Origin: Ignavibacteriales bacterium
GTDB taxonomy: Bacteria; Bacteroidota; Ignavibacteria; Ignavibacteriales; Melioribacteraceae
Direction of reading: 5' to 3'
Length of the DNA stretch: 64,000 nt
Assembly: GCA_026390775.1 (NCBI GenBank)
Contig: JAPLFF010000003.1
Coordinates: forward strand, 558,001-622,000
Position 1 is the first letter of the stretch, and each line of letters begins with the position of its first letter. The notes under the pieces are model-generated. The model was not told the DNA's origin. It searched no databases and was given only the letters and a program-made list of their open reading frames with translations. The position numbers were made by a program, and so were the translations under genes. Positions 1 through 64,000 of the stretch are shown here, piece by piece.

Positions 1-2001
1 AAAACTCCTGTTCTTGATAATTTTGGTCGTGATTTAACAAAATATGCAATTGAAGATAAACTCGATCCGGTTATTGGTCGCGAAAAAGAAATTGAACGCG
101 TTGCTCAAGTTCTAAGCAGAAGAAAGAAAAATAACCCGGTACTAATTGGTGAACCTGGTGTCGGTAAAACTGCTATTGCAGAAGGATTGGCTTTACGAAT
201 TATTCAAAAGAAAGTGCCGAGAATTCTTCAGGATAAGCGCGTTGTTACTTTGGATCTTGCAGGATTAGTTGCAGGTACAAAATACCGTGGACAGTTTGAA
301 GAAAGAATGAAAGCTTTAATGAATGAACTTGAAAAAGCCGATGATGTTATTTTATTTATTGATGAACTTCATACGATAGTTGGTGCAGGCGGAGCTTCAG
401 GTTCTCTTGATGCTTCAAATATGTTTAAGCCGGCATTAGCAAGAGGCGATATACAATGTATTGGAGCTACTACATTAGATGAGTACAGAAAATATATTGA
501 AACAGACGGCGCGTTAGACCGCAGATTTCAAAAAGTTATGATTGATCCTCCATCAGTTGATGAAACTATTCAGATACTTGAAAATATTAAATTCAAGTAT
601 GAAGAACATCATCATGTGCAGTATTCAAGTGAAGCGATTCATGCAGCAGTAAGATTAAGTGAAAGATATATTACTGACCGGCATTTACCTGATAAGGCCA
701 TTGATGTTTTAGATGAAGCCGGTTCCCGAGTTCATATGGGCAACTTTACTGTATCTGATGAAATTCTAAAACTTGAAGAAGAAGTTGAAAAAATAAAACA
801 CCAAAAAACTCAAGTTGTTAAGCAGCAAGATTATGAAGAAGCTGCCCGCCTAAGAGATAAAGAAAGAACTCTTCAATCAGATCTTGAAGTTGCTAAACGT
901 GAATGGGATGCAAAGACAAAAGATATAATTTATGATGTAAGTGAAGACGATATTGCAACTGTTGTTTCCATGATGACAGGAATTCCGGTAACTCGTGTTG
1001 TTCAAGCTGAATCAGACAAATTGATGAAAATGGAAACTGCTTTGAAAGGCAGGATTGTTGGTCAGGATGAAGCAGTTTTGAGATTAACAAAAGCTATTAG
1101 AAGAACTAGAGCTGGATTGAAAAGACCATCTAAACCGATAGGCACTTTCATATTTCTTGGACCAACAGGAGTAGGGAAGACGGAATTAGCAAAAGAATTG
1201 GCCAGGTATTTGTTCGATTCGGAAGATGCACTTATTAGAATTGATATGAGCGAGTATATGGAAAAATTTGCAGTCTCACGTCTAATTGGAGCTCCTCCTG
1301 GATATGTTGGTTACGAAGAGGGCGGACAACTTACTGAACGTGTTAGAAGAAAACCATATTCTGTCGTTCTGTTCGATGAAATCGAAAAAGCTCATCCGGA
1401 TGTCTTCAATATTCTTTTACAAGTATTAGATGATGGTGTTTTAACAGATAGTCTTGGCCGTAAAGTTGATTTTAAAAATACTATCATTATTATGACTTCA
1501 AATATTGGAACTAAAGAGATAAAATCTACCGGTGGTTATGGATTTAGCGGTGACTCTGATGCTGATCAGTATTCTTACCTAAAAAATACTGTTGAAGATG
1601 CAATGAAGAAACTTTTTAATCCGGAATTTGTAAATAGAATTGACGAAACAATTGTATTTAGGAATTTGGATAAAGAGGCTATTAAGAAAATAATTAGTAT
1701 AGAAATGAAAGATCTAATAAAAAATATCAGCGATAATAAGATGACCATTGAACTTCATAAATCTGCTACAGAGTTTTTAGCTGATAAGGGATTTGATCAA
1801 AAGTTTGGAGCAAGACCGCTGAAACGTGCTATTCAAAAATATGTTGAAGATCCATTAGCTGAGGAGCTACTTCTTTCGCATTTTAAGGAAGGCAATAAGA
1901 TTATAATAAAGCATAAAAAAAATACCGAAGAACTTTACTTTATTGCAGATAAGATTGCTGAAAAAGAAGAACAAGATAATAAAGAGAAGAAAACAATTTA
2001 G
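1..2001 (+). CDS. clpC: ATP-dependent Clp protease ATP-binding subunit ClpC (5' end outside window)
   Basis: AAA+ unfoldase that feeds substrates to ClpP in the cytoplasm. The frame is open from base 1, so the N-terminal Clp-N repeats lie upstream of the window. Visible in order: first Walker A GEPGVGKT (bases 148-171) with Walker [10 protein letters not shown]; a UVR-type coiled segment ([16 protein letters not shown]) that marks ClpC rather than ClpB; second Walker A GPTGVGKT and Walker [14 protein letters not shown]; then the ClpB-D2-small domain with [19 protein letters not shown]. About 667 codons are visible of the usual 810-850. It heads a tight plus-strand run. The family assignment is certain; MecA-like adaptor use is not visible. 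Confidence 0.97.
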
Positions 2002-2022
2002 TAATTCATGGAAACAATTTGA

Positions 2023-2307
2023 ATGCAATCACTTAGTACAGAAGAAGTAAAAAACAGTTTAGATAATTTAGATGGCTGGTTTTACCTGAATAATTCAATT
2101 GAGAAAGAATTTACATTAAAATCATTTACAGATGCAGTGGCTCTTATTGTTAAAATTGGAATTGAAGCAGAGAAAATTGATCATCACCCGGATTTGCTCC
2201 TTCACTCTTGGAATAAAGTTAAAGTAATTCTATCCACACACTCAGAAGGTGCTGTTACAGAAAATGATTTCAAGTTAGCCCAAACAATAGACGAAATTAG
2301 AAAGTGA
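2023..2307 (+). CDS. phhB: 4a-hydroxytetrahydrobiopterin dehydratase (pterin-4a-carbinolamine dehydratase)
   Basis: Dehydrates 4a-hydroxytetrahydropterin during pterin cofactor recycling. At 94 residues it is the usual full family length. The signature is present: [19 protein letters not shown] followed by [20 protein letters not shown], holding the conserved HHP and the terminal T-x2-D-x2-LA helix. It starts 21 bases after clpC, and its stop overlaps the GTG start of pyrE by 4 bases, so translation is probably coupled. No aromatic amino acid hydroxylase lies in the window, so its physiological substrate is unknown. In such organisms the protein may serve molybdopterin or folate metabolism (inference). 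Confidence 0.9.
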
Positions 2308-2882
2308 ATAATCAAGAAATCCTCCAAATATTTCAAAAAACAAATGCCCTTTTAAACGGGCATTTTTTATTAACCTCAGGACGGCATAGCAATCAATATT
2401 TTCAGTGTGCTTTAGTTTTACAATATTCTGAGTATAATGAAATCATCTGTGGTATGATTGCAAACCATTTTAAGAATTATGAGATTGATATTGTAATTTC
2501 TCCGGCTATTGGCGGAATTGTGGTTGGACAAGAAGTAGCCCGACAATTGGAGAAAAAATCAATCTTTGCTGAAAGAGAAGATAAAATATTAACTCTAAGA
2601 AGAGGATTTCAAATTGAAGAAGGTAAAAAATATTTAGTTTGTGAAGATGTGGTAACAACCGGCGGTTCTGTGTTTGAAGTAATTGATATTGTTAAAAGTA
2701 ATGGCGGAATTGTTTCAGGAGTCGGTTTTATTGTAGATCGCAGTAATAACAAAGTTCAGTTTGGAGTTCCGCAATTTAGTACTCTACAATTAGAGGTAGT
2801 CTCATATTCACCGGAAGATTGTCCTTTATGTAAACAAAACATTCCGGTTATAAAACCCGGCTCTCGAAAAGTAATATCATAA
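2304..2882 (+). CDS. pyrE: Orotate phosphoribosyltransferase
   Basis: Converts orotate and PRPP to orotidine 5'-monophosphate, the fifth step of de novo UMP synthesis, in the cytosol. At 192 residues the length is normal. The N-terminal [17 protein letters not shown] segment matches the OPRTase substrate loop. The PRPP-binding motif is [18 protein letters not shown] (about residues 110-130), and the phosphate loop [14 protein letters not shown] precedes it. It starts with GTG overlapping the preceding stop. The C-terminus holds [17 protein letters not shown], a Cys pair often seen in this OPRTase subgroup. No other pyrimidine genes are adjacent. Confidence 0.95.
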
Positions 2883-2902
2883 TTTTTTTGAGGATATATA
2901 AA

Positions 2903-4171
2903 ATGGAAAAAATGTTGTTAGTCTTTTTGTCTCTAATTGTTACTACAAATGCACAAGTAAAATATGAAGACTACTTTACAGACAATACATTGCGTCTCGA
3001 TTTTTACCAAACCGGTAATAAAACGTTAGAAACTATTTCCTTTGAGAAACTGGTCGAAGAAGGACAATGGAGCGGTCCGAAGAATAACTTGATAGACAAA
3101 TTCGGTTACGGAAATTATTTTCTGAAAGTATTAGATGCTTCTTCCAAATCGTTAATCTTTTCAAGAGGGTTTTCATCTTTATATCAAGAATGGCAAACAA
3201 CAGAAGAAGCCAAAAATACTCTGCGTTCTTTTTCCGGTTCCGTGTTAATGCCTTATCCAAAAGAGAAAATTATTGTGGAAATTTATAAAAGAGACCGCCG
3301 GAATAATTTTGAAAAGAAATTTGAAAAGGAAGTTGATCCTAAAGATTACTTTATTGTAAAAGAAAAGATTAAACCGTTCAATAATTTCAAAGTTCATTAT
3401 TCAGGAGATCCGTCTACTAAGCTGGATATCGTTTTTATACCTGAAGGATACACGAAAGAGGAAATGAATAAATTTCATAATGATTGCGAACGATTTGCCG
3501 GGTATTTATTTGATTATTCTCCGTTCAAAGAGAATAAGGGGAAAATAAATATTTGGGGAATAGAAGCTCCTTCGAATGAGTCGGGTACAGATGTTCCGGG
3601 TAAGAATATTTGGAAAAATACTCTTCTCAATTCACATTTTTATACTTTTGATAGTGAACGATATTTAATGACTACTGATTACTTTACTGTTCGTGATGTT
3701 GCTGCAAATGCACCTTATGATCAAATATTCTTGATGGTAAATACTTCTACTTACGGAGGTGGTGCTGTTTACAATCTTTATTCTATGACATGTGTGGACA
3801 ATAAAGTTACTAATCAAGTTTTTGTGCATGAATTTGCTCACGGATTGGCCGGGCTAGCTGATGAATACGGAAATGATCCGACTTATCAAAATATGTATCC
3901 GCCTGATGTTGAGCCGTGGGAACCTAATCTGACAACACTGGTAAATTTTGAGAGCAAATGGAAAAATTTAATTGAACCGGGTACACCAATTCCTACTCCA
4001 TCAGATAATAAATACAAAAATAAAATTGGAGTCTTTGAAGGAGGCGGTTATGTCGCAAAAGGAGTTTTCAGACCGACTTATAACAGCATTATGAATTCTT
4101 TTACTTCCAATGAATTTAATCAAGTATGTAAAGATGTTCTTCAAAAATTTATAAACTATTATTCAGAATAA
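2903..4171 (+). CDS. Secreted M64-family (IgA-peptidase-like) metallopeptidase
   Basis: Predicted exported zinc endopeptidase of family M64. The zinc motif HEFAHGLAGLADEYG (HExxH, then Asp-Glu) lies around residues 309-323. Upstream is the family's KLDIVFIPEGYTKEEM segment, and an immunoglobulin-like N-terminal domain precedes it. I place the start at the ATG at 2903, with GAGG at 2890-2893 as ribosome site, rather than the TTG at 2888. The protein then begins with a short hydrophobic signal peptide ending near TTNAQ. No type IX sorting tail is present. The gene lies 20 bases after pyrE and 7 bases before the phosphatase gene, so it is probably in the same transcript. The substrate is unknown. 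Confidence 0.85.
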   Translation: MEKMLLVFLSLIVTTNAQVKYEDYFTDNTLRLDFYQTGNKTLETISFEKLVEEGQWSGPKNNLIDKFGYGNYFLKVLDASSKSLIFSRGFSSLYQEWQTTEEAKNTLRSFSGSVLMPYPKEKIIVEIYKRDRRNNFEKKFEKEVDPKDYFIVKEKIKPFNNFKVHYSGDPSTKLDIVFIPEGYTKEEMNKFHNDCERFAGYLFDYSPFKENKGKINIWGIEAPSNESGTDVPGKNIWKNTLLNSHFYTFDSERYLMTTDYFTVRDVAANAPYDQIFLMVNTSTYGGGAVYNLYSMTCVDNKVTNQVFVHEFAHGLAGLADEYGNDPTYQNMYPPDVEPWEPNLTTLVNFESKWKNLIEPGTPIPTPSDNKYKNKIGVFEGGGYVAKGVFRPTYNSIMNSFTSNEFNQVCKDVLQKFINYYSE

Positions 4172-4178
4172 TTCCAGT

Positions 4179-5414
4179 ATGGATCAAAAAAAATTATATA
4201 GAACCATCGAAAGTGTAGCTTCGCAGAATTTTGCTAAGGATAGCGAATTACTTGCAGATGTAGTTCAACAGATCGTTAAGAATGAAAAGATACAATTAAC
4301 AGGCGGAAGAATTTGGAAATTTGATTTACGAAGAAAATCATACCGTATAATTTTCCAAACAGGAAAAGTGCAAAAGATTTCTGATGATTTCACGCTTCAA
4401 CTTAAAGACTATCCTTTATTTGATATCATTTCTACAGAACGAACAATACTTGCTGATGAAACTAATAAGACATTACGCAGTAAAGGAATTTTCAAGTACT
4501 CTGCTTCCGGAGTTGGTAGAAAAGTCCGGTTAGGTGAAAAAAAATATTATGAATATCTTCTTGCTGTGAACAGTAATATGATTGCGGATGATCTAAGAGA
4601 TACATTAAATATTGTTGCTACAGTTTTAACATCAAAATTAAATGAGAGATATTTAAGTCAGTCTAGAAAAAATTTAATTGCCGATATTGATAAAGCGAAA
4701 CAACTTCAACGCAGTATCCTGCCTGCACATGAACATAAATTTCATTCATATGATGTCTTCGGAGTAACAATTCCGGCAGATACTGTTGCAGGCGATTTTT
4801 ATGATTATCTAAAAATTGGCGATGATGAAGAACGGTTGGGAATCGTTGTAGGAGATGCGGCATCAAAAGGATTAGGCGCTGCAGCTGAAGCAATGTATAT
4901 TTCAGGCGCATTAAGAATGGCTAGCACGTTCCAGATTAAAATATCACCAATGTTATTTAGATTAAACCAGCTTGTGAATAAAATATTTAGTGATGATAAA
5001 TTTACAACACTTTTTTATGGTGAACTTTCTAATGATAAAAAAGGTCTCTTTCTTTATGCAAATGCCGGTCATAATCCGCCGATGTTTTACGACAAAAAAA
5101 ATAATAACATAACTTATTTACAACCAACTGGTCCATTACTAGGTCCGGCGCCGAATTCAAAGTTTGAAACCGACAGCATAAATTTTCATAAGGGTGATAT
5201 ACTTGTAATTTACTCAGACGGAATAGTTGAATCTGCAAATGAGAAATACGATTTTTACGGCGAAGAGCGGTTGCAGAAAATAATTTTGGAAAGTGTAAAC
5301 AAAACTCCGAAAGAAATTACTTCATTAATATTAGACGACGTTTTAAAATTCAGTACGAGTGAAAGCCAATATCAAGATGATAAAACAATTGTTGTTATAA
5401 GACAAAACGGATAA
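4179..5414 (+). CDS. PP2C-like SpoIIE/RsbU-type serine phosphatase with N-terminal sensor region
   Basis: 411-residue cytosolic protein. The C-terminal half is a SpoIIE-type PPM phosphatase: the linker helix DIDKAKQLQRSILPAH, the metal motif DTVAGDFYDY, the GDAASKGLGAAAEAM block, ANAGHNPPM, and IYSDGIVESANE with a final DDKTIVVIR. Residues 1 to about 160 look GAF-like and would carry the sensory input (inference). Such enzymes usually dephosphorylate STAS anti-anti-sigma factors. No STAS or RsbW-like partner is nearby. It ends 1 base before pduS, so a link to the microcompartment pair is possible but unproven. Confidence 0.85.
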   Translation: MDQKKLYRTIESVASQNFAKDSELLADVVQQIVKNEKIQLTGGRIWKFDLRRKSYRIIFQTGKVQKISDDFTLQLKDYPLFDIISTERTILADETNKTLRSKGIFKYSASGVGRKVRLGEKKYYEYLLAVNSNMIADDLRDTLNIVATVLTSKLNERYLSQSRKNLIADIDKAKQLQRSILPAHEHKFHSYDVFGVTIPADTVAGDFYDYLKIGDDEERLGIVVGDAASKGLGAAAEAMYISGALRMASTFQIKISPMLFRLNQLVNKIFSDDKFTTLFYGELSNDKKGLFLYANAGHNPPMFYDKKNNNITYLQPTGPLLGPAPNSKFETDSINFHKGDILVIYSDGIVESANEKYDFYGEERLQKIILESVNKTPKEITSLILDDVLKFSTSESQYQDDKTIVVIRQNG

Positions 5415-5415
5415 A

Positions 5416-6729
5416 ATGGATCTTGTAAAAAAAATATTTGATGCCGGCGTTGTAGGAGCTGGCGGAGCGGGATTTCCTACTCACATTAAAGCCAAATCAA
5501 AAGTTGAGTATGTTTTAGTAAACGGTGCGGAATGTGAACCGTTGATCCATAAAGATTATGAACTGATGAAAAATTTTGCACCGGATATTGTAAACGGTGT
5601 TGACTTAATGATAAAGCAAACATCTGCAAAAAAATCTTACTTCGGAATTAAAGCAAAAAATACTGCGGCAATTGAAGAAGTTGAGAAGAATTATAAAAAC
5701 GGAAAAATTGATACTTGTCTGCTTGGTGATTTTTATCCAAGCGGTGATGAATATGAATTAGTTTATGCTGCAACAAAAAGATTAATTCCTCCTTACGGTT
5801 TACCGCTTGATATCGGTTGTGTTGTAAATAATGTTGAAACTTTTTATAACATATCACGTGCGATTGAGGATAAATCTGTAACACAAAAATTTGTTTGTAT
5901 TGCGGGCTGCGTAAAAAATCCTTCATCGTTTTTTGTCCCGATCGGTACAACATTAAAAGAACTTATTGAACACGCCGGAGGAACAACAGTTTCCGATTAC
6001 GGAGTTTTTGTAAGTGGAATTTTGATGGGCAAACTTACTTTTGATCTTTCTGAAGTTGTTACAAAGACAACTGCGGGAATAATTGTTCTACCTGCAGATC
6101 ACTATCTGGTGAACCGAACAAAGAGATCTGCGGAATCTAAAAATAGAATCGGTAAATCAGCATGCGATCAATGCAGTTACTGTACGGAATTTTGTCCGCG
6201 CTACCTACTGGGTTATGATGTACAACCGCATAAGGTTATGCGTTCACTCGGTTTTTCTACTACCGGACAAGCTGTGTGGAATCAATATGCCGATCTTTGC
6301 TGTTCTTGTGGATTGTGTTCTTTGTATGCATGCCCAGAAGATTTATATCCGCGCGAAGCTTGTGATCAAGGAAAAGTTGAAAATAAGAAAAACGGTACAA
6401 GGTACGAACAGCAAAAGCCGGTTAAAGTTCATCCTATAAAAGAGGGAAGACGCGTTCCGTTAAAACAATTAATGAAAAGAATTGATGTGTTGAAATATGA
6501 TGCACATACTCCGTACACAAAAAATTCACCTATTCCATCGCAGGTTAAAATTTTATTGAAACAGCATATGGGAGTTTCGGCTAAACCTGTTGTTAGACTT
6601 GGAGACGTTGTACATGAAGGAACATTGATAGGTGATATTGAAGAAGGCGTGCTCGGTGCAAAAGTTCACGCGTCTATATCCGGAAGAGTAACACATGTTT
6701 CTGATGAGTTTATAAGAATTGCAAAATAA
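5416..6729 (+). CDS. pduS: PduS-like RnfC-family iron-sulfur flavoprotein (microcompartment electron transfer)
   Basis: Homologue of PduS, the RnfC-like corrinoid reductase or electron-transfer protein of bacterial microcompartments. It begins with the glycine-rich GVVGAGGAGFPTHIKAK, followed by VNGAECEPL (FMN/NADH-binding RnfC core), a SLBB-like segment after GCVKNPSSFF, two [4Fe-4S] motifs (CDQCSYCTEFCP and CCSCGLCSLYACP), and a C-terminal barrel-sandwich domain. At 437 residues it is the usual PduS length. It lies 1 base after the phosphatase and 59 bases before pduT, its usual partner. RnfC is the alternative, but no rnfABDEG genes are present, and the partner and length favour PduS. Confidence 0.88.
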   Translation: MDLVKKIFDAGVVGAGGAGFPTHIKAKSKVEYVLVNGAECEPLIHKDYELMKNFAPDIVNGVDLMIKQTSAKKSYFGIKAKNTAAIEEVEKNYKNGKIDTCLLGDFYPSGDEYELVYAATKRLIPPYGLPLDIGCVVNNVETFYNISRAIEDKSVTQKFVCIAGCVKNPSSFFVPIGTTLKELIEHAGGTTVSDYGVFVSGILMGKLTFDLSEVVTKTTAGIIVLPADHYLVNRTKRSAESKNRIGKSACDQCSYCTEFCPRYLLGYDVQPHKVMRSLGFSTTGQAVWNQYADLCCSCGLCSLYACPEDLYPREACDQGKVENKKNGTRYEQQKPVKVHPIKEGRRVPLKQLMKRIDVLKYDAHTPYTKNSPIPSQVKILLKQHMGVSAKPVVRLGDVVHEGTLIGDIEEGVLGAKVHASISGRVTHVSDEFIRIAK

Positions 6730-6734
6730 ATCAT

Positions 6735-6773
6735 TGCGTTCTTTGCGTTTAAATCTTTAACGCAAAGATCGCA
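6735..6773. repeat. Perfect 10-bp hairpin between pduS and pduT
   Basis: TCTTTGCGTT (6740-6749) and AACGCAAAGA (6759-6768) are exact inverted complements around a 9-base loop. After one mismatch the pairing resumes with TGCG (6735-6738) and CGCA (6770-6773). There is no T-tract, so it is not a typical terminator. It may stabilise the message or tune the pduS:pduT ratio. The wording CTTTGCGTTCTTTGCGTTT resembles an intergenic repeat I associate with Bacteroidota genomes (recollection, not checked). Confidence 0.7.
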
Positions 6774-6788
6774 GAGGAAAATAAAATA

Positions 6789-7340
6789 ATGGAAATGAAT
6801 TCACTCGGTTTAATTGAAATGACAAGCATAGCAGCCGGTATGCAAGCGGCAGACATTATGCTTAAAACTTCACAAGTTGAATTGATCTTATCACGTACAA
6901 TTTGTTCAGGTAAATATATTGTGCTCATAGGCGGAGAAGTAGCCGCTGTTCAATCTGCAGTTGATGCCGCTGCAAACCAAATTGATTTTGCCGTGATTGA
7001 TACATTCGTTATTCCAAATGTTCATAAAGATATTTTTCCAGCTCTATCCGGACATTCCGATGTAAGTTTACTCGAAGCTTTAGGTATTATCGAATCATTT
7101 TCAGTTGCTTCACTAATAGAGGGCGCTGACGCCGCTGTTAAAGCTGCTAACGTAAGAATAATTGAGATCCGTCTTGCTATGGCTCTTGGCGGAAAAGCTT
7201 TCTGCACATTAACCGGAGAAGTTGCAGCTGTTACGAGCGCAGTTGATGCCGGGGCAAAAGTAATTGCTGATAAAGGATTGCTTGTAAATAAAATTGTAAT
7301 CGCTCAACCGCGACCGGAACTACTGAGCGAGATGATTTAA
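6789..7340 (+). CDS. pduT: PduT-like tandem-BMC-domain shell protein with pore cysteine
   Basis: 183-residue trimeric microcompartment shell protein made of two BMC domains: LGLIEMTSIAAGMQAADIM (about residues 6-90) and LGIIESFSVASLIEGADAA (about residues 98-180). In Salmonella PduT, one Cys per subunit in the first domain ligates a [4Fe-4S] cluster in the central pore. The matching residue is Cys39 here (SRTICSGKY), so an electron-conducting pore is likely. GAGG precedes the ATG. It follows pduS, its usual redox partner. No other shell protein or encapsulated enzyme gene lies in the window. Confidence 0.92.
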   Translation: MEMNSLGLIEMTSIAAGMQAADIMLKTSQVELILSRTICSGKYIVLIGGEVAAVQSAVDAAANQIDFAVIDTFVIPNVHKDIFPALSGHSDVSLLEALGIIESFSVASLIEGADAAVKAANVRIIEIRLAMALGGKAFCTLTGEVAAVTSAVDAGAKVIADKGLLVNKIVIAQPRPELLSEMI

Positions 7341-7345
7341 AAGTA

Positions 7346-8161
7346 TTATTCCAAAATTTCAAAATAAATTATTCCGTGGTCGGAATAACGCTTGATCCAT
7401 TCATCTTTCTTTTCTACAGTTGATTCTTTTGGCCAGCCAAGCACAGTTACTTCAGCACCTGAGTACTTTTTAAATTTAAGATTATCTGAAACAACAACTT
7501 GATCTAAATTTGACGGCGGTGTTTTAGATTTACTTCCGTTCCACCAACTTGCCGGTTCATCTTTTTTTAGAATTCTCATTTTAACTTTTAGTGCTTCTTT
7601 CTCTGCAAGTTTTTTGATTTCAGTCTTTGCATTGATTGATTTCCCGTACGGATAATCCATTCCCATTGTATTTAGATCACCGAGAAAGAGATATTTGGAG
7701 TTCCACTTTGTAGAAGCGTTCTTATCAAGGACGGTTCTAAAACTGCATGCTCTTTTGAACATATCATCCCGCAATCCTAAACCTAAAGGATCATTTCCGC
7801 TTTTAGTATGTAGAAAAAGAAATGAATAATTTTCATTAGTTGCAGTTATAGTTAATAATGCACCCGGTCTTAAATATTGATTACCGGATTTGAATTCTAA
7901 TTTCTGAGTGAAGAAAGACGAAAAATTATTTTTAGCACCGACCAATATTTCCTGAGTTTGCGGTCCTTCCGTTATGTGAAAACTATAATCAGGCATTTTG
8001 GAAGTTAGTGCACCAAACACTTCTTTGCCTTCAACTTCGTAGAGAGCAAATACATCAGGATTAAGATTTTTAATCTGTGTTGTAACATCTTCAACACGTT
8101 TTTCTACTTCACCTTTGAAATGTTCAACATTCCACGATAAAACAGAAAATAATTTTGCCAT
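7346..8161 (-). CDS. Endonuclease/exonuclease/phosphatase-family protein
   Basis: 271-residue protein with the EEP fold of DNase I, synaptojanin and AP endonucleases. In order: LFSVLSWNVEHFKGE (metal Asn), PDVFALYEVEG (catalytic Glu), a mid-protein FLFLHTKSG, KYLFLGDLNTMGM (Asp-x-Asn), NLDQVVVSDNL, and a C-terminal YSDHGIIYFE (Asp-His). All catalytic positions are kept. There is no signal peptide, so it is probably cytosolic. The substrate (DNA, phosphoinositide-like or other phosphodiester) cannot be read from the sequence. It converges on pduT with 5 bases between the stops. Confidence 0.85.
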   Translation of the reverse strand: MAKLFSVLSWNVEHFKGEVEKRVEDVTTQIKNLNPDVFALYEVEGKEVFGALTSKMPDYSFHITEGPQTQEILVGAKNNFSSFFTQKLEFKSGNQYLRPGALLTITATNENYSFLFLHTKSGNDPLGLGLRDDMFKRACSFRTVLDKNASTKWNSKYLFLGDLNTMGMDYPYGKSINAKTEIKKLAEKEALKVKMRILKKDEPASWWNGSKSKTPPSNLDQVVVSDNLKFKKYSGAEVTVLGWPKESTVEKKDEWIKRYSDHGIIYFEILE

Positions 8162-8183
8162 TTTCCACCCCTTGTTATTTTGT

Positions 8184-8579
8184 TTATGAAATTAATTTAT
8201 AGAACAAGTAGGGAGCTATTCCTATCCAAATAAGAATTAGTATCCACACCCGACCTTTAAATATATTATAGTCGCGTAATATTATCTCCCACGAATTTTT
8301 AAATATGTAATGACCGGCAAGAAATTCAAATGCTTCTGTTAAGCAAAGCCACATTAATCCAATAAGAAGAGCTTGATTTGATGATTCAATTTTCCAGTAA
8401 TTAAAGATAACCCAGAAATAAATTCCGAAAATAATAATGCCGGTTACAGTTGATATTTGATGCGCTAACAGATCGCCTAATGATTTCTTATAAACTCCTT
8501 CACGTACCGACCCATTAATAATTGCAATTATTACAAGCGGAAACCAAAGTAAGAAATAAACTAACATTGCACTCTCCAT
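8184..8579 (-). CDS. Small membrane protein of unknown function
   Basis: 131 residues with four hydrophobic segments (near residues 3-23, 40-62, 70-90 and 105-128), so a polytopic inner-membrane protein is expected. I do not recognise a family. It lies between the EEP gene and the YdeI-like gene on the same strand with gaps of about 20 bases, so co-transcription is likely. Confidence 0.6.
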   Translation of the reverse strand: MESAMLVYFLLWFPLVIIAIINGSVREGVYKKSLGDLLAHQISTVTGIIIFGIYFWVIFNYWKIESSNQALLIGLMWLCLTEAFEFLAGHYIFKNSWEIILRDYNIFKGRVWILILIWIGIAPYLFYKLIS

Positions 8580-8597
8580 TTTATTTATAATTTATAA

Positions 8598-9173
8598 TTA
8601 TTTATTTCTTCTTAACGGTGCAATCTTTTGCTCTTGTGCAGAATCGCTTATCAAAATATTTAATCTTCTTAAACGTGTATCTTCAAGCTTAGCGCTCATT
8701 ACCCAATGGATAGCTGGTTTTTGGTAAGAGGGGACTTGACTGGAAAAAGATTTCCAGGCTTTTTTATTCTTCTTAAAAAGGGTTTCATAATTCTCATCAA
8801 ACTTTACGACTCTCTGTTCGAATGAATAAATTATAGATTTGCTTTGATCGAGTTTTTTGAATGCAGCAATTCCAGCAGGCTTCATCAACCCGAGTTTAGT
8901 AAGATTTTCTACCTTCTTGATATTTACTGCACTCCAAATGCTCTTAGGATTGCGGGGAGTGAATCGAATTGAATAACTGATCTCATCAATTGATCTTCTA
9001 ATACCGTCAATCCAACCGAAGCATATAGCTTCATCTACAGATTGAGGCCAAGTTATACTTTCTCTTCCGGAATCTTTTTTGTAAAAACCAATTAGAAGTT
9101 CTTTCTCCTTCTTGTGATTCTTTCCAAACCACTTTCTAAGATCAGTTTGCTTTGCGAAAAAGATTGGTCTCAT
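8598..9173 (-). CDS. YdeI/OmdA-family protein
   Basis: 191-residue soluble protein of the YdeI/OmpD-associated family. Diagnostic segments are FAKQTDLRKWFGKNH at the N-terminus, the WPQSVDEAICFGWIDGIRR block, RFTPRNPKSIWSAVN, and the C-terminal Ala-Lys-Leu-Glu-Asp-x-Arg helix (SAKLEDTRLRRLN). In enterics the family is linked to bacteriocin or antimicrobial peptide resistance; the biochemical role is not settled. Full length, no truncation. It sits among small minus-strand accessory genes. Confidence 0.82.
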   Translation of the reverse strand: MRPIFFAKQTDLRKWFGKNHKKEKELLIGFYKKDSGRESITWPQSVDEAICFGWIDGIRRSIDEISYSIRFTPRNPKSIWSAVNIKKVENLTKLGLMKPAGIAAFKKLDQSKSIIYSFEQRVVKFDENYETLFKKNKKAWKSFSSQVPSYQKPAIHWVMSAKLEDTRLRRLNILISDSAQEQKIAPLRRNK

Positions 9174-9204
9174 AATCTTAATAATTGATTCGAAATTCTT
9201 TTTG

Positions 9205-9519
9205 TCAAACTTCTTTTAGGAATAATTTATGAATTAGTGAACCGGCGTATGAGCCGATGAATGCAATTATCAAAGCTAGTATAGCCGTGTAGTTCTTGAA
9301 AAATAAAACATTATATAACGGAATCCACAAACCTACTGTTAATGCCCAAACCCAAGGATGGTTACGCATGATAAATCCAAAGAAGGCACTTACACTAAAT
9401 ATAGCAACGGCAGTTATACCGGTATCATCCCAATTAGGACGTGAATCAATCCAGGTGATAAGAAGACCAAGAGAGATGGAAATAACTAAGGAGATCAAAA
9501 ATTTATAATTTGATTTCAT
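9205..9519 (-). CDS. Small four-helix membrane protein
   Basis: 104 residues that are almost entirely hydrophobic, with segments near residues 8-24, 35-52, 56-73 and 76-95. The pattern is that of a small inner-membrane protein. No family was recognised. Its position in the minus-strand accessory run, 31 bases upstream of the YdeI-like gene, suggests a shared transcript. Confidence 0.55.
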   Translation of the reverse strand: MKSNYKFLISLVISISLGLLITWIDSRPNWDDTGITAVAIFSVSAFFGFIMRNHPWVWALTVGLWIPLYNVLFFKNYTAILALIIAFIGSYAGSLIHKLFLKEV

Positions 9520-9543
9520 AAAATACTTTTACATAGTTAATAA

Positions 9544-10008
9544 TTATTTAAAAGTCATGATCATTAATCTTGTTTTTTTACTTGCTTGAGCAAATGTAAC
9601 AACCGATCCGCCAACTCCGCTCCAGGAATAAGCTGTTATACCAAAAAGGCTTTTTTGTGAAATGGATTGTCCGTACTTTTTTATAAGCACTCCGTTTAAG
9701 ATATTAAATAATTTCTGTGCATCTTCTTCTGTTTCTTTAGCATTGAAGATCCCTTTGCTAACGGGTTTACCGTCTTTCTTGAACATAAAATTAATTCTAA
9801 TCGATATCGGTTCGAGCCATTCATAATAAGTTATTATATTAAAAGTACCGTCTAAATTTTCTCCATATTTTTTATCTGCAAGCAGTTCTTTAACTTCAGA
9901 AAAAGTTTTATTCAGAGGTTCATCCAAAAATGTTTCAATCGAAAATTGAGCACAAAGTTTAAAATATCCCAATATCAAGAGCAGAGAAATAAGTTTAAGA
10001 GTTTTCAT
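9544..10008 (-). CDS. Exported protein of unknown function
   Basis: 154 residues beginning with a signal peptide (MKTLKLISLLLILGYFKLCAQ, cleavage probably before the Gln). The mature part is mixed alpha/beta and ends in beta-rich sequence, with a central LFNILNGVLIKKYGQS helix followed by SLFGITAYSWSG. No family or catalytic motif was recognised. It is a probable periplasmic or surface protein in the minus-strand accessory run. Confidence 0.6.
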   Translation of the reverse strand: MKTLKLISLLLILGYFKLCAQFSIETFLDEPLNKTFSEVKELLADKKYGENLDGTFNIITYYEWLEPISIRINFMFKKDGKPVSKGIFNAKETEEDAQKLFNILNGVLIKKYGQSISQKSLFGITAYSWSGVGGSVVTFAQASKKTRLMIMTFK

Positions 10009-10033
10009 ACTAATTCCATATTTAATTCACTGT

Positions 10034-10378
10034 CTACCAATCTTTGATAGCTATTCTTAGAACAAAGCAATAAAAATAAAATAATGCTAGAGGAATCAGC
10101 TCGATTACAAATTTGTAAGTTGAATCAATATTCAGAAATAATGTGCCGGAAGCAGGAATAATTACCAGCAAAAAGAAAAATATTATCCATCCAAAACGTC
10201 TTTCTTCGAACAATACTTTTAGCATAAATGGAGTAAATATGAATGCGGCTATTATCATCAGAATTAATGCAAGGTTCCAGAACCAGCTTAAGAGCATTAG
10301 CATAATTGTGGATAGTTCGTAATCCAGCCATTGCTGAAGTCTGCGTATATTATAATTTTTTGATATTTCAATTTCCAT
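10034..10378 (-). CDS. Small membrane protein of unknown function
   Basis: About 114 residues from the preferred internal ATG at 10378 (MEIEISKNYNIRRL); a longer frame reaches 10432 but lacks a better ribosome site. Three hydrophobic segments follow a charged N-terminus: around LMLLSWFWNLALILMIIAA, then GWIIFFFLLVIIPASGTLF, then VIELIPLALFYFYCFVL. Probable inner-membrane protein; no family recognised. Confidence 0.55.
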   Translation of the reverse strand: MEIEISKNYNIRRLQQWLDYELSTIMLMLLSWFWNLALILMIIAAFIFTPFMLKVLFEERRFGWIIFFFLLVIIPASGTLFLNIDSTYKFVIELIPLALFYFYCFVLRIAIKDW

Positions 10379-10440
10379 AACAAAAATAATCTGTTCTAAA
10401 TATTCAAGGTTGATTCCTTGATTGAATCTCAACTACTCTC

Positions 10441-10460
10441 GTCAAGGAGTGGTCCTTGAC
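10441..10460. repeat. Perfect 8-bp hairpin, GTCAAGGA-gtgg-TCCTTGAC
   Basis: An exact inverted repeat with a 4-base loop lies 14 bases downstream of the stop of the minus-strand DUF2569 gene. No clear T-tract follows on either strand, so termination is uncertain. It resembles the other compact intergenic hairpins at 13051, 15055 and 15755 in size and placement, but not in sequence. Confidence 0.6.
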
Positions 10461-10474
10461 AACCAGTGAAATAT

Positions 10475-11602
10475 TTAACCAACTTTATTAACTGGAACTC
10501 CTTTCTGTTTTAAGAAGAAATAAATACTGAAATAAAATATTGTTCCTTCAACCATACCTTGAATAATACTTATCGGTAAAAATGAAATAGAAAAATGATT
10601 ACCGGAGTATTGAAGGATGTTTAATATTTCACCAATAAGTCCATCAACTAAATTGCCAATCGGGACCCAAAGAATAAAAGCCCACCATTTAAATCCCCAA
10701 GTCCTCATAGCTAAACTAAGAGAGAGCACAAGGAAAAATGACCAAGTAAAATTGAATAATAAACCAGCAGATGTATTGCTGAGAATTAATCGGAATAACA
10801 ATGAAAGAATTGATGTCCCAAATCCCATTGCAACGGCAACAAGCCAATCATTGCGTAGTGTATGCAATAAAAAAATCAACAGAACGGAATATAAAATTGC
10901 AAGAGGTATTCTAAAAGCAAAGAAAAATGAAGCCGTCGGAAATTGTAAAGTGTAGCCCTCCCATAATGCGTAATAGATTCCGTATAAAAACCATGAGATT
11001 ACTAATGTCAAAAATAGCCCAAGTCCAACATAATAATTAATACCAAGTTTTTGTTTATTGAAAAGGGAAGTAAGAGTTTTGCCGATTTCAAGTGAAGAAT
11101 CTACTTGAACCTCTGCTATTTTAGGATATGTTGCTTGTACTCTTTTGGAACGGAAGAAATAAGTCTGCCAAATTGAATTAAGTAATATTGCAGAAAAAAT
11201 TCCTCTGATTATTTCGCCTTCTTCATTTATAACATAATATCCGCTTGGCGCTTCGAGACCGGTAATGGCAACAATAATACTTCCGATCAAATACGTGATC
11301 ATATAAATACGAGCAGCCCATACAGCATAAATGTTTCGGACAGTTATTAACATTATAGCCGTTATAAGAGCGAACAAACCAAGCAAGGATGCAACATACG
11401 GATTTGATACCAGCATATTTCCACCGCTCAAAAAAGAAGTAGAACCGGTTTGTGCAACAGTTATAAAATTTATCACGGCGCTGACAAAAGTTCCGATTAT
11501 AAATAGAAGAAGCCATCCGCCGATTCCTTTCAAAGGTGGAAGTGGAGGAACAGGTGGGATCGTACTTTTTTCGTTTTCTAAATTCTCATTGATGTCGGTC
11601 AT
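10475..11602 (-). CDS. DUF2569-type polytopic membrane protein
   Basis: 375 residues. A proline-rich cytosolic N-terminus (STIPPVPPLPPLKG) leads into GIGGWLLLFIIGTFVSAVIN, the signature opening of DUF2569. About nine hydrophobic segments follow in two clusters (roughly residues 28-165 and 190-365). The first cluster matches DUF2569 by eye; the second cluster is unrecognised, so this may be a fusion or duplication. Function unknown. A good AGGAGA-type ribosome site lies just upstream of the ATG at 11602. Confidence 0.7.
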   Translation of the reverse strand: MTDINENLENEKSTIPPVPPLPPLKGIGGWLLLFIIGTFVSAVINFITVAQTGSTSFLSGGNMLVSNPYVASLLGLFALITAIMLITVRNIYAVWAARIYMITYLIGSIIVAITGLEAPSGYYVINEEGEIIRGIFSAILLNSIWQTYFFRSKRVQATYPKIAEVQVDSSLEIGKTLTSLFNKQKLGINYYVGLGLFLTLVISWFLYGIYYALWEGYTLQFPTASFFFAFRIPLAILYSVLLIFLLHTLRNDWLVAVAMGFGTSILSLLFRLILSNTSAGLLFNFTWSFFLVLSLSLAMRTWGFKWWAFILWVPIGNLVDGLIGEILNILQYSGNHFSISFLPISIIQGMVEGTIFYFSIYFFLKQKGVPVNKVG

Positions 11603-11769
11603 CTTTATTTCTCCTAAATAATTTGAAAATTAATTATTCAAACATTCCAGACAGTAAAGATCCACACACAGAAAAAATTTATATTACTCTAATTAAGGAG
11701 CTCTTTTTGACGACCGAACAGTAAGAGATGATAGACGAACAAAAACTACTACAATATAAATTTTGTAAA

Positions 11770-12425
11770 CTATTTTTTCTTTTTCGTGAATTTGGTTAGA
11801 TCCTTAATTAGAATTTTCTGAATACCATTTTTATTTTCCATAATAATTACTAAAGTTGTACCTGAATGTTCCTTCTCTTCACCGAACACACCGGTGACCT
11901 CATTTTGATATATTGTAGATAATACTTTTGGAAATCCTAGGGAAACAAAAGATCCATCCTTTAAAAATTCAATTTGCATACCTCTACTTTTAGTATAAAG
12001 CTTTGACATAGCATAAGATATTAGTTCTCCTTCATCGGGTGCTGTTTTATCCTTAAAAGCCATAAGAAGTAGGGGACGTGGTGAAGCTAGCGTATCAATA
12101 AGTATTCCTTGTTCATCAATACTTTTTATGACCTTTCCGGAAATTAAATAGTAGTTAGCTGTATAATGAGCTACTGAATCAACTTTTTTTACTAGCGGAA
12201 CTCTTATAATCAAATTACTCTTAATAGTTCCTTCAACAATTTTTCCGGACTTTAATTTTACTTTGGATATAATTTGAAGTGAATCCGGAAACGTAGCTGC
12301 ATGAGTATTGTAAACAAAAAAAGAAGAACAGTAAAAAGTAAAATATATTTCGATGGGATTTTATTAATAATATTTGTTCCGTTTATGAATATTAAATAAT
12401 CTCTAATGCTTAAATTATTTTTCAT
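11770..12425 (-). pseudogene. Exported protein gene interrupted by a frameshift in an A7/T7 run
   Basis: An ATG at 12425 with a good ribosome site (TGAGGTAATAAA) opens a frame encoding a signal-peptide-like start (PSKYILLFTVLLF). At the homopolymer at 12316-12322 (seven A on the plus strand) it shifts into a frame that soon stops. The other frame continues without a plausible start (THAATFPDSLQIISKVKL...) into the long open frame ending at 11770. One extra base in the run would fuse both into a single secreted protein of about 218 residues. The 147-residue part alone would need a TTG start at 12213. The cause could be a sequencing error, a real mutation or phase variation. Function unknown. 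Confidence 0.65.
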
Positions 12426-12526
12426 TTTATTACCTCATTAGAAATTAAAAATGTATTTAACCATCAATTACCACATTCTAAATATAAACTTTCCGCTCCT
12501 TCAATTATTCGAAATTAGGAAAAAAA

Positions 12527-12976
12527 TTATAACGGCTTATTGCCTTCACTCTCAGAATCAAATAGCTTTTGGAATAATTTCTTCTCTAACAAATTCTTTT
12601 TGATCAATATCAGTATTGATAGAATAAGGGCAAGCAAACTTGCGATAGAGAATATCCACAATCCGGTTCCGGCTATATAATTAGGTTCTTTACCCAAAAA
12701 ATTATACAGTAAAAGGGAATAGATACCGGAAAAAGCGCATATCAATGAAAAGATAAGTGTGAGTATTCTCCATGCTATGTGTTTATTAGCAAGTGAAATA
12801 CTAACTATAAAAAGAAGTGTACACAAAATTGACAAAGAATCGAACGCGTAATTTTTAATCCCAAGAAAATAACTTATCCGAGTCAAGTATAAATTTTCTT
12901 GCCCGGTGTAGATTTCCCACGGTATAAAGACCGAGACGAGCATAATAATTCCGAAAAAAATACCAATCGCTTTCAT
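12527..12976 (-). CDS. Four-helix membrane protein of unknown function
   Basis: 149 residues with four hydrophobic segments: residues 3-19, a middle pair around FDSLSILCTLLFIVSISLA and ILTLIFSLICAFSGIYSLLL, and FSIASLLALILSILILI, followed by a charged C-terminal tail. GGAGG on the minus strand just before the ATG at 12976 supports the start. The topology is that of a small inner-membrane protein; no family was recognised. Confidence 0.6.
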   Translation of the reverse strand: MKAIGIFFGIIMLVSVFIPWEIYTGQENLYLTRISYFLGIKNYAFDSLSILCTLLFIVSISLANKHIAWRILTLIFSLICAFSGIYSLLLYNFLGKEPNYIAGTGLWIFSIASLLALILSILILIKKNLLEKKLFQKLFDSESEGNKPL

Positions 12977-13050
12977 AAAATCCTCCAGCTTTAGTAATTA
13001 TTCTTTTTTATATCGATCTCAAATAATAATTCATCACCTTCTTAATCGTT

Positions 13051-13067
13051 CCGTATCGAAGATGCGG
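13051..13067. repeat. Intergenic hairpin CCGTATC-gaa-GATGCGG
   Basis: Seven-base stem with one G-U pair, located 31 bases downstream of the cytochrome gene stop (minus strand). It shares the GATGCGGTC half with the hairpin at 15755-15775 and resembles GACCTCATC/GATGAGGTC at 15055-15076. This suggests a small family of hairpins in this part of the window. Confidence 0.55.
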
Positions 13068-13097
13068 TCGGTTTAAAAACGTGTTAGGTATATAGTT

Positions 13098-14792
13098 TTA
13101 TTTTATTAGCAACATCTTTTTATTAATTGCCGAATTACCTAATTGTAATTTGTAGAAATAAACACCGCTTGATAATTTACTACCATCAAATTCTGCTTGA
13201 TAATTACCTGGCTGTTTTTCTGCATTTACTAATGTTGAAATTTCTTTTCCAAGTGTATCATAAATTTTTAATGTAACAATACCGGTTTTAGGAATTGAAT
13301 ATTCGATGTTAGTAATGGGGTTAAAGGGATTGGGATAATTTTGAGACAGACTGAATACTAACGGTTTCATTGGTTCTTCAATTGCAACACCGGTTATAAT
13401 ATTGTTGGCTTTATTAATTGCACTGTTAAGCAATAGATTGGTATAAAAATGATTATGAACTCCACCGCTCTCATCAGATTCTGCATATGTCATATTAAAT
13501 ATGGCGTCTTCGAGAGATTTAATTTTTACCAAGTCTGTACTGCCGGTCAACATGGATTGTGCAACAGCAACTTTCGCCTGCGCTAAGGAATCCAATGATT
13601 GGAATTCGTCTTTCCATTTTGTTACAAAAGTCATTGAAGCAGCTGCTGACGTTGTTGCATGGCAATTAGTACATGATGAAACAACGCTTCCATCCGGTTC
13701 TTTAATAAATACTGACCAGCTATGTCCTTTGTAATTTTTAGAATTCGTTCCATCGGCGTCTGTTTTATACATATGACAGTCCACGCAACTTGTGTTCATT
13801 GAAAGCAAATCTGGAATCCCCTTACCTCCAGTGCCGGATTCAATATTGTAACTCAAATGGTTTGTATCTGGAAAGCGTAAGTCACCATGACATTGTCCGC
13901 ACAATTCGTTGGATGAGTTCATTACTTGATAAGATTTTGTTGATGAATTGAAATAAGAAATTGCGTTTGGATTGTGAGGATCGTGGCAAGTTATGCAACT
14001 TACATTCGGCCAATTCAGAGTATCGGCAGGTGCTGTTGCCGATGTGAAACTTCCACTTGAATTAGAAAAGAAATTTCCAAGCGCTTGAGCTTCTGTAATT
14101 CCTCCTTTTAAATTAACGGAAGTTGGGGCATGACATGCAATACAATCTTCACCAGAAATAACTTGATCGGGAGTTTCTCCTGCGTGACTTGAGGCTAATT
14201 CTGAAGCGACATCGGCTTGACCTTTATGACCGTGTTTGCTCAATTGCCAAGCATTGTAAATACTGTGATCGGTTTCGACAAACTTCAAATTACCATGACA
14301 TTGCCCGCATAGTTCGTTGGAAGTACGAACGGCATCGTACGTAAGAGTCTTAGAGTTGAATGCGCTAATACCGACAGGATGATTAGCCTGAGGGTTATGA
14401 CATGACTCGCAAGAAACGTGAAGCCAATCCGAAGAATTATTTGCGACTGTTAAGGCGGTATACTTTCCGTTCACAGAAGAAAAAAAGTAACCCATCGCTT
14501 GGATTTCGGTCATCCCGCCTTTTATGGTAACGGATTTAGGCGAATGGCATGACAGGCAGTCTTCGGCTTGAGAGCCAGCTATGACAGAATCGGGCGCTTG
14601 CCCAACCCAATTAGCAGCTAATTCATTTGCGACATCATATTGAGTATTTGCGTGTTTGCTCAAAATCCAATGGTTGTACTCTTTGCTATGACAAGTTTGA
14701 CAAGTAGATTGTTGACCAAAGATTAAATGATTAGAGAATGCTGAAATTAAGAGAGCTGCTAAAGTGATAAAGTGTTGTAATCTATTTTTCAT
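13098..14792 (-). CDS. Secreted nine-heme c-type cytochrome with type IX sorting domain
   Basis: About 564 residues from the ATG at 14792, chosen because AGAGG precedes it and a signal peptide follows (FITLAALLISAFSNHLIFG). Nine CxxCH heme motifs are present (CQTCH, CLSCH, CESCH, CGQCH, CIACH, CITCH, CGQCH, CVDCH, CTNCH). Residues around hemes 2-4 are duplicated as hemes 5-7, each ending SNELCGQCHG. A helical GVHNHFYTNLLLNSAINKA segment recalls the C-terminal helices of NrfA-type cytochromes. The last 80 residues are a T9SS sorting domain (QNYPNPFNP...GVYFYKLQLG). Likely an outer-surface electron-transfer or respiratory protein; the substrate is unknown. Confidence 0.88.
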   Translation of the reverse strand: MKNRLQHFITLAALLISAFSNHLIFGQQSTCQTCHSKEYNHWILSKHANTQYDVANELAANWVGQAPDSVIAGSQAEDCLSCHSPKSVTIKGGMTEIQAMGYFFSSVNGKYTALTVANNSSDWLHVSCESCHNPQANHPVGISAFNSKTLTYDAVRTSNELCGQCHGNLKFVETDHSIYNAWQLSKHGHKGQADVASELASSHAGETPDQVISGEDCIACHAPTSVNLKGGITEAQALGNFFSNSSGSFTSATAPADTLNWPNVSCITCHDPHNPNAISYFNSSTKSYQVMNSSNELCGQCHGDLRFPDTNHLSYNIESGTGGKGIPDLLSMNTSCVDCHMYKTDADGTNSKNYKGHSWSVFIKEPDGSVVSSCTNCHATTSAAASMTFVTKWKDEFQSLDSLAQAKVAVAQSMLTGSTDLVKIKSLEDAIFNMTYAESDESGGVHNHFYTNLLLNSAINKANNIITGVAIEEPMKPLVFSLSQNYPNPFNPITNIEYSIPKTGIVTLKIYDTLGKEISTLVNAEKQPGNYQAEFDGSKLSSGVYFYKLQLGNSAINKKMLLIK

Positions 14793-15136
14793 AAGAACCT
14801 CTATATGGTTGATCAATCCTTGCATATAATTCATCGTAGATCTCAAAAATTCACAGATACAGTTTATATGAAATAATCTTATCTGCGATTAAAAATTGAA
14901 TAAGAAGACTTTGTAAGAATAATTAAGAAAAGTGAAAAAAATTTCATTTTTGTTTTTCTTTGTGTTGTTAAAAATATTTTATTAAATATTTTTTCTAATC
15001 ACATTTTTAAGAACAGCAAACTTTGTAAAGCTAAACCCAGAAAAACTTCACTAAGACCTCATCAACAGATGAGGTCAGGCTGAGACGCTGGTTGTGTGCT
15101 GGCTTTTATTCATATTTGATAAACAATTACGGCAAT
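14793..15136. other. Intergenic stretch, 344 bases, with attC-like element
   Basis: Non-coding and very AT-rich from 14870 to 15020. The right part (15030-15097) contains a compact hairpin GACCTCATC-aaca-GATGAGGTC (15055-15076) flanked by outer imperfect complements (AAACCCAG at 15033-15040 and CTGGTTGTG at 15088-15096). Read on the minus strand, this lies 40 bases after the DUF4260 gene stop and has the layout of a degenerate integron attC site. No gene was seen. Confidence 0.5.
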
Positions 15137-15505
15137 TTAATTTTTCATCTTCACATTAGTTTCGATTTCAGTTAAATGCGTATGCTTGAAGTTGTCTAGA
15201 TATTTAAAACCATAATCAAATACCCTATCTATAGTTGAATGTGCAAATAAAATAATGCCTATTAATTGAGTTGTCTGAGAGTATATTATTGCTCCAATAA
15301 TATATAAGGAAATTGAAATAGCCCGATGATGAACAATGTTGTAAGCTATTGCCCCAATTCTAGTGTTGAAAATATAACCAATCATTCCTATATCTGGAAT
15401 TAATAACAGTGCTGGAAACCACCACCACGATATTTCTAGTTTTGAAAAAAGATAAATAGAAAGTATGAATAAAAATAATTCTTCCATTTTTAGTAAATAT
15501 TTCAT
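15137..15505 (-). CDS. DUF4260 family membrane protein
   Basis: 122 residues matching DUF4260 by its conserved blocks: LIPDIGMIGYIFNTRIGAIA, YNIVHHRAISISLY, FAHSTIDRVFDYGFKY and the terminal HTHL. Three or four hydrophobic segments make it an inner-membrane protein. The start at 15505 is supported by AAGAGG upstream. The function of the family is unknown. It is flanked on both sides by attC-like palindromes in the orientation expected of an integron cassette, which is also a common setting for such small solitary genes. Confidence 0.82.
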   Translation of the reverse strand: MKYLLKMEELFLFILSIYLFSKLEISWWWFPALLLIPDIGMIGYIFNTRIGAIAYNIVHHRAISISLYIIGAIIYSQTTQLIGIILFAHSTIDRVFDYGFKYLDNFKHTHLTEIETNVKMKN

Positions 15506-15605
15506 TTAGACCTCTTGACTCACATCATTATAATAATCTGTGTTTTTAAAATAAGTCTACTTACGCATATAATCAAATTCAAGATCTTATAACACTTTTG
15601 TTAGC

Positions 15606-15796
15606 ACATAACGGCGTTGCAACTAAAGCGCCGCCAATAACAACGATGCCACAATTGCAAACGACTTTATTATTTTTAAATCAATTCTTTTCTGCAAATC
15701 AACTTTGAATAAAAAACAACCTTTAAAATACAAAACCCAATAACATTATCAAAAGACTGCATCTTAGATGCGGTCGCTTTGAGTTGCTGGTTATGT
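15606..15796 (-). other. Candidate integron attC recombination site
   Basis: The ends ACATAAC (15606-15612) and GTTATGT (15790-15796) are exact inverted complements, as in the R boxes of attC. Internal to them, GCAACTaAAGCG (15619-15630) pairs with CGCTTTgAGTTGC (15775-15787) with single unpaired bases. On the minus strand the element starts 24 bases after the stop of the 197-residue gene and ends in GCAACGCCGTTATGT, a typical attC 3' end. The middle holds a hairpin GACTGCATC-tta-GATGCGGTC (15755-15775). No integrase gene is in the window. The call is by eye; a covariance-model search would settle it. Confidence 0.55.
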
Positions 15797-15819
15797 TACC
15801 TTTCTTTACAATGAGAATA

Positions 15820-16413
15820 TTATTCTATTTTAATATCGTCAAACCAAACTTTACCGCCATTATTTACCGGAGCTGAAATACCAGCTCTTATGGTAACTGT
15901 TGCCGTACCTTCCGGTACTATAAAATCAGTTTTAACTAAAGTCCAGTCCTTATTACCTTTAATTGGATACTCTTTTTGTGTTGTAAAAAACCCTTTCATA
16001 TTATTACTCTCGTCCCAGCACTGAACCAGGATAGACGGAGGTCTCTTAAGATTTTCTGTTTTTATCCAGCCGCTAATTGAATATTTTTTGCCAATTTCAA
16101 AATTTTCGAAATTACGTGTCCAATTGTAATATACTTCATCTTGAGGATGTGTTGAATCGATTGTAATTGAAACAGAATATGAACCACTATGATGTTCTGT
16201 TGAATCCCAAGCAAAAACAACAAAATCTTTTGTTTGTGGGACACGAGTTGCGAACCAGCTAACGGGTTCATTTTTAAATAAAGATTTGATTTCAAATCCA
16301 CCATTAAAATTCTTTTGACCCATTGTAACTTCGGATCCAAATAACATTAGAATAATTATTAAAAATAACTGGAAGCATATAAACCGTGATAAAACACTAT
16401 TCCCCTTTAACAT
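15820..16413 (-). CDS. Exported protein with a carbohydrate-binding-module-like jelly roll
   Basis: 197 residues. A signal peptide (FICFQLFLIIILMLFGSEV) precedes a single beta-sandwich resembling CBM4/9/22-type modules: NGGFEI at the start, VVFAWDSTEHHSGSYSVSI, GKKYSISGWIKTENL, WTLVKTDFIVPEGTATVTI and the closing GGKVWFDDIKIE. No catalytic domain is attached, so it would bind a ligand, presumably a glycan, outside the cytoplasm (inference). A strong AAGGAG-like site lies before the ATG at 16413. Flanked by attC-like elements. Confidence 0.7.
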   Translation of the reverse strand: MLKGNSVLSRFICFQLFLIIILMLFGSEVTMGQKNFNGGFEIKSLFKNEPVSWFATRVPQTKDFVVFAWDSTEHHSGSYSVSITIDSTHPQDEVYYNWTRNFENFEIGKKYSISGWIKTENLKRPPSILVQCWDESNNMKGFFTTQKEYPIKGNKDWTLVKTDFIVPEGTATVTIRAGISAPVNNGGKVWFDDIKIE

Positions 16414-16445
16414 AATATTCTCCTTTTTTTGGTAACATAACTATT

Positions 16446-16486
16446 AATTAACCCGCCAACGGATATGATGGCGAGGAATGTTATCA
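16446..16486 (-). other. Short attC-like element downstream of the RidA-like gene
   Basis: On the minus strand, TGATAAC, a spacer, CGCCA, a short loop, TGGCG, then GTTAATT (plus-strand positions 16486 down to 16446). It begins 13 bases after the RidA-like gene stop and ends 33 bases before the next gene start, as expected of an integron cassette junction. The arm lengths are asymmetric and the element is shorter than usual attC sites, so the call is tentative. Confidence 0.35.
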
Positions 16487-16498
16487 CCAACCACTAAC

Positions 16499-16951
16499 TC
16501 ATTTCACTGCAATGCACTCAATTTCAATCAGTACATCTTTAGGGAGACGAGCAACTTGCATAGTAGAACGTGCGGGTTTGTGAGTTCCAAACTCCTCTGC
16601 ATATAGAGTGTTCATCTTTGCAAAGTCGTTAAGGTCTTTCATAAAAACTGTACACTTAACAACATTGCTTAGAGTTAGGTTTTCAGCTTTCAACACAGCG
16701 CGGATGTTTTTAAAAACTTGCTTTGTCTGTGTTTCTATATCTTTACCAACTATTTGCATTGTAGCGGGATCGAGAGCAATTTGTCCCGAACAGAAAACTA
16801 AGTTGCCTACAGATATTGCTTGAGAGTAAGGACCGATAGCGGCGGGTGCTTCCGGTGTAGTTATAATCTTGATTGGCGATTCGGTTTTGGTTTGTGCGGC
16901 GAGTGTGATTGCGAGAAGGAAGAAAAGAAAGTAAAAATTAGTCTTATTCAT
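16499..16951 (-). CDS. Exported RidA/YjgF-family protein
   Basis: RidA proteins hydrolyse reactive enamine/imine intermediates. The core is intact: IITTPEAPAAIGPYSQAI at the N-terminus of the fold, LVFCSGQIALDP, NVVKCTVFMKDLNDFAKMN, HKPARSTMQVARLP (substrate Arg) and VLIEIECIAV (Glu). The ATG at 16951 (preceded by AAGGGG) adds a signal peptide NFYFLFFLLAITLAAQ, so this copy is probably periplasmic, whereas typical RidA is cytosolic. Length after cleavage is about 130, normal for the family. An attC-like element follows the gene. Confidence 0.85.
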   Translation of the reverse strand: MNKTNFYFLFFLLAITLAAQTKTESPIKIITTPEAPAAIGPYSQAISVGNLVFCSGQIALDPATMQIVGKDIETQTKQVFKNIRAVLKAENLTLSNVVKCTVFMKDLNDFAKMNTLYAEEFGTHKPARSTMQVARLPKDVLIEIECIAVK

Positions 16952-17061
16952 GTTCCCCTTGAAAATTTCTAATTCAATATGCCGAGGATTTGTTAATTTA
17001 TCAATAAGAAAAAATAATAGAACGCGGATGTCGCAGGTTACGTGGATTAACACTGATCAAA

Positions 17062-17874
17062 ATGGGTACAAAAATGACACTTAAAGAAAAATACGGCAGC
17101 TGGGCATTAGTTACCGGTGCATCATCGGGAATCGGGGAAGAGTTTGCAAGACGGCTTGCATCAGAAAATCTAAATTTAATTTTAGCCGCACGCAGAATAG
17201 AAAGATTAGAAAAACTTTCTAAAGAGTTGATTGAAAAACATAATATCAAAGTTGTAATAGCTCCCGTTGATCTTTCAAAAAAGAAGTTTATGGATGAGCT
17301 GAAAGAGTATGTCGGCAAAAGGGAAGTCGGGCTTCTTGTAAACAATGCCGGTTTCGGTTACAACGGAGAATTTGTTGAAGCTGATCCGGAAATATTTAGA
17401 AAGATGATAAAAGTAAACTGCATTGCATCAACCGAAATAGCGCATTATTTCGGAGCGCAAATGGCTAAGAGAAAAAAAGGCGCAATAATATTTTTAGGAA
17501 GTCTCGTCGGTTATAATCCAACACCATTAACAACAGTTTACTCTGCTACTAAAGCATTCAATCTTTTTATGGGTGAAGCGCTCTGGTATGAATTGAAAAA
17601 AAATAATGTTGATGTTCTCGCTCTTAATCCCGGTGGAACTGCTACTGAGTTTCAGCAAGTTGCCGGAACTTCTGCAGGTCCTGTTGCAAGAAGTGTTGAA
17701 GAAGTTGTGAACACTGCGATGAAAAAACTTGGCAAGAGACCGAGCGTTGTGGACGGATTTTTCAATAAAGTTCTTACAGTTATACCTAGGTTTATTACAA
17801 GAAGATTAACATTGATGCTCGCCGGATATATGAGGAAGAAATTATACTCAGCCTCATCAATTAATCCCAAATGA
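17062..17874 (+). CDS. Short-chain dehydrogenase/reductase
   Basis: 270 residues, classical SDR. Cofactor motif TGASSGIG near residues 18-25, followed by AARR (NADP-type preference), NNAGFG, catalytic Ser in IIFLGSLVG and YSATK (Tyr, Lys), then NPGGTATEF. The C-terminal hydrophobic stretch (RFITRRLTLMLAGYMRKK) suggests membrane association, as in DltE/YqjQ-like SDRs. The start could be 17062 or the next ATG at 17074. Substrate unknown. The 40 bases before the gene (AACGCGGATGTCGCAGG...) resemble an intergenic repeat I recall from Bacteroidota genomes. Confidence 0.85.
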   Translation: MGTKMTLKEKYGSWALVTGASSGIGEEFARRLASENLNLILAARRIERLEKLSKELIEKHNIKVVIAPVDLSKKKFMDELKEYVGKREVGLLVNNAGFGYNGEFVEADPEIFRKMIKVNCIASTEIAHYFGAQMAKRKKGAIIFLGSLVGYNPTPLTTVYSATKAFNLFMGEALWYELKKNNVDVLALNPGGTATEFQQVAGTSAGPVARSVEEVVNTAMKKLGKRPSVVDGFFNKVLTVIPRFITRRLTLMLAGYMRKKLYSASSINPK

Positions 17875-19563
17875 TTAGAAATCCTTTTGAAGTGAGCTGT
17901 AAGCAATCTTGAGATAAGTATAAATGATAATGATGGAAATTATAATAATTGGAATTAATGCTTGGAAAAAAACAGTAAGATCGAAATATTCCTTGATCAT
18001 TATCGAAAGGAATAATTGGCTGACCGGTTTGAACAACATAACGATAAGAAAGAGCATGTAAACTATATCCGTTAAGAAAGAAAGTGTTGCCCCTTGTGAT
18101 GAAGAAAGTCTGATTGCATTCTTTTCTTTATAGTTTGAAAAGATTCCACCCATTCCAAAGTTGATCGAAATTATTGCTGCCGACGCAAACAAAGTAACAG
18201 TTAACGAAAAGATCGTAAGAAGAAATCCAAACTTGTAGTTTGAAAAGAGACTTAATCCGGCGCCGATAATCAAAATGATCGAGCTTAAGACGATCAGTTT
18301 ATTCTTGATAAAACTATTAACCTCTACAGGTGCTGATTTTAATTTCCAGTATGCCAATCCTTCTAAACTTATCAGCGGAAAGATAAATCTTAATGACAGA
18401 GTAGAAATAAAAAAAAGATTAAAAAGAAAAACAGAGAGATAAATAATCGTCTGCAGATAAAAATTACCAAATCCAACGAACTTCATTCCCGAGACACTTA
18501 GAATAAAAATCACTATTAAGAATAAAAGTACAATCGAATGAATAACCTGACTCGGTTCACGGAGGAAAAGAAGAAGATCGCGTTTGATAATTGATTCTGT
18601 CTGACTTTTTAGAATAGAAATCTTTTCGAATGCAAAAAACGGTTTTGATATTTTACGGTTTGCATTTTGATCCGATGTAATCTTGGAATTAAGGAGCCAT
18701 GTTTTAAAATACAATTTATGTCCAAGGTAGAGAGCTATCGAGAAAAGTAAAAGCGAAAGAACGATCTGCATGTAAGTAAATCCAATTAGACCGGAGATAT
18801 CATTTTTAATAATCCGGTATGCAGATTGAGAAAGCCAATTGTTCGGCAGCCATTTTACTATTGGTGGTAAAAATTCGTCGAAGTAAGTATCGCGGTCGTA
18901 GAATGGGTAATGTTTCATGATAGAACTTACAAGCGATAAAGGAGAATTAATTTTGAAGAAGAGAACAATTATCATAAAGTAAGAAACACCAAGTGCCGCA
19001 AAAACTTTTCTCATGCTGAATCTATTTGCGAAGCGGATTATTATCAACAGAATAATCACACCTAATGAACCGGCACTAAACATGAACGGGAAAAAATTTA
19101 AGAGGAGTAATAAAAAACCGATTGCATTTATTTTAAAATAAACAACGTACCCCGCAAGCATAGAGAGTAGAACCATTATAAGTGTTGATGAGCTGTAGAA
19201 AAAATTATCCAAAAATTTTAAGAAGAATATTTTAGAAGGTAAAATCGGTTTTGTTAAAAGAAAATTAACTTCATCTGATTTATAAAGAGTAGAATAAGAA
19301 ACTATAATGTTGCCGAGATTCACTGACATAAAAAAGATAAAAAATATCATCGAAATAAATTCGTGAAGAAGAAATAGACCGACATTTATATCAACAAGAA
19401 GGAAGCGAATTAAATTTTGTGAAAAGAAAAATGCACCGACAGCAAAAGCAAAGTAGATTAGACCGCTTCCAATGTTCTTAACCAAATAACCGAATGTAAA
19501 ACGTGATTCGAGACGGATGTAAGAGATCAGTTTGAATTTAAGTATGTGAATTATCTGTTTCAT
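17875..19563 (-). CDS. ABC transporter permease (ABC-2-like)
   Basis: 562-residue integral membrane protein with about twelve hydrophobic segments. The gene overlaps the ATPase gene by 4 bases, so the two proteins form one exporter. Architecture and length resemble the 500-600-residue permeases paired with CcmA-like ATPases (EcsB/YhaP-like). A cytosolic loop separates two membrane halves near residues 290-340. Substrate unknown. It converges with the SDR gene with no spacer between the stops. Confidence 0.78.
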   Translation of the reverse strand: MKQIIHILKFKLISYIRLESRFTFGYLVKNIGSGLIYFAFAVGAFFFSQNLIRFLLVDINVGLFLLHEFISMIFFIFFMSVNLGNIIVSYSTLYKSDEVNFLLTKPILPSKIFFLKFLDNFFYSSSTLIMVLLSMLAGYVVYFKINAIGFLLLLLNFFPFMFSAGSLGVIILLIIIRFANRFSMRKVFAALGVSYFMIIVLFFKINSPLSLVSSIMKHYPFYDRDTYFDEFLPPIVKWLPNNWLSQSAYRIIKNDISGLIGFTYMQIVLSLLLFSIALYLGHKLYFKTWLLNSKITSDQNANRKISKPFFAFEKISILKSQTESIIKRDLLLFLREPSQVIHSIVLLFLIVIFILSVSGMKFVGFGNFYLQTIIYLSVFLFNLFFISTLSLRFIFPLISLEGLAYWKLKSAPVEVNSFIKNKLIVLSSIILIIGAGLSLFSNYKFGFLLTIFSLTVTLFASAAIISINFGMGGIFSNYKEKNAIRLSSSQGATLSFLTDIVYMLFLIVMLFKPVSQLFLSIMIKEYFDLTVFFQALIPIIIISIIIIYTYLKIAYSSLQKDF

Positions 19564-20285
19564 TCTTCATTTGTCAACTGAATAAATAGTTCTTCAAGAT
19601 TATCATCTTTTCCCTTTTTCAAATTATGTAGTTTATCTATCGTGTCGCTGAAAATTATATCTCCCTTATTTATGATACTAACATGAGTGCAGATCTCTTC
19701 AACAACATTTAAACTGTGAGTGGACATAAAAATTGTAATACCGTTTCTTGATTTCTCTTCAAATAATCTTTTAACAAGAAAAGCGCTTTGCGGGTCTAAC
19801 CCGATCATCGGTTCATCAACGATGATAAAATCCGGATTGTGCAGAAAAGCAGAAGCAATAACAATTCTCTGCCGCATTCCTTGCGAGTATTCTTCCGTTC
19901 GCTTGTCTATCCAACTACCAATCTTAAGCGATTCTATTTGTTCATCAATCTTTGTTTTTAAAACATCTTTCGTAAGATTATATAAACCTCCGCAGAAGTA
20001 GAGATACTCGCGCCCGGTAAGTTTATCATAGACAAACGGTTGATCGGGTATATAACCGATTTTCATTTTCACTTCAATCGGTTTTTGCCAAACGTCTGTG
20101 CTGTCTAAAAAAATATTTCCGGAAGTTGGAGATAGTAATCCTACAATCATTTTTATTGTAGTAGTTTTGCCTGCGCCGTTCGGTCCAAGAAATCCGAATA
20201 ACTCACCTTTGTTTATTTTTAAGTTAATCTTATTAACAGCTACAAAATTGCCGAATTTCTTTTCAAGATTTTTTAATTCTAACAT
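19560..20285 (-). CDS. ABC transporter ATP-binding protein
   Basis: 241 residues. Walker A GPNGAGKTTTIKMIVG (near residue 34), Q-loop around IGYIPDQP, signature YSQGMRQR, Walker B FIIVDEPMIGLDP and the switch His in FMSTHSL. CcmA/ABC-2 type cytosolic ATPase. It is transcribed just before and overlaps the permease gene, so it powers that exporter. The start ATG at 20285 lies 26 bases after the stop of the upstream AAA+ gene. Confidence 0.92.
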   Translation of the reverse strand: MLELKNLEKKFGNFVAVNKINLKINKGELFGFLGPNGAGKTTTIKMIVGLLSPTSGNIFLDSTDVWQKPIEVKMKIGYIPDQPFVYDKLTGREYLYFCGGLYNLTKDVLKTKIDEQIESLKIGSWIDKRTEEYSQGMRQRIVIASAFLHNPDFIIVDEPMIGLDPQSAFLVKRLFEEKSRNGITIFMSTHSLNVVEEICTHVSIINKGDIIFSDTIDKLHNLKKGKDDNLEELFIQLTNEE

Positions 20286-20311
20286 AGATCCTTTGAGAAG
20301 TAAGTGGGGAA

Positions 20312-23300
20312 TTAAATTTTAATTTTTTGAACGTCTTCCAATGTGATTGTAATGAGATCAACATCTTTCTGGTCGTAAATGTTGAAAATCCTTTCTTCTT
20401 GATTAGTAATAGCAGAGTAAAGAATATTTCTTGCAGTTATACCGTTTTGAAATCCGTTGTTTTCTTTTTCTACAAGAGAAGAAAAGATATCCAGCAATTC
20501 CTGTAGAGCGCCTTCATCAAGTATGTAACCGTTTTTCTCTGCTAATGAAGAACAGATTGCAAGAAGCTGACGCGGAGAATAATCTTCAAAATAAAATATG
20601 TTTGGGAAATGCTTGGCAATTTCTTTATTCGTCTTCATCAATAAATTCATCTTGCTCTTAATTCCGGTAAGAATAACAACAAGTTTGCCTTTGTATTCTT
20701 CCGCTCTCTTAAGAATTGTTTCAATTGCTTCATGCCCGTATGTATCATCATTCGAGAAAAAAGTATGAACATCTTTGATGAAAAGAATTCCGCCGATTGC
20801 TTGAGAAATTATCTTTTCTGTGTTGATAGCTGTCTGTCCTTGATAACCGGCAACAAGATCGGAACGGTCTATTTCAATGATGTTACCTTTGGAAAGTATT
20901 CCAAGTTCTTTATAAATCTTACTTAATATTTTAACTATAGTAGATTTTCCCGTACCGGGATTACCAATAAATATTGAGTGCAGATTTCGATCAACTGATT
21001 GAAGTCCGCGCTCTTTTTTTAATTGAGATATTTTAGAAAAACTGATCAGTTTATAAATATCTTGTTTAACATTTACAAGTCCGATAAGTTGATTTAGTTC
21101 ATCAATATTTTCTTGAAGTCTAAGAGGATCGCCTTTCACTTCGAACTGCTTTGCTTCAATATCACGGTTAAGCACTTCATTGATATCGCTAAGTTCGCAA
21201 GTATTCATTATTACTTCGGTTCTTTCAACAACAGGAAGTCCGGAAATTCGCAGAAGCATTTTTTGTTTAACTGATTCTAAAATATTTCTAACTATTCTCG
21301 CATTACCGAATTTTTTATCACGGTTCTTATATATTTCTTCAAAATATTTTTGAAGTTTATCTTCCGCATCTTTAGTAAATTTTTTCTTTTCACGCTCAAA
21401 ACTTCTGCGGACAATCTCCATTAATTCGGCGGGGGAGTAATCTTCGAAAGTAAATGATTTGCTGAATCTTGATTTAATCCCTGGATTACTTGCAATAAAA
21501 CTATTCATTTCATCAGTATAGCCGGCGGCAATTACTGCAAATTTACCACGGTCGTCTTCCATTCGTTTAAGCAGAATATCAATAGCTTCTTTTCCAAAAT
21601 CATTTCCACTATCATTCTTTTTAGCCAGAGCATAAGCCTCATCTATAAATAACATTCCGCCAAGCGCTTTATCAATTAGGCTAGTTGTTTTTTCTGCTGT
21701 CTGTCCAACATAACCGGCTACTAATCCTTGCCGGTCGGTTTCAACGAGGTGTCCTTTAGGTAAAATTCCAAGTGCTGAGTAGATACGACCGAATATTCTT
21801 GCAACAGTAGTTTTACCAGTGCCGGGATTTCCTAAGAATAATAAATGTTCATTCAATGTCTTTCGAATATCTTCGCCCTGCTCGCTGAAATAACGGGCAA
21901 GTTTAACCATATCTTCAACTTCTTTTTTAAGGGAGGTTAAACCAACCAAATTTTCCAATTCTTTTAATGCATCACTTAGCGCTTCTTCGTTGATCGGAAT
22001 CTTAATTTCTTTTGACAGAGATTTTTTAAGTGTAGCATTAATTACTTCTCCGGTAATTGTAGTTAGAATTTCTTTAGAACGTTTTTCTTCAGGCAGTTGT
22101 AGATAAAATTTACTTAAGTTGAGCTTAGATTCATCAAATAATCTTTTTACCAATCTAACATTGCCGAAAGTTTTATCCCTCTTGCGGTAGAGTGCAATAA
22201 ATTCTTTTTTAAGAAGTTCTTCAGCCTCGGCAGTTATGATATAATCTTCATTGTGAAGAAGCTGTCTTAATATTGTAATAAGTTCGTCGGGTGAGTAATC
22301 TTCAAAAACAAAAGTTTGTGCAAAACGTGATTTAAGTCCCGGGTTTGAATTTAAGAAGGATTCCATCTCTTCGGGATATCCGGCAACTATAACAACAAAT
22401 TCACCTTTTCGATCTTCCATGCGCTTGAGAAGAATATCAATTGCTTCTTGACCAAAATCCTGAGCACCGCCTTTTTTTACAAGAGTATAAGCTTCATCAA
22501 TAAATAATACTCCGCCCATCGAATCGTTGATTATTTTTTCTGTTTTCTGAGCAGTTTCACCGATATACTGCCCGACAAGACCTGAGCGGTCAACTTCAAT
22601 TATATGTCCGCTTGGTAAAATACCCATCGCGTAAAAAATATCACCTAATAGACGGGCAATAGTAGTTTTGCCGGTTCCCGGGTTACCGAGGAACACAGCA
22701 TTGATTGCTATTTTATCTTCGGCTTTAAGTCCTAATCGTTTTCGTTCTTTCAAAAATTCGAGATATGATATAAAACTTTTAACGGATTCTTTAATTGATG
22801 AAAGCCCGGTGAATGAATCGAGATTTGCGATCAATTCATTTAGAGGTTTTACAGAACGCTGTTCTTTAACCGGCTGAATATGATCTTCATCTTTTTTCTT
22901 TTCTTGTTTCAATGGTTGCGAGATAGCTTTTTCATCTTCTACAACAGTTTCACCAGCTATATAAAAATTCTTAGTACACACTTTAAAATTATTAATGTAG
23001 ATCTCAACTTTAGCTTGCCCGTTTTTCCATAACCCTTGATCTTCTGATCCCCATACTTGAATAAAGATTGCAGAATCCCATTCTTTCTTAACATTAAGTT
23101 GAAAATTATTTCTTCCTATTTCGAAATCATTTAAATACCAGACAGCAGAACAGTTGAATAATTTATCTGCATCAACATAGAACGGGTTATTAAAAATTAC
23201 TTCTGCAGCGATTTTCAAAATAGAACGGGAAAAACTTTTGCAATAAATTCTGTGGCCGTGTTTTTTCTCTTCATCAACATCAAAAACCTTGATTGAAATA

Positions 23301-24205
23301 ATTTCGATGTTATCATCCGGGTAAAGTACTGAATCAGTTCTGTAGTTTGATGCTGGTAAAGAAGTTGTAGTCTTTTTTATTTCATTTCTGCTATGTTCAA
23401 TTGTTTTTCTTTTTTCAACAACTCTGCTAACTTCATTCTCCAATTCCATATGATCGTACTTTTTAAGAGCATTGTATATAATCAAAAAACGATCGTTCTT
23501 TTTAAATTTACTTTCCAGTAGGTTTGCTTTTTTTAATGCCGGTTTAATCTGGAAAAGATAGAGCATAGATTCTAGTTCGATTAATTCAGCTTCATCGTTT
23601 TTATTTTTTTCAAGGATTTTTCTTGAAGTAATAAGTGAGAACCAATACTCTTTAGCTTTTAGCGCTTTATTAGCATCGTGTAATATTCGTTCAATATTTT
23701 TTGAATTTATTTGTGTTTTACTCTTCAGAATTTCTTGAGCTTTCAAAATCCAATTGTTTAATTCTTTCCAATTAGGATTTTGACCGTTATCAATTACTAA
23801 AGCAAGATCAAGTGTTTTTTTTGCTTCACCAAATTTGCACAATCCGGCAAATGATTTTGCTTTATTAAGATAAGTCCATGCTAAAATTTCTTTCTGTTCT
23901 TCAATCGAATGATCAATATCAGCAATAGCACCTTCAAAAATGCTCATTCGATAAAGAAGGTAAGCTCTATAAACTCTTGCTTTAACTGAATCGTTTTTCA
24001 ACTCAACAGCAAGATTAGCATATTCCATTGCTTTAGTTGGATTGCCGTTTTCGAGTAGAGCCCATGCAAGACAAATAGTTGCTTCGCTATCATCGGGGCG
24101 GGCAAGATATACTTTCTCTGCAGTTGTTAATGCTAGGCGGAATCTACCGTTCCATAAGTGATCGTAAGCTTCAGCTTGTAACGTATTTAATTCATCATCA
24201 AACAA
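20312..24205 (-). CDS. TPR protein with three tandem CbbX/SpoVK-type AAA+ domains
   Basis: 1297 residues. Residues 1 to about 250 are TPR-like helices; about 300-430 is a beta-rich domain of unknown type. Three CbbX/SpoVK AAA+ modules follow, with Walker A GNPGTGKT at 507-514 and 792-799 and GNPGTGKS at 1081-1088. Walker B is intact in the first two (VLFIDEAYTL, MLFIDEAYAL) but reads ILFIKDVH in the third (Lys1144-Asp1145 in place of Asp-Glu), so the third module probably binds but does not hydrolyse ATP. The start is TTG at 24205; no in-frame ATG is nearby and an upstream stop limits extension. Role unknown; CbbX relatives remodel protein complexes. Confidence 0.85.
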   Translation of the reverse strand: MFDDELNTLQAEAYDHLWNGRFRLALTTAEKVYLARPDDSEATICLAWALLENGNPTKAMEYANLAVELKNDSVKARVYRAYLLYRMSIFEGAIADIDHSIEEQKEILAWTYLNKAKSFAGLCKFGEAKKTLDLALVIDNGQNPNWKELNNWILKAQEILKSKTQINSKNIERILHDANKALKAKEYWFSLITSRKILEKNKNDEAELIELESMLYLFQIKPALKKANLLESKFKKNDRFLIIYNALKKYDHMELENEVSRVVEKRKTIEHSRNEIKKTTTSLPASNYRTDSVLYPDDNIEIISIKVFDVDEEKKHGHRIYCKSFSRSILKIAAEVIFNNPFYVDADKLFNCSAVWYLNDFEIGRNNFQLNVKKEWDSAIFIQVWGSEDQGLWKNGQAKVEIYINNFKVCTKNFYIAGETVVEDEKAISQPLKQEKKKDEDHIQPVKEQRSVKPLNELIANLDSFTGLSSIKESVKSFISYLEFLKERKRLGLKAEDKIAINAVFLGNPGTGKTTIARLLGDIFYAMGILPSGHIIEVDRSGLVGQYIGETAQKTEKIINDSMGGVLFIDEAYTLVKKGGAQDFGQEAIDILLKRMEDRKGEFVVIVAGYPEEMESFLNSNPGLKSRFAQTFVFEDYSPDELITILRQLLHNEDYIITAEAEELLKKEFIALYRKRDKTFGNVRLVKRLFDESKLNLSKFYLQLPEEKRSKEILTTITGEVINATLKKSLSKEIKIPINEEALSDALKELENLVGLTSLKKEVEDMVKLARYFSEQGEDIRKTLNEHLLFLGNPGTGKTTVARIFGRIYSALGILPKGHLVETDRQGLVAGYVGQTAEKTTSLIDKALGGMLFIDEAYALAKKNDSGNDFGKEAIDILLKRMEDDRGKFAVIAAGYTDEMNSFIASNPGIKSRFSKSFTFEDYSPAELMEIVRRSFEREKKKFTKDAEDKLQKYFEEIYKNRDKKFGNARIVRNILESVKQKMLLRISGLPVVERTEVIMNTCELSDINEVLNRDIEAKQFEVKGDPLRLQENIDELNQLIGLVNVKQDIYKLISFSKISQLKKERGLQSVDRNLHSIFIGNPGTGKSTIVKILSKIYKELGILSKGNIIEIDRSDLVAGYQGQTAINTEKIISQAIGGILFIKDVHTFFSNDDTYGHEAIETILKRAEEYKGKLVVILTGIKSKMNLLMKTNKEIAKHFPNIFYFEDYSPRQLLAICSSLAEKNGYILDEGALQELLDIFSSLVEKENNGFQNGITARNILYSAITNQEERIFNIYDQKDVDLITITLEDVQKIKI

Positions 24206-24368
24206 TATTAATCTCTAACTTTTGTGATGAAATCTATATTTCTAAAAATCAATATAAGAACTTAGATGGATTAACTAAAGAACTATCACATATTGAAAAA
24301 TCGCTTATAAATAAATTTAGAACTATTTTTAGCTATATCCGTCTAAAGCAACAAAGCTTGGAGGCAGT

Positions 24369-25016
24369 ATGAAAACAAAAATAACGCTTATAATTTCATT
24401 GGTTGCATTTATTGTAAGCGGCTGCGGTTTTTGGGGTGTTAGAGGAAATGGACGAGTAAAGGATCAGTCACGTGCGATTATGGAATTTGATAAGATTGAT
24501 GCAGGAGGCGCATTTACATTAAAAATTAAAGTAGGTCCATCACCTTCGTTAAAAATAACTGCCGAAGAAAATTTAATTAATTATATCCGGACTAATGTAA
24601 AAGGGAATACTCTAGTAATTGATACTAAGAAAAATATTTCTCCGCGTAAAGAAATTTATATTGAAATCACTACACCATCTTTAAGAGCTATTGATGCATC
24701 TGGTGCAAACAATATTACAGTTTACGGAATCGCTGGTTCTGATTTCGAAGTTGATGTAAGCGGTGCTGGAAATGTAGATCTAAGCGGGGAAGTAGATCGG
24801 TTTAGAGCTGATCTTTCCGGTGCGGGAAGTATTAATGCAAGAGAATTAAAAGCCAAAGATGTTAGAGTTTCTGTAAGCGGAGCGGCTAGCGCTGATGTTT
24901 ATGCAAAAGATTATCTTGATGCTTCGGTTTCTGGAGTTGGTTCTATTAGTTACTACGGCGATCCGGCTAAAATCAGAACTGATGTTTCAGGAGTTGGTTC
25001 TATTACAAGAAAATAA
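24369..25016 (+). CDS. GIN-domain (DUF2807) lipoprotein
   Basis: 215 residues with a lipobox (VAFIVSGCG), so it is anchored in the envelope by Cys19-20. The mature part is the GIN/DUF2807 right-handed beta-helix-like domain, with alternating SGAGNVDLSG, SGAGSINA, SGAASADV and SGVGSISYYG repeats. Such proteins are common in Bacteroidota and are described as putative adhesin heads; the function is unproven. GGAGG precedes the ATG. A clear terminator follows at 25032-25068, so it is probably monocistronic, divergent from the AAA+ gene. Confidence 0.88.
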   Translation: MKTKITLIISLVAFIVSGCGFWGVRGNGRVKDQSRAIMEFDKIDAGGAFTLKIKVGPSPSLKITAEENLINYIRTNVKGNTLVIDTKKNISPRKEIYIEITTPSLRAIDASGANNITVYGIAGSDFEVDVSGAGNVDLSGEVDRFRADLSGAGSINARELKAKDVRVSVSGAASADVYAKDYLDASVSGVGSISYYGDPAKIRTDVSGVGSITRK

Positions 25017-25031
25017 AATTAGGATAACTCT

Positions 25032-25068
25032 AAAAAAGCGGAATTAGTTTTACTGATTCCGCTTTTTT
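25032..25068 (+). terminator. Rho-independent terminator after the GIN lipoprotein gene
   Basis: AAAAAAGCGGAAT (25032-25044) pairs exactly with ATTCCGCTTTTTT (25056-25068) across an 11-base loop. The T-run on the plus strand gives a U-tract. It lies 16 bases after the stop. Confidence 0.9.
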
Positions 25069-25140
25069 ATTTATTATTTTACAATCAGAGATTATCTTTG
25101 AAATAGGTTTTGAATTAAATAAAATATTTTTGGAAGGAAA

Positions 25141-25629
25141 ATGAATAAAGTACAAGTCGCAATATTGATGGGAAGTGATTCAGATTATCCGGTTATGCAA
25201 AAATCTGAGGAAGTTCTTAAAGAATTTAATATTAGTTATGTAACCAGAGTATTATCAGCACATAGAACACCTAAGCAAACAATTCAATTCATTTCTTCTG
25301 CTGAAAAGAGAGGTGCTAAAGTTTTTATAGCGGGTGCGGGCGGAGCGGCACATTTGGCAGGTGTTGTAGCTTCTTACACAGTGAAACCTGTAATTGGTGT
25401 ACCGATAATGAGTAAATCAATGAACGGATTGGATTCATTACTATCGATCGTACAAATGCCTCCCGGAGTTCCGGTTGCTACTGTGGCAATAGATGGATCT
25501 AAGAATGCGGCTTTACTTGCAATCCAAATTCTTGCTATATCCAATAAAGATATCTCGAAAAGATTTTCCGTTTATAAAAAGAAGTTGGAAAAAGAAGTCC
25601 TAAAAAAAAATAAGTTGCTTAATAGATAA
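25141..25629 (+). CDS. purE: N5-carboxyaminoimidazole ribonucleotide mutase
   Basis: Class I PurE, which converts N5-CAIR to CAIR in purine synthesis. At 162 residues the length is normal. The signature blocks are MGSDSDYPVM, LSAHRTP, AGAGGAAHLAGVVAS and VPIMSKSMNGLDSLLSIVQMPPGVPVATVAI. GGAAGG lies 8 bases before the ATG. It stands alone here; purF is about 29 kb away and purK is not in the window. The stop is 1 base from that of the convergent CDF gene. Confidence 0.96.
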   Translation: MNKVQVAILMGSDSDYPVMQKSEEVLKEFNISYVTRVLSAHRTPKQTIQFISSAEKRGAKVFIAGAGGAAHLAGVVASYTVKPVIGVPIMSKSMNGLDSLLSIVQMPPGVPVATVAIDGSKNAALLAIQILAISNKDISKRFSVYKKKLEKEVLKKNKLLNR

Positions 25630-25630
25630 A

Positions 25631-26647
25631 TTAAGATTTAGCAAGCATTTTTCCGTGAGCAATATATACGGGGTCGCCGATCATTAAAGAAGTACTCCAA
25701 TTATAATCAATAGACTTTTCTTCTTTCCTTACATCGCATTTTTGGTAATTACAAAACTTACATACTTTATCGTTACAATAATCCATATGTATCCTTACAC
25801 TGCAGTTAGGAAATACTTCTAACAATTTCTTTTCTATGTAATTTTCTTCTAAATGTGATTCCTTAATTGTAAAGTAGTAGGGTAATAAAAAATGAAAATC
25901 AATAACTACCATATCTCCGGATTTCCAAAACCTTAAATGATGAATATCAATCCAAAAATCTTTACGAATGTTTCTTAGTTTTTCGCTAATTACTTCCAGC
26001 ATTTGTTTATCAGTTTCATTCATTAATCCGCCAATGGACTCTCGAATTAATTTATATCCAGTAACTAAAATATTTAGAGCTACAAGAATTGCAATCAATG
26101 GATCCAGTAAAAGAAACCCGGTTACCAAAACCAATATTAAACCAATAACAACTCCTATACTTGTGTAGGAGTCGGTTAGAACATGTTTTCCATCTGCAAT
26201 AAGTGTTAGTGAATTTGTGGCTTTACCTTTTTTAACAAGATAAAGACCTAAAAAAAGATTGACTATTCCGGCAAAAGCAATAATTATTGTACCTATGTCG
26301 AGACTTTTTGTCGTTACGCCATGGATCAAATCCTCTACAGCAAAATAGATAATTGTAAAAGCTGCTATGATAATTAAAAGTCCCTCAATTCCGGCTGAGA
26401 AAAATTCAACATTACCGTGTCCGTAAAGATGTGATTCATCTGCTGGCTTTGAGCTTAAATAAATACTATAAAGAGCCATTGTTGTAGCCACAACATGAAC
26501 AACCGATTCTGCTGCATCTGAGAAAATCGCACTAGAACCGGTTAAAAGATAAGCAGAGATTTTAGAAGCGAACATTCCCACTCCCACAATTAATGAAAGC
26601 CAGGCTGCTCGCTGTTTATCCGATAACATATTTGTTGAGGTATCCAT
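25631..26647 (-). CDS. Cation diffusion facilitator transporter with C-terminal Cys cluster
   Basis: 338 residues, six transmembrane helices then a cytosolic ferredoxin-like domain, typical of CDF metal/H+ antiporters. The TM5 metal site is the usual His-x3-Asp (ADGKHVLTDSYTS). The TM2 site reads FSDAAESVVHV: Glu-x3-His where many CDFs have His-x3-Asp. The cytosolic end carries DYCNDKVCKFCNYQKCD (C-x4-C-x2-C-x4-C), a likely extra metal or Fe-S site. Specificity (Zn, Fe, Mn, Co) cannot be assigned. It converges on purE. Confidence 0.88.
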   Translation of the reverse strand: MDTSTNMLSDKQRAAWLSLIVGVGMFASKISAYLLTGSSAIFSDAAESVVHVVATTMALYSIYLSSKPADESHLYGHGNVEFFSAGIEGLLIIIAAFTIIYFAVEDLIHGVTTKSLDIGTIIIAFAGIVNLFLGLYLVKKGKATNSLTLIADGKHVLTDSYTSIGVVIGLILVLVTGFLLLDPLIAILVALNILVTGYKLIRESIGGLMNETDKQMLEVISEKLRNIRKDFWIDIHHLRFWKSGDMVVIDFHFLLPYYFTIKESHLEENYIEKKLLEVFPNCSVRIHMDYCNDKVCKFCNYQKCDVRKEEKSIDYNWSTSLMIGDPVYIAHGKMLAKS

Positions 26648-26900
26648 TTATCAATCTAAAATAATTCATTTATAAATTAGAAAAATTTGATCAAGAAAAG
26701 AAACAAATGATTCTATTTCTGGCTTTCTTATTCATTTTAGATAATTAAATTTCGAAAACAAAAGAAAATCGTTCTCATACTTAGGAAATGAGACTACTTC
26801 TCTTGGTAAAATAACCATTTATTAAAATGAATCATTAGAACGGGTTGATGGCATATTATATGCTCTCTGAAAAGTGAAGATTACTAATTAAGAGAAAAAG

Positions 26901-27248
26901 ATGAACAAACATTTTATTAATGAAGAAGCAAACATAGAGGTAAGTGATCTATTCAGAAAAAATATAATAAGAGTTTGCCGCGGTACAATTTGCCACATTA
27001 AAAATTCTGCTAATATTCTTAAAACACTTGAAAACGAATTGAATAAAAGAGCAGGTGAAACAAACGAAGATAATAATTTTGAAATCGAAATTGTTTCTTG
27101 CATTAATGCATGCAGTATATCACCGGTTATAAGTATTAATGATGATTTTTACGGAAGAATAACTATAAATGAAATACCAAAAATATTAGATAAATATAAG
27201 AAAGAAGAAATAGTTAATTACAGTATTGAACAAAATGTGAGTGTTTAA
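26901..27248 (+). CDS. Stand-alone thioredoxin-like [2Fe-2S] protein (NuoE C-terminal domain type)
   Basis: 115 residues with the ligand pattern of the 24-kDa subunit of complex I: VCRGTICHIKNS (C-x4-C) and SCINACSISPVISIND (C-x3-C), then YGRITINEIPKIL. The N-terminal helical bundle of NuoE is absent, so this is the thioredoxin-like ferredoxin domain alone. It would carry electrons, as in HoxE/HndA-type subunits, but no hydrogenase, formate dehydrogenase or nuo genes are adjacent. It stands alone, with 253 bases of leader upstream. The cluster assignment is solid; the partner is unknown. Confidence 0.8.
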   Translation: MNKHFINEEANIEVSDLFRKNIIRVCRGTICHIKNSANILKTLENELNKRAGETNEDNNFEIEIVSCINACSISPVISINDDFYGRITINEIPKILDKYKKEEIVNYSIEQNVSV

Positions 27249-27309
27249 TGAATTCTTCAGATCATAAACGAGAAGACATACACATTAGTAACATTCAATA
27301 TTTTTGAAG

Positions 27310-28152
27310 TTAACAATTAGGAATACTTAAAAAGTTAAAATAATTGTTAGGTAAATTATTTTTTGCAACGTTTGCTGATTCAATATCTTTAAAAATACCA
27401 TAAACAGAAGAACCGCTTCCGGACATCAAAGCAAATAGAGCCCTGTCTTTATATAACTGTATTTTTATCTTTTCAATTTCCGGATATTTTCCAAAAACAA
27501 ATTCCTCAAAATCATTTTTAACTCTCGATCTAACTAAATCATAGTTTAATTTTTCTTTTTGTATTACCGATTGGAAATCAATATTTGAATTGTTAGCGGA
27601 AATATTTTGGAATGCTTCTTTAGTGGAAATATTAATCCTTGGATAAACAATTAGTATTGGTTCAGTTATTTCAAGATCAACATACTCTAATATTTCACCG
27701 CGGGAAGTTCCGATAGCCGGTTTAGATTTAATAAAAAATGGAACATCAGAGCCAAGCTCTAAAGCTAATTCATTTAATTTTTTATAATCTAATTCCAGTT
27801 GGAACATTTCATTTAGAGAAATCAAAGTTGCTGCTGCATCTGAACTTCCGCCGCCAAGTCCGGCTTGAAACGGAATATTCTTCTCTAAATTTATTTTAAC
27901 ATTTATTTTCTTTCCGGATATTTTTTCTAAAAGATTCTTTGCTTTTACAACAAGATTAGAATCATTGTTAGGAACAGTATTTGTGTTACAATTAAAAACG
28001 AATTTATCAGACATTTTAAATGTTAATAGATCATAAAGATCAACAATAGGGTAGAAAAGAGTGGAAAGATTATGGAAATCATCTTTTCTTTTTTCCAGAA
28101 TATTCAAACCGATATTTATTTTCGCCGGCGCTTTAATTTCTATATACTTCAT
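27310..28152 (-). CDS. ispE: 4-diphosphocytidyl-2-C-methyl-D-erythritol kinase
   Basis: GHMP kinase of the MEP isoprenoid pathway. At 280 residues the length is normal. N-terminal APAKINIGLNILEKRKDDFH (conserved Lys, Asn and His region), ATP-binding PFQAGLGGGSSDAAATL, ELGSDVPFF with the catalytic Asp, and the C-terminal FALMSGSGSSVYGIF. The start overlaps the end of the homocysteine methyltransferase gene by 20 bases, so it is the last gene of a leftward operon. Confidence 0.95.
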   Translation of the reverse strand: MKYIEIKAPAKINIGLNILEKRKDDFHNLSTLFYPIVDLYDLLTFKMSDKFVFNCNTNTVPNNDSNLVVKAKNLLEKISGKKINVKINLEKNIPFQAGLGGGSSDAAATLISLNEMFQLELDYKKLNELALELGSDVPFFIKSKPAIGTSRGEILEYVDLEITEPILIVYPRINISTKEAFQNISANNSNIDFQSVIQKEKLNYDLVRSRVKNDFEEFVFGKYPEIEKIKIQLYKDRALFALMSGSGSSVYGIFKDIESANVAKNNLPNNYFNFLSIPNC

Positions 28153-29041
28153 TGAAATATTCCTTAATTGCTTTTGTATGATTCGTATTAGAACCGCAGC
28201 AAGTTCCGACGAATAAAGGATTAGAATCCAAAAAGGGTTTAATCACTTTAATATAGTCTTTTGGTTCGATACCGCATGAAATATTTTTATCTTCAACACT
28301 TCCTGCTCCACAATTCAAATAGAATCCCCATGATTTAGGAAAAACATTATTCTCCGAATATTTGAAGAATAGTTCAGGCTTGATACAGTTGAATCCAATA
28401 CTAACAGGTGAATAATCTTCCACCATATTTATCGCTTCAGTTAAAGGTTCACCGCTCAAAAGATTAAATTCAGAAGTAAAAAAGAAATTCAATACGAAAG
28501 GAATGGAATTGGATGAACAAAATTTTGAAATGATCTCAATCTCATCCCATTGACTCTGAGTTTCATTCCAAATAACATCAACTCCGTTTTCCCATAAAAG
28601 TTCGATATGTTTTTTATGATTGTACTCAAAATCATACTTTGTAATTGTCCGCTCGATTTGATAGCAATCTTCCGCCGGTGGATTTGAACCTGCAATAATA
28701 ATTTCCTTCCCGTTGCGCGCATCTGTTGCTAGTTGAACACTTCTACGGACGAATTCTTCATTCGATAAATTAATATTCGAATGTCTATACGCAGTAGGAT
28801 TTGTTCTAAAAGTGTTAGTAGTTATTATATCCGCACCGGAAACTATATACTCTTTGTGTAGAGCAATTACTTTTTGCGGATTTGTGATGTTAAGAATTGA
28901 TGACCAAAGAATATTATCTTCGAATTTTGTGGCTTGCTTTAGCAAACTTCCATTGGCACCGTCCAGAATAAGTGAGCGGTTAATTGATTTCTGTTTTTTA
29001 ATAATATCAATTCTGGACTTATCCACTTCTCTTGCTGTCAA
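28133..29041 (-). CDS. Homocysteine S-methyltransferase family protein
   Basis: 302 residues with the (beta/alpha)8 homocysteine-binding fold of MmuM, BHMT and the MetH N-terminus. SLILDGANGSLL at the start, TNTFRTNP, then the zinc ligands in SIGFNCIKPE (one Cys) and FVGTCCGSN (two Cys). All three cysteines are present, so methyl transfer to homocysteine is likely. The methyl donor (S-methylmethionine, betaine or other) cannot be read. The likely start is TTG at 29041, overlapping the upstream glycosyltransferase gene by 23 bases; a GTG at 29026 is an alternative. Confidence 0.83.
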   Translation of the reverse strand: MTAREVDKSRIDIIKKQKSINRSLILDGANGSLLKQATKFEDNILWSSILNITNPQKVIALHKEYIVSGADIITTNTFRTNPTAYRHSNINLSNEEFVRRSVQLATDARNGKEIIIAGSNPPAEDCYQIERTITKYDFEYNHKKHIELLWENGVDVIWNETQSQWDEIEIISKFCSSNSIPFVLNFFFTSEFNLLSGEPLTEAINMVEDYSPVSIGFNCIKPELFFKYSENNVFPKSWGFYLNCGAGSVEDKNISCGIEPKDYIKVIKPFLDSNPLFVGTCCGSNTNHTKAIKEYFNEVYRN

Positions 29042-30164
29042 AATATTTTGTCATTTCGTTTACAATTTTTTCAAGATCAATCATTTGAATGCACTCTAAA
29101 TTATAGGGGCAAACTTTTTTCCAGCAAGGTGCACAGAAAAGCCCATCCGGAATTAGTTTTATACCGCGATCATATAAATCAATTTCGGTCCAGCAGCTTA
29201 AACCAAACCATGCGATAACATATTTTTTCATTGCTATAGCCAGATGCATTCCAAACGAATCACCCGTAATTATAACTTGTGGAATGCTTTCGTAACAAGC
29301 TCCTTTACGAACGCCGTCTTTAGTTGGAGTATTAATAATTTTTCCGTAGAAATTAGATGTAATTTCATTATTGCGTTCTTCATCTTCGGGACCGCCGAGG
29401 AGCATTATCTTAAATCGTTTAAGCGATAAAAATTTTTCAATTAGAGTTACATGCTGTTCAATAGTCATTTTTTTATTTGGATAGAGATTGGAACAGCCGG
29501 TGTTGAAGCCAATAACTTCATCCATATCACTAATATTTATTTTCTTCTTGTACTCATTAATGAATTGTATCTCAGATTCACTAAAGTTGAAGACGTAATC
29601 ATCACGTTTGTAACTGAGATTAAATGTTTCAGCAAGATAATCCTGCCCTAATCGTTTGTTCATTTTAAACTTTAGATTATCATTCATGCCAAGTTCGTAA
29701 TTATACTCAGAGCCTTTATTTAGAGGAATTATCTGTCCATGTTTATTGATTCCAAATCCAAGTCGTTTTTTTGCATTCACCTGCATTGCAATTGAACCTG
29801 AGCGCAAGGATTTATCTACGTTCATCACAATATCAAAATCTAATGATTGAATAATCGAAAGTGTTTCAAAAGAGTAGGGCATTACTTTATCTATGAATGG
29901 ATTATTTTCAAGCAGACCAACAGCATTATTAAGAGTGATCCAATAAATAGTTGATTGCGGATATTTTCTTTTGATAGCTGGAAGCTGGGCAGTTGTCATT
30001 AATACGTCGCCCATAGCATCGAGATTAATAATTAGAATTCTTGTTCCCATCGGATTATATTCTTTACATCCGTCTTTCCAACAATCATGATCGGGGAAGC
30101 AAGGTTTATAACCGCTAAAATTTTTACACGTTTTAATCTGTTTTAGTTTATCTTTCTTCGGCAT
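29019..30164 (-). CDS. Glycosyltransferase family 9 (heptosyltransferase-like) with Cys-rich N-terminus
   Basis: 381 residues. Core GT9 features: ILIINLDAMGDVLMTTAQLP, a middle GFGINKHGQ region, FNTGCSNLYPNK and VITGDSFGMHLAIAMKKYVIA. This class transfers heptose or similar sugars to LPS core or other lipid-linked acceptors at the inner membrane. Residues about 10-35 carry CKNFSGYKPCFPDHDCWKDG, four cysteines that might bind metal. More cysteines occur near the C-terminus (FCAPCWKKVCPYNLEC). It is the third GT9 in a row. Acceptor unknown. Confidence 0.85.
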   Translation of the reverse strand: MPKKDKLKQIKTCKNFSGYKPCFPDHDCWKDGCKEYNPMGTRILIINLDAMGDVLMTTAQLPAIKRKYPQSTIYWITLNNAVGLLENNPFIDKVMPYSFETLSIIQSLDFDIVMNVDKSLRSGSIAMQVNAKKRLGFGINKHGQIIPLNKGSEYNYELGMNDNLKFKMNKRLGQDYLAETFNLSYKRDDYVFNFSESEIQFINEYKKKINISDMDEVIGFNTGCSNLYPNKKMTIEQHVTLIEKFLSLKRFKIMLLGGPEDEERNNEITSNFYGKIINTPTKDGVRKGACYESIPQVIITGDSFGMHLAIAMKKYVIAWFGLSCWTEIDLYDRGIKLIPDGLFCAPCWKKVCPYNLECIQMIDLEKIVNEMTKYFDSKRSG

Positions 30165-31187
30165 TTAAGTTAGACCTATTTCGTTTATCAGACTCTTCAA
30201 TTTAATAAAAACTTCTTGAACAGAGATGTCATTTATATTTTCAGTAGATGACTTAATTGAGCGGTAAGCAATACGATATGGCTGCCAGCTGATATAATTC
30301 CATTCTGGGTTTGGATAAAGTGCGAGTGTAGGAATACCAAAAGCAGAAGCGATATGCACTGCAGAAGTATCCGGAGTAATTAGCATATCTGAAGATTTTA
30401 TATAAGTGGCAAAGTGTTGAATGGAAGCAAGCTTACCTTCGATACAGTTTTCAGTTCCTAAAGAAAATGCAAGTTGTCTCTGCAGCATTCGATCTTTTTC
30501 TGTTGAGAGGAGAAGGAAGAAACAATTCTTGTACGCATCATTGATGGAATGTAAAAGTTGATTCCATTTTTCAATATCCCAGTAACGGATCTTTGCACCG
30601 GCAGAAATATTAACGGCAATAAGATGTTTACTTTTTTCCATAGAGCTAAGCTCAAATTCGACTTCAGAGAGTTCTTTCGAACCTAAGTAAAAAAAAGGCT
30701 TTACAAGTTTTTCGTCAGCTATAATTCCTAATTGAAAAAGAAAATTATTCATGCGCTCGATGATGTGAGAATTTTCATTCTTAATCGGTGTTATTTTGAA
30801 ATTGATATACCGTTCATATTTAGAAAAATTATAACCTGCTTTGATCCGAGCAGACAAAAACTTAAAGATCAGTGCGCTTGTAGTGGATGGACCGTCATTG
30901 AGATCAAGAATCATATCGTAAGATTCTTTGCGAAGCCCGGTTAGTTTTAGATAAAGAGAAAGATTTTTTTTAGTATAGATGACTTTAGTTAATCTTGGAT
31001 TATACTTTAACACATCTTTGTTAGAAGTAAGAGTAAGTAAGTGAATTTCCAGATGAGGGTATTTTTCCTTTAAGACTTCAAACACAAAAGATGTAACAAC
31101 AAGATCGCCGATCTTTCCCAGACGTACAATCAAAATTTTCTTGATAGAAGAGAAATCAACTTTTGTTATTGACTTTGAATTATCCAT
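30165..31187 (-). CDS. Glycosyltransferase family 9 (heptosyltransferase-like)
   Basis: 340 residues. GT9 pattern: ILIVRLGKIGDLVVTSFVFE near residue 18, VNISAGAKIRYWDIEKW, SDMLITPDTSAVHIASAFGIPTLALYP (nucleotide-sugar site). It ends directly where the next gene begins and overlaps the upstream GT9 gene by 8 bases, so the three glycosyltransferases are translated from one message. Probable role in envelope polysaccharide or LPS core assembly. Confidence 0.87.
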   Translation of the reverse strand: MDNSKSITKVDFSSIKKILIVRLGKIGDLVVTSFVFEVLKEKYPHLEIHLLTLTSNKDVLKYNPRLTKVIYTKKNLSLYLKLTGLRKESYDMILDLNDGPSTTSALIFKFLSARIKAGYNFSKYERYINFKITPIKNENSHIIERMNNFLFQLGIIADEKLVKPFFYLGSKELSEVEFELSSMEKSKHLIAVNISAGAKIRYWDIEKWNQLLHSINDAYKNCFFLLLSTEKDRMLQRQLAFSLGTENCIEGKLASIQHFATYIKSSDMLITPDTSAVHIASAFGIPTLALYPNPEWNYISWQPYRIAYRSIKSSTENINDISVQEVFIKLKSLINEIGLT

Positions 31188-32229
31188 GCGAAGGAATCAC
31201 GATATTATTTTTTGATATGAGTGACTCGACTTTGCTCAACACTTTCTCAACCGGTAGATCGCGGAAACATTCATGCTTACGCGGACATACAAGCAGATTA
31301 CATTCAATACATTCCAATTCATCCAAACGGATCCATTCATTTTTGTCGCCGAATGGTCCATGCCTATAAGGATTTGTAGGGCCGAACAAACCTAAAATCG
31401 GCGTTCCGACTGCTGAAGCTATGTGCATTGGTCCGCTGTCATTGGCAATTAAAATTTTACATCGTGCAATCATTGCAGCAAGTTCTTGGATTGTTGTCTC
31501 AGGAGCAATAAATGATTTCTCTCCAAGAAGTGAATGTATCTTGAACGCATCTTCTTTATCAGATTTCCCCCAAATGATAAAAATTTTTGCATTGAATTTA
31601 TTTATAAGAACGTTCGCAATCTCGGCAAATTTATCAGGGTCACATTTCTTAGAAGCCCAGCCGCCAGTGGGACAGATCCCGATAACAAAATCATTTTCTA
31701 TGAAATTGTTACTAAAATACTTCTCCGCCGTATGTAACGCAGATGAGTTAATGAAATAATGAATTTCTTTATAAGAATGGTTTAAGCCGAGCAACCTCAA
31801 AGTTTCAAGATGAAATTGTGTAGAATGAAATTTCTTCCCGAGCTCTTCCGAGCCGAATAAATTATAAGCGTATTTTCTTCCGCGGTAGGGAAATCCTACT
31901 CGGTATTCTGCTCCGCTAAGAAAAGTTATTAATGCAGTCGAGGGATTGGTAAAGAAATCAAGAACTAAGTCGTACTTGGTTTTTCTAATTTGAAAGATTA
32001 GAGAAACCTTTTTCCAAAAATCATTCCGTTCAAAGAGATGAACCCGGTTAATTTCTTTCAAACCGCGTAGTCCCAGTTCTGATGGCGCTTCGACAAGATA
32101 ATCTATCTGAGCATTTGGGAAATCTTTTCTAAGATTATCTAACACAATAGTTGTAAGAACTACATCACCGATTCCGCGAAGATTGATGATGAGTATCTTA
32201 TTGATCTTTTCTTTGTTGAGTTTTGTCAA
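31180..32229 (-). CDS. Glycosyltransferase family 9 (heptosyltransferase-like)
   Basis: 349 residues, closest of the three to ADP-heptose:LPS heptosyltransferases: ILIINLRGIGDVVLTTIVLD, GICPTGGWASKKCDPDKFAE, and ILIANDSGPMHIASAVGTPILGLFGPTNP. A Cys-rich tail ELECIECNLLVCPRKHECF follows, as in many GT9 enzymes of this type. It is first in the leftward operon of three GT9 genes, the homocysteine methyltransferase and ispE. Confidence 0.9.
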   Translation of the reverse strand: MTKLNKEKINKILIINLRGIGDVVLTTIVLDNLRKDFPNAQIDYLVEAPSELGLRGLKEINRVHLFERNDFWKKVSLIFQIRKTKYDLVLDFFTNPSTALITFLSGAEYRVGFPYRGRKYAYNLFGSEELGKKFHSTQFHLETLRLLGLNHSYKEIHYFINSSALHTAEKYFSNNFIENDFVIGICPTGGWASKKCDPDKFAEIANVLINKFNAKIFIIWGKSDKEDAFKIHSLLGEKSFIAPETTIQELAAMIARCKILIANDSGPMHIASAVGTPILGLFGPTNPYRHGPFGDKNEWIRLDELECIECNLLVCPRKHECFRDLPVEKVLSKVESLISKNNIVIPSHG

Positions 32230-32593
32230 TCTATAACCGTATTTGAATTTAGAATTCAGACTTATTGGAAAATGATGGAGTTAAAAATGAAAACATTTTC
32301 ACAAATCTTGTTTTCAATTTACGAAGTTTCAATTACTCCATCAATGAAGTGCCAGAATAAAGAATATTTATAATGTTTATTTTCAAATACAACAGTATAG
32401 AAAAATAAAAGGGGAGGAATAATAAGCAACATAAAACTTTTTGAATCAAAAAAAATCCGTTCCGTTTGGAACGAGGAAGAACAGAAATGGTATTTCTCTG
32501 TTGCCGATGTTGTTGAAGCATTAACGGACAGCACAGATATTAAACAGTATGTCAAAAGACTTCGGCAGCGTGATGAACAGTTGAATTCCAACT

Positions 32594-32612
32594 GGGGGAC
32601 AATTTGTCCCCC
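32594..32612. repeat. Perfect palindrome GGGGGACAA-T-TTGTCCCCC
   Basis: Nine-base arms with a one-base centre lie inside the broken Bro-N frame. Outer arms CCAACT (32588-32593) and AGTTGG (32618-32623) extend the structure. It occupies the position equivalent to the palindrome at 38087-38113 in the intact copy. Confidence 0.85.
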
Positions 32613-32631
32613 CCTTGAGTTGGAAACAAAT

Positions 32632-32650
32632 GGGGTACAATTTGTACCCC
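32632..32650. repeat. Perfect palindrome GGGGTACAA-T-TTGTACCCC
   Basis: Second nine-base-arm palindrome, 19 bases after the first and of the same design with changed middle bases (GTAC for GGAC). Located at the 3' end of the truncated Bro-N frame. Confidence 0.85.
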
Positions 32651-32786
32651 CTTATCAATGAACTACTTGGAAACTATCATTAGAACAACCTAAATGGAGC
32701 CACAATGGACTTAAAAGGAAAGACTGTCATCGTAATTGAGGATGAGCTGAGAATTGGTTTGGTGCTTTAATACAAATAATATTTTT

Positions 32787-34379
32787 TCAACTGTGTTTGA
32801 CTAAATTCGAGTTTTCAATTTTTCTCATCGCTCTTTCACTTAATGCAAGAATAGTAAGAGACGGATTAACACCTGGATTTGCAGAAATCATTGAACCATC
32901 GCACACATATAAATTCTGATAACCAAATACGTGATTATCTTTATCAATTACACCTTCAGATCTATCTTTTCCCATTGTTGCACCGCCGAGAATATGTGCG
33001 GTTGTTGGAATTCCTAATATAATTTCCGATAACAACGCCCCCGGTGTTCCGTTAACAATATTTGCATATTTTTTTACCAGTTTATTTGCTTCGGGTAGAA
33101 ATGCGGTTGGCAATGTTCCTTCTCCCAATTTAGTTTTCATTCTAAACCAACCTTTTGTAAATCGAAGCGTTCCGCTTATGGTACGCATATATAATAGTAT
33201 CTGGGTCTTTTTTGCCCAGTCCCAAACAAAATAAAATTTAAAATAACGGACGGGGTGTTTATTAATTTCCCAGATTGCTTTTACTAAACGAATAAAAACA
33301 TTACTTCCTATTACGAGCGGTGCAATTTGTAATCTCCAAAAACCTGATCCAGAAGGATAACGGACGGGTTCAAGATGACTATGTTCATCGGTATGAAGAA
33401 TTGATCCTATAGCAATGCCATCTGAAAAAACAGTTTCTTTTTTAGGTGATACAACACCCATTAAACTTTCTGAATTTGTGCGAACATTAAAACCGATCAT
33501 ATCGGATAAATTTGGTAGGGTAGTGTCTTTCAATTTAAGCAAGAGTGGAATCGTTCCTAATACGCCGCCGGCAAAAACAATTCCTTTGGATCTAAACTTA
33601 CCTTTTGATTTGAAAAATTTTGTTGATCTTTTCCATTCAACTTCATAACCATTAACGCCATCTTTATTCTCTAAGGGAATTATATTGTAAACTTCAGACT
33701 CGGCTTGAATAACAGCTCCTTTTTTCTGAGCTAGGTAAAGATAATTTTTATCAAGTGTGTTTTTTGAATTGTGCCGGCATCCTATCATACATGCGCCGCA
33801 GAATGTACAGCCTGAGCGATCCGGACCTTCACCATTAAAGTAGGGGTCACTTACGGTTTTTTCCGGCTCTCCAAAAAATACTGCTACATCAGTCGGTTCA
33901 AACTGATCTTCTTTTCCAATTTCTTTTGCCAAATTCTTTAATGCTTTGTCGCCGTTTTCCAATCTCGGATTTATTGTAACACCCATCATTTTTTTACTTA
34001 GTTCATAAAATTCTCTTAATTCATTTTCCCAATCGGCAAGATGAGACCACGAACCGGTTTTGAAAAATTCTTTCTTGGGAATTGGCAATGTGTTTGCATA
34101 AACAAGAGAACCGCCGCCAACTCCAACACCGGATAAAATTCCTACATGACGATAGAATGTTATTTTGAATATGCCGTGAAATTTTACTAATGGAATCCAA
34201 AGCCAGCGTTTCAAATTCCAATTTGTTTTGGCAAAATCATTTGAAGAAAACCATTTGCCTTTTTCGATCACTAAAACTTTGTAACCTTTTTCAGAAAGAC
34301 GAAGAGCAGAAACCGATCCGCCAAATCCGCTGCCAATTACGATGTAATCGAAATCATATTTTTGTTGATAAGTTGCCAT
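32787..34379 (-). CDS. GMC oxidoreductase (cholesterol oxidase-like)
   Basis: 530 residues. FAD-binding DYIVIGSGFGGSVSALRLSEK at the N-terminus, GVGVGGGSLVYANT, the cysteine motif GCTFCGACMIGCRHNSKNT (C-x2-C-x3-C, typical of the cholesterol-oxidase-like GMC branch), and the C-terminal GGATMGKDRSEGVIDKD, then VCDGSMISANPGVNPSLTI. No signal peptide is visible. It probably oxidises a hydrophobic alcohol with O2 or another acceptor; the substrate is unknown. The ATG at 34379 is divergent from the large gene at 34667. Confidence 0.88.
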   Translation of the reverse strand: MATYQQKYDFDYIVIGSGFGGSVSALRLSEKGYKVLVIEKGKWFSSNDFAKTNWNLKRWLWIPLVKFHGIFKITFYRHVGILSGVGVGGGSLVYANTLPIPKKEFFKTGSWSHLADWENELREFYELSKKMMGVTINPRLENGDKALKNLAKEIGKEDQFEPTDVAVFFGEPEKTVSDPYFNGEGPDRSGCTFCGACMIGCRHNSKNTLDKNYLYLAQKKGAVIQAESEVYNIIPLENKDGVNGYEVEWKRSTKFFKSKGKFRSKGIVFAGGVLGTIPLLLKLKDTTLPNLSDMIGFNVRTNSESLMGVVSPKKETVFSDGIAIGSILHTDEHSHLEPVRYPSGSGFWRLQIAPLVIGSNVFIRLVKAIWEINKHPVRYFKFYFVWDWAKKTQILLYMRTISGTLRFTKGWFRMKTKLGEGTLPTAFLPEANKLVKKYANIVNGTPGALLSEIILGIPTTAHILGGATMGKDRSEGVIDKDNHVFGYQNLYVCDGSMISANPGVNPSLTILALSERAMRKIENSNLVKHS

Positions 34380-34666
34380 GAGATAATTTTTTTATTGAAC
34401 TAATAACTTTGTCGTTAATTCTAATTAATCTTAATTTAATATAAAGAAAAGGTTGCAAAAAACGCTGGTAATGAGAATAAATTTTAGACACAAAGATTTA
34501 TGATTCTTCTTGGCGTACATAAAAGTATGGAGAGTTGGAAGGGAAGGATGTAAACAAAACGAATCGACTTCTTACATCTTAGATAATATTCCTAACTTTA
34601 TTTAGTAATACTTCTACTAGGTAGTGTTAGAAAATTTGAAATAAATAAATTCATTATAAAATTTAG

Positions 34667-36970
34667 ATGTCTAGAAAATATAAAACATGGAGTAAGTACA
34701 GTAACAGAAGCGAAAATATTTTCCACCCCGAATATATTTTTCAAGAAAATCCTTTTAAAGACATAAGTGTTGAAGAAAAAGATAATATATTGAAGGAAAT
34801 TGGTGAAAAAGTTTCAATAGAGTTACCAAAGTTATTCCAAGAGCTAAGGGAACAATTGCTCGAATTCATGCCCCTGCATCCTTTATGCTTACTCTCTTAT
34901 TATTTTCTTACTAAACCAGTTGGAACTAATAAAAAAAACATCATTAGGATAGAACAATTTCAAGTGGAATTGTTACAAGCTTTCTTCCTAACAATTCCGA
35001 TCGAGGATTACAAACATTTTAAACCCTTGACCCCTGATAAGGTAGATCCTTTTATTGAATTGATCAATAAATTTACTAGCTATAAAGAGTTATTAAAGGT
35101 TACAAACATTGATAGAACTCTATCTCAAGAGGAACTGAGTAAAAAAATGATTCTTGAATTGATAAGATCAAATACAGAAATTGTTCGGAATTGGGCATAT
35201 CCTGAAGCTACTTATAGAATGTTAACAGAAATTTATTCACTCGTGAATAATGAAATTTATCAGAAAACAAAAATTGATATTCTGGTTTTAATAAATTTTT
35301 TTAAAGAACTAACAGAATCTATTGAGGAAAGGATCAACGAGCATTGGAGAAAACTTAAAGAAATAATGAAAATGAATGATAAAAAAGAGATTATTTCAAA
35401 ATACATTAAATATTTTCCTTTAAAAAACACTGCTGAAGAATTGCTTGAATTTAGTAGACGGTTTCCCTCAAGAAAAGATTTTAAATACTGGTTGTTTGGT
35501 CATTCAGACATTTTGTTGAATGATTTATTTAAAATTGATTTCGATAAATTCGAGAAAAAGTATGCAGATAGATTAACAGATAACTTTATAATATTGCTAG
35601 ACCATCTTTCCAATAAATTAGGAGATCTTAAAGAATTCAACACAGATCATATTTATTTAGCCAATCCTATTTGGCTAAAACCTTTTATTAAAATAAATGA
35701 TAAAGAATATTACTATACAATACCGAATATGTTTCAACATAGTAGTTTTCAACTTATAGAAAACTTAATCTATCCAAAAGATGAAGAAATCAAAAAAAAG
35801 ATCGGAAAGAAAAAATCAAGTTTTCTAGAAGATTCAATTGAAAAATTATTCATTAATTCCTTCCCAGATGCAATAATTCATAAAAATCTTTATTGGTTTA
35901 GTACTGATGATATGAAAGATTATGAGAATGATGTTTTAGTAATAATCGATAATGTCTTTATTATCATTGAAGCAAAAGCCGGAAAATTCAGTGATTCTTC
36001 TAAAAGAGGATCGCTTCTAAGAATTGAACAAGAGTTTAATGAATTAATATTAGAACCAGCGATTCAATCAAAAAGATTTGAAAAATTTCTTGAGGTACAA
36101 GTTGGGATAACGAAATTAAAAGATAAAAATGGGACTGAGATTAAAATTGATTGTAATAATATTCGAAAGATTATTCGATTAAGTATTACTTTAGAATTTA
36201 TTCCAATTTTATCGAGTAGTAAAAAGGATTTATTAGAATCTGGATTCATTAACGATATTGAAACGCTCACTACGACAATGTCATTAAATGATCTGGAAAT
36301 AGTATTAGATTTATTACCAAAACAAAGTGAAAAAATACACTATTTTTCAAGAAGATTTGATTTTGAAAAAAATTCCCTTTTCAATGGTGATGAGTTAGAT
36401 ATTTTAGTATTCTATCTAGAAACTGGTTTTAATATTGGTGACACAGAGTTCAATCAAGAAATGCTAATGCTACAAGGAAATTCTGAAAAGTTGGATGATT
36501 ATTATCTTTTTCATTATAAAGATAATACAATTCTAAAACCTACTTCGAGAAGAACCCCATTTTGGAATGACATTTTAGAAAGATTTGAGAAAACACAGAA
36601 ACCAGGTTGGACAGAAATAGCTTATTCTTTATTAAATGTTAATTATGAAGATCAAATAAAAATTCAAGAAGCAGTAGAAAAACAAAGTAAAATTGTAATT
36701 CGAGATTGGGGAAAACCAAAATTAAATAATGCTGTAATACTAACTTATGGTCCACCTCAAAGAAAAGAAGTTTTTGTTTGGTTTCTTTATCTGGATATGC
36801 CGAAAGAAGAGCGTGATAAGCAAGTTCATAATATTGTTGGAAAAGAAATGGAAGAATTAAATGTTTCTAAGGTCCTAGTCATAGGATCAAATTTATCACA
36901 TAGTCATAGTCATTATCCTTATAGTTTCATTGCTTTGGTAACATCAAATATTACTGCTAATTCTGAATAA
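34667..36970 (+). CDS. Large protein with PD-(D/E)xK nuclease-like motif, unknown function
   Basis: 767 residues, no signal peptide or membrane segment. Residues 1 to about 400 are mainly helical and unrecognised. At 419-437 the sequence YENDVLVIIDNVFIIIEAK matches the restriction-endonuclease-like core: Asp422, then Glu435-x-Lys437 on the next strand. A basic helix follows (KRGSLLRIEQEFNE). The C-terminal 250 residues are mixed and end with HSHSHYPYSFIALVTSNI. I know no family for it. The gene appears more AT-rich than its neighbours and lies beside decayed restriction-modification and mobile sequences. A defence or DNA-processing role is an inference. Confidence 0.6.
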   Translation: MSRKYKTWSKYSNRSENIFHPEYIFQENPFKDISVEEKDNILKEIGEKVSIELPKLFQELREQLLEFMPLHPLCLLSYYFLTKPVGTNKKNIIRIEQFQVELLQAFFLTIPIEDYKHFKPLTPDKVDPFIELINKFTSYKELLKVTNIDRTLSQEELSKKMILELIRSNTEIVRNWAYPEATYRMLTEIYSLVNNEIYQKTKIDILVLINFFKELTESIEERINEHWRKLKEIMKMNDKKEIISKYIKYFPLKNTAEELLEFSRRFPSRKDFKYWLFGHSDILLNDLFKIDFDKFEKKYADRLTDNFIILLDHLSNKLGDLKEFNTDHIYLANPIWLKPFIKINDKEYYYTIPNMFQHSSFQLIENLIYPKDEEIKKKIGKKKSSFLEDSIEKLFINSFPDAIIHKNLYWFSTDDMKDYENDVLVIIDNVFIIIEAKAGKFSDSSKRGSLLRIEQEFNELILEPAIQSKRFEKFLEVQVGITKLKDKNGTEIKIDCNNIRKIIRLSITLEFIPILSSSKKDLLESGFINDIETLTTTMSLNDLEIVLDLLPKQSEKIHYFSRRFDFEKNSLFNGDELDILVFYLETGFNIGDTEFNQEMLMLQGNSEKLDDYYLFHYKDNTILKPTSRRTPFWNDILERFEKTQKPGWTEIAYSLLNVNYEDQIKIQEAVEKQSKIVIRDWGKPKLNNAVILTYGPPQRKEVFVWFLYLDMPKEERDKQVHNIVGKEMEELNVSKVLVIGSNLSHSHSHYPYSFIALVTSNITANSE

Positions 36971-37029
36971 ATTAATCCAACAAAATCAATTACCTAAACT
37001 GAACAATACTTTGGAAGTGAAGAGAAAAA

Positions 37030-37099
37030 ACTTAATCCACAACCATCACACAACTAGTCGGCATTTCAGGTTTAACAGAAAAAGAAATAAAAATTTAGA
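37030..37099. repeat. Composite repeat copy A
   Basis: AACTTAATCCACAACCATCA... through CATTTCAGGTTTAA (37030-37075) matches copies B and C and the last 13 codons of rqcH. AGAAATAAAAATTTAGAA (37083-37100) corresponds to the tail shared by copies B, C, E and F. This is the most diverged copy, at the left end of the module array. Confidence 0.7.
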
Positions 37100-37171
37100 A
37101 AGCAAAAAGAGTTAATTTCAATCTTAGATAAAAAAATAAAAGACAAAATAGCCAACGTGTGGGGAGAATAG
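37091..37171 (+). pseudogene. Remnant of the C-terminus of a type I methyltransferase (HsdM)
   Basis: An open stretch of 26 codons ends QKELISILDKKIKDKIANVWGE and a TAG stop. The ELI...KIKDKI..VWGE ending is characteristic of HsdM-type N6-adenine methylases. No start or catalytic region is present; an in-frame stop lies just upstream at 37088. It is therefore a fossil, leading directly into the gene at 37179 by 7 bases. Confidence 0.5.
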
Positions 37172-37178
37172 GAGAAAC

Positions 37179-37733
37179 ATGAAAACATTAGCAGAAATAT
37201 ATTTACCGGCAGAAGAACTATTGACGAACCAGTTGTTCAATATGATTCTGGATATAATAAAACAGAAGAAGAAAATTCCATATCTGGATTCAGATAAAAA
37301 CCCTAAAGAAGAGTATCTGGAATATTTCATAGTAACTGATGCTTTGATTTCTTTTAATAGAAAAGGCGGTAACAAAAAGAATAATAAAGTCACTGGCAAA
37401 CAATTAAAGGATGCTATTAAATATGCTTTGAGAACCGATGAAGAATTAACCAGGCAAAGCTTTAATAAAATGTACGGTACCTCGGTGGGTACTTCACTTT
37501 ATTCATTTATTAGCTTGGTTAAAAAAGAGATTACAAAATGTAGAATAGTCGGACACGAAATTTCTCATCAATCTTTTGGTAATGGTCTAATCTCCAAGAT
37601 CGAAATGCAAAAGGAATTTGTGTGGTTTAAGTATAATGATGATCTCAAAATGCTTTCTATGGATCACTTCTCACTTGGAAAAGAAGATGAGCAAAAAATT
37701 AAAAAAATATTAGACAGCGAGTGGGGAGAGTAA
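37179..37733 (+). CDS. Unknown 184-residue soluble protein in the repeat-bounded array
   Basis: 184 residues, lysine-rich, no membrane segment, no catalytic motif recognised. It begins MKTLAEIYLPAEELL, has a central RKGGNKKNNKVTGKQLKDA basic stretch, and ends DEQKIKKILDSEWGE. The upstream hsdM-type remnant ends similarly (VWGE), and both are followed by nearly the same bases (GTGGGGAGA), so this gene may once have been part of a restriction-modification operon (inference). AGGAGAAAC supplies the ribosome site. Bounded by repeat copies A and E. Confidence 0.6.
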   Translation: MKTLAEIYLPAEELLTNQLFNMILDIIKQKKKIPYLDSDKNPKEEYLEYFIVTDALISFNRKGGNKKNNKVTGKQLKDAIKYALRTDEELTRQSFNKMYGTSVGTSLYSFISLVKKEITKCRIVGHEISHQSFGNGLISKIEMQKEFVWFKYNDDLKMLSMDHFSLGKEDEQKIKKILDSEWGE

Positions 37734-37737
37734 GATG

Positions 37738-37846
37738 GAAGAAATAAAAATTGTAGAAGGTAACTGACCACCCCCTTTAATTTCCCCTCCTTTTTTTAAG
37801 GAGGGGAACGAAAGCCTGCCCGCCGTTATTTTGGCGGGGGGTGGTC
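37738..37846. repeat. Composite repeat copy E plus palindromic element P1
   Basis: The tail sequence GGAAGAAATAAAAATTGTAG starts at 37738 and runs into GACCACCCCC (37766-37775), which pairs exactly with GGGGGTGGTC (37837-37846). Nested inside are TTCCCCTCCTT (37782-37792) with AAGGAGGGGAA (37798-37808), and a third small stem CCCGCC/GGCGGG. This is the most complete copy of the palindrome in the window. Confidence 0.85.
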
Positions 37847-37915
37847 AAAACAAATACAACATTACAAATGAAAAACTCTAACATAGAATTTATAACGTTG
37901 AAAAGGGGGCTTTAG

Positions 37916-38752
37916 ATGAGCAACATAAAACTCTTCGAATCAAAAAAAATCCGTTCCGTTTGGAACGTGGAAGAACAAAAATGGTATTTCTCTGTAATTG
38001 ATATTATAACTGTATTAACAGAAAGTAACCGTCCAAGAAAATATTGGAGCGATTTAAAAAAGAAATTACTTAATGAAGGTTTTGAGCAGTTGTCCGAGAA
38101 AATCGGACAACTGAAATTAGAAGCAGATGATGGTAAAAAATATCTCACCGATGTTGCAGAAACTGAAACGTTAATGCGGTTAATCCAATCAATTCCATCC
38201 CCCAAAGCCGAACCGTTCAAACTATGGCTCGCAAAAGTTGGCTACGAACGTCTGGAAGAAATCGAAAATCCTGAGCTCGCTTCAAAAAGAATTAGAGAAA
38301 TATACAGAGCAAAAGGTTACAGCGATGAATGGATTGAAAAAAGAATACGCGGTATTGCAGTTCGTGATGAATTAACTGATGAATGGAAGAAGCGTGGTGT
38401 AAAAGAACATATTGAGTTTGCTATTTTAACTTCCGAAATAAGCAAAGCTACATTTGGTTTAACCCCTTCGGAATATAAAGAAGTAAAAAATCTGCCCGGT
38501 AAAAGTGAAAATCTTAGAGATCATATGAACGATCTCGAATTAATTTTTACAATGCTCGGCGAAGCTTCAACAACAGAAATAACAAAAGAAGCTGATGCAA
38601 AAGGATTTATTGAAAATAGAACTTCCGCAAAGAAAGGCGGTAAAATTGCCGGCGATGCAAGAGAAGCTCTTGAAAAAGAAACGGGCAAGAAAGTTGTTTC
38701 GAAAGAAAATTATCTTCAGTTAACTGAAAAGAAAAAACGGAAATTGAAATAA
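37916..38752 (+). CDS. Bro-N domain protein (phage antirepressor-like)
   Basis: 278 residues. The N-terminal Bro-N domain (SNIKLFESKKIRSVWN, KWYFSVIDIITVL, YWSDLKKKL, QLKLEADDGKKYLTDVA, RLIQSIPSPKAEPFKLWLA) is a DNA-binding fold found in phage antirepressors. The C-terminal half (RIREIYRAKGYSDEWIEKR, KKGGKIAGDAREALEKETGK) is the conserved extension of the chromosomal Bacteroidota-type family. Function unproven; regulation of mobile elements is likely. A decayed second copy lies at 32422. The gene sits between palindromes P1 and P2 and carries an internal palindrome at 38087-38113. Confidence 0.85.
   Translation: MSNIKLFESKKIRSVWNVEEQKWYFSVIDIITVLTESNRPRKYWSDLKKKLLNEGFEQLSEKIGQLKLEADDGKKYLTDVAETETLMRLIQSIPSPKAEPFKLWLAKVGYERLEEIENPELASKRIREIYRAKGYSDEWIEKRIRGIAVRDELTDEWKKRGVKEHIEFAILTSEISKATFGLTPSEYKEVKNLPGKSENLRDHMNDLELIFTMLGEASTTEITKEADAKGFIENRTSAKKGGKIAGDAREALEKETGKKVVSKENYLQLTEKKKRKLK
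38087..38113. repeat. Internal palindrome CAGTTGTCCGA-gaaaa-TCGGACAACTG
   Basis: Exact 11-base arms with a 5-base centre lie inside the Bro-N coding region, encoding QLSEKIGQL. The broken copy at 32422 has perfect palindromes at the same point of the gene but of different sequence. This could be an autoregulatory operator or a recombination site; it is also compatible with coding constraint alone. Confidence 0.75.
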
Positions 38753-38862
38753 AAATTGTAGAAACTAACTAACCACCCCCTTTAATTCCCCCTCCTCAAC
38801 AGAGGAGGGGGAGCGCATAATTTCCCCTCCTTTTTTTAAGGAGGGGAACACAAGGGGTGGTC
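38753..38862. repeat. Composite repeat copy F plus palindromic element P2
   Basis: The tail AAATAAAAATTGTAGAAACT leads into ACCACCCC (38772-38779), which pairs with GGGGTGGT (38854-38861). Two further perfect stems are nested side by side: TCCCCCTCCTC/GAGGAGGGGGA (38787-38797 with 38802-38812) and TTCCCCTCCTT/AAGGAGGGGAA (38822-38832 with 38838-38848). It sits immediately upstream of the DUF559 gene. Confidence 0.85.
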
Positions 38863-38883
38863 GAGAACAAGGGGATAAACATC

Positions 38884-39249
38884 ATGCCGAGATTACACAA
38901 CAAAAAAATATTAATCACACATAGGAAGCAGTTAAGAAACGATGCCACACAAGCAGAAAAAATGCTTTGGTACGAACTGAAAAATAGCCAATTAGACGGA
39001 CGAAAATTTAGGAGACAACATAGTGTTGGAAATTATATTTTAGATTTTTATTGTTCGGAAGAAAGATTAGCAATAGAATTAGATGGTGAACAACACGAGA
39101 ACGATAAACAAAAAGAACATGACCAATTAAGAACTGAATATTTGAACAGTCTTAGAATATCTGTCATTCGATTCAAGAATACAGATGTAATATTCGGAAG
39201 AGATTCTATTGTTAAAAAGATATTAGAAAAATTTAAGGGAGACAAATAA
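38884..39249 (+). CDS. DUF559 (Vsr-like) endonuclease-domain protein
   Basis: About 121 residues from the ATG at 38884, preceded by AAGGGGA. A longer frame from GTG at 38857 begins inside palindrome P2 and is unlikely. DUF559 is a Vsr/PD-(D/E)xK-related fold: NDATQAEKMLWYELKNSQL, RKFRRQHSVGNYILDFYCSE (catalytic Asp in the ILDFY strand), LAIELDGEQHEND (Glu-x-Asp-Gly with QH) and the closing VIRFKNTDVI. All key residues are kept. It is tightly bracketed by palindromes P2 and P3, the arrangement of a nuclease moving with its own palindromes (inference). Solitary; no methylase beside it. Confidence 0.88.
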   Translation: MPRLHNKKILITHRKQLRNDATQAEKMLWYELKNSQLDGRKFRRQHSVGNYILDFYCSEERLAIELDGEQHENDKQKEHDQLRTEYLNSLRISVIRFKNTDVIFGRDSIVKKILEKFKGDK

Positions 39250-39314
39250 CCTCACCGGTTCCCGATAAATCGAGACCACCCTCTCCTTACAAAGGAGAGG
39301 GGTAGGGGTGAGGT
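39249..39314. repeat. Palindromic element P3 (right of DUF559)
   Basis: ACCTCACC (39249-39256) pairs with GGTGAGGT (39307-39314); inside, CCTCTCCTT (39280-39288) pairs with AAGGAGAGG (39292-39300). It begins at the DUF559 stop codon. Same architecture as P1 and P2, with changed outer bases. Confidence 0.8.
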
Positions 39315-39324
39315 CAAAAAAGAA

Positions 39325-39404
39325 ATTTAATCCATCACCATCTCACACCCAACCGGGATTTCAGGTTTAGATGAAGAAGAAATAAAAATTGTAGATGGGC
39401 AATT
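39325..39404. repeat. Composite repeat copy B
   Basis: Core TTTAATCCATCACCATCTCA... to GGATTTCAGGTTTAG (39325-39370), then tail GAAGAAATAAAAATTGTAGA (39375-39394). On the minus strand the core would read KPEIPVGCEMVMD and stop, closely matching the rqcH C-terminus KPEIPNGCEMVTD. Confidence 0.75.
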
Positions 39405-39442
39405 AATATAGAGACGACATACATGCGTCTATACAAAAATAA

Positions 39443-39471
39443 ATTCCGCCGTAAATAATTTGCAGCGGAAT
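39443..39471 (-). terminator. Probable terminator of the cupredoxin gene
   Basis: ATTCCGC and GCGGAAT (39443-39449 and 39465-39471) are exact complements. On the minus strand, TTATTTTTG follows the stem. It lies 23 bases after the stop of the minus-strand gene at 39494. Confidence 0.7.
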
Positions 39472-39493
39472 AATGTTTTGTTTAAAAAATTTA

Positions 39494-40126
39494 TTATTTC
39501 ATCAACATCATTCTCTTTGTTAAAGTTAAAGAGTTAAATTGAATTCTGTAGAAGTAAATTCCGCTGGCTATCTTATTTGCGTTAAACTGAATTTGATGTG
39601 AACCGGCATTTTCAATTCCGTCTATTAATGTTGCAACTCTTTGTCCAATCATATTAAAAACCTCCAGAGTAATATATCCTGTGTTAGGCAATGAATATGT
39701 AATTGAAGTAGAAGGATTGAACGGGTTTGGATAGTTCTGATTCAAGATAAAATTATTTGGGATTATCTCACTAATAGTTTTTACATCGGTAGCATTATTG
39801 ACTGTTATGGTACCTTTCATCCCAAAAGATGCATGGGGTACACAAACATAATAGTGTATGCCTACTTGATTAAGCACAACTATTCCGCCGCCATTGGGAA
39901 GGTCAAATCCTCCATTGGAAGTTGTTCCATTCGCATTCCAAGTTGCCTGACTAACCTCGCGTGCATTATGAATCGATTCAAGAACAAATTTTACAGTATC
40001 ACCAACATTGATCGTAATACTGCCGGGTGAGAATGATGTACCGGAATTGTTAATGATATACGTCTTTGAAAAACTAATACTTGTGGCTGTAAGTGTTATT
40101 AGCAAAACAATAAACGTTTTTTTCAT
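39494..40126 (-). CDS. Secreted cupredoxin-like protein with type IX sorting domain
   Basis: 210 residues: signal peptide (FIVLLITLTATSISFS), a plastocyanin/azurin-type domain (about 20-115), then a T9SS sorting domain (QNYPNPFNPSTSITYSLP...GIYFYRIQF). The type 1 copper ligands are recognisable: His in ESIHNAREV, and Cys, His, Met in YYVCVPHASFGMKGTI. It would be a surface-attached or released copper electron carrier. It lies between repeat copies B and C. The opposite strand to its array neighbours and its own terminator make it an independent unit. Confidence 0.86.
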   Translation of the reverse strand: MKKTFIVLLITLTATSISFSKTYIINNSGTSFSPGSITINVGDTVKFVLESIHNAREVSQATWNANGTTSNGGFDLPNGGGIVVLNQVGIHYYVCVPHASFGMKGTITVNNATDVKTISEIIPNNFILNQNYPNPFNPSTSITYSLPNTGYITLEVFNMIGQRVATLIDGIENAGSHQIQFNANKIASGIYFYRIQFNSLTLTKRMMLMK

Positions 40127-40189
40127 ATTATTTCTCCTGTTGATACCTAAATAACACTTTTAAAAGCAATTTAGTTCTCAAACATGCAT

Positions 40190-40312
40190 GCCAATATTTT
40201 GGTGGGGTGTGGTTAAATATAAAAGATGAGAAGAAACTCAATCCGTTACCATCTCGCAGCCATTCGGAATTTCAGGTTTAATAGAAGAAATAAAAATTGT
40301 AGTAGGTAAATG
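40190..40312. repeat. Degenerate palindrome half plus composite repeat copy C
   Basis: ATTTTGGTGGGGTGTGGTTAAA (40196-40217) resembles the right half of P1. The core follows (AATCCGTTACCATCTCGCAG... to TTTCAGGTTTAA, 40240-40281), identical in predicted minus-strand peptide (IKPEIPNGCEMVTD) to the rqcH end. The tail GAAGAAATAAAAATTGTAG (40285-40303) then leads to TGACCACC (40311-40318), a palindrome start whose partner is lost. Confidence 0.75.
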
Positions 40313-40446
40313 ACCACCTCATGATTCTTTCAAAACTGCGGTAGATACTACTTCATTAAGTGGTAAGTAATTCTCTTCCAATCACTATGTAAAAGATGTA
40401 GTCCCTTTTTCATCCCTTTGCTCTATTGAATTTACGTTAAAATTAG

Positions 40447-40462
40447 TGGCATCTTAATTGCG
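40447..40462 (+). promoter_or_regulatory. Candidate sigma-54 promoter upstream of the DUF4382 gene
   Basis: TGGCATCTTAATTGCG fits the -24/-12 consensus (TGGCAC-N5-TTGC) with exact GG-N10-GC spacing. It lies 102 bases before the ATG at 40564. No sigma-54 activator is in the window. A single site by eye could be chance. Confidence 0.4.
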
Positions 40463-40563
40463 TAGTTAGTGAAGAATGCTAAAACAAAATAGATAGGGAA
40501 AATCTAAAAATGCGAAGAATCTATTTTTGCAATTTTGGGTTTGTTCAAAAAGGAGAGTTTTCA

Positions 40564-41370
40564 ATGAAACACAAGAAAGAAAATTTAATTCGTTTGGTTG
40601 TCACTTTAAGTTTTTTTGCAATAGTTATATTCATTTTCGGTTGTTCTACATCGCCTGAAAACGTGCAGGGACAAATAAGGATTACAATGGTTGATGCCCC
40701 TGCTAGCTTTGATCACATAAATATTGTTGTTACCAGAGTTGAAGTTCATAAAGCAAACGCTGATTCAAGTAGCGGTTGGGTTGTAATAAACAATGTTACA
40801 ACAACTTATGATTTGCTCACTTTAAGAAACGGTGCAAGTGCTATTCTTGGTAATACCTTACTTGATGCCGGGCACTATACACAAATAAGATTAATACTTG
40901 GAACAGGAAGTAATATTGTAGTAAACGGTACTGTATTTAGTCTTGATGTATCAAGTGGTGCGCAAACAGGAATAAAATTAAATCATGAATTTGATATCCA
41001 ACAGGGACTTGTTTACGAATTAACGCTTGATTTTAATGCTGAACATTCAATAGTACTTACCGGAAACGGACAGTATAAGTTGAATCCTGTTATTAGAGTT
41101 GCACCTATGGTAATCTCCGGAACCATTTCAGGCACGATAAACCCAGTAATCACTAAAGCATCTGTCTATGCAATAAGCGGAACAGATACAGTAAGTACAG
41201 TAGCAGATATAACCACGGGAACTTTTAAACTAATGGCAGTAATTCAGGGAACTTATACTGTAAAAGTTGTTTCAGGAAATGCTCTCTATAACGATAAAAC
41301 AATTGCTAATGTAATCGTTGTTGCAAAACAAAATACTGACTTAGGAACGATCAATTTAGTCCTGAAATAA
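40564..41370 (+). CDS. DUF4382 lipoprotein
   Basis: About 268 residues from the ATG at 40564, chosen for the strong AAAGGAGAG site and the lipoprotein signal that follows (TLSFFAIVIFIFGCST). Residues about 35-180 are DUF4382: GQIRITMVDAPASFDHINIV, VTRVEVHKA, YDLLTLRNGA, LDAGHYTQIRLIL, and LTLDFNAEHSIV. A Cna-B/carboxypeptidase-regulatory-like beta-sandwich follows at the C-terminus (SVYAISGTDTV...GTFKLMAVIQGTYTVKVV). Envelope-anchored; function unknown. Bounded by copy C and palindrome P4. Confidence 0.85.
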   Translation: MKHKKENLIRLVVTLSFFAIVIFIFGCSTSPENVQGQIRITMVDAPASFDHINIVVTRVEVHKANADSSSGWVVINNVTTTYDLLTLRNGASAILGNTLLDAGHYTQIRLILGTGSNIVVNGTVFSLDVSSGAQTGIKLNHEFDIQQGLVYELTLDFNAEHSIVLTGNGQYKLNPVIRVAPMVISGTISGTINPVITKASVYAISGTDTVSTVADITTGTFKLMAVIQGTYTVKVVSGNALYNDKTIANVIVVAKQNTDLGTINLVLK

Positions 41371-41397
41371 TATTGATTTATAATCTAAGAAGATTAC

Positions 41398-41445
41398 ATT
41401 CAGCTATCGGGTATTTTCCACCGGCTGAATTTAAATTCTTTTTCT
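41398..41445 (+). terminator. Probable terminator after the DUF4382 gene
   Basis: ATTCAGC (41398-41404) pairs with GCTGAAT (41424-41430), with CGG/CCG inside, followed by TTAAATTCTTTTTC on the plus strand. It lies 28 bases after the stop. Confidence 0.65.
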
Positions 41446-41452
41446 TAATATC

Positions 41453-41493
41453 TTCCCCTCTTTTTTTTAAGGAGGGGAACACAAGGGGTGGTC
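41453..41493. repeat. Palindromic element P4 (left outer arm lost)
   Basis: TTCCCCTC (41453-41460) pairs with GAGGGGAA (41472-41479), followed by the GGGGTGGTC right outer arm (41485-41493) shared with P1 and P2. No matching left outer arm is seen. It lies 31 bases from the rqcH stop. Confidence 0.75.
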
Positions 41494-41524
41494 AAGTAAT
41501 CATTTCATTGAGAAGCGAGATATA

Positions 41525-43135
41525 TTAATCCGTAACCATCTCACAACCATTCGGGATTTCCGGTTTGACTAACAAAACTTTTTCTTTAGTTACCGTAACT
41601 TGTCCGGGTTCGTGCCTTGCATTTTTTACTACATATTTTTTTAGCGTATAAGTTACGGGAACAAGTTTGGAAGTTTTTGCTTTACTGTAAAATGCGGCTA
41701 CGGAAGCCGTCTTATGCAAAATATTCTTTGGTACAGTTTCTTTTGTGTTTTCAACTCTTAGAACAACATGCGAACCGGAAACAGAACGCGCATGAAACCA
41801 GAAATCATTCTGCTTTGCAAATTTAGTTGTAAGCATATCGTTGTTCTTGCTGTCCTTGCCCACATAAATGTGGTACTTGCCGTCAATTAAAAAATGTCTG
41901 TATAACATTTTATCTTTTTTGTCGTCTGTTTGCGCTGACTGTGGTTTCATCTTCAATTCTTTTTTTATTTGGAGAAGTTCTTCCTGATCTTCCGTGCGCT
42001 CAAATTTATCTCTTATTTTTATTAACCGTTCATATTCTTTTGCATTTAGATTTAGCAGTTCACTCGATCTCTGATATTCAATCTTTTCTGCGCGTGATTT
42101 ATCATAATAGCGGTCAACATTCTGATTCGGTGAGAGTTTTTCATCAAGCTTTATTTTATATTTTTCACCTGTGGAATAATCTTCCAATTCAATTTCTTTC
42201 ATTCCTTTTCGCAGCAAATTTAAATTTGCAATCAACAGATCGCCGTACTGATGATAAACTTTTTCCTTAGTGCCGGCATCAACACGTCCTTTTAAGTTAT
42301 TCAACTTACCAGTTAATGATTCAATGGATTTTGTAAGAAACTTCTCAATTTCTTTTCTCACATTCTTAACCTTCGTTTCCGAGAAGGAGAGTGTGAAATA
42401 TTTGTTCAGAGCGCTAAAGTAATTATCAAATAAGAAGTGCTCTATAGGAATAGGATGTGAAATGAACGAAGCCGGATGAAAACTTGGTTTGCCAAGATCC
42501 TCATCATAGTAAACTGCTATCTTTTCTTGAATAATTTCCCACAACACGACGGAAAGATTCTTTCTAAAATCATTCTTACGAGAATCTGCTTCTCTTAGAA
42601 TATCTTTACCAATGGAAGGTAATTTCCGAATTAAAGAATCATCTGCTGTACTTTCTATGAATGAAGTAACTAAAGGAAACGAATCGGTAAAATTCAAAGC
42701 CGGCAGTTCATTAAGAAATCTTTCTCTTTCTTCTTTATCAACCTTCTTGAATGGATATAAATTATTCACAGAGTCTATAAGATATATATTGCTTTGTCCG
42801 CCGCGGAATACAACATATAATTTTGAATTGTTGAGAGTGAATTCAATTATACGGTCGCCCAATGCAATTTTTATCGAGTTGACTTTAGCCGGTAAATAGG
42901 TTTCAAAAAAACTTATTGTGTTTTTCTTTGCCTTATGATGCACATCTTTAGTTGTTATATAATGCTGCTGAGGATTTGTTGAAATGATTACATGGAATAA
43001 AGGTTTATCTTTTAACGGGATATGAAGAAATAGTTTGTCTTTCTCCTGAGTATAAGCTTCAAGTATTTGCTTTTCGTGAATTGCGGCAGATAATTCTTTG
43101 ATACATCTGAAAATAAAAAAATAATTTTTATACAT
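41525..43135 (-). CDS. rqcH: NFACT family protein, RqcH/FbpA-like ribosome-quality-control factor
   Basis: 536 residues. NFACT-N type domain at residues 1-200 (ELSAAIHEKQILEAYTQ, LHIPLKDKPLFHVIIST), a coiled middle (YERLIKIRDKFERTEDQEEL), and the NFACT-R/DUF814 domain near the C-terminus: YRHFLIDGKYHIYVGKDSKN and NDFWFHARSVSGSHVVLR. RqcH recruits tRNA-Ala to stalled 50S subunits to add Ala tails; in Firmicutes relatives it was first named a fibronectin-binding protein. The last 13 codons (KPEIPNGCEMVTD) are the sequence repeated three times downstream in the array. GTPase-like or other fusions are absent. Confidence 0.9.
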   Translation of the reverse strand: MYKNYFFIFRCIKELSAAIHEKQILEAYTQEKDKLFLHIPLKDKPLFHVIISTNPQQHYITTKDVHHKAKKNTISFFETYLPAKVNSIKIALGDRIIEFTLNNSKLYVVFRGGQSNIYLIDSVNNLYPFKKVDKEERERFLNELPALNFTDSFPLVTSFIESTADDSLIRKLPSIGKDILREADSRKNDFRKNLSVVLWEIIQEKIAVYYDEDLGKPSFHPASFISHPIPIEHFLFDNYFSALNKYFTLSFSETKVKNVRKEIEKFLTKSIESLTGKLNNLKGRVDAGTKEKVYHQYGDLLIANLNLLRKGMKEIELEDYSTGEKYKIKLDEKLSPNQNVDRYYDKSRAEKIEYQRSSELLNLNAKEYERLIKIRDKFERTEDQEELLQIKKELKMKPQSAQTDDKKDKMLYRHFLIDGKYHIYVGKDSKNNDMLTTKFAKQNDFWFHARSVSGSHVVLRVENTKETVPKNILHKTASVAAFYSKAKTSKLVPVTYTLKKYVVKNARHEPGQVTVTKEKVLLVKPEIPNGCEMVTD

Positions 43136-43176
43136 AAGTTAGAGAATAATCTTGAAAGGGAATTGATAATTAAAAA

Positions 43177-44421
43177 TTAGTCACGTCTATCATGCATTGT
43201 TAACTTAAAAACTTCTTTGAGTAAATTAATCTCAGCTTCTGAAAGATTCACACTTCTTCTCTTTGTAACAATATTGGCAACTTCAATTGATTTACTAATA
43301 TCATTGGTTCGTAAAAAAGCAGATCCGCCCCAGCTGAATGACGGGATATTACGTGCGGGAAATCCTGCGCCAAAAATATTACATGATACACCTACAATTG
43401 TCCCGGTATTAAACAATGTACCAATTGCAGTTTTAGAATGATCGCCCATAATCAAGCCGACGAATTGTGAACCGGTATCAACATTTTTACCATTGAGCAG
43501 AACAGTAATATTCTCGTAATTATTTTTGAGATCGCTGTTATTCGATCCCGCTCCGATATTAACCCAGCTTCCTAAATAAGAATGACCAAGGTAGCCATCG
43601 TGCTGTTTATTAGAATAAGAATGAATGATTGAAGATTCTATCTCGCCGCCGACTTTACAAACTTCACCAATAGAAGTACCGTGATAAATTGATGCATGAG
43701 TTTTAATAATTGAACTATCACCAATAAAAGCTGGACCTTGAATATGCGATTGAGACATGATCTTTACATTTTTGCCAATGTAGATCGGTCCATCTGATGC
43801 ATCTAAAAATACAAACGGCTGAATCTCCACACCTTTTGAAATAAAAATTTTATTCTTATTAAGGAATTCAACAGAACGATATTTTTTTGAATCAATTTTA
43901 GGAATCTTATTTACTAGTAAATTGAAATCATTAACAATTTCCTCCCCGTTAGCATTTACCAAATCCCAAGCATAGTTTATTAACGAACAATCAGATTCTC
44001 TTTTCGCTAAAATATTCAAAATATGAAATGGTAAAAATTCTTCTTTGCTTGTAATTAGAGTTCTTAAATTATCTCCTGAAAGATTTGCAGCTGCAATAAT
44101 TCCGTCTTTCACAAGTGCCGAATTATTACCAAGCTTTTTTATCTCTTTAGCAATTTTCTTATTAATTAATAATCTGCCATTAATAAAAAGAATATTATCT
44201 GCATCGTATTTGTTAATAGGAAAGCCGGGATACCTTTCCGTAAGAACTTTTTGTAAAGAGGTCCTGACATGAAGTATTACATTTTTAGAAGTTAATTGTT
44301 TAGTAATCTTCTCCCTTAATGTTATCATACCGCACTTCAGATCATAAACCGGATGTAAATATGTTAACGGCAGGAGATTACGAAATCCTTCATCTTCGAA
44401 GATGCAAATGGCTGTTTTCAT
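43177..44421 (-). CDS. GlmU-like sugar nucleotidyltransferase with left-handed beta-helix
   Basis: About 414 residues from the ATG at 44421. The N-terminus AICIFEDEGFRNLLPLTYLHP and LKCGMITLREKI is that of the Bacteroidota GlmU-like group, which lacks the classic LxaGxGtRM loop. A hexapeptide beta-helix follows (GPIYIGKNVKIMSQSHIQGP, FIGDSSIIKTHASIYHGTSI, GEVCKVGGEIESSIIHSYSN). The family is annotated as putative UDP-GlcNAc pyrophosphorylase/acetyltransferase; activity is not certain. It is 41 bases upstream of rqcH on the same strand. Confidence 0.82.
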   Translation of the reverse strand: MKTAICIFEDEGFRNLLPLTYLHPVYDLKCGMITLREKITKQLTSKNVILHVRTSLQKVLTERYPGFPINKYDADNILFINGRLLINKKIAKEIKKLGNNSALVKDGIIAAANLSGDNLRTLITSKEEFLPFHILNILAKRESDCSLINYAWDLVNANGEEIVNDFNLLVNKIPKIDSKKYRSVEFLNKNKIFISKGVEIQPFVFLDASDGPIYIGKNVKIMSQSHIQGPAFIGDSSIIKTHASIYHGTSIGEVCKVGGEIESSIIHSYSNKQHDGYLGHSYLGSWVNIGAGSNNSDLKNNYENITVLLNGKNVDTGSQFVGLIMGDHSKTAIGTLFNTGTIVGVSCNIFGAGFPARNIPSFSWGGSAFLRTNDISKSIEVANIVTKRRSVNLSEAEINLLKEVFKLTMHDRRD

Positions 44422-44534
44422 AAATATGCAGTTTGTTATAAAATATTTTGATTGCCTTAATAAATTAATCAAAAAGTAGAACTATAAGCAAAGGGGGAAA
44501 GAGTCTATTTACGTTCTAAAATTGAGATGTTTCT

Positions 44535-44630
44535 TCCGATGAATCGGGAGAAGAATCTAAAAATTTTAATTGTTCAATTATCAGATTCTTCACTCCTCCC
44601 GACAAGTCGGGATCCGTTCAGAATGACTCC
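44535..44630. repeat. Intergenic inverted-repeat element
   Basis: AGAAGAATCT (44549-44558) is complementary to AGATTCTT (44583-44590), and TCCCGAC-aa-GTCGGGA (44597-44612) forms a second perfect stem, followed by TCCGTTCAGAATGAC. The pattern AGATTCTTC...TTCAGAATGAC is one I recognise as a dispersed repeat in many bacterial genomes (recollection, not checked). Confidence 0.65.
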
Positions 44631-44666
44631 TTGCTTAACGTGAGTCACTTTAATTATATTTCAGTT

Positions 44667-45395
44667 ATGAAAAAGCCCTCAAAAATATTTTGGAAAAAAT
44701 TACTGTACGTCTTTGGAGGCATCTTAATCTTTCTTCTTGTAATTGATTACATCATTTTACCGCTTTATGTAAGCGGAAGTGAGCATCAAATACCTAATGT
44801 TATCGGTAAACAAAAAGATGAAGCAATAAAAATTCTTGAAGATGCCGGTCTTAATCCTATTATACAAACATCCCGATTCGATCAAAAATATCAGAGAGAT
44901 CATGTAATATTTCAAAATCCGTCTCCTAATATGGCTGTTAAAACTAATCGAAGAGTATATCTAACAATCAGCGGAGGAGATCCGCAAATCAAGATGCCTT
45001 CGTTAGTTGGTAAAACGATTAGAGATGCAACTGTAACTCTTGAACGACTTGGTCTTTCTATCGGAAAAGTTGATTCAGTAGAATCTGAATTTCCTGCCGG
45101 TATAATTGTAGAGCAGCAATTTCTTCAAGGAAAAGAAATTTCAAAAGGATCGGCGGTTAATTTTAAACTAAGTATTGGACCTCAGGTTGGTATGGTTCGT
45201 GTCCCAAGTCTATTTGGGCAAACATTATCGGAAGCAGAAAAAATCCTTAAGAATAATTCACTAAGAGTAGGTAATAAAGTATATATCTTCTCACAAAATT
45301 ATTTACCAAACACTGTTGTAGATCAATATCCAAGTATAAATACGTTGACTAAAATTGGCGACAGTGTGACAGTTACTTTAACAAGAACAAAATAG
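44667..45395 (+). CDS. PASTA-domain membrane protein
   Basis: About 242 residues from the ATG at 44667. One transmembrane segment (LYVFGGILIFLLVIDYIIL) is followed by three extracytoplasmic PASTA repeats: IPNVIGKQKDEAIKILEDAG, MPSLVGKTIRDATVTLERLG, and VPSLFGQTLSEAEKILKNNS. PASTA modules bind muropeptides or the cell wall. There is no kinase or penicillin-binding domain, so it is a stand-alone PASTA protein. It lies 10 bases before rpe. Confidence 0.87.
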   Translation: MKKPSKIFWKKLLYVFGGILIFLLVIDYIILPLYVSGSEHQIPNVIGKQKDEAIKILEDAGLNPIIQTSRFDQKYQRDHVIFQNPSPNMAVKTNRRVYLTISGGDPQIKMPSLVGKTIRDATVTLERLGLSIGKVDSVESEFPAGIIVEQQFLQGKEISKGSAVNFKLSIGPQVGMVRVPSLFGQTLSEAEKILKNNSLRVGNKVYIFSQNYLPNTVVDQYPSINTLTKIGDSVTVTLTRTK

Positions 45396-45405
45396 AGTGA
45401 TATAA

Positions 45406-46068
45406 ATGAGTCCAAAGAAATTAATAGCTTCATCTATTTTAACCGCAGATTTTTCTAATCTTTCACAGCAGATTCGTTTTACAGAACTTGGCGGAGCTGA
45501 TTGGATTCATTGTGATATTATGGACGGTAAGTTTGTTCCTAATTTAAGTTTTGGACCTGTTGTAGTACAAGCCGTAAGAAAAATTACCAAACTTCCGGTT
45601 GATGTTCATTTAATGATTAAAAATCCCGATGCTTTACTGGAAAAATTTGTTGAAGCCGGAGCTAATTGGGTAACAGTTCATCAAGAAGAAGTTGTTCATC
45701 TTAACAGAACGTTAACAAGAATTAAAGAGTTAGGAGCAAAAGCCGGAGTTGCAATTAATCCTTCTACACCAATTACAACTTTAGTAGAAGTAATCAATCT
45801 TGTTGATTTGGTATTGATTATGTCGGTCAATCCAGGTTTTGGAGGTCAAAAATTTATTCAATCCTCAATTAGCAAAATTCAAGAACTTAATAATTTAAGG
45901 ACAAAAACTTCTTCTAACTTTTTAATTGAAGTTGACGGCGGTATCAGTAAAAATAATATCAAAGGACTTGCGGATGCCGGTTGTGATGTATTTGTAGTAG
46001 GGAATTCTATATTTGGTCAGGATAACATCACTGCTGCTACGATCGAATTGAAAAATATGGTCATGTAA
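45406..46068 (+). CDS. rpe: Ribulose-phosphate 3-epimerase
   Basis: Interconverts ribulose 5-phosphate and xylulose 5-phosphate in the pentose phosphate pathway. 220 residues, complete. Conserved blocks: ASILTADFSNL, WIHCDIMDGKFVPNLSFG, VDVHLMI, VTVHQEE, INPSTP, VLIMSVNPGFGGQKFI, and EVDGGI. All metal and phosphate ligands are present. The ATG follows GAGTGATATAA, 10 bases after the PASTA gene, so both are likely co-transcribed. Confidence 0.97.
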   Translation: MSPKKLIASSILTADFSNLSQQIRFTELGGADWIHCDIMDGKFVPNLSFGPVVVQAVRKITKLPVDVHLMIKNPDALLEKFVEAGANWVTVHQEEVVHLNRTLTRIKELGAKAGVAINPSTPITTLVEVINLVDLVLIMSVNPGFGGQKFIQSSISKIQELNNLRTKTSSNFLIEVDGGISKNNIKGLADAGCDVFVVGNSIFGQDNITAATIELKNMVM

Positions 46069-46173
46069 GAAAAGTATCTTTCTTATTCTTTTCTCAAATC
46101 CATTCAAGATTTTTTTTTAATTTATATACGAAATTTGTGAAATTCTGTAATCTCATTAGTAAGAGGTTAACTG

Positions 46174-47355
46174 TTGACTATCCAGCTTGTTGATATTTTT
46201 TATCCTAATGTCTTTCGAAGATATAGTGCAAAGTATAATATTTTTCGTGAATTATATGAGAAAGATCTTGTTGGAATTGAGATACGCGGGATTGAATTCA
46301 AACTTGCTCAAAATATAAAACGAATTATTCTGACCAATAAAGAGATCTGCTATACAACCGGTAAGAAAGGCGATCTTATATGTGATCTATTGGTGATTGG
46401 CACATATGGTATTTTTAGAGAGTTATCAAAAGAAATTATTTCAATCGGCAACGAAGATTTAGGGCGGAAAGTAGCACGTATTCTTCAGAATATTACAGAT
46501 TATGAAAACCAGACTATACAAATTGGTAAACTTACTTTTCCGTTAGACCGTGCATACACTGTTGGAATTCTAAATGTTACACCGGATTCGTTTTCCGACG
46601 GTGGAAAATATTATCAAAAAGAAAATGCGGTCGAACATGGACTTAAATTATTAGAGCAAGGTGCTGATATTCTTGATATCGGCGGCGAATCTACAAGACC
46701 GGGCGCAGATCCTATAAGTGAAGAAGAGGAGATTAAGCGGGTAATACCTGTAATCGAAGAAATTATTAAAGCAAAACCGGATTCGCTAATTTCAATTGAC
46801 ACATCAAAATCTGAAGTAGCTCATGAGGCATTACAAAGCGGTGCTAAGTTAGTCAATGATATTAGTTCATACACATTAGATCCAAAAATTTTAGATGTCA
46901 CTAAACAATTTAATGCAGTATTGATTTTGATGCATATGAAAGAAATTCCCAAGACAATGCAAGATTCTCCGTACTATGAAGATGTTGTTTCTGAAATTTA
47001 TGATTATCTAAAAGCCAAAGTTGAAACCGCAAAAAAAAATGGTATAAAAAATATTATTATAGATCCCGGAATTGGATTCGGGAAAAGAGTAATGGATAAT
47101 TATGAATTAATAAAACGATTAAATGAATTCAAAGGAATAGGGCAACCGATTCTTGTGGGGCTTTCTAGGAAATCATTCCTTGGCAAAGCACTTGAACTTA
47201 ATATTGAAGAAAGAGGTGAGCCTACTCTTATCGCTGAAACACTTGCAATTAAAAACGGTACACGCTTTATTCGTACTCATGAAGTTAAGAAAACAATATA
47301 TGCATCTAAGTTAAACCGCTTTTTTGATAATCCGGAATTACTGCAGAATGTTTGA
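46174..47355 (+). CDS. folP: Dihydropteroate synthase with N-terminal extension
   Basis: Condenses p-aminobenzoate with hydroxymethyl-dihydropterin pyrophosphate in folate synthesis. The catalytic TIM barrel begins at about residue 125: VGILNVTPDSFSDGGKY, DIGGESTRPGA, SIDTSKSEVA, LVNDIS, LMHMKE, and DPGIGFGKR with LVGLSRKSFLG. Length 393 instead of about 280: residues 1 to about 120 form an extra domain not needed for DHPS activity. The start is TTG at 46174 with AAGAGG upstream. It overlaps cdaA by 8 bases. Confidence 0.93.
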   Translation: MTIQLVDIFYPNVFRRYSAKYNIFRELYEKDLVGIEIRGIEFKLAQNIKRIILTNKEICYTTGKKGDLICDLLVIGTYGIFRELSKEIISIGNEDLGRKVARILQNITDYENQTIQIGKLTFPLDRAYTVGILNVTPDSFSDGGKYYQKENAVEHGLKLLEQGADILDIGGESTRPGADPISEEEEIKRVIPVIEEIIKAKPDSLISIDTSKSEVAHEALQSGAKLVNDISSYTLDPKILDVTKQFNAVLILMHMKEIPKTMQDSPYYEDVVSEIYDYLKAKVETAKKNGIKNIIIDPGIGFGKRVMDNYELIKRLNEFKGIGQPILVGLSRKSFLGKALELNIEERGEPTLIAETLAIKNGTRFIRTHEVKKTIYASKLNRFFDNPELLQNV

Positions 47356-48184
47356 AATAATCAAAATAGGATTTCTTTCAATATCATTCCTTGATCTAAT
47401 TGATATTCTTCTGGTTGCTTTTATTTTTTATAAAGTATATACAATTATTCGTGCAACAATTGCAGCTCAAATATTTTATGGTTTGATCTTTGTCCTTATT
47501 CTTTCTTTTCTAGCACAAGCGGCTAATTTTAAAGCTCTCGGATGGCTGCTTAGATTACTAACCGATATTTGGGTAATTGCATTTGTAATCCTATTCCAAC
47601 CTGAAATAAGAAGATTACTAATAATTATAGGAAAGAATCCGATTTTTAGAATGTTTATAAAAAGTGACGAATCAAATCTTACAGATGTAATCACAGAAAC
47701 GGCATTTGAATTAGCTCAACACCAACACGGTGCTTTGATAGTTATTGTAAAATCAGTTGGTATCCGTAGTATTGTAGAAACGGGTGAATTGATCAATGCA
47801 AAAGTTACAAAGAATTTATTGCGTTCTATCTTTTTCCCGCATTCACCTTTACACGATGGCGCAGTGATTATTATGAATGATACAATTGAAGCTGCACGAT
47901 GTACGCTGCCGTTATCAAGTGAGTATGCAAAAAACGGCAAACCTCTTGGAATGCGCCATAAGGCGGGTCTCGGTATTTCAGAACAAGCAGATGTTATTAG
48001 TGTCATTGTATCAGAAGAGACAGGCAGTATTTCTGTCGCCGAAGACGGACAAATTAAAACCGGTTTATCTAAAGAGGGACTAAGAAATTATCTAAATAAT
48101 TCACTCAGTGATTCTAAAGGGAAAGGTTTGAAAGTGATATCACAAATGTTTAAGAAGAAAAAAATGTTTTCTGATTTAGAGTAA
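47348..48184 (+). CDS. cdaA: Diadenylate cyclase CdaA
   Basis: Makes the second messenger c-di-AMP from two ATP. About 278 residues from the ATG at 47348, which overlaps the folP end. Three N-terminal transmembrane helices (LIDILLVAFIFYKVYTII, FYGLIFVLILSFLAQ, DIWVIAFVILFQPEIRR) precede the DAC domain with LHDGAVIIM and GMRHKAGLGISE. The usual DGA motif is kept, while the RHR motif reads RHK. Downstream glmM/cdaR-type genes are absent here. It is the membrane form typical of many Gram-negatives and Firmicutes. Confidence 0.92.
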   Translation: MFEIIKIGFLSISFLDLIDILLVAFIFYKVYTIIRATIAAQIFYGLIFVLILSFLAQAANFKALGWLLRLLTDIWVIAFVILFQPEIRRLLIIIGKNPIFRMFIKSDESNLTDVITETAFELAQHQHGALIVIVKSVGIRSIVETGELINAKVTKNLLRSIFFPHSPLHDGAVIIMNDTIEAARCTLPLSSEYAKNGKPLGMRHKAGLGISEQADVISVIVSEETGSISVAEDGQIKTGLSKEGLRNYLNNSLSDSKGKGLKVISQMFKKKKMFSDLE

Positions 48185-48274
48185 ATAAAATTCATCATCT
48201 TAAAATTGAAATGATTAATTTTATTGCTGATAAGACATTAGTAAATTTCTATTAGAATAGGAAAGAGGGAAACA

Positions 48275-48952
48275 ATGAAATTAAAATATTTTTCTCATTC
48301 AGCATTTCAGATCACAACTGATGCCGGTAAGAAAATATTGATTGATCCGTTTTTGGATGGCAATCCAACCTCTCCGGTAAAATCGAAAGATGTTGATGCT
48401 GATTTTATTATATTGACACACGGTCATGGCGATCATATTGGTGATTCATTTAGCATTGCAGAAAGATGCGGTTCACTTTTTATTTGTTGTAATGAATTAG
48501 CCAATTATTGTTCTTCGAAAGGATTCAAAGCACATAGTATGCATATTGGCGGAAGCCATAATTTTGAATTCGGCAAAGTTAAATTCACAATTGCTCATCA
48601 TGGCTCAATGACTCCCGATAATTATTATGCCGGTGAAGCATCGGGAGTGATCTTATCAATTGACGGGAAAAATTTATATCATACCGGTGATACAGGATTG
48701 TTTTACGATATGAAATTAATTGGAGAAATGACACCGCTTGATTATATGCTGCTGCCAATCGGAGATAACTATACAATGGGAATAACGGATGCAGTCAAAG
48801 CAGTTGAGTTAGCTAATCCTAAAACTGCAATTCCAATCCATTATAATACATTCCCGGTGATACATTCAGATCCCGAAGAATTTAAGAAAAGAGTTGAAGC
48901 TCTCGGGAAAAAAGCGATTGTACTTAAGTTTGGACAAGAAATTTTATTGTAA
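48275..48952 (+). CDS. UPF0173 family metallo-beta-lactamase-fold hydrolase
   Basis: 225 residues. Metal motif LTHGHGDHIGD (H-x-H-x-D-H), then HHGSMTP, YHTGDTGLFYDM and IPIHYNTFPV, the characteristic UPF0173/YtkL signature. Cytosolic; substrate undetermined. AGAGGGAAACA lies before the ATG. It lies 29 bases before parA and may be on the same transcript. Confidence 0.92.
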   Translation: MKLKYFSHSAFQITTDAGKKILIDPFLDGNPTSPVKSKDVDADFIILTHGHGDHIGDSFSIAERCGSLFICCNELANYCSSKGFKAHSMHIGGSHNFEFGKVKFTIAHHGSMTPDNYYAGEASGVILSIDGKNLYHTGDTGLFYDMKLIGEMTPLDYMLLPIGDNYTMGITDAVKAVELANPKTAIPIHYNTFPVIHSDPEEFKKRVEALGKKAIVLKFGQEILL

Positions 48953-48981
48953 TTTAATTATGTAATTAAAAATTCCTATTT

Positions 48982-49764
48982 ATGGCCAAAAAAATTGTTA
49001 TTGCAAATCAGAAAGGCGGAGTTGGAAAAACAACTACCGCTATAAATTTATCTGCATCTGTTGCTGCGGCAGAATTTAAAACACTATTAATTGATATTGA
49101 CCCTCAAGCAAATTCAACTTCGGGAATCGGTATTGAGAATTATAAACTTTCCGTTTATCAAGCTTTAATCGGAATAGAAGATGCAGAAGACTGCATTATA
49201 AATACATATATGCCGCATCTTGATATTATACCATCAACTATAGATTTAGTCGGCGCAGAAATCGAATTGGTTTCTATGGAAGAAAGAGAATATTTATTAA
49301 AAAAGGCGGTTGCAACTATAGAATCACGATATGATTTTATTTTTATTGATTGTCCTCCTTCACTCGGTTTACTAACACTAAATGCTTTGACTTGTGCTGA
49401 TTCGGTTTTAATTCCTGTTCAGTGTGAATACTTTGCATTGGAAGGTTTGGGACAATTATTAAACACAATTAATATTGTTAAGAAAAATCTGAACAATGAT
49501 CTTTCCATTGAAGGCGTGTTATTAACTATGTTCGATACAAGATTACGGTTGTCCCATCAAGTTGTAGAAGAAGTAAAAAAATATTTTGGGACAAAAGTAT
49601 TCCAAACGATCATTCATAGAAATGTTAGATTGTCTGAAGCGCCGAGCCACTCTAAACCTGTAATACTTTACGACGCAAGTTCAGTCGGTGCACAAAATTA
49701 TATAACGCTGGCATCAGAATTAATTCAAAGAAATAATCTAGAACAAAAGAGTATAGCTAATTGA
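48982..49764 (+). CDS. parA: Chromosome-partitioning ATPase ParA/Soj
   Basis: 260 residues. Deviant Walker [15 protein letters not shown] at the N-terminus, [25 protein letters not shown] (Walker B), and the C-terminal [17 protein letters not shown]-type segment typical of chromosomal Soj. It binds DNA and ParB to segregate replicated origins. It overlaps parB by 4 bases. Its position suggests the origin of replication could lie nearby on the chromosome, but no dnaA or gidAB is in the window. Confidence 0.97.
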
Positions 49765-50708
49765 GTAATTTGAAACCGGGATTGGGAAGAGGATTAGACG
49801 CATTAATTAATCCTCAAATGAAAGATAAAATTGATGCGCCTGTAGCGATCTCTAATAAAGACTTGCAAAAAGATGACGGCACATCTTACGATGTATTAGC
49901 AAAAATTCCAATCGGCTCCGTAGCTCCAAATCCTTATCAACCAAGAACCGAATTCGACCCCGAAGCTCAAGATGAATTAAGAAAATCAATACTCGAAAAT
50001 GGTTTGATCCAACCTGTAACTGTTCGAAGAGTTTCAAAAGACCATTACGAACTAATTTCGGGTGAACGCAGACTACGTGCTTGTAAAGATGTTGGATATA
50101 AAGAAATACCAGCATACATAATCAAGGTAGAAACAAAAGAAGCGATGCTTGCTCTTTCCCTTATTGAAAATCTTCAGAGAGAGGAGTTAAATTCAATTGA
50201 AATTGCAAATGCATATAAGAGATTAATGGAAGAATGTAATTTAACACAAGAAGAAATTGCCGATAGAGTAGGGAAGGATCGAACAACCGTAACCAATACA
50301 ATTCGCTTATTAAAATTACCACAGAAGATACAGCAAAGTTTGATCAAGAATGAAATTTCAGCCGGTCATGCACGAGCTTTAATAAATATTCCAAGTGAAA
50401 TAATCCAGTTAGAGATCTTAGATAAAATTATTAGTCATAATCTTTCGGTTAGAAAGGTTGAGGATATTGTACGAAAATATATAAACCAAAAAAACGGATC
50501 GAAGAAAAAAGTTTCTGTTCATGTAAAAAGTTTAGGTAATTTATCTCAAAAAGATCTAGAAGAAAAACTCCAAAACATTCTTGGCACTAAAGTAATTTGT
50601 AAGCAAAAGAAAAATGGAGCCGGCGAATTAATAATTGAATATTATTCATTAGATGAGCTAGAAAGATTATTTGAACTATTTGAGATTATCAGCAAAAACA
50701 ATAATTAA
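49761..50708 (+). CDS. parB: Chromosome-partitioning protein ParB/Spo0J
   Basis: 315 residues. N-terminal [12 protein letters not shown]-binding ParB/Srx region ([56 protein letters not shown]), HTH ([24 protein letters not shown]) and the parS-facing segment [13 protein letters not shown] start overlapping the parA stop. A consensus parS site (TGTTTCACGTGAAACA) was looked for by eye in the window and not seen. Confidence 0.97.
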
Positions 50709-51201
50709 GTTAATCATACTTATTTTCTTACTGCATTTATCCGCTGAAAGCACATCTGCACAAGTGCAACCTTTGGATTCCAATAGCGTTAAAATTGATA
50801 CAAGTAAATTTGTAATGAAAAAGTCTGCATGGGGAGCTGTGATTAGAAGTGTTGTAATTCCCGGTTTCGGCCAATTTTATAATGAATCTTATTGGAAAAT
50901 TCCTGTTGTATGGGGATTTTTGGGCTGGTTCGTGTATCAGTGGAACACTAGTAATAATTCGTATATCAATTATCGCGATCTCTATAACAGAAGCTTAAGC
51001 CAAAATAGTACCGGTAATGCATCTTATCTGAGTATACGAGAGTTTTATAAAGATCAGCGTGATCTATTTGCAGTATTTTTTGGATTAGCTTATTTACTAA
51101 ATTTAGTTGATGCTTATGTAGATGCACATTTATTTGATTTTGATGTCTCGAAGATTAGAACAGATGATTTATATCGAGTTTCTCTTAAAATAAAATTATA
51201 A
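50671..51201 (+). CDS. DUF5683 family membrane protein
   Basis: 176 residues. Signal or anchor segment ([20 protein letters not shown]) then the conserved WGAVIRSVVIPGFGQFYNES-type motif and the C-terminal NLVDAYVDAHLFDFDVS, which define DUF5683. This family often follows parB in Bacteroidota (established by genome context there). It overlaps the parB 3' end by 38 bases, with TTG at 50671 or 50680 as start. Function unknown; envelope-located. Confidence 0.82.
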   Translation: MNYLRLSAKTIIKLIILIFLLHLSAESTSAQVQPLDSNSVKIDTSKFVMKKSAWGAVIRSVVIPGFGQFYNESYWKIPVVWGFLGWFVYQWNTSNNSYINYRDLYNRSLSQNSTGNASYLSIREFYKDQRDLFAVFFGLAYLLNLVDAYVDAHLFDFDVSKIRTDDLYRVSLKIKL

Positions 51202-51212
51202 CCGCAGCAAAT

Positions 51213-51920
51213 ATGAAAAATGTTTTAGTCTGTAATAACTGTAATAAAGAAAATGCATTTTATTTAATGATTTGTTCGAACTGCAATTCGTTTCTAAGAT
51301 CCAAAATACCAAATATTGATTTATGGGAAACTATCGGTAAACTTATCGAATCACCTTTACAAGCATTTGATAGAATAATCCAAGCGGAAAATAAAAATTT
51401 TGTTGTGACATTGATGATCATTGTTTGTGTTAAATTATCATTGACTGCTATTATTATTCACAATGCACTATATAGTGTAAATGGTGAGCCAATTACTTTT
51501 CTGAATGGATTATTGCTCGGAGGAGTGCCATCAATCGTTTTACTTTTGGCTTTTTCTTTGATTATTACTTTCTCAAACAAATTATTTGGTATTGAAAATA
51601 GATTCAAAGATAATTTTGCAATTTATATTTTTGCTTTTATTCCTCTTATTGGCGGAATGGTTGTTTTAACTCCGATACAATTTGCTCTATTTGGAGAATA
51701 TTGGTTTACATTTAATCCTTCTCCTTTACTAATGAAACCCACACCTTCTTTGATTCTTCTAATAATTGAAGGATTACTATTCTTGTGGAGCAGTGTACTT
51801 TTTATTGTTGGAACATACTCTCAAACGAGAAACAAAATTTATTCTATTTGTAGCGGTATGATTTTAACGTTGTTGGTAATGGGTGTAATTTATTTTAGAA
51901 ATATAGTAAGCTATTTTTAA
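51213..51920 (+). CDS. Zinc-ribbon plus Yip1-like membrane protein
   Basis: 235 residues. The N-terminal zinc ribbon has CNNCNKENAF and MICSNCNSF (two C-x2-C pairs), followed by five hydrophobic segments of Yip1 type starting near residue 65 (FVVTLMIIVCVKLSLTAIII). Function unknown; related proteins are annotated only as Yip1-domain. It starts 11 bases after the DUF5683 gene. Its 3' end overlaps the convergent ppx gene by 26 bases. Confidence 0.7.
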   Translation: MKNVLVCNNCNKENAFYLMICSNCNSFLRSKIPNIDLWETIGKLIESPLQAFDRIIQAENKNFVVTLMIIVCVKLSLTAIIIHNALYSVNGEPITFLNGLLLGGVPSIVLLLAFSLIITFSNKLFGIENRFKDNFAIYIFAFIPLIGGMVVLTPIQFALFGEYWFTFNPSPLLMKPTPSLILLIIEGLLFLWSSVLFIVGTYSQTRNKIYSICSGMILTLLVMGVIYFRNIVSYF

Positions 51921-52830
51921 CTAGAAAATCAACTACAACTCCATATCTTAATCCTTTTGTACTTACTCTAACTTGATCAATATTTATTTGTTTCATAAAC
52001 GAAACTAGTATTAAACAGCCAGCCAAAAGAACATCTTCTCTTCCTTTTACAACTTGACCATACCTTTCCAACACTTGATTTTTAGTTAAGTTACAAAGTT
52101 GTTTGATAATAGTTTCTATGTCGTTTAATTGTATGATAGAATTCTCTACTTTAACTTCATCATAAACTCGAACATTTTGCTTGATACATGAAAGTGTTGT
52201 TGGTGTTCCAGCAACAGCAATTGTGTCAATACTTCTGGAATAATTGCCAACTATTTCAGAAAATATTTTCTTTGAATATTCCAGAGCATGTACAATTTCT
52301 TTTTCTATGGGGGGATAATTGCTAAAATATTTTTCTGTTAGAGAAACAACTCCTATGTTAAAGCTTTTCTTAAAATTAATCGAAGAAGGATTCCCATGAA
52401 TAAACTCGGTACTGCCACCTCCGATATCAATTACATTATTCACCGAATTAATTTGGAAAGGGAAGATAGATCCGAGAAATGTTAAACGTGCTTCTTCATC
52501 TCCGGATATTATTTCAATATCCCAACCAAACAACTTGTTGATTTCATAAATGACCTCATTACTATTAGAAATTATTCTGAATACATTAGTTGCAACAATC
52601 AATACTTTTTCACAATTAAAACTTTCAATATGTTGTTTATAAAGACTTAGAACTGTTATCAAAGAATCAATTTTATCTCTTCTAAGTTTATCACCCAAGT
52701 TTATTCCTTCACTTAATCTTGGTGATTCGTAAAAATTGACTAAAGTTTTGATGTTGTTTTCTTTTGTATTGTATTCTGCAATAAGCAGCAAAATTGTATT
52801 TGATCCGATATCAATGGAAGCAATAGTCAT
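51895..52830 (-). CDS. ppx: Ppx/GppA-family exopolyphosphatase
   Basis: 311 residues. ASIDIGSNTILLLIAE (phosphate-1), VLIVATNVFR, DIGGGSTEFIHG (phosphate-2), and AGTPTTLSCI with the C-terminal VSTKGLRYGVV. This is the two-domain short Ppx/GppA form that hydrolyses polyphosphate or pppGpp; which one cannot be told from sequence. No polyphosphate kinase lies in the window. Divergent from the next gene. Confidence 0.92.
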   Translation of the reverse strand: MTIASIDIGSNTILLLIAEYNTKENNIKTLVNFYESPRLSEGINLGDKLRRDKIDSLITVLSLYKQHIESFNCEKVLIVATNVFRIISNSNEVIYEINKLFGWDIEIISGDEEARLTFLGSIFPFQINSVNNVIDIGGGSTEFIHGNPSSINFKKSFNIGVVSLTEKYFSNYPPIEKEIVHALEYSKKIFSEIVGNYSRSIDTIAVAGTPTTLSCIKQNVRVYDEVKVENSIIQLNDIETIIKQLCNLTKNQVLERYGQVVKGREDVLLAGCLILVSFMKQINIDQVRVSTKGLRYGVVVDFLVKNSLLYF

Positions 52831-52853
52831 ATTTTTTTTTTATTTTTGAACAA

Positions 52854-53387
52854 ATGAAATCATACATGAAGGATCTAAGTATTTTTTCGAAAACAGTTTT
52901 ATTATTCACAACTATTTTTTTTACTATTTGGCTAGGAGGATATATAGCCCGTCAAATAGCTGTGTACCAACTATTTGAACCTGTTGAATTAAATCTTAAA
53001 ACATTTTATAATTCTAATAATTTATCATCAGCAGTTTCTCTTTTAGTTCCGTTAATTATTTCAAATTTCATAACATACACGTGTTTTCTATTATTTTTTT
53101 TGACTTTTATAGTAACATCAAAATTAAATCTTAGAAGAAACGGCTGGTTATTTATTGTAACCTTGATAATAATTATCACAGCTCCATTTGAAATATACTT
53201 ATCTTTGATTGATTATAAAATTATTAGACTTGGATTAACAAACATTAATGAATCAAATTTTATTTTAGAATTAACAAAAGAACGGCTTACAAAATTGAAT
53301 AGTTTCTCTTTAATAGAAATATTTTCTTACTTGGCAATTATTTTTCTAGTACTCTTTAGACCTCTTCAAAAGTCGAATGAAAATTAA
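52854..53387 (+). CDS. Membrane protein of unknown function
   Basis: 177 residues with four hydrophobic segments (about residues 11-30, 57-85, 95-115 and 150-172) separated by short loops. No family recognised. Its 3' end overlaps the next gene by 11 bases, so it is probably translated from the same message as the 89-residue protein and aroQ. Confidence 0.6.
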   Translation: MKSYMKDLSIFSKTVLLFTTIFFTIWLGGYIARQIAVYQLFEPVELNLKTFYNSNNLSSAVSLLVPLIISNFITYTCFLLFFLTFIVTSKLNLRRNGWLFIVTLIIIITAPFEIYLSLIDYKIIRLGLTNINESNFILELTKERLTKLNSFSLIEIFSYLAIIFLVLFRPLQKSNEN

Positions 53388-53646
53388 AGAAAAAGAATTC
53401 GAGACAATACTTCAAGACTTAAAACTGATTGCACAAGAACTTGGAGCAAAAGTAAGATTTGAGAGAGGGGATTTTAAGGGCGGTTATTGTATTGTGAAAG
53501 AAGATAAAACGATTGTCATAAATAAATTATCAACTCTGCAAAAAAAAGTAATGATCCTTACATCTGCATTAAAAGATCTTGGTATTGATGAGAAATATCT
53601 TCCTCCAAGAATTAGAGAAATAATAGAAGAGATTACTGAAAAATGA
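53377..53646 (+). CDS. Small conserved-looking protein of unknown function
   Basis: 89 residues, soluble, no signal. It begins with an amphipathic helix (MKIKEKEFETILQDLKLIA), then a beta pair around VRFERGDFKGGYCIVKEDKT and a C-terminal helix (EKYLPPRIREIIEEI). It overlaps its upstream neighbour by 11 bases and aroQ by 4 bases. I do not know a function. Confidence 0.55.
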   Translation: MKIKEKEFETILQDLKLIAQELGAKVRFERGDFKGGYCIVKEDKTIVINKLSTLQKKVMILTSALKDLGIDEKYLPPRIREIIEEITEK

Positions 53647-54074
53647 TTAAGATACTTGTTATAAATGGTGTTAATCTTAATAAGTTAGGAAGCAGAGATA
53701 AAATGAATTATGGTTCTCTAACTTTAAATCAATTAAATTCTCTCATCAAAGAAGAATTTAATGAATTAGATTTTACTTTTTCCCAATCGAATCTTGAATA
53801 CGAATTAGTTAATAAAATTAACGAAGCTTCCAATTACGATGGGATCGTAATTAATCCAGGAGGATTTACACATACCTCGGTAGCAATTCGCGATGCACTT
53901 GAGAATATAAAAATTCCAAAAATTGAAGTACACCTTTCAAATTTAGCGACTAGAGAAGAATTCAGGAATACATTACTAACAACTTCAAAATGCGATGGTT
54001 TCATTTCCGGTTTTAAGGAAATTAGTTTTCTTTCTGCTGTTTATACATTGACAAAACTTATTAAGAAAAATTGA
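53643..54074 (+). CDS. aroQ: 3-dehydroquinate dehydratase, type II
   Basis: Third step of the shikimate pathway. 143 residues (family about 145). INGVNLNKLGSRDKMNYGSL carries the catalytic Tyr, NPGGFTHTSVAIRDAL the active-site His, and EVHLSNLATREEFR the substrate loop. Some positions differ from the usual motifs (GVNLNKL for GPNLNLL), but the catalytic residues remain. It overlaps the upstream gene by 4 bases. Confidence 0.93.
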   Translation: MIKILVINGVNLNKLGSRDKMNYGSLTLNQLNSLIKEEFNELDFTFSQSNLEYELVNKINEASNYDGIVINPGGFTHTSVAIRDALENIKIPKIEVHLSNLATREEFRNTLLTTSKCDGFISGFKEISFLSAVYTLTKLIKKN

Positions 54075-54149
54075 ATTAGATTTAAACACAATTATTGCGA
54101 ATATATTTTTCTTCATCTATCTTAACTATTAGATTTTAAGGATAAAGCC

Positions 54150-54527
54150 ATGAAAGATTTTGGACTAAAAAAGTTATACTACTCTATAAGTGAAGTTAGT
54201 AAGTTAGCCGGATTAGAGCAGTACATATTAAGATATTGGGAGACTGAATTTGAACAATTAAAACCCGGTAAGAATAGAGCCGGTAATAGAATTTATACAA
54301 ACAAGGATATTAAACTGATTCTTCAGATAAAAAGATTATTACGTGAAGAAAAATATACTATTGAAGGTGCTAAAAAGATTTTAAGTGATCTTGTACTAGA
54401 ACCTAATTTGCAAAACACACCAAATGAAAGTGAATCAAATAAACAAAAAATCGTTTCACCGCGTCCATTAAAAAAAGATTTAGAAGAGCTAAAGAACTTT
54501 TTACAATATTTACAGGCGGCAATGTAA
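54150..54527 (+). CDS. MerR-family transcriptional regulator
   Basis: 125 residues. N-terminal MerR winged HTH (YYSISEVSKLAGLEQYILRY, ENR-type tip NRIYTNKDIKLIL, then KRLLREEKYTIEGAKKIL). No Cys or ligand domain; the C-terminal half is a short coiled segment (KKDLEELKNFLQYLQ). Typical small MerR-like protein of this phylum; the target is unknown. It ends 4 bases before tRNA-Pro. Confidence 0.88.
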   Translation: MKDFGLKKLYYSISEVSKLAGLEQYILRYWETEFEQLKPGKNRAGNRIYTNKDIKLILQIKRLLREEKYTIEGAKKILSDLVLEPNLQNTPNESESNKQKIVSPRPLKKDLEELKNFLQYLQAAM

Positions 54528-54531
54528 AAAC

Positions 54532-54605
54532 CGGAACGTAGCGCAGCCCGGTAGCGCACTTGAATGGGGTTCAAGGGGTCGCGGGTTCAAATCCCGCCGT
54601 TCCGA
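54532..54605 (+). tRNA. tRNA-Pro (anticodon GGG)
   Basis: The cloverleaf folds by eye: acceptor CGGAACG with CGTTCCG, D arm GCGC/GCGC, anticodon stem CTTGA/TCAAG around loop ATGGGGT (anticodon GGG at 54566-54568), variable GGGTC, T arm GCGGG-TTCAAAT-CCCGC, discriminator A. CCA is not encoded. It reads proline CCC and CCU codons. Confidence 0.95.
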
Positions 54606-54613
54606 CAATATAC

Positions 54614-54639
54614 AAGGCACATAGAGAATGTGCCTTTTT
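54614..54639 (+). terminator. Rho-independent terminator after tRNA-Pro
   Basis: AAGGCACAT (54614-54622) and ATGTGCCTT (54628-54636) pair perfectly over a 5-base loop, followed by T residues. Confidence 0.9.
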
Positions 54640-54668
54640 CATAATTGACTAAAAATTTTAGGACCATG

Positions 54669-56153
54669 ATGATTGATCTTACAGCTGACAAACCAAGATG
54701 TAATTGTGGAGTATTTGGATTTTATGGCGGTAAAGATGCAGCGATAACAACTTATTATGGTTTGTTGGCATTACAGCATAGGGGACAAGAAGCTGCAGGT
54801 ATTGTAACGCTTTCAAAAAATGAATTAGGAAAATCAATTTTTAATATTCATAAAAGTTTAGGTTTAGTTTCTGAAATTTTCAATGATGAAAAAATTTTTG
54901 AAAATCATCTTTCAGGAAATGCAGCTATAGGACATAACAGGTACTCCACTACAGGAGCTTCTGATTCTTCAAAGAATATTCAACCATTTACTGTTAATTA
55001 CCGATTAGGAAATTTAGCAATAGCCCATAATGGAAACTTAACGAATGCTAAATTACTTCGAGAAGAACTTGTGAACGATGGTGCAATTTTTCAAACTACA
55101 AGTGATACTGAAGTAATTTTACATTTAATTGCACGGAGTAAATTAGAAAATCAGATTGATCAGATCAAAGAAGCATTACAAAAAGTGCAAGGAGCCTATA
55201 GTATTGTCATTCTAACAAATGATAAACTAATTGGTGCGAGAGATCCGAACGGTTTCAGACCATTATGTATTGGAAAATTAAACGGTTCGTTCATCATTAC
55301 TTCTGAAACATGCGCATTAGATATTAATTCAGCCATACTTATTAGAGATGTTGAGCCAGGCGAATTGATCATCATTGATCAAGCATCTTATCAATTAGGT
55401 GAGTTTAATTCGCAATTTATTTTTGATTATCGTGTTCAACCAAAACACTGCATTTTTGAGTACATCTACTTTTCACGACCAGACAGCAGAGTGTTTGGTT
55501 CTAATGTAGATAAGATGAGAAGAAAATTGGGAAAAGTACTTGCTCAAAAACATCCTGTTGTTGATAAGGATGGAGATAAAATAATTGTTATAAGTGTTCC
55601 TGATAGTTCGAATACCGCTGCAATAGGATTTCAAACACAATTAGCTAAGCAAGGAATTAATTCACGACTAGAAATTGGTTTAATCAGAAGCCATTATATA
55701 GGTAGAACATTTATTCTTCCTGGGCAAAAGGCAAGAGAAGTTGGTGTTAGAATTAAATTTAATACCGTTAAAGGTGTCTTGGAGAATAAAACCGTTGTTC
55801 TAATTGATGATTCAATAGTACGTGGGACTACATCAAAGCAATTAGTAAAATTATTGAGAGAAGCTAATCCAAAAGAAATACATTTAAGAATATCTTCTCC
55901 ACCAATTATTAGTCCATGTTATTACGGAATGGATTTTCCATCTAAAGAAGAATTGATTGCAAACAAATTTAATAGCGATATAGAGGAAATAAGAAAATAT
56001 CTTGAAGTTGATAGTCTTGAATATCTGACCATAGATGAACTACTCGAAGCAATGATTGACCATTCACCGGAAGATTTTTGTACAGCATGTTTTTCTGGAA
56101 AATATCCATTAGATGTTGATATGACTATTACAAAAGATATTTATGAAAGTTAA
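54669..56153 (+). CDS. purF: Amidophosphoribosyltransferase
   Basis: First committed step of purine synthesis. B. subtilis-type enzyme: a short propeptide precedes the catalytic Cys in CGVFGFYGG (about residue 14 from the 54669 start), then ALQHRGQEAAGIV. The PRPP motif is VVLIDDSIVRGTTSKQ. Cysteines in QPKHCIFEYIY, ISPCYYGMDF and DFCTACFSGKYP match the [4Fe-4S] ligands. I choose the ATG at 54669 because AGGA at 54660-54663 then has a workable spacing; 54666 is also possible. About 495 residues. Confidence 0.96.
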   Translation: MIDLTADKPRCNCGVFGFYGGKDAAITTYYGLLALQHRGQEAAGIVTLSKNELGKSIFNIHKSLGLVSEIFNDEKIFENHLSGNAAIGHNRYSTTGASDSSKNIQPFTVNYRLGNLAIAHNGNLTNAKLLREELVNDGAIFQTTSDTEVILHLIARSKLENQIDQIKEALQKVQGAYSIVILTNDKLIGARDPNGFRPLCIGKLNGSFIITSETCALDINSAILIRDVEPGELIIIDQASYQLGEFNSQFIFDYRVQPKHCIFEYIYFSRPDSRVFGSNVDKMRRKLGKVLAQKHPVVDKDGDKIIVISVPDSSNTAAIGFQTQLAKQGINSRLEIGLIRSHYIGRTFILPGQKAREVGVRIKFNTVKGVLENKTVVLIDDSIVRGTTSKQLVKLLREANPKEIHLRISSPPIISPCYYGMDFPSKEELIANKFNSDIEEIRKYLEVDSLEYLTIDELLEAMIDHSPEDFCTACFSGKYPLDVDMTITKDIYES

Positions 56154-56174
56154 TAATATATCCGATTGCAGATC

Positions 56175-56765
56175 ATGAAAATAAACTATAAAGAGATTAT
56201 ACTTTTACCAAATTTAATAAGTTCATTCAGATTGCTGCTATTTGTTCCATTCCTATATTTATTTAATAATTATTCTTCAAACCAAAATGTTCGAATTTAT
56301 ATTTTCATATTAATTATTGTTGCTTTCATTTCTGATCTGCTGGATGGTTATGTAGCAAGAAAAACAAATTCAATATCAGAACTTGGAAAGATAATAGATC
56401 CGCTTGCAGATAAAATTCTTGTTGCTTTGATAATAATTAATCTTTATTTGCTAAATGAAATACCTGTGTTTTATTTCTGGATTGTAATAACAAGAGATAT
56501 TTGCATCTCAGTAGGAGGAATTATTGTATCCAAAAAAATTGGGAAAGTATTATCTTCAAACTTACTCGGCAAGTTAACTGTATTATCAATCGGAATATTT
56601 ATTATAACAACTTTATTAAATTCTAATCATTTCGATATTTTCTATAAATTAATATTAGTTATAAGTTGCGCTCTGTGTGTGACATCTTTAATTGGATATT
56701 TAATGAGAGCAATTGAAATGATAAAATGGAATAATAATGAAAATATTTCCAAACCAGACTCTTAA
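56175..56765 (+). CDS. pgsA: CDP-diacylglycerol--glycerol-3-phosphate 3-phosphatidyltransferase-like enzyme
   Basis: About 196 residues of the CDP-alcohol phosphatidyltransferase family. The motif D-x2-DG-x2-AR-x8-G-x3-D-x3-D is complete in DLLDGYVARKTNSISELGKI followed by IDPLADK. Five or six membrane helices. PgsA makes phosphatidylglycerol phosphate; other class members (Pss, Pcs) are possible but length and motif fit PgsA. The ATG at 56175 is preferred over the TTG at 56166. It overlaps ftsY by 29 bases. Confidence 0.86.
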   Translation: MKINYKEIILLPNLISSFRLLLFVPFLYLFNNYSSNQNVRIYIFILIIVAFISDLLDGYVARKTNSISELGKIIDPLADKILVALIIINLYLLNEIPVFYFWIVITRDICISVGGIIVSKKIGKVLSSNLLGKLTVLSIGIFIITTLLNSNHFDIFYKLILVISCALCVTSLIGYLMRAIEMIKWNNNENISKPDS

Positions 56766-57669
56766 TAAATTAAAAGAGGGTTTATCAAAAACTCGTAATA
56801 ATCTTTTCAATAAGATATCTGAAGTAATTTCAAGAAAAGCAATTATAGACGATGATACATTTGATGAACTAGAAGCAATTTTACTTAGTAGTGATTTAGG
56901 GAGTGAACTTACAGAGAAAATAATCAGTAAAACACGCACTTCTTTATTAAACGTTAACGACAGATCTCTTGAAAGCATCAAAAATACTATGAAAGATGAA
57001 CTATTAAGTATTTTTGATAGAGGTATTAATCCAAATTATCACTCAGAACTAGAAAAGTTCAAACCTTATATAATTTTAATTGTTGGTGTTAATGGGTCTG
57101 GCAAAACAACTACAATAGCAAAACTTGCTAATAAATATAAATTAGAAGGGAAGAAGGTTATAATTGCTTCTGCTGATACTTATCGTGCAGCCGCAAATGC
57201 TCAACTAAAGACATGGTCTAAACGAGTTGGTGTTGAAATTGTGGAAGTTAACTCAAAAGATCCATCTTCTGTAGTATTTGAAACTATAAATATTGCATTG
57301 AATAATAACTACGACATAGTTTTAATTGACACAGCAGGACGACTCCACAATAACAAAAATCTAATGCTGGAACTAACAAAAATTATTAAAGTAACTAATA
57401 GATTATTACACTATGCTCCTAATGATGTACTATTAGTTCTCGATTCTAACTCAGGTCAAAATATTATTTTACAAGTTGATGAATTTAATAAGAGCACAAA
57501 AATTTCAGGTTTAATACTCACAAAGTTGGACGGTACTGCTAAAGGAGGTGCAATTTTACAAATAGCTTCTCAAAATAAAATGCCTATCAAATATTTAGGA
57601 ATTGGGGAGGCCATAGAGGACATTCAAGAATTCAATGCTGAGTTGTTTATAGATGCAATAATTAATTAA
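56737..57669 (+). CDS. ftsY: Signal recognition particle receptor FtsY
   Basis: 310 residues, the short form lacking a long acidic A domain. N domain helices, then G1 VGVNGSGKTTTIAKLA, G2-region ADTYRAAANAQL, G3 DTAGRLHNN, G4 TKLDGTAKGG and a closing GIGEAIEDIQEFNAELF. It targets SRP-bound ribosomes to the membrane. Confidence 0.96.
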   Translation: MKIFPNQTLNKLKEGLSKTRNNLFNKISEVISRKAIIDDDTFDELEAILLSSDLGSELTEKIISKTRTSLLNVNDRSLESIKNTMKDELLSIFDRGINPNYHSELEKFKPYIILIVGVNGSGKTTTIAKLANKYKLEGKKVIIASADTYRAAANAQLKTWSKRVGVEIVEVNSKDPSSVVFETINIALNNNYDIVLIDTAGRLHNNKNLMLELTKIIKVTNRLLHYAPNDVLLVLDSNSGQNIILQVDEFNKSTKISGLILTKLDGTAKGGAILQIASQNKMPIKYLGIGEAIEDIQEFNAELFIDAIIN

Positions 57670-57709
57670 ACAATAATGCAGTTTACATAATATACATTAT
57701 GCGCATATA

Positions 57710-58561
57710 TCAATATTCAAAAAAACCAGTTTTCGTTTTTCTCCCTAATTTTCCCGCATTTACCATTTTCTTAAGTAATGGGCATGGTCGGTATTTAGAA
57801 TCATTAAATCCCTCATATAATACTTCCATTATAGCCAGACATACATCTAATCCTATGAAGTCAGCTAATGTTAAAGGGCCCATTGGATGATTCATTCCTA
57901 ATTTCATAACGATATCAATATCTTCAGCTTTTGCTACTCCTTCATATAAAGCAAATATGGCTTCATTTATCATTGGCATCAAAATTCGATTAGAAATAAA
58001 TCCAGGATAATCGTAAACCTCCACTGGTTTTTTATTAATTTTTAATGTTAATTCGTAAATGGTTTTAAATGTTTCATCAGATGTAGAATATCCTCTTATC
58101 AATTCAACTAATTGCATAACTGGAACAGGGTTCATGAAATGCATGCCTAAGAATTTATCACTACGAATATTTTTACCTAATTCAGTTATTGAGATTGAAG
58201 ATGTATTTGAAGCTATGATACAATTATTATTTAATAAATTATCTAATTCCTTTAATATCAATAATTTAGCTGGTTTATTTTCATATATTGCTTCTATTGT
58301 AAGATCAACATTTCTATCAATATTTTTATGCCCAATTATAGGAATAACATTACTTAGAAAGCTACTTTTTTGTTCAGAAGTTATTGAACCTTTCTTAATC
58401 TGCCTATCCATGTTATTATTAATGGTACTCAATCCTCTTTCAAGAAAAACTTGCTCCGAATCAACTAAAAAAACTTTAAATCCATATTGTGAAAAAACAT
58501 GAGCTATACCACTGCCCATTGTCCCTGCACCAATTACTGCAATCTTATTAATCGTACTCAT
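57710..58561 (-). CDS. hbd: 3-hydroxybutyryl-CoA dehydrogenase
   Basis: 283 residues. NAD-binding IAVIGAGTMGSGIAHVFSQY, then IASNTSSISITELG, FLGMHFMNPVPVMQLVELI (catalytic His), DYPGFISNRILMP, and a C-terminal GPLTLADFIGLDVCLAIM. It interconverts 3-hydroxybutyryl-CoA and acetoacetyl-CoA, in butyrate-type metabolism or beta-oxidation; the direction is not readable. Other genes of the pathway are not in the window. Convergent with ftsY. Confidence 0.93.
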   Translation of the reverse strand: MSTINKIAVIGAGTMGSGIAHVFSQYGFKVFLVDSEQVFLERGLSTINNNMDRQIKKGSITSEQKSSFLSNVIPIIGHKNIDRNVDLTIEAIYENKPAKLLILKELDNLLNNNCIIASNTSSISITELGKNIRSDKFLGMHFMNPVPVMQLVELIRGYSTSDETFKTIYELTLKINKKPVEVYDYPGFISNRILMPMINEAIFALYEGVAKAEDIDIVMKLGMNHPMGPLTLADFIGLDVCLAIMEVLYEGFNDSKYRPCPLLKKMVNAGKLGRKTKTGFFEY

Positions 58562-58617
58562 ATTTAGCCTTTTATTATTTTATATAAAGTATGCTGTACG
58601 AAAACAGAGGTGTTCTT

Positions 58618-59460
58618 CTATGAAGCTACTTCAAAGGAAAGACAACATTTCAATTTACCACATGGACCACTAAGTTTTCCCATGCTAGAAAGAAGGTTTT
58701 GTTCATTAGCTAACTGTGTAGATATCCTCTTAAAACTAGATAAGAAGGATATACAGCAATATTCTCTGCCGCACGTTCCTACTCCACCAACTTTTTTAGC
58801 TTCATCTCTAACTCCAATCTGCCTTAATTCAATTCTTGTTTTAAATTCCGCTGCTAATTCTTTTGCTAATTCTCTAAAATCAACCCTTCCATCTGAAGTA
58901 TAAAAGAAAAAAAGCTTTTTACGATCAAATTGATAATGAATACTGACAAGTTTCATATTTAGACTGAATTTATCAACAGAAGTCCTGAAAAACGGAACTG
59001 CTTTTTCTTCATCTTGAATATTTTTCCTTACTCTTTCAAGATCTTCCACAGAAGCTTTTCTAACCACACTAGGTAGATAATCGTCATACAATCCTAAATA
59101 TTGTCTCTTAAGTTTTACCATTTCACCAATTAACTTAACCTGAGCAACTTCTATAGAATCATTATTTTGAACAATAATGAAATCTTCAGGATAAAGATTG
59201 ACATCTAAAATAGCGGGTATTTCTACAAAACAATTATTTAATAATCCACTGCAAGAAATTTCAACAATATTCCTATTATCAGTTATTATTTTATCACTGT
59301 AACAAATTCCACAAGCGAAACATGAACTGACATTAATATGCCTGGCATTGATGTTATTAATTACAATAGATTCAATAAGGGAATTGTTAATAGAATTATG
59401 CTGATTATCATCTGTTGGAATAATTGCAGGTTGAGTGTATTTAGGATCTATATGAAACAA
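58618..59460 (-). CDS. ricT: PSP1-domain protein (RicT/YaaT-like)
   Basis: 280 residues. The PSP1 C-terminal core includes FFYTSDGRVDFRELAKEL, RIELRQIGVRDEAKKVGGVG and CGREYCCISFLSSFKRIS, with further cysteines in GPCGKLKCCLSFE that can bind an Fe-S cluster in the Ric complex. An N-terminal stretch with CFACGICYSD (C-x2-C-x2-C) is additional. RicT helps RNA processing and sporulation in Bacillus; the role here is unknown. It is 3 bases after holB in the same operon. Confidence 0.88.
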   Translation of the reverse strand: MFHIDPKYTQPAIIPTDDNQHNSINNSLIESIVINNINARHINVSSCFACGICYSDKIITDNRNIVEISCSGLLNNCFVEIPAILDVNLYPEDFIIVQNNDSIEVAQVKLIGEMVKLKRQYLGLYDDYLPSVVRKASVEDLERVRKNIQDEEKAVPFFRTSVDKFSLNMKLVSIHYQFDRKKLFFFYTSDGRVDFRELAKELAAEFKTRIELRQIGVRDEAKKVGGVGTCGREYCCISFLSSFKRISTQLANEQNLLSSMGKLSGPCGKLKCCLSFEVAS

Positions 59461-59463
59461 AAC

Positions 59464-60579
59464 TTATTTCCTAATTGATATAGAAGCTATTTCAAATATA
59501 AGATTAAGACATACTACATTCAAGTTGATGTTTTTATCTTCACATTCTTCGATTTTATCAATTGAATCAAATATATTCCAAACCATTGTCTGATTAAATC
59601 TCTCATTAAATTTTTCAAGTGTTTCCTTATAATCCTCAAAAAAGTATTTCATTAAAGAATATTTGTTTCGCACTACATCATTTAACCATACTTTAATAAG
59701 TCGAGTAATTATTTTTATTGAACCATTCGGGCTTTGTTTCGAGATAAGATTAAGTTCTCTATATGCTAGATTATATTTTTTGCCAAGTGAATACCTCAAA
59801 AACGATATTGTTTTTTCAAGTAAAAAATTAAAATCAGTATTCAGTAAGCTAAGTGCAGAAGTAACTGACCCTTCTGAAAAACTAGATATTTTAGCAGCTA
59901 TTTCTTTTCCAATAGAAAAATATAGTATAAGTATACCTCTAATGAATTCAGCAGATAAAGGTTCGAAATTAATCTGCCAGCAACGTGATTGAATAGTTGG
60001 TAAAAGTTTATCTTTATTTGAGGTTAATAGAATAAATATTATACCATCCGGCGGTTCTTCTAAATTTTTTAATAATGCATTTTGAGCTTGATCGTTCATC
60101 AAATGTGCATCTTCAATAATTACAAATCGATATTCAAGTTCTTCTATTGCAGTATTAACAAATTTTGTTATCTCTCTAATACTATTTATTTTAATATTGT
60201 TGGCATCTTCAATAAATATTTTATGATAAGGATTATTAATTTTTTCCCCAATTTCATCTGTTATAGTTAATAAAACTTCTTTAGATAATTTTTCTGTTGC
60301 ATTATCATCCCCTGTTTCCCCTTTCCCTCTTGGAAGTGGTATTATTAATTTCAAGTATGGTTCTTGTAACGAAGAGATTTTACGATAAATAATATCTGAC
60401 TTTGTTTGATCTAATTTCTGATTTAAGATATTTGCGAATTGAATTGCGGTAAAAAACTTCCCTATACCATCATGTCCACAAAAAAGAAAGGCGTGTGGTA
60501 CACGCCTAGATTCACAAATTTTAGCTAAAATTTCTTTAGCTTTTATCTGTCCTGGTATTTCATCCCATAACTGGTTCAT
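59464..60579 (-). CDS. holB: DNA polymerase III delta' subunit
   Basis: 371 residues. Clamp-loader AAA+ domain: PHAFLFCGHDGIGKFFTAIQ in the Walker A position (GIGKFF, Lys kept), the NNIKINSIREI segment, FVIIEDAHLMNDQAQNALLKNLEEPP (Walker B and sensor), then LLTSNKDKLLPTIQSRC. A typical HolB, longer than the E. coli protein by about 35 residues. It loads the sliding clamp at replication forks. Second-to-last gene of the leftward operon before ricT. Confidence 0.92.
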   Translation of the reverse strand: MNQLWDEIPGQIKAKEILAKICESRRVPHAFLFCGHDGIGKFFTAIQFANILNQKLDQTKSDIIYRKISSLQEPYLKLIIPLPRGKGETGDDNATEKLSKEVLLTITDEIGEKINNPYHKIFIEDANNIKINSIREITKFVNTAIEELEYRFVIIEDAHLMNDQAQNALLKNLEEPPDGIIFILLTSNKDKLLPTIQSRCWQINFEPLSAEFIRGILILYFSIGKEIAAKISSFSEGSVTSALSLLNTDFNFLLEKTISFLRYSLGKKYNLAYRELNLISKQSPNGSIKIITRLIKVWLNDVVRNKYSLMKYFFEDYKETLEKFNERFNQTMVWNIFDSIDKIEECEDKNINLNVVCLNLIFEIASISIRK

Positions 60580-60593
60580 TCTTTTGCCAAATA

Positions 60594-60830
60594 TTACGAC
60601 TTAAATTCGTCATCATCACTGTAAAAGAAATCTTCATCACTTGGGTAATCTGGCCATATATCTTCGATTGTCTCATAAGGTTCATCCGAATCTTCTAACT
60701 CCTGCAAATTTTCAACTACTTCAAGCGGAGCTCCAATTCGTTCTGCGTAATCTATTAATTCTTCCTTAGTAGCCGGCCACGGAGCGTCATCTAGATAAGA
60801 TGCTAATTCGACGGTCCAAATCATTGTCAA
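60594..60830 (-). CDS. DUF2795 protein
   Basis: 78 residues. ELASYLDDAPWPATKEELIDYAERIGAPLEVVENLQEL is the DUF2795 core, a small helical fold. The C-terminal third is strongly acidic (DEPYETIEDIWPDYPSDEDFF). Function unknown. It lies between the M23 peptidase and holB, with gaps of 18 and 14 bases. Confidence 0.85.
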   Translation of the reverse strand: MTMIWTVELASYLDDAPWPATKEELIDYAERIGAPLEVVENLQELEDSDEPYETIEDIWPDYPSDEDFFYSDDDEFKS

Positions 60831-60848
60831 TTCTCCTGAAATGGTTTA

Positions 60849-61775
60849 TTATTTTTTGACAACTTCAAAAATATTTACATCATCATAAATAAAATTTCGT
60901 GGATCTAATGCGATACCATTATGTCTTACTTCGTAATGAAGGTGGGGACCTGTAGACAGTTTCCCTGAATTTCCAGAGGTTGCGATTAAATCTCCTCTTT
61001 TTACTTTTTGCCCTTGCTTTACATGTATTCCATCTAAGTGAGCATATATAGTTCTATAACCATAACCATGTTCAATTTCTAATGTAAGTCCATAACCACT
61101 TCTCCATCCAACAAAATCAACAGTTCCACCACCCGGACAATATACTTTTGTTCCTATATCAGTAATAAAATCAATACCGTTATGCATTCTCATAATCTTA
61201 AGAATTGGATGAAATCTCATCCCGAAATCATCAGCCTGAGTTCCTTCACAAGGTCTTATTGCAGGAAGTGCATCATACATTTTTTCGTTTTCTTTTAATG
61301 TCTTTTCTATTTCTTCATAGTTATTTTTCTCTAGTTTTACTTTAAGTGATATTTTATTTACAAATGCATCAACATCTTCAAGATAGTTATCAATTTTACT
61401 TACACTTGATGTTTTAATCGGTTCAAAAATACTTCCGCCAATACCATAAGAGTTTTGATCGGTTTGAAGGGGTTCTAGATTTGCTTTTAGTCTTAAATCA
61501 TGACTCTGATTTGAAATTGCTGATATTCTCTCATCTAACTGTTTGTAATTTTCTAATAGGTTATCAAATTTTTCTCTAAGAAGTGTATTGCTCTTTTTAA
61601 GCATTTTAACTTCAGAATCGGGATTGATAAATTCATTGAACACCATAAAGATGCCAAACATAAAGAAAGACACCAATACAGAGAAAAATAAGACGAGAAA
61701 TACAAATTTCTTATAGAAACTGTGTATTTCTACGAATTTCAGCTTAGTCTTTGAAAAGTAGTAAAATTTTTTCAT
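60849..61775 (-). CDS. M23-family peptidase, murein endopeptidase-like
   Basis: 308 residues. One N-terminal membrane anchor (FVFLVLFFSVLVSFFMFGIFM), a long coiled-coil segment (about residues 60-170), then LytM/M23: MHNGIDFITDIGTKVYCPGG (His, Asp), VDFVGWRSGYGLTLEIEHG, and TGPHLHYEVRHNG (His-x-His). All zinc ligands are kept, so it is probably an active DD-endopeptidase on periplasmic peptidoglycan. Sits between DUF2795 and hprK. Confidence 0.93.
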   Translation of the reverse strand: MKKFYYFSKTKLKFVEIHSFYKKFVFLVLFFSVLVSFFMFGIFMVFNEFINPDSEVKMLKKSNTLLREKFDNLLENYKQLDERISAISNQSHDLRLKANLEPLQTDQNSYGIGGSIFEPIKTSSVSKIDNYLEDVDAFVNKISLKVKLEKNNYEEIEKTLKENEKMYDALPAIRPCEGTQADDFGMRFHPILKIMRMHNGIDFITDIGTKVYCPGGGTVDFVGWRSGYGLTLEIEHGYGYRTIYAHLDGIHVKQGQKVKRGDLIATSGNSGKLSTGPHLHYEVRHNGIALDPRNFIYDDVNIFEVVKK

Positions 61776-61841
61776 ATCAAATTAGGGTGCGAAGATAATA
61801 AATGATCTCCCTGTAGTCAAGAAATAAAAACCGGAACAATA

Positions 61842-62852
61842 TTATTCAAAATCATGCTCAAAATAATCTATTGCCCGATTCATTTCCTCATTTTTTAACT
61901 GAATTTTTTGGGTAATTCTATCTTGTAAAACTTTAGCTGCATCATAACCATAATGTTTAAGTAGATAATTGAGAGCAATTATTTCAGAGATAACCGTAAT
62001 ATTCTTACCTGGTATAATTGGTAACTTCACGTATGGTATTTCAATATCCATTAATGTAGTAAAAGAGTCGTCCAAACCGGTTCTTGTATATTCTGTTTGA
62101 TCATTCCAAACTTCTAATTCAATCATAACCTCTAATCTTTTTTGAAATCGTATGGCTCTGACTCCAAACATACTTTTTATATCTATTATTCCAATACCGC
62201 GTAATTCCATAAAATGTTTTACTAGATCCGTACCGGAGCCCATTAGAATGCCTTCACCTTTTTTAGTCAGGATTACAACATCATCAGCAACTAATCTATG
62301 GCCTCTTTCAACAAGATCGAGTGCAACTTCACTTTTACCGATTCCTGAATTACCTACAAACAACATTCCCACTCCATAGACATCAACAAAAGATCCGTGA
62401 ATTGATAAGCGCGGTGCGAACTGATCGTCTAGAAAATCTGTAATAAGGTAAAATAATTTTGTTGTTGAATAACCTGAACCGAAAATTGGTGTTTTATATT
62501 TATTAGCTAACTGAATCATCTCGGGAGTTGGAGAATTATCATTTGTAATTATTAGGCAAGGTATATTGTATTTAAAAAACCTATCAAGTGATTTTACCCT
62601 TTCTGCTTCAGAAAGATTAGATAGATAACGCATTTCTGTATTACCAAAAACTTGAACGCGGTTATGCGAAAACAATTCCAGAAAACCAGCTAATGGAAGA
62701 CCTGGTCTATGTAGATTAGGTTCTTTAATAAGTCTTTCAAGACCAACCTGATCGTTTAGTAGTTTGATCTTGAATCTATCTTTTGTGCTTTTGTAGAAAA
62801 ATTCTACAGTGATATTTTCTTGTTTAGTAATATTTTTTTCATCAACTTTCAT
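61842..62852 (-). CDS. hprK: HPr kinase/phosphorylase
   Basis: 336 residues. N-terminal domain, then Walker A GNSGIGKSEVALDLVERGHR, VADDVV, the signature ELRGIGIIDIKSMFGVRAIR, and a C-terminal tail typical of HprK. It phosphorylates and dephosphorylates Ser46 of HPr. No ptsH or ptsI is in the window. It overlaps hpf by 11 bases. Confidence 0.95.
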   Translation of the reverse strand: MKVDEKNITKQENITVEFFYKSTKDRFKIKLLNDQVGLERLIKEPNLHRPGLPLAGFLELFSHNRVQVFGNTEMRYLSNLSEAERVKSLDRFFKYNIPCLIITNDNSPTPEMIQLANKYKTPIFGSGYSTTKLFYLITDFLDDQFAPRLSIHGSFVDVYGVGMLFVGNSGIGKSEVALDLVERGHRLVADDVVILTKKGEGILMGSGTDLVKHFMELRGIGIIDIKSMFGVRAIRFQKRLEVMIELEVWNDQTEYTRTGLDDSFTTLMDIEIPYVKLPIIPGKNITVISEIIALNYLLKHYGYDAAKVLQDRITQKIQLKNEEMNRAIDYFEHDFE

Positions 62853-63153
62853 TTTTTGGCCTTGTTAAGCGCTTAGTTTTTATTTTTCTTAATTGTTTTC
62901 TAATTTTCTCTATCGCCATTGGAATTGATTTTTCAAACTCATTACTTTCTGTGGTAACTGTTATTATTTTCCCCGGGATTCTAACTGTGATTTCTGAAGT
63001 TTTAATGCTATCCTTCAAATGTGTGAAACTCAATATAACTTTTACATCTAAAATCTGATCATTAAATTTTTCTAAGGATTTTACTTCTTCGCGGATAAAA
63101 TCTTTTAATGAATCTTTAGCTTTAAATTTACGGGATGTGATTCTAATATTCAT
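62842..63153 (-). CDS. hpf: Ribosome hibernation promoting factor, short form (HPF/RaiA family)
   Basis: 103 residues. The N-terminal beta strand (NIRITSRKFKAKDSLKDFIREEV), LDVKVILSFTHL and the terminal basic helix (AIEKIRKQLRKIKTKRL) match the S30AE fold that sits in the ribosome A/P sites. The short length without a C-terminal dimerisation domain makes it HPF-short or RaiA-like. Same operon as xer and hprK. Confidence 0.92.
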   Translation of the reverse strand: MNIRITSRKFKAKDSLKDFIREEVKSLEKFNDQILDVKVILSFTHLKDSIKTSEITVRIPGKIITVTTESNEFEKSIPMAIEKIRKQLRKIKTKRLTRPKNES

Positions 63154-63163
63154 AGCGTCTCCT

Positions 63164-64000
63164 TTAAGATTTTGGATGTGCTTTTTTGTATGATTTCTTT
63201 AATCTCTCGATACTAACGTGGGTATAAATTTGAGTTGTTGAGAGATTTTCATGACCTAAGATTTCTTTCACTGCCATAATATCTGCTTCCCTATCAAGCA
63301 TATGTGTTGCAGCACTATGCCGTAATATGTGAGGACTTTTTTTATCTATATCAGTAACTAGCGACAAATAATGCTTTACAATATTATAAACCGAGTGACG
63401 AGAAATTCTTTCTCCGGATTCGTTCTTAAATAATGGCTCTGATCCGTTGGATGAAGATGTACTTTTAAAATACTCTTTTAGTACAACAGCTGATTTCGAT
63501 CCTAAAGGAACAATTCTAACTTTCGATCCTTTGCCCAATACTCTTATACTCATACTATGAAAATCAATGTCTGCAAAATTGAGAGAACATAATTCAGAGA
63601 CACGAAATGCACATCCATATAGTAATTCAAGTATTGCTTTTATCTTAATTGATGATTCGTCCTTCTTTTCATCCAGTAATCTATAAATTTCTAAAAAAGA
63701 GTCAAGACTAATTATTTCCGGTAATTTTCGTTTTACTTTTGGATTAGGGATTTTTGATATGGGATTATTTTCGATAAGATCATTTCTTAGTGCAAAATTA
63801 AATAATCTTCTTAAGGCAGAAAGTTTTCTGGATATTGTGCTTTTCGTGACTCCCTTCTCACTAAGGTTTATTACAAAATGCCGGATTGTCTTTTCAGTTA
63901 TCAGATTGAACGATGAGATTTCTCTATCATTACAAAATTTGATAAATTCATTTAGATCTCGAGTATAAGCATCAATTGTATTTTGTGATGCGCGGCTTAC
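63164..64000 (-). CDS. Tyrosine recombinase XerC/XerD-like (start beyond right edge)
   Basis: The open frame runs to the window edge, so the start is missing. About 278 residues are visible. The N-terminal SAM-like core-binding domain (SQNTIDAYTRDLNEFIKF) precedes the catalytic domain: GCAFRVSELCSL (Arg1), GKGSKVRIVPLG (Lys), HILRHSAATHML (HxxR) and GHENLSTTQIYTHVS (His, Tyr nucleophile). Location at the head of the hpf-hprK operon and length fit the dimer-resolving Xer of the chromosome. It is not an integron integrase, because the IntI-specific insertion is not visible. Confidence 0.9.
   Translation of the reverse strand, partial: VSRASQNTIDAYTRDLNEFIKFCNDREISSFNLITEKTIRHFVINLSEKGVTKSTISRKLSALRRLFNFALRNDLIENNPISKIPNPKVKRKLPEIISLDSFLEIYRLLDEKKDESSIKIKAILELLYGCAFRVSELCSLNFADIDFHSMSIRVLGKGSKVRIVPLGSKSAVVLKEYFKSTSSSNGSEPLFKNESGERISRHSVYNIVKHYLSLVTDIDKKSPHILRHSAATHMLDREADIMAVKEILGHENLSTTQIYTHVSIERLKKSYKKAHPKS

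Follow-up and report, generated by a model that had tools for sequence, protein, structure and literature searches.

Within the window, that is, the whole stretch of 64,000 nucleotides that was analysed from a relative of Melioribacter, the gene rqcH (NFACT/RqcH; Pfam NFACT_N and NFACT-R_1) lies on the minus strand at 41525..43135, and its current 3' end is formed by the last 42 bp (41525-41566), which hold the last 13 codons plus the stop and read KPEIPNGCEMVTD. Three displaced copies of this 42-bp core were found downstream, all likewise on the minus strand and closed by a stop: copy B (40238..40279), recognised by translation and own-genome match and encoding the same peptide KPEIPNGCEMVTD, copy C (39327..39368; KPEIPVGCEMVMD), whose flank is orthologous to that of the present rqcH end in the sister genome G005, and copy A (37032..37073; KPEMPTSCVMVVD), which is common to G005 and carries a deletion there. 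An 80-bp query made of copy C and its tail retrieved copy B (E 3e-15), copy A (E 1.5e-12) and the true end (E 2e-7) from the own genome, and with these values a chance resemblance of the cores was rejected. The best match outside the locus was to the tail alone (E 0.03), and no copy of the core was found in the own genome outside the rqcH locus, by which a scattered repeat was rejected as well. The repeats described by the first-pass annotation are thus real.

The genes between the repeats encode a 184-aa protein without family match (37179..37733, plus strand), for which a 95% identical homologue is found in G005, a Bro-N/BRO protein (37916..38752, plus; Pfam, PADLOC PDC-S13) with a DdrC-like predicted fold, an endonuclease-like DUF559 protein (38884..39249, plus; Pfam DUF559, weak endonuclease matches), a cupredoxin with a secretion-sorting tail (39494..40126, minus; Pfam) and a DUF4382 protein (40510..41370, plus; Pfam), the same identities as had been assigned before. 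Most modules hold one gene and measure about 0.6-1.3 kb, while one of 2.6 kb has several ORFs. Between cores A and C there are three genes (184 aa, Bro-N and DUF559) divided by tails alone, and the earlier description of one gene per repeat needs correction when the core alone is counted.

Five copies of the tail were found on the plus strand, each running to a stop: at copy A (37069..37098, GLTEKEIKI), 3' of the 184-aa gene (37735..37767, MEEIKIVEGN), overlapping the Bro-N stop (38743..38772, IEIKIVETN), at copy C (39364..39411, GLDEEEIKIVDGQLI), where it overlaps the core by GGTTT, and at copy B (40275..40313, GLIEEIKIVVGK). The tail at copy A compares with LYGLTEEEIKIVEG of Eco57I/TaqI_C ORFs, and the common tail represents the 3' end of a restriction-modification (R-M) gene of the Eco57I type, so that the composite of core and tail is a joint of two gene ends, rqcH and the R-M gene. 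The five tails had been seen correctly before, whereas the reading of the composite needs correction. The same applies to the palindromes, namely a dispersed GACCACCCC palindrome (37766..37846), a double palindrome in the Bro-N/DUF559 gap (38771..38862), a GAGGTC palindrome within the copy C flank common to G005 (39274..39315) and one in the DUF4382/rqcH gap within a flank common to the sister genome G003 (41454..41493): the palindrome is a dispersed genome repeat with 8 more copies outside the locus at E<1e-4. Dispersed through the genome, palindromes were rejected as att sites, and the further copies stand at gene ends, with no direct repeats around them in the 3-kb stretches examined.

Gene ends behind rqcH in sister genomes

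The three closest genomes, G000 (own), G005 and G003, carry differing module sets 3' of rqcH, and four more distant congeners (G006, G010, G001 and G007) have an empty site, in which a glycosyltransferase starts 117-153 bp past rqcH. Empty sites and module gains among relatives, as the first-pass annotation had supposed, thus exist. The scan for displaced ends also took in 38 rqcH-downstream loci outside the clade, and a peptide scan of 40 loci was insensitive to the decayed, deletion-bearing copy A of G005. Copy C with its flank (39270-39368) aligns to the present rqcH end of G005 (L064, 2183-2082) at 88% over 103 columns (E 4e-30), which makes copy C the older end. The flank of the current rqcH end of G000 is orthologous to the G003 flank, and from this comparison of sequences the present end is taken to have arrived with, or recombined onto, a newer module. 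The gain of genes at the end of another gene had therefore been recognised rightly, but the proposed duplication of the target at each insertion needs correction. In G003, DUF559 stands directly behind the present rqcH end, and an intact displaced end D (KPEIPAGCEMVTD and stop) lies behind the DUF559 gene. Displaced copies begin with AAACCT in G000 and with AAACCG in D and in copy A of G005, which means that the joints do not all go back to a single clone.

The true end differs from copy B by 6 synonymous and 0 nonsynonymous changes (0/4000 random-substitution trials), and the G003 true end from D by 5:2 (synonymous:nonsynonymous, P 0.0035); the ratios to copy C (3:3, P 0.08) and copy A (1:6, P 0.72) were not significant. 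In these tests changes of the stop were scored as synonymous, and a random-substitution model of our own served as null. With old synonymous changes separating the copies, simple target-site duplication was rejected; copies A, B and C are former rqcH ends moved downstream. Within the core of G000, four sites (-27 to -21) tie it to G005, and two sites (-9 and -7) plus the flank tie it to G003, which makes it likely, by these six informative sites, that crossing-over took place within the core. In the gene body no significant breakpoint was found (permutation P 0.46) by a test that is unable to weigh the last sites. In sum, modules lie directly after rqcH, the last 42 bp of the gene are now those of another allele, and earlier ends persist as downstream stubs.

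Displaced ends at other conserved genes and the Bro-N module

Displacement occurred more than once and differently in the three sister genomes, and like stubs with like anatomy are present in related genomes at yifB, der, hsdM (names confirmed by annotation check) and a 151-aa ORF. At yifB, a BRO/DinD gene is found in three species, in one of them broken, and two species have an empty site. In G123, the displaced yifB end abuts a flank that corresponds to the native one in species with an empty site (79% over 223 columns, 82% over 209) and shows a 6:1 ratio (P 0.00025); this pattern, together with those of the true end versus B and the G003 true end versus D, indicates that these copies have a history as genuine gene ends. 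At hsdM, the ratio is 4:4 and the inserted gene is Y1_Tnp, a member of the HUH nuclease family, and at der the displaced flank was without match in relatives. A constant displaced length of 42 bp, which appeared to hold for rqcH and der, was rejected, as yifB in G045 has at least 48, perhaps 64 bp, hsdM about 54-57 bp and an ORF of G116 90 bp, giving an overall range of 42 to about 90 bp. No word of more than 5 bases is common to the 42-bp ends of rqcH, der and yifB, and no R-M-type tail was found at yifB, der or hsdM. Before counting, matches were dropped that we read as CRISPR-like repeats (L216, L273, L241 and L322) or that were paralogous genes (L093, permeases, and L083) or low-complexity or weak (L226, L238, L078, L098 and L259); L245, doubtful at first, was retained after close reading.

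Bro-N is the commonest module protein. Its predicted model matched DdrC in Foldseek (E 2e-6) and by VIA (Z 13.4, rmsd 9.1, 214 aligned residues; best unrelated Z 6.4), with Z 7.8 for the N-domain alone. The model thus points to a two-domain DdrC fold, in which the helical C-domain needs caution given the large rmsd, perhaps a reflection of domain placement. No nuclease was among the best VIA matches listed, save topoisomerase/gyrase fragments at Z of about 3, a listing that still leaves room for one. DdrC is reported to turn linear DNA into circles and to anneal strands (PMC5436757). Likeness of a predicted fold by itself says nothing of Bro-N function, and Bro-N may have a role in insertion. 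Displaced ends stood beside 5 of 622 Bro-N ORFs and 0 of 673 control ORFs (paralogue match excluded, P 0.025), a weak enrichment that falls to 4/610 (P 0.051) without L307, which had been fetched for yifB, and to P 0.11 when counted as 3 independent events.

Mode of insertion

The array is tentatively explained, at somewhat short of an even chance, as a stack of 3'-end displacements made via a circularised fragment and a single crossover in the gene end. Incoming DNA would consist of an rqcH 3' end, a passenger gene and the tail, and its ends would be joined to a circle at what is now the tail/core joint, where the two overlap by GGTTT. One crossover inside the 42-bp end, which is short for RecA, would integrate the circle, Bro-N with its predicted DdrC fold may assist, and selection would retain an insert only where its end continues to code for the C-terminus of RqcH. 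Linear DNA is able to circularise and then integrate by a single crossover, as has been described (PMC3240628). The circle itself is deduced from sequence, and none was observed. A point against this explanation is that neither cupredoxin nor DUF4382 is a gene for DNA processing.

The boldest alternative is a homing process as in the WHO elements of yeast, in which a module endonuclease would cut a sensitive allele near its 3' end, repair would copy in the module together with an end that resists cutting, and the old end would be pushed outward. The anatomy is very near that of the FBA1 WHO clusters, with replaced 3' end, displaced fragments and stacked units (PMC7282813), and DUF559 with its weak endonuclease matches and place behind the G003 end, as well as Y1_Tnp at hsdM, would fit. 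However, the commonest module protein matches DdrC, Pfam gave no nuclease family for the 184-aa, cupredoxin and DUF4382 modules and no HO/intein-type endonuclease among the module ORFs (Bro-N, DUF559, cupredoxin, DUF4382 or nothing), and a displaced end was found at 0 of 48 DUF559 loci (28 short and 20 longer, in part overlapping, with neither the window nor G003 among them), so that homing is considered unlikely, if still worth keeping in mind. Recombination by a tyrosine recombinase from elsewhere, acting on integrase-less cis-mobilisable islets with the gene 3' end as att, agrees with a crossover in a short core, with Phage_integrase proteins in 57/57 genomes searched and with gene-end-restoring att sites being common, e.g. 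e14/icd. Nevertheless, Pfam gave no integrase match for any of the seven ORFs that lie between 34667 and 43135, and the lack of a common word and the varying lengths of the displaced ends speak against one specific site; the explanation is regarded as quite doubtful, although an absent integrase is compatible with a cis-mobilisable remnant, which would need none.

One tandem duplication at the microhomology GGTTT between convergent R-M and rqcH ends, followed by unequal crossing-over and independent insertions, would yield the tail/core joint as the product expected between two GGTTT repeats, and all joints do look alike. Yet no whole R-M gene beside rqcH was found in an R-M C-terminus scan of the collected loci, the cores are separated by old synonymous changes, and yifB, der and hsdM, being without such a tail, would be left unexplained, making this course very unlikely. 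Homology-facilitated illegitimate recombination at DNA uptake, with homologous pairing in the gene and a random far-side join, would give one-sided homology and short retained ends and is described in competent bacteria (PMC3240628); the far joint is alike (tail/core) in A, B, C and D, unlike random joins, and this route is judged highly improbable.

Relation to known systems and meaning

In integrative elements at gene 3' ends and in CIME accretion, an att overlap restores the gene end, a displaced copy comes to lie at the far side, and tandem accretion occurs. The rqcH array is similar in its att-like core, which restores the gene end, and in the copies flanking the insert, but differs in that no integrase is among the seven ORFs of the interval and in mostly single-gene modules. 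WHO homing elements at FBA1 of Torulaspora and Lachancea (PMC7282813) likewise bring a new 3' end with each insertion, displace the old end, which decays, and stack in clusters downstream of a conserved gene; they differ in being eukaryotic, in a breakpoint deep inside the gene and in encoding an HO-like nuclease. A replaced host 3' end with the old end kept downstream was found at rqcH and yifB; over all the cases the ends measure 42-90 bp, the passengers are mixed and the nuclease role is putative. In bacteria, C-terminal displacement in Rhs is similar, as an incoming end with its genes shunts the incumbent 3' end downstream, and a single crossover of a circular intermediate was proposed there too (PMC2935791). 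Displaced 3' fragments are arrayed downstream at rqcH as well, but the host gene is NFACT/rqcH and not an rhs/polymorphic toxin gene. Rhs tips are non-homologous, whereas in the present case a conserved protein receives the same C-terminus from its new end, and the payload is an unrelated gene. A literature search, judged from listings and abstract openings, yielded no bacterial account of conserved-gene-end displacement. An incoming circle of gene 3' end and passenger that integrates by one crossover within the short end, a course like that put forward for the tips of Rhs, would be the most likely. There is a low chance that a bacterial counterpart of WHO exists, in which small selfish or defence cassettes would swap the last few dozen bases of rqcH, der, yifB and R-M genes, each with its own functional gene end and its own DNA-processing protein (DUF559, BRO/DdrC-fold or RAYT) as the motor of insertion, in place of an integrase, intron or intein.

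The findings suggest a way in which single genes, defence candidates among them, come to lie beside conserved genes while bringing no integrase and leaving the neighbouring gene unharmed. Gene-end stubs among accessory genes are thereby explained, the time order of module gains becomes readable, and it becomes testable whether orphan genes of the BRO/DinD type are linked to the event of their own insertion.

Former ends of rqcH in the window and in relatives

The genome analysed here (G000) comprises 3.01 Mb in eight contigs, and rqcH lies at 41525-43135 on the minus strand of the window, with modules adjoining its downstream side, where DUF4382, cupredoxin, DUF559, Bro-N and a 184-aa gene follow in this order. 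The last 42 bp of rqcH are repeated in core copies B (40238-40279), C (39327-39368) and A (37032-37073), all in the orientation of rqcH, and no core copy was found elsewhere in the eight contigs. Sequence comparison indicates that these extra copies are former rqcH gene ends. Among the relatives compared, the Melioribacter MAGs MnB_16 (G003) and nzgw155 (G005) are nearest by rqcH, the G005 gene being 92% identical to that of G000. Copy C and its flank (39270-39368) match the present rqcH end and flank of G005 (88%, E 4e-30), and the present flank of G000 matches that of G003. Along rqcH, G000 is closer to G005 (89.1%) than to G003 (86.4%), and in the 42 bp upstream of the core it shows 98% identity to G005 versus 86% to G003. 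Within the core, four sites are G005-like, and the last two sites and the flank are G003-like.

The displaced copies appear to have once served as functional rqcH ends. All six differences between the true end and copy B are synonymous. Synonymous to nonsynonymous ratios were 5:2 for the G003 true end versus the displaced end D of that genome, 5:1 for the G003 true end versus copy C and 3:2 for the G005 true end versus copy C; the G000 true end versus copy C (3:3) was not significant, and copy A (1:6) shows the pattern expected of an old stub. Copies A, B and C of G000 start with AAACCT, and AAACCG is found in the three true ends, in D and in copy A of G005, which speaks against a single clone for all joints.

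Copy A also occurs in G005, decayed and 11 bases short. The G003 locus extends onto contig C12 via an exact 55-base overlap, which can be ambiguous at a repeat, and continues with a palindrome, the tail and the intact D. Beyond D lie two Bro-N genes, the first broken and the second whole, followed by an Abi-like ORF (matched to PADLOC PD-T4-5, but scoring under the cut-off of Pfam Abi_2) and a 201-aa ORF. In G006, G010, G001 and G007, a family 9 glycosyltransferase (identity checked on its window orthologue) is the next gene, starting 117-153 bp past rqcH; in G004 a different ORF occupies this place, and in G002 the contig stops here. None of the 38 rqcH loci scanned outside the clade, three of them under 5 kb owing to contig ends, showed a displaced rqcH copy. 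A decayed Bro-N fragment of the window (32358-32653), between the GMC oxidoreductase and the glycosyltransferase, is missing in G005. In place of the window's 767-aa orphan (34667-36970), G005 has a 321-aa ORF (L064 11680-12645) with weak TIR-effector and deoxyribosyltransferase matches.

The tail and displaced ends of other genes

Read forward, the tail copies encode GLDEEEIKIVDGQLI, GLTEKEIKI, GLIEEIKIVVGK, MEEIKIVEGN and IEIKIVETN, each followed by a stop. An Eco57I/TaqI_C ORF in G020 has the C-terminus LYGLTEEEIKIVEG and is followed by DUF559. In G096, a 1198-aa ORF of this type ends in LYGLTEEEIKIVEGK, and a Bro-N/DinD-type gene and a DUF559-like gene (by our own reading), broken into two ORFs, come next (L296), an order shared with the window; palindromes lie between these genes. 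In G003, a longer tail version (QLYGLPEEDIKIVEG) stands upstream of Bro-N. The tails are thus ends of restriction-modification genes, which may have been displaced as those of rqcH were. A whole restriction-modification gene was not found next to rqcH.

Displaced ends were also seen at der, yifB and hsdM, whose names were checked by Pfam. A BRO/DinD gene follows yifB in G123 and G045, a broken one in G058, and a displaced yifB end comes after it in all three. Behind this end, G123 matches the post-yifB sequence of G122 (79%, 223 columns) and G067 (82%, 209 columns), where yifB lacks the BRO/DinD gene; G124 was left out, as it matched only partially. In G011, a Bro-N gene follows der and precedes a displaced end of 43 bp, which differs at one site, synonymously; the flanks of der in eight other congeners point to neither end as the older. 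At hsdM of G038, the intervening gene is a Y1_Tnp (RAYT-like), and the displaced hsdM end beyond it retains the junction with the next gene. For a 151-aa ORF in G116, the displaced end measures 90 bp and follows an insert of 2.6 kb (Bro-N and other ORFs). At L153 and L154, a direct repeat (up to 133 bp) stands on both sides of the Bro-N gene and includes the beginning of a small ORF that we read as antitoxin-like. In related genomes, DUF559 genes (L125, L130, L136, L144) are bracketed by direct repeats 44-133 bp long, which are palindromic at three of these four loci.

Possible association with Bro-N, and the Bro-N protein

The Bro-N set (80 loci, 622 ORFs; 79 picked for Bro-N, and the G058 locus fetched for yifB) yielded five true displaced-end cases and two CRISPR-like matches, and the same scan gave no displaced end in 75 of the 80 loci. 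The hsdM case was missed by this ORF-set scan, probably owing to a diverged match end, and was caught in another. No displaced end was found in 48 DUF559 loci (247 ORFs; one CRISPR-like match), the 38 control loci (673 ORFs) gave only one match, a paralogue, and reversed sequences gave none in any of the three sets. An association of displaced ends with Bro-N is only suggestive (P 0.025; 0.051 without L307, the locus fetched for yifB; 0.11 counted by event), because the five cases represent three independent events. CRISPR-like repeat arrays occur about 4 kb or less from Bro-N genes at L216, L273 and L241.

The AlphaFold model of the window Bro-N (mean pLDDT 86.8) had six Foldseek matches with E < 0.001, all to Deinococcus DdrC, and VIA gave Z 13.4 for DdrC versus 6.4 for the top unrelated chain. 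A sequence search brought up no relative of solved structure (best E 0.39); PADLOC matched the protein to candidate PDC-S13 (E 4e-125). DdrC is described in PMC5436757 as binding DNA, promoting circularisation and annealing strands. The Bro-N genes of G000, G005 and G003 (37990-38170 of the window; L149; L150) are much alike at both ends and strongly different in the middle of the Bro-N domain, which would fit the exchange of a specificity segment. The 201-aa ORF (L178 2817-3491) does not resemble Bro-N but has the Bro-N leader and first codons (MSSIKL), so 5' ends may have been exchanged too.

Possible routes of gene-end displacement

That gene ends have been displaced is very likely. The boldest reading is homing of the type of the yeast WHO elements at FBA1, whose footprint, as outlined in PMC7282813, is the one seen here. 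Ranked first is a circle integrated by a single crossover, because it would account for the observed order (new end, module, joint, old end), would require the gene end alone as homology, and has two parallels: the model proposed for C-terminal tip displacement in bacterial Rhs (PMC2935791) and one of the fates described for linear DNA in E. coli (PMC3240628).
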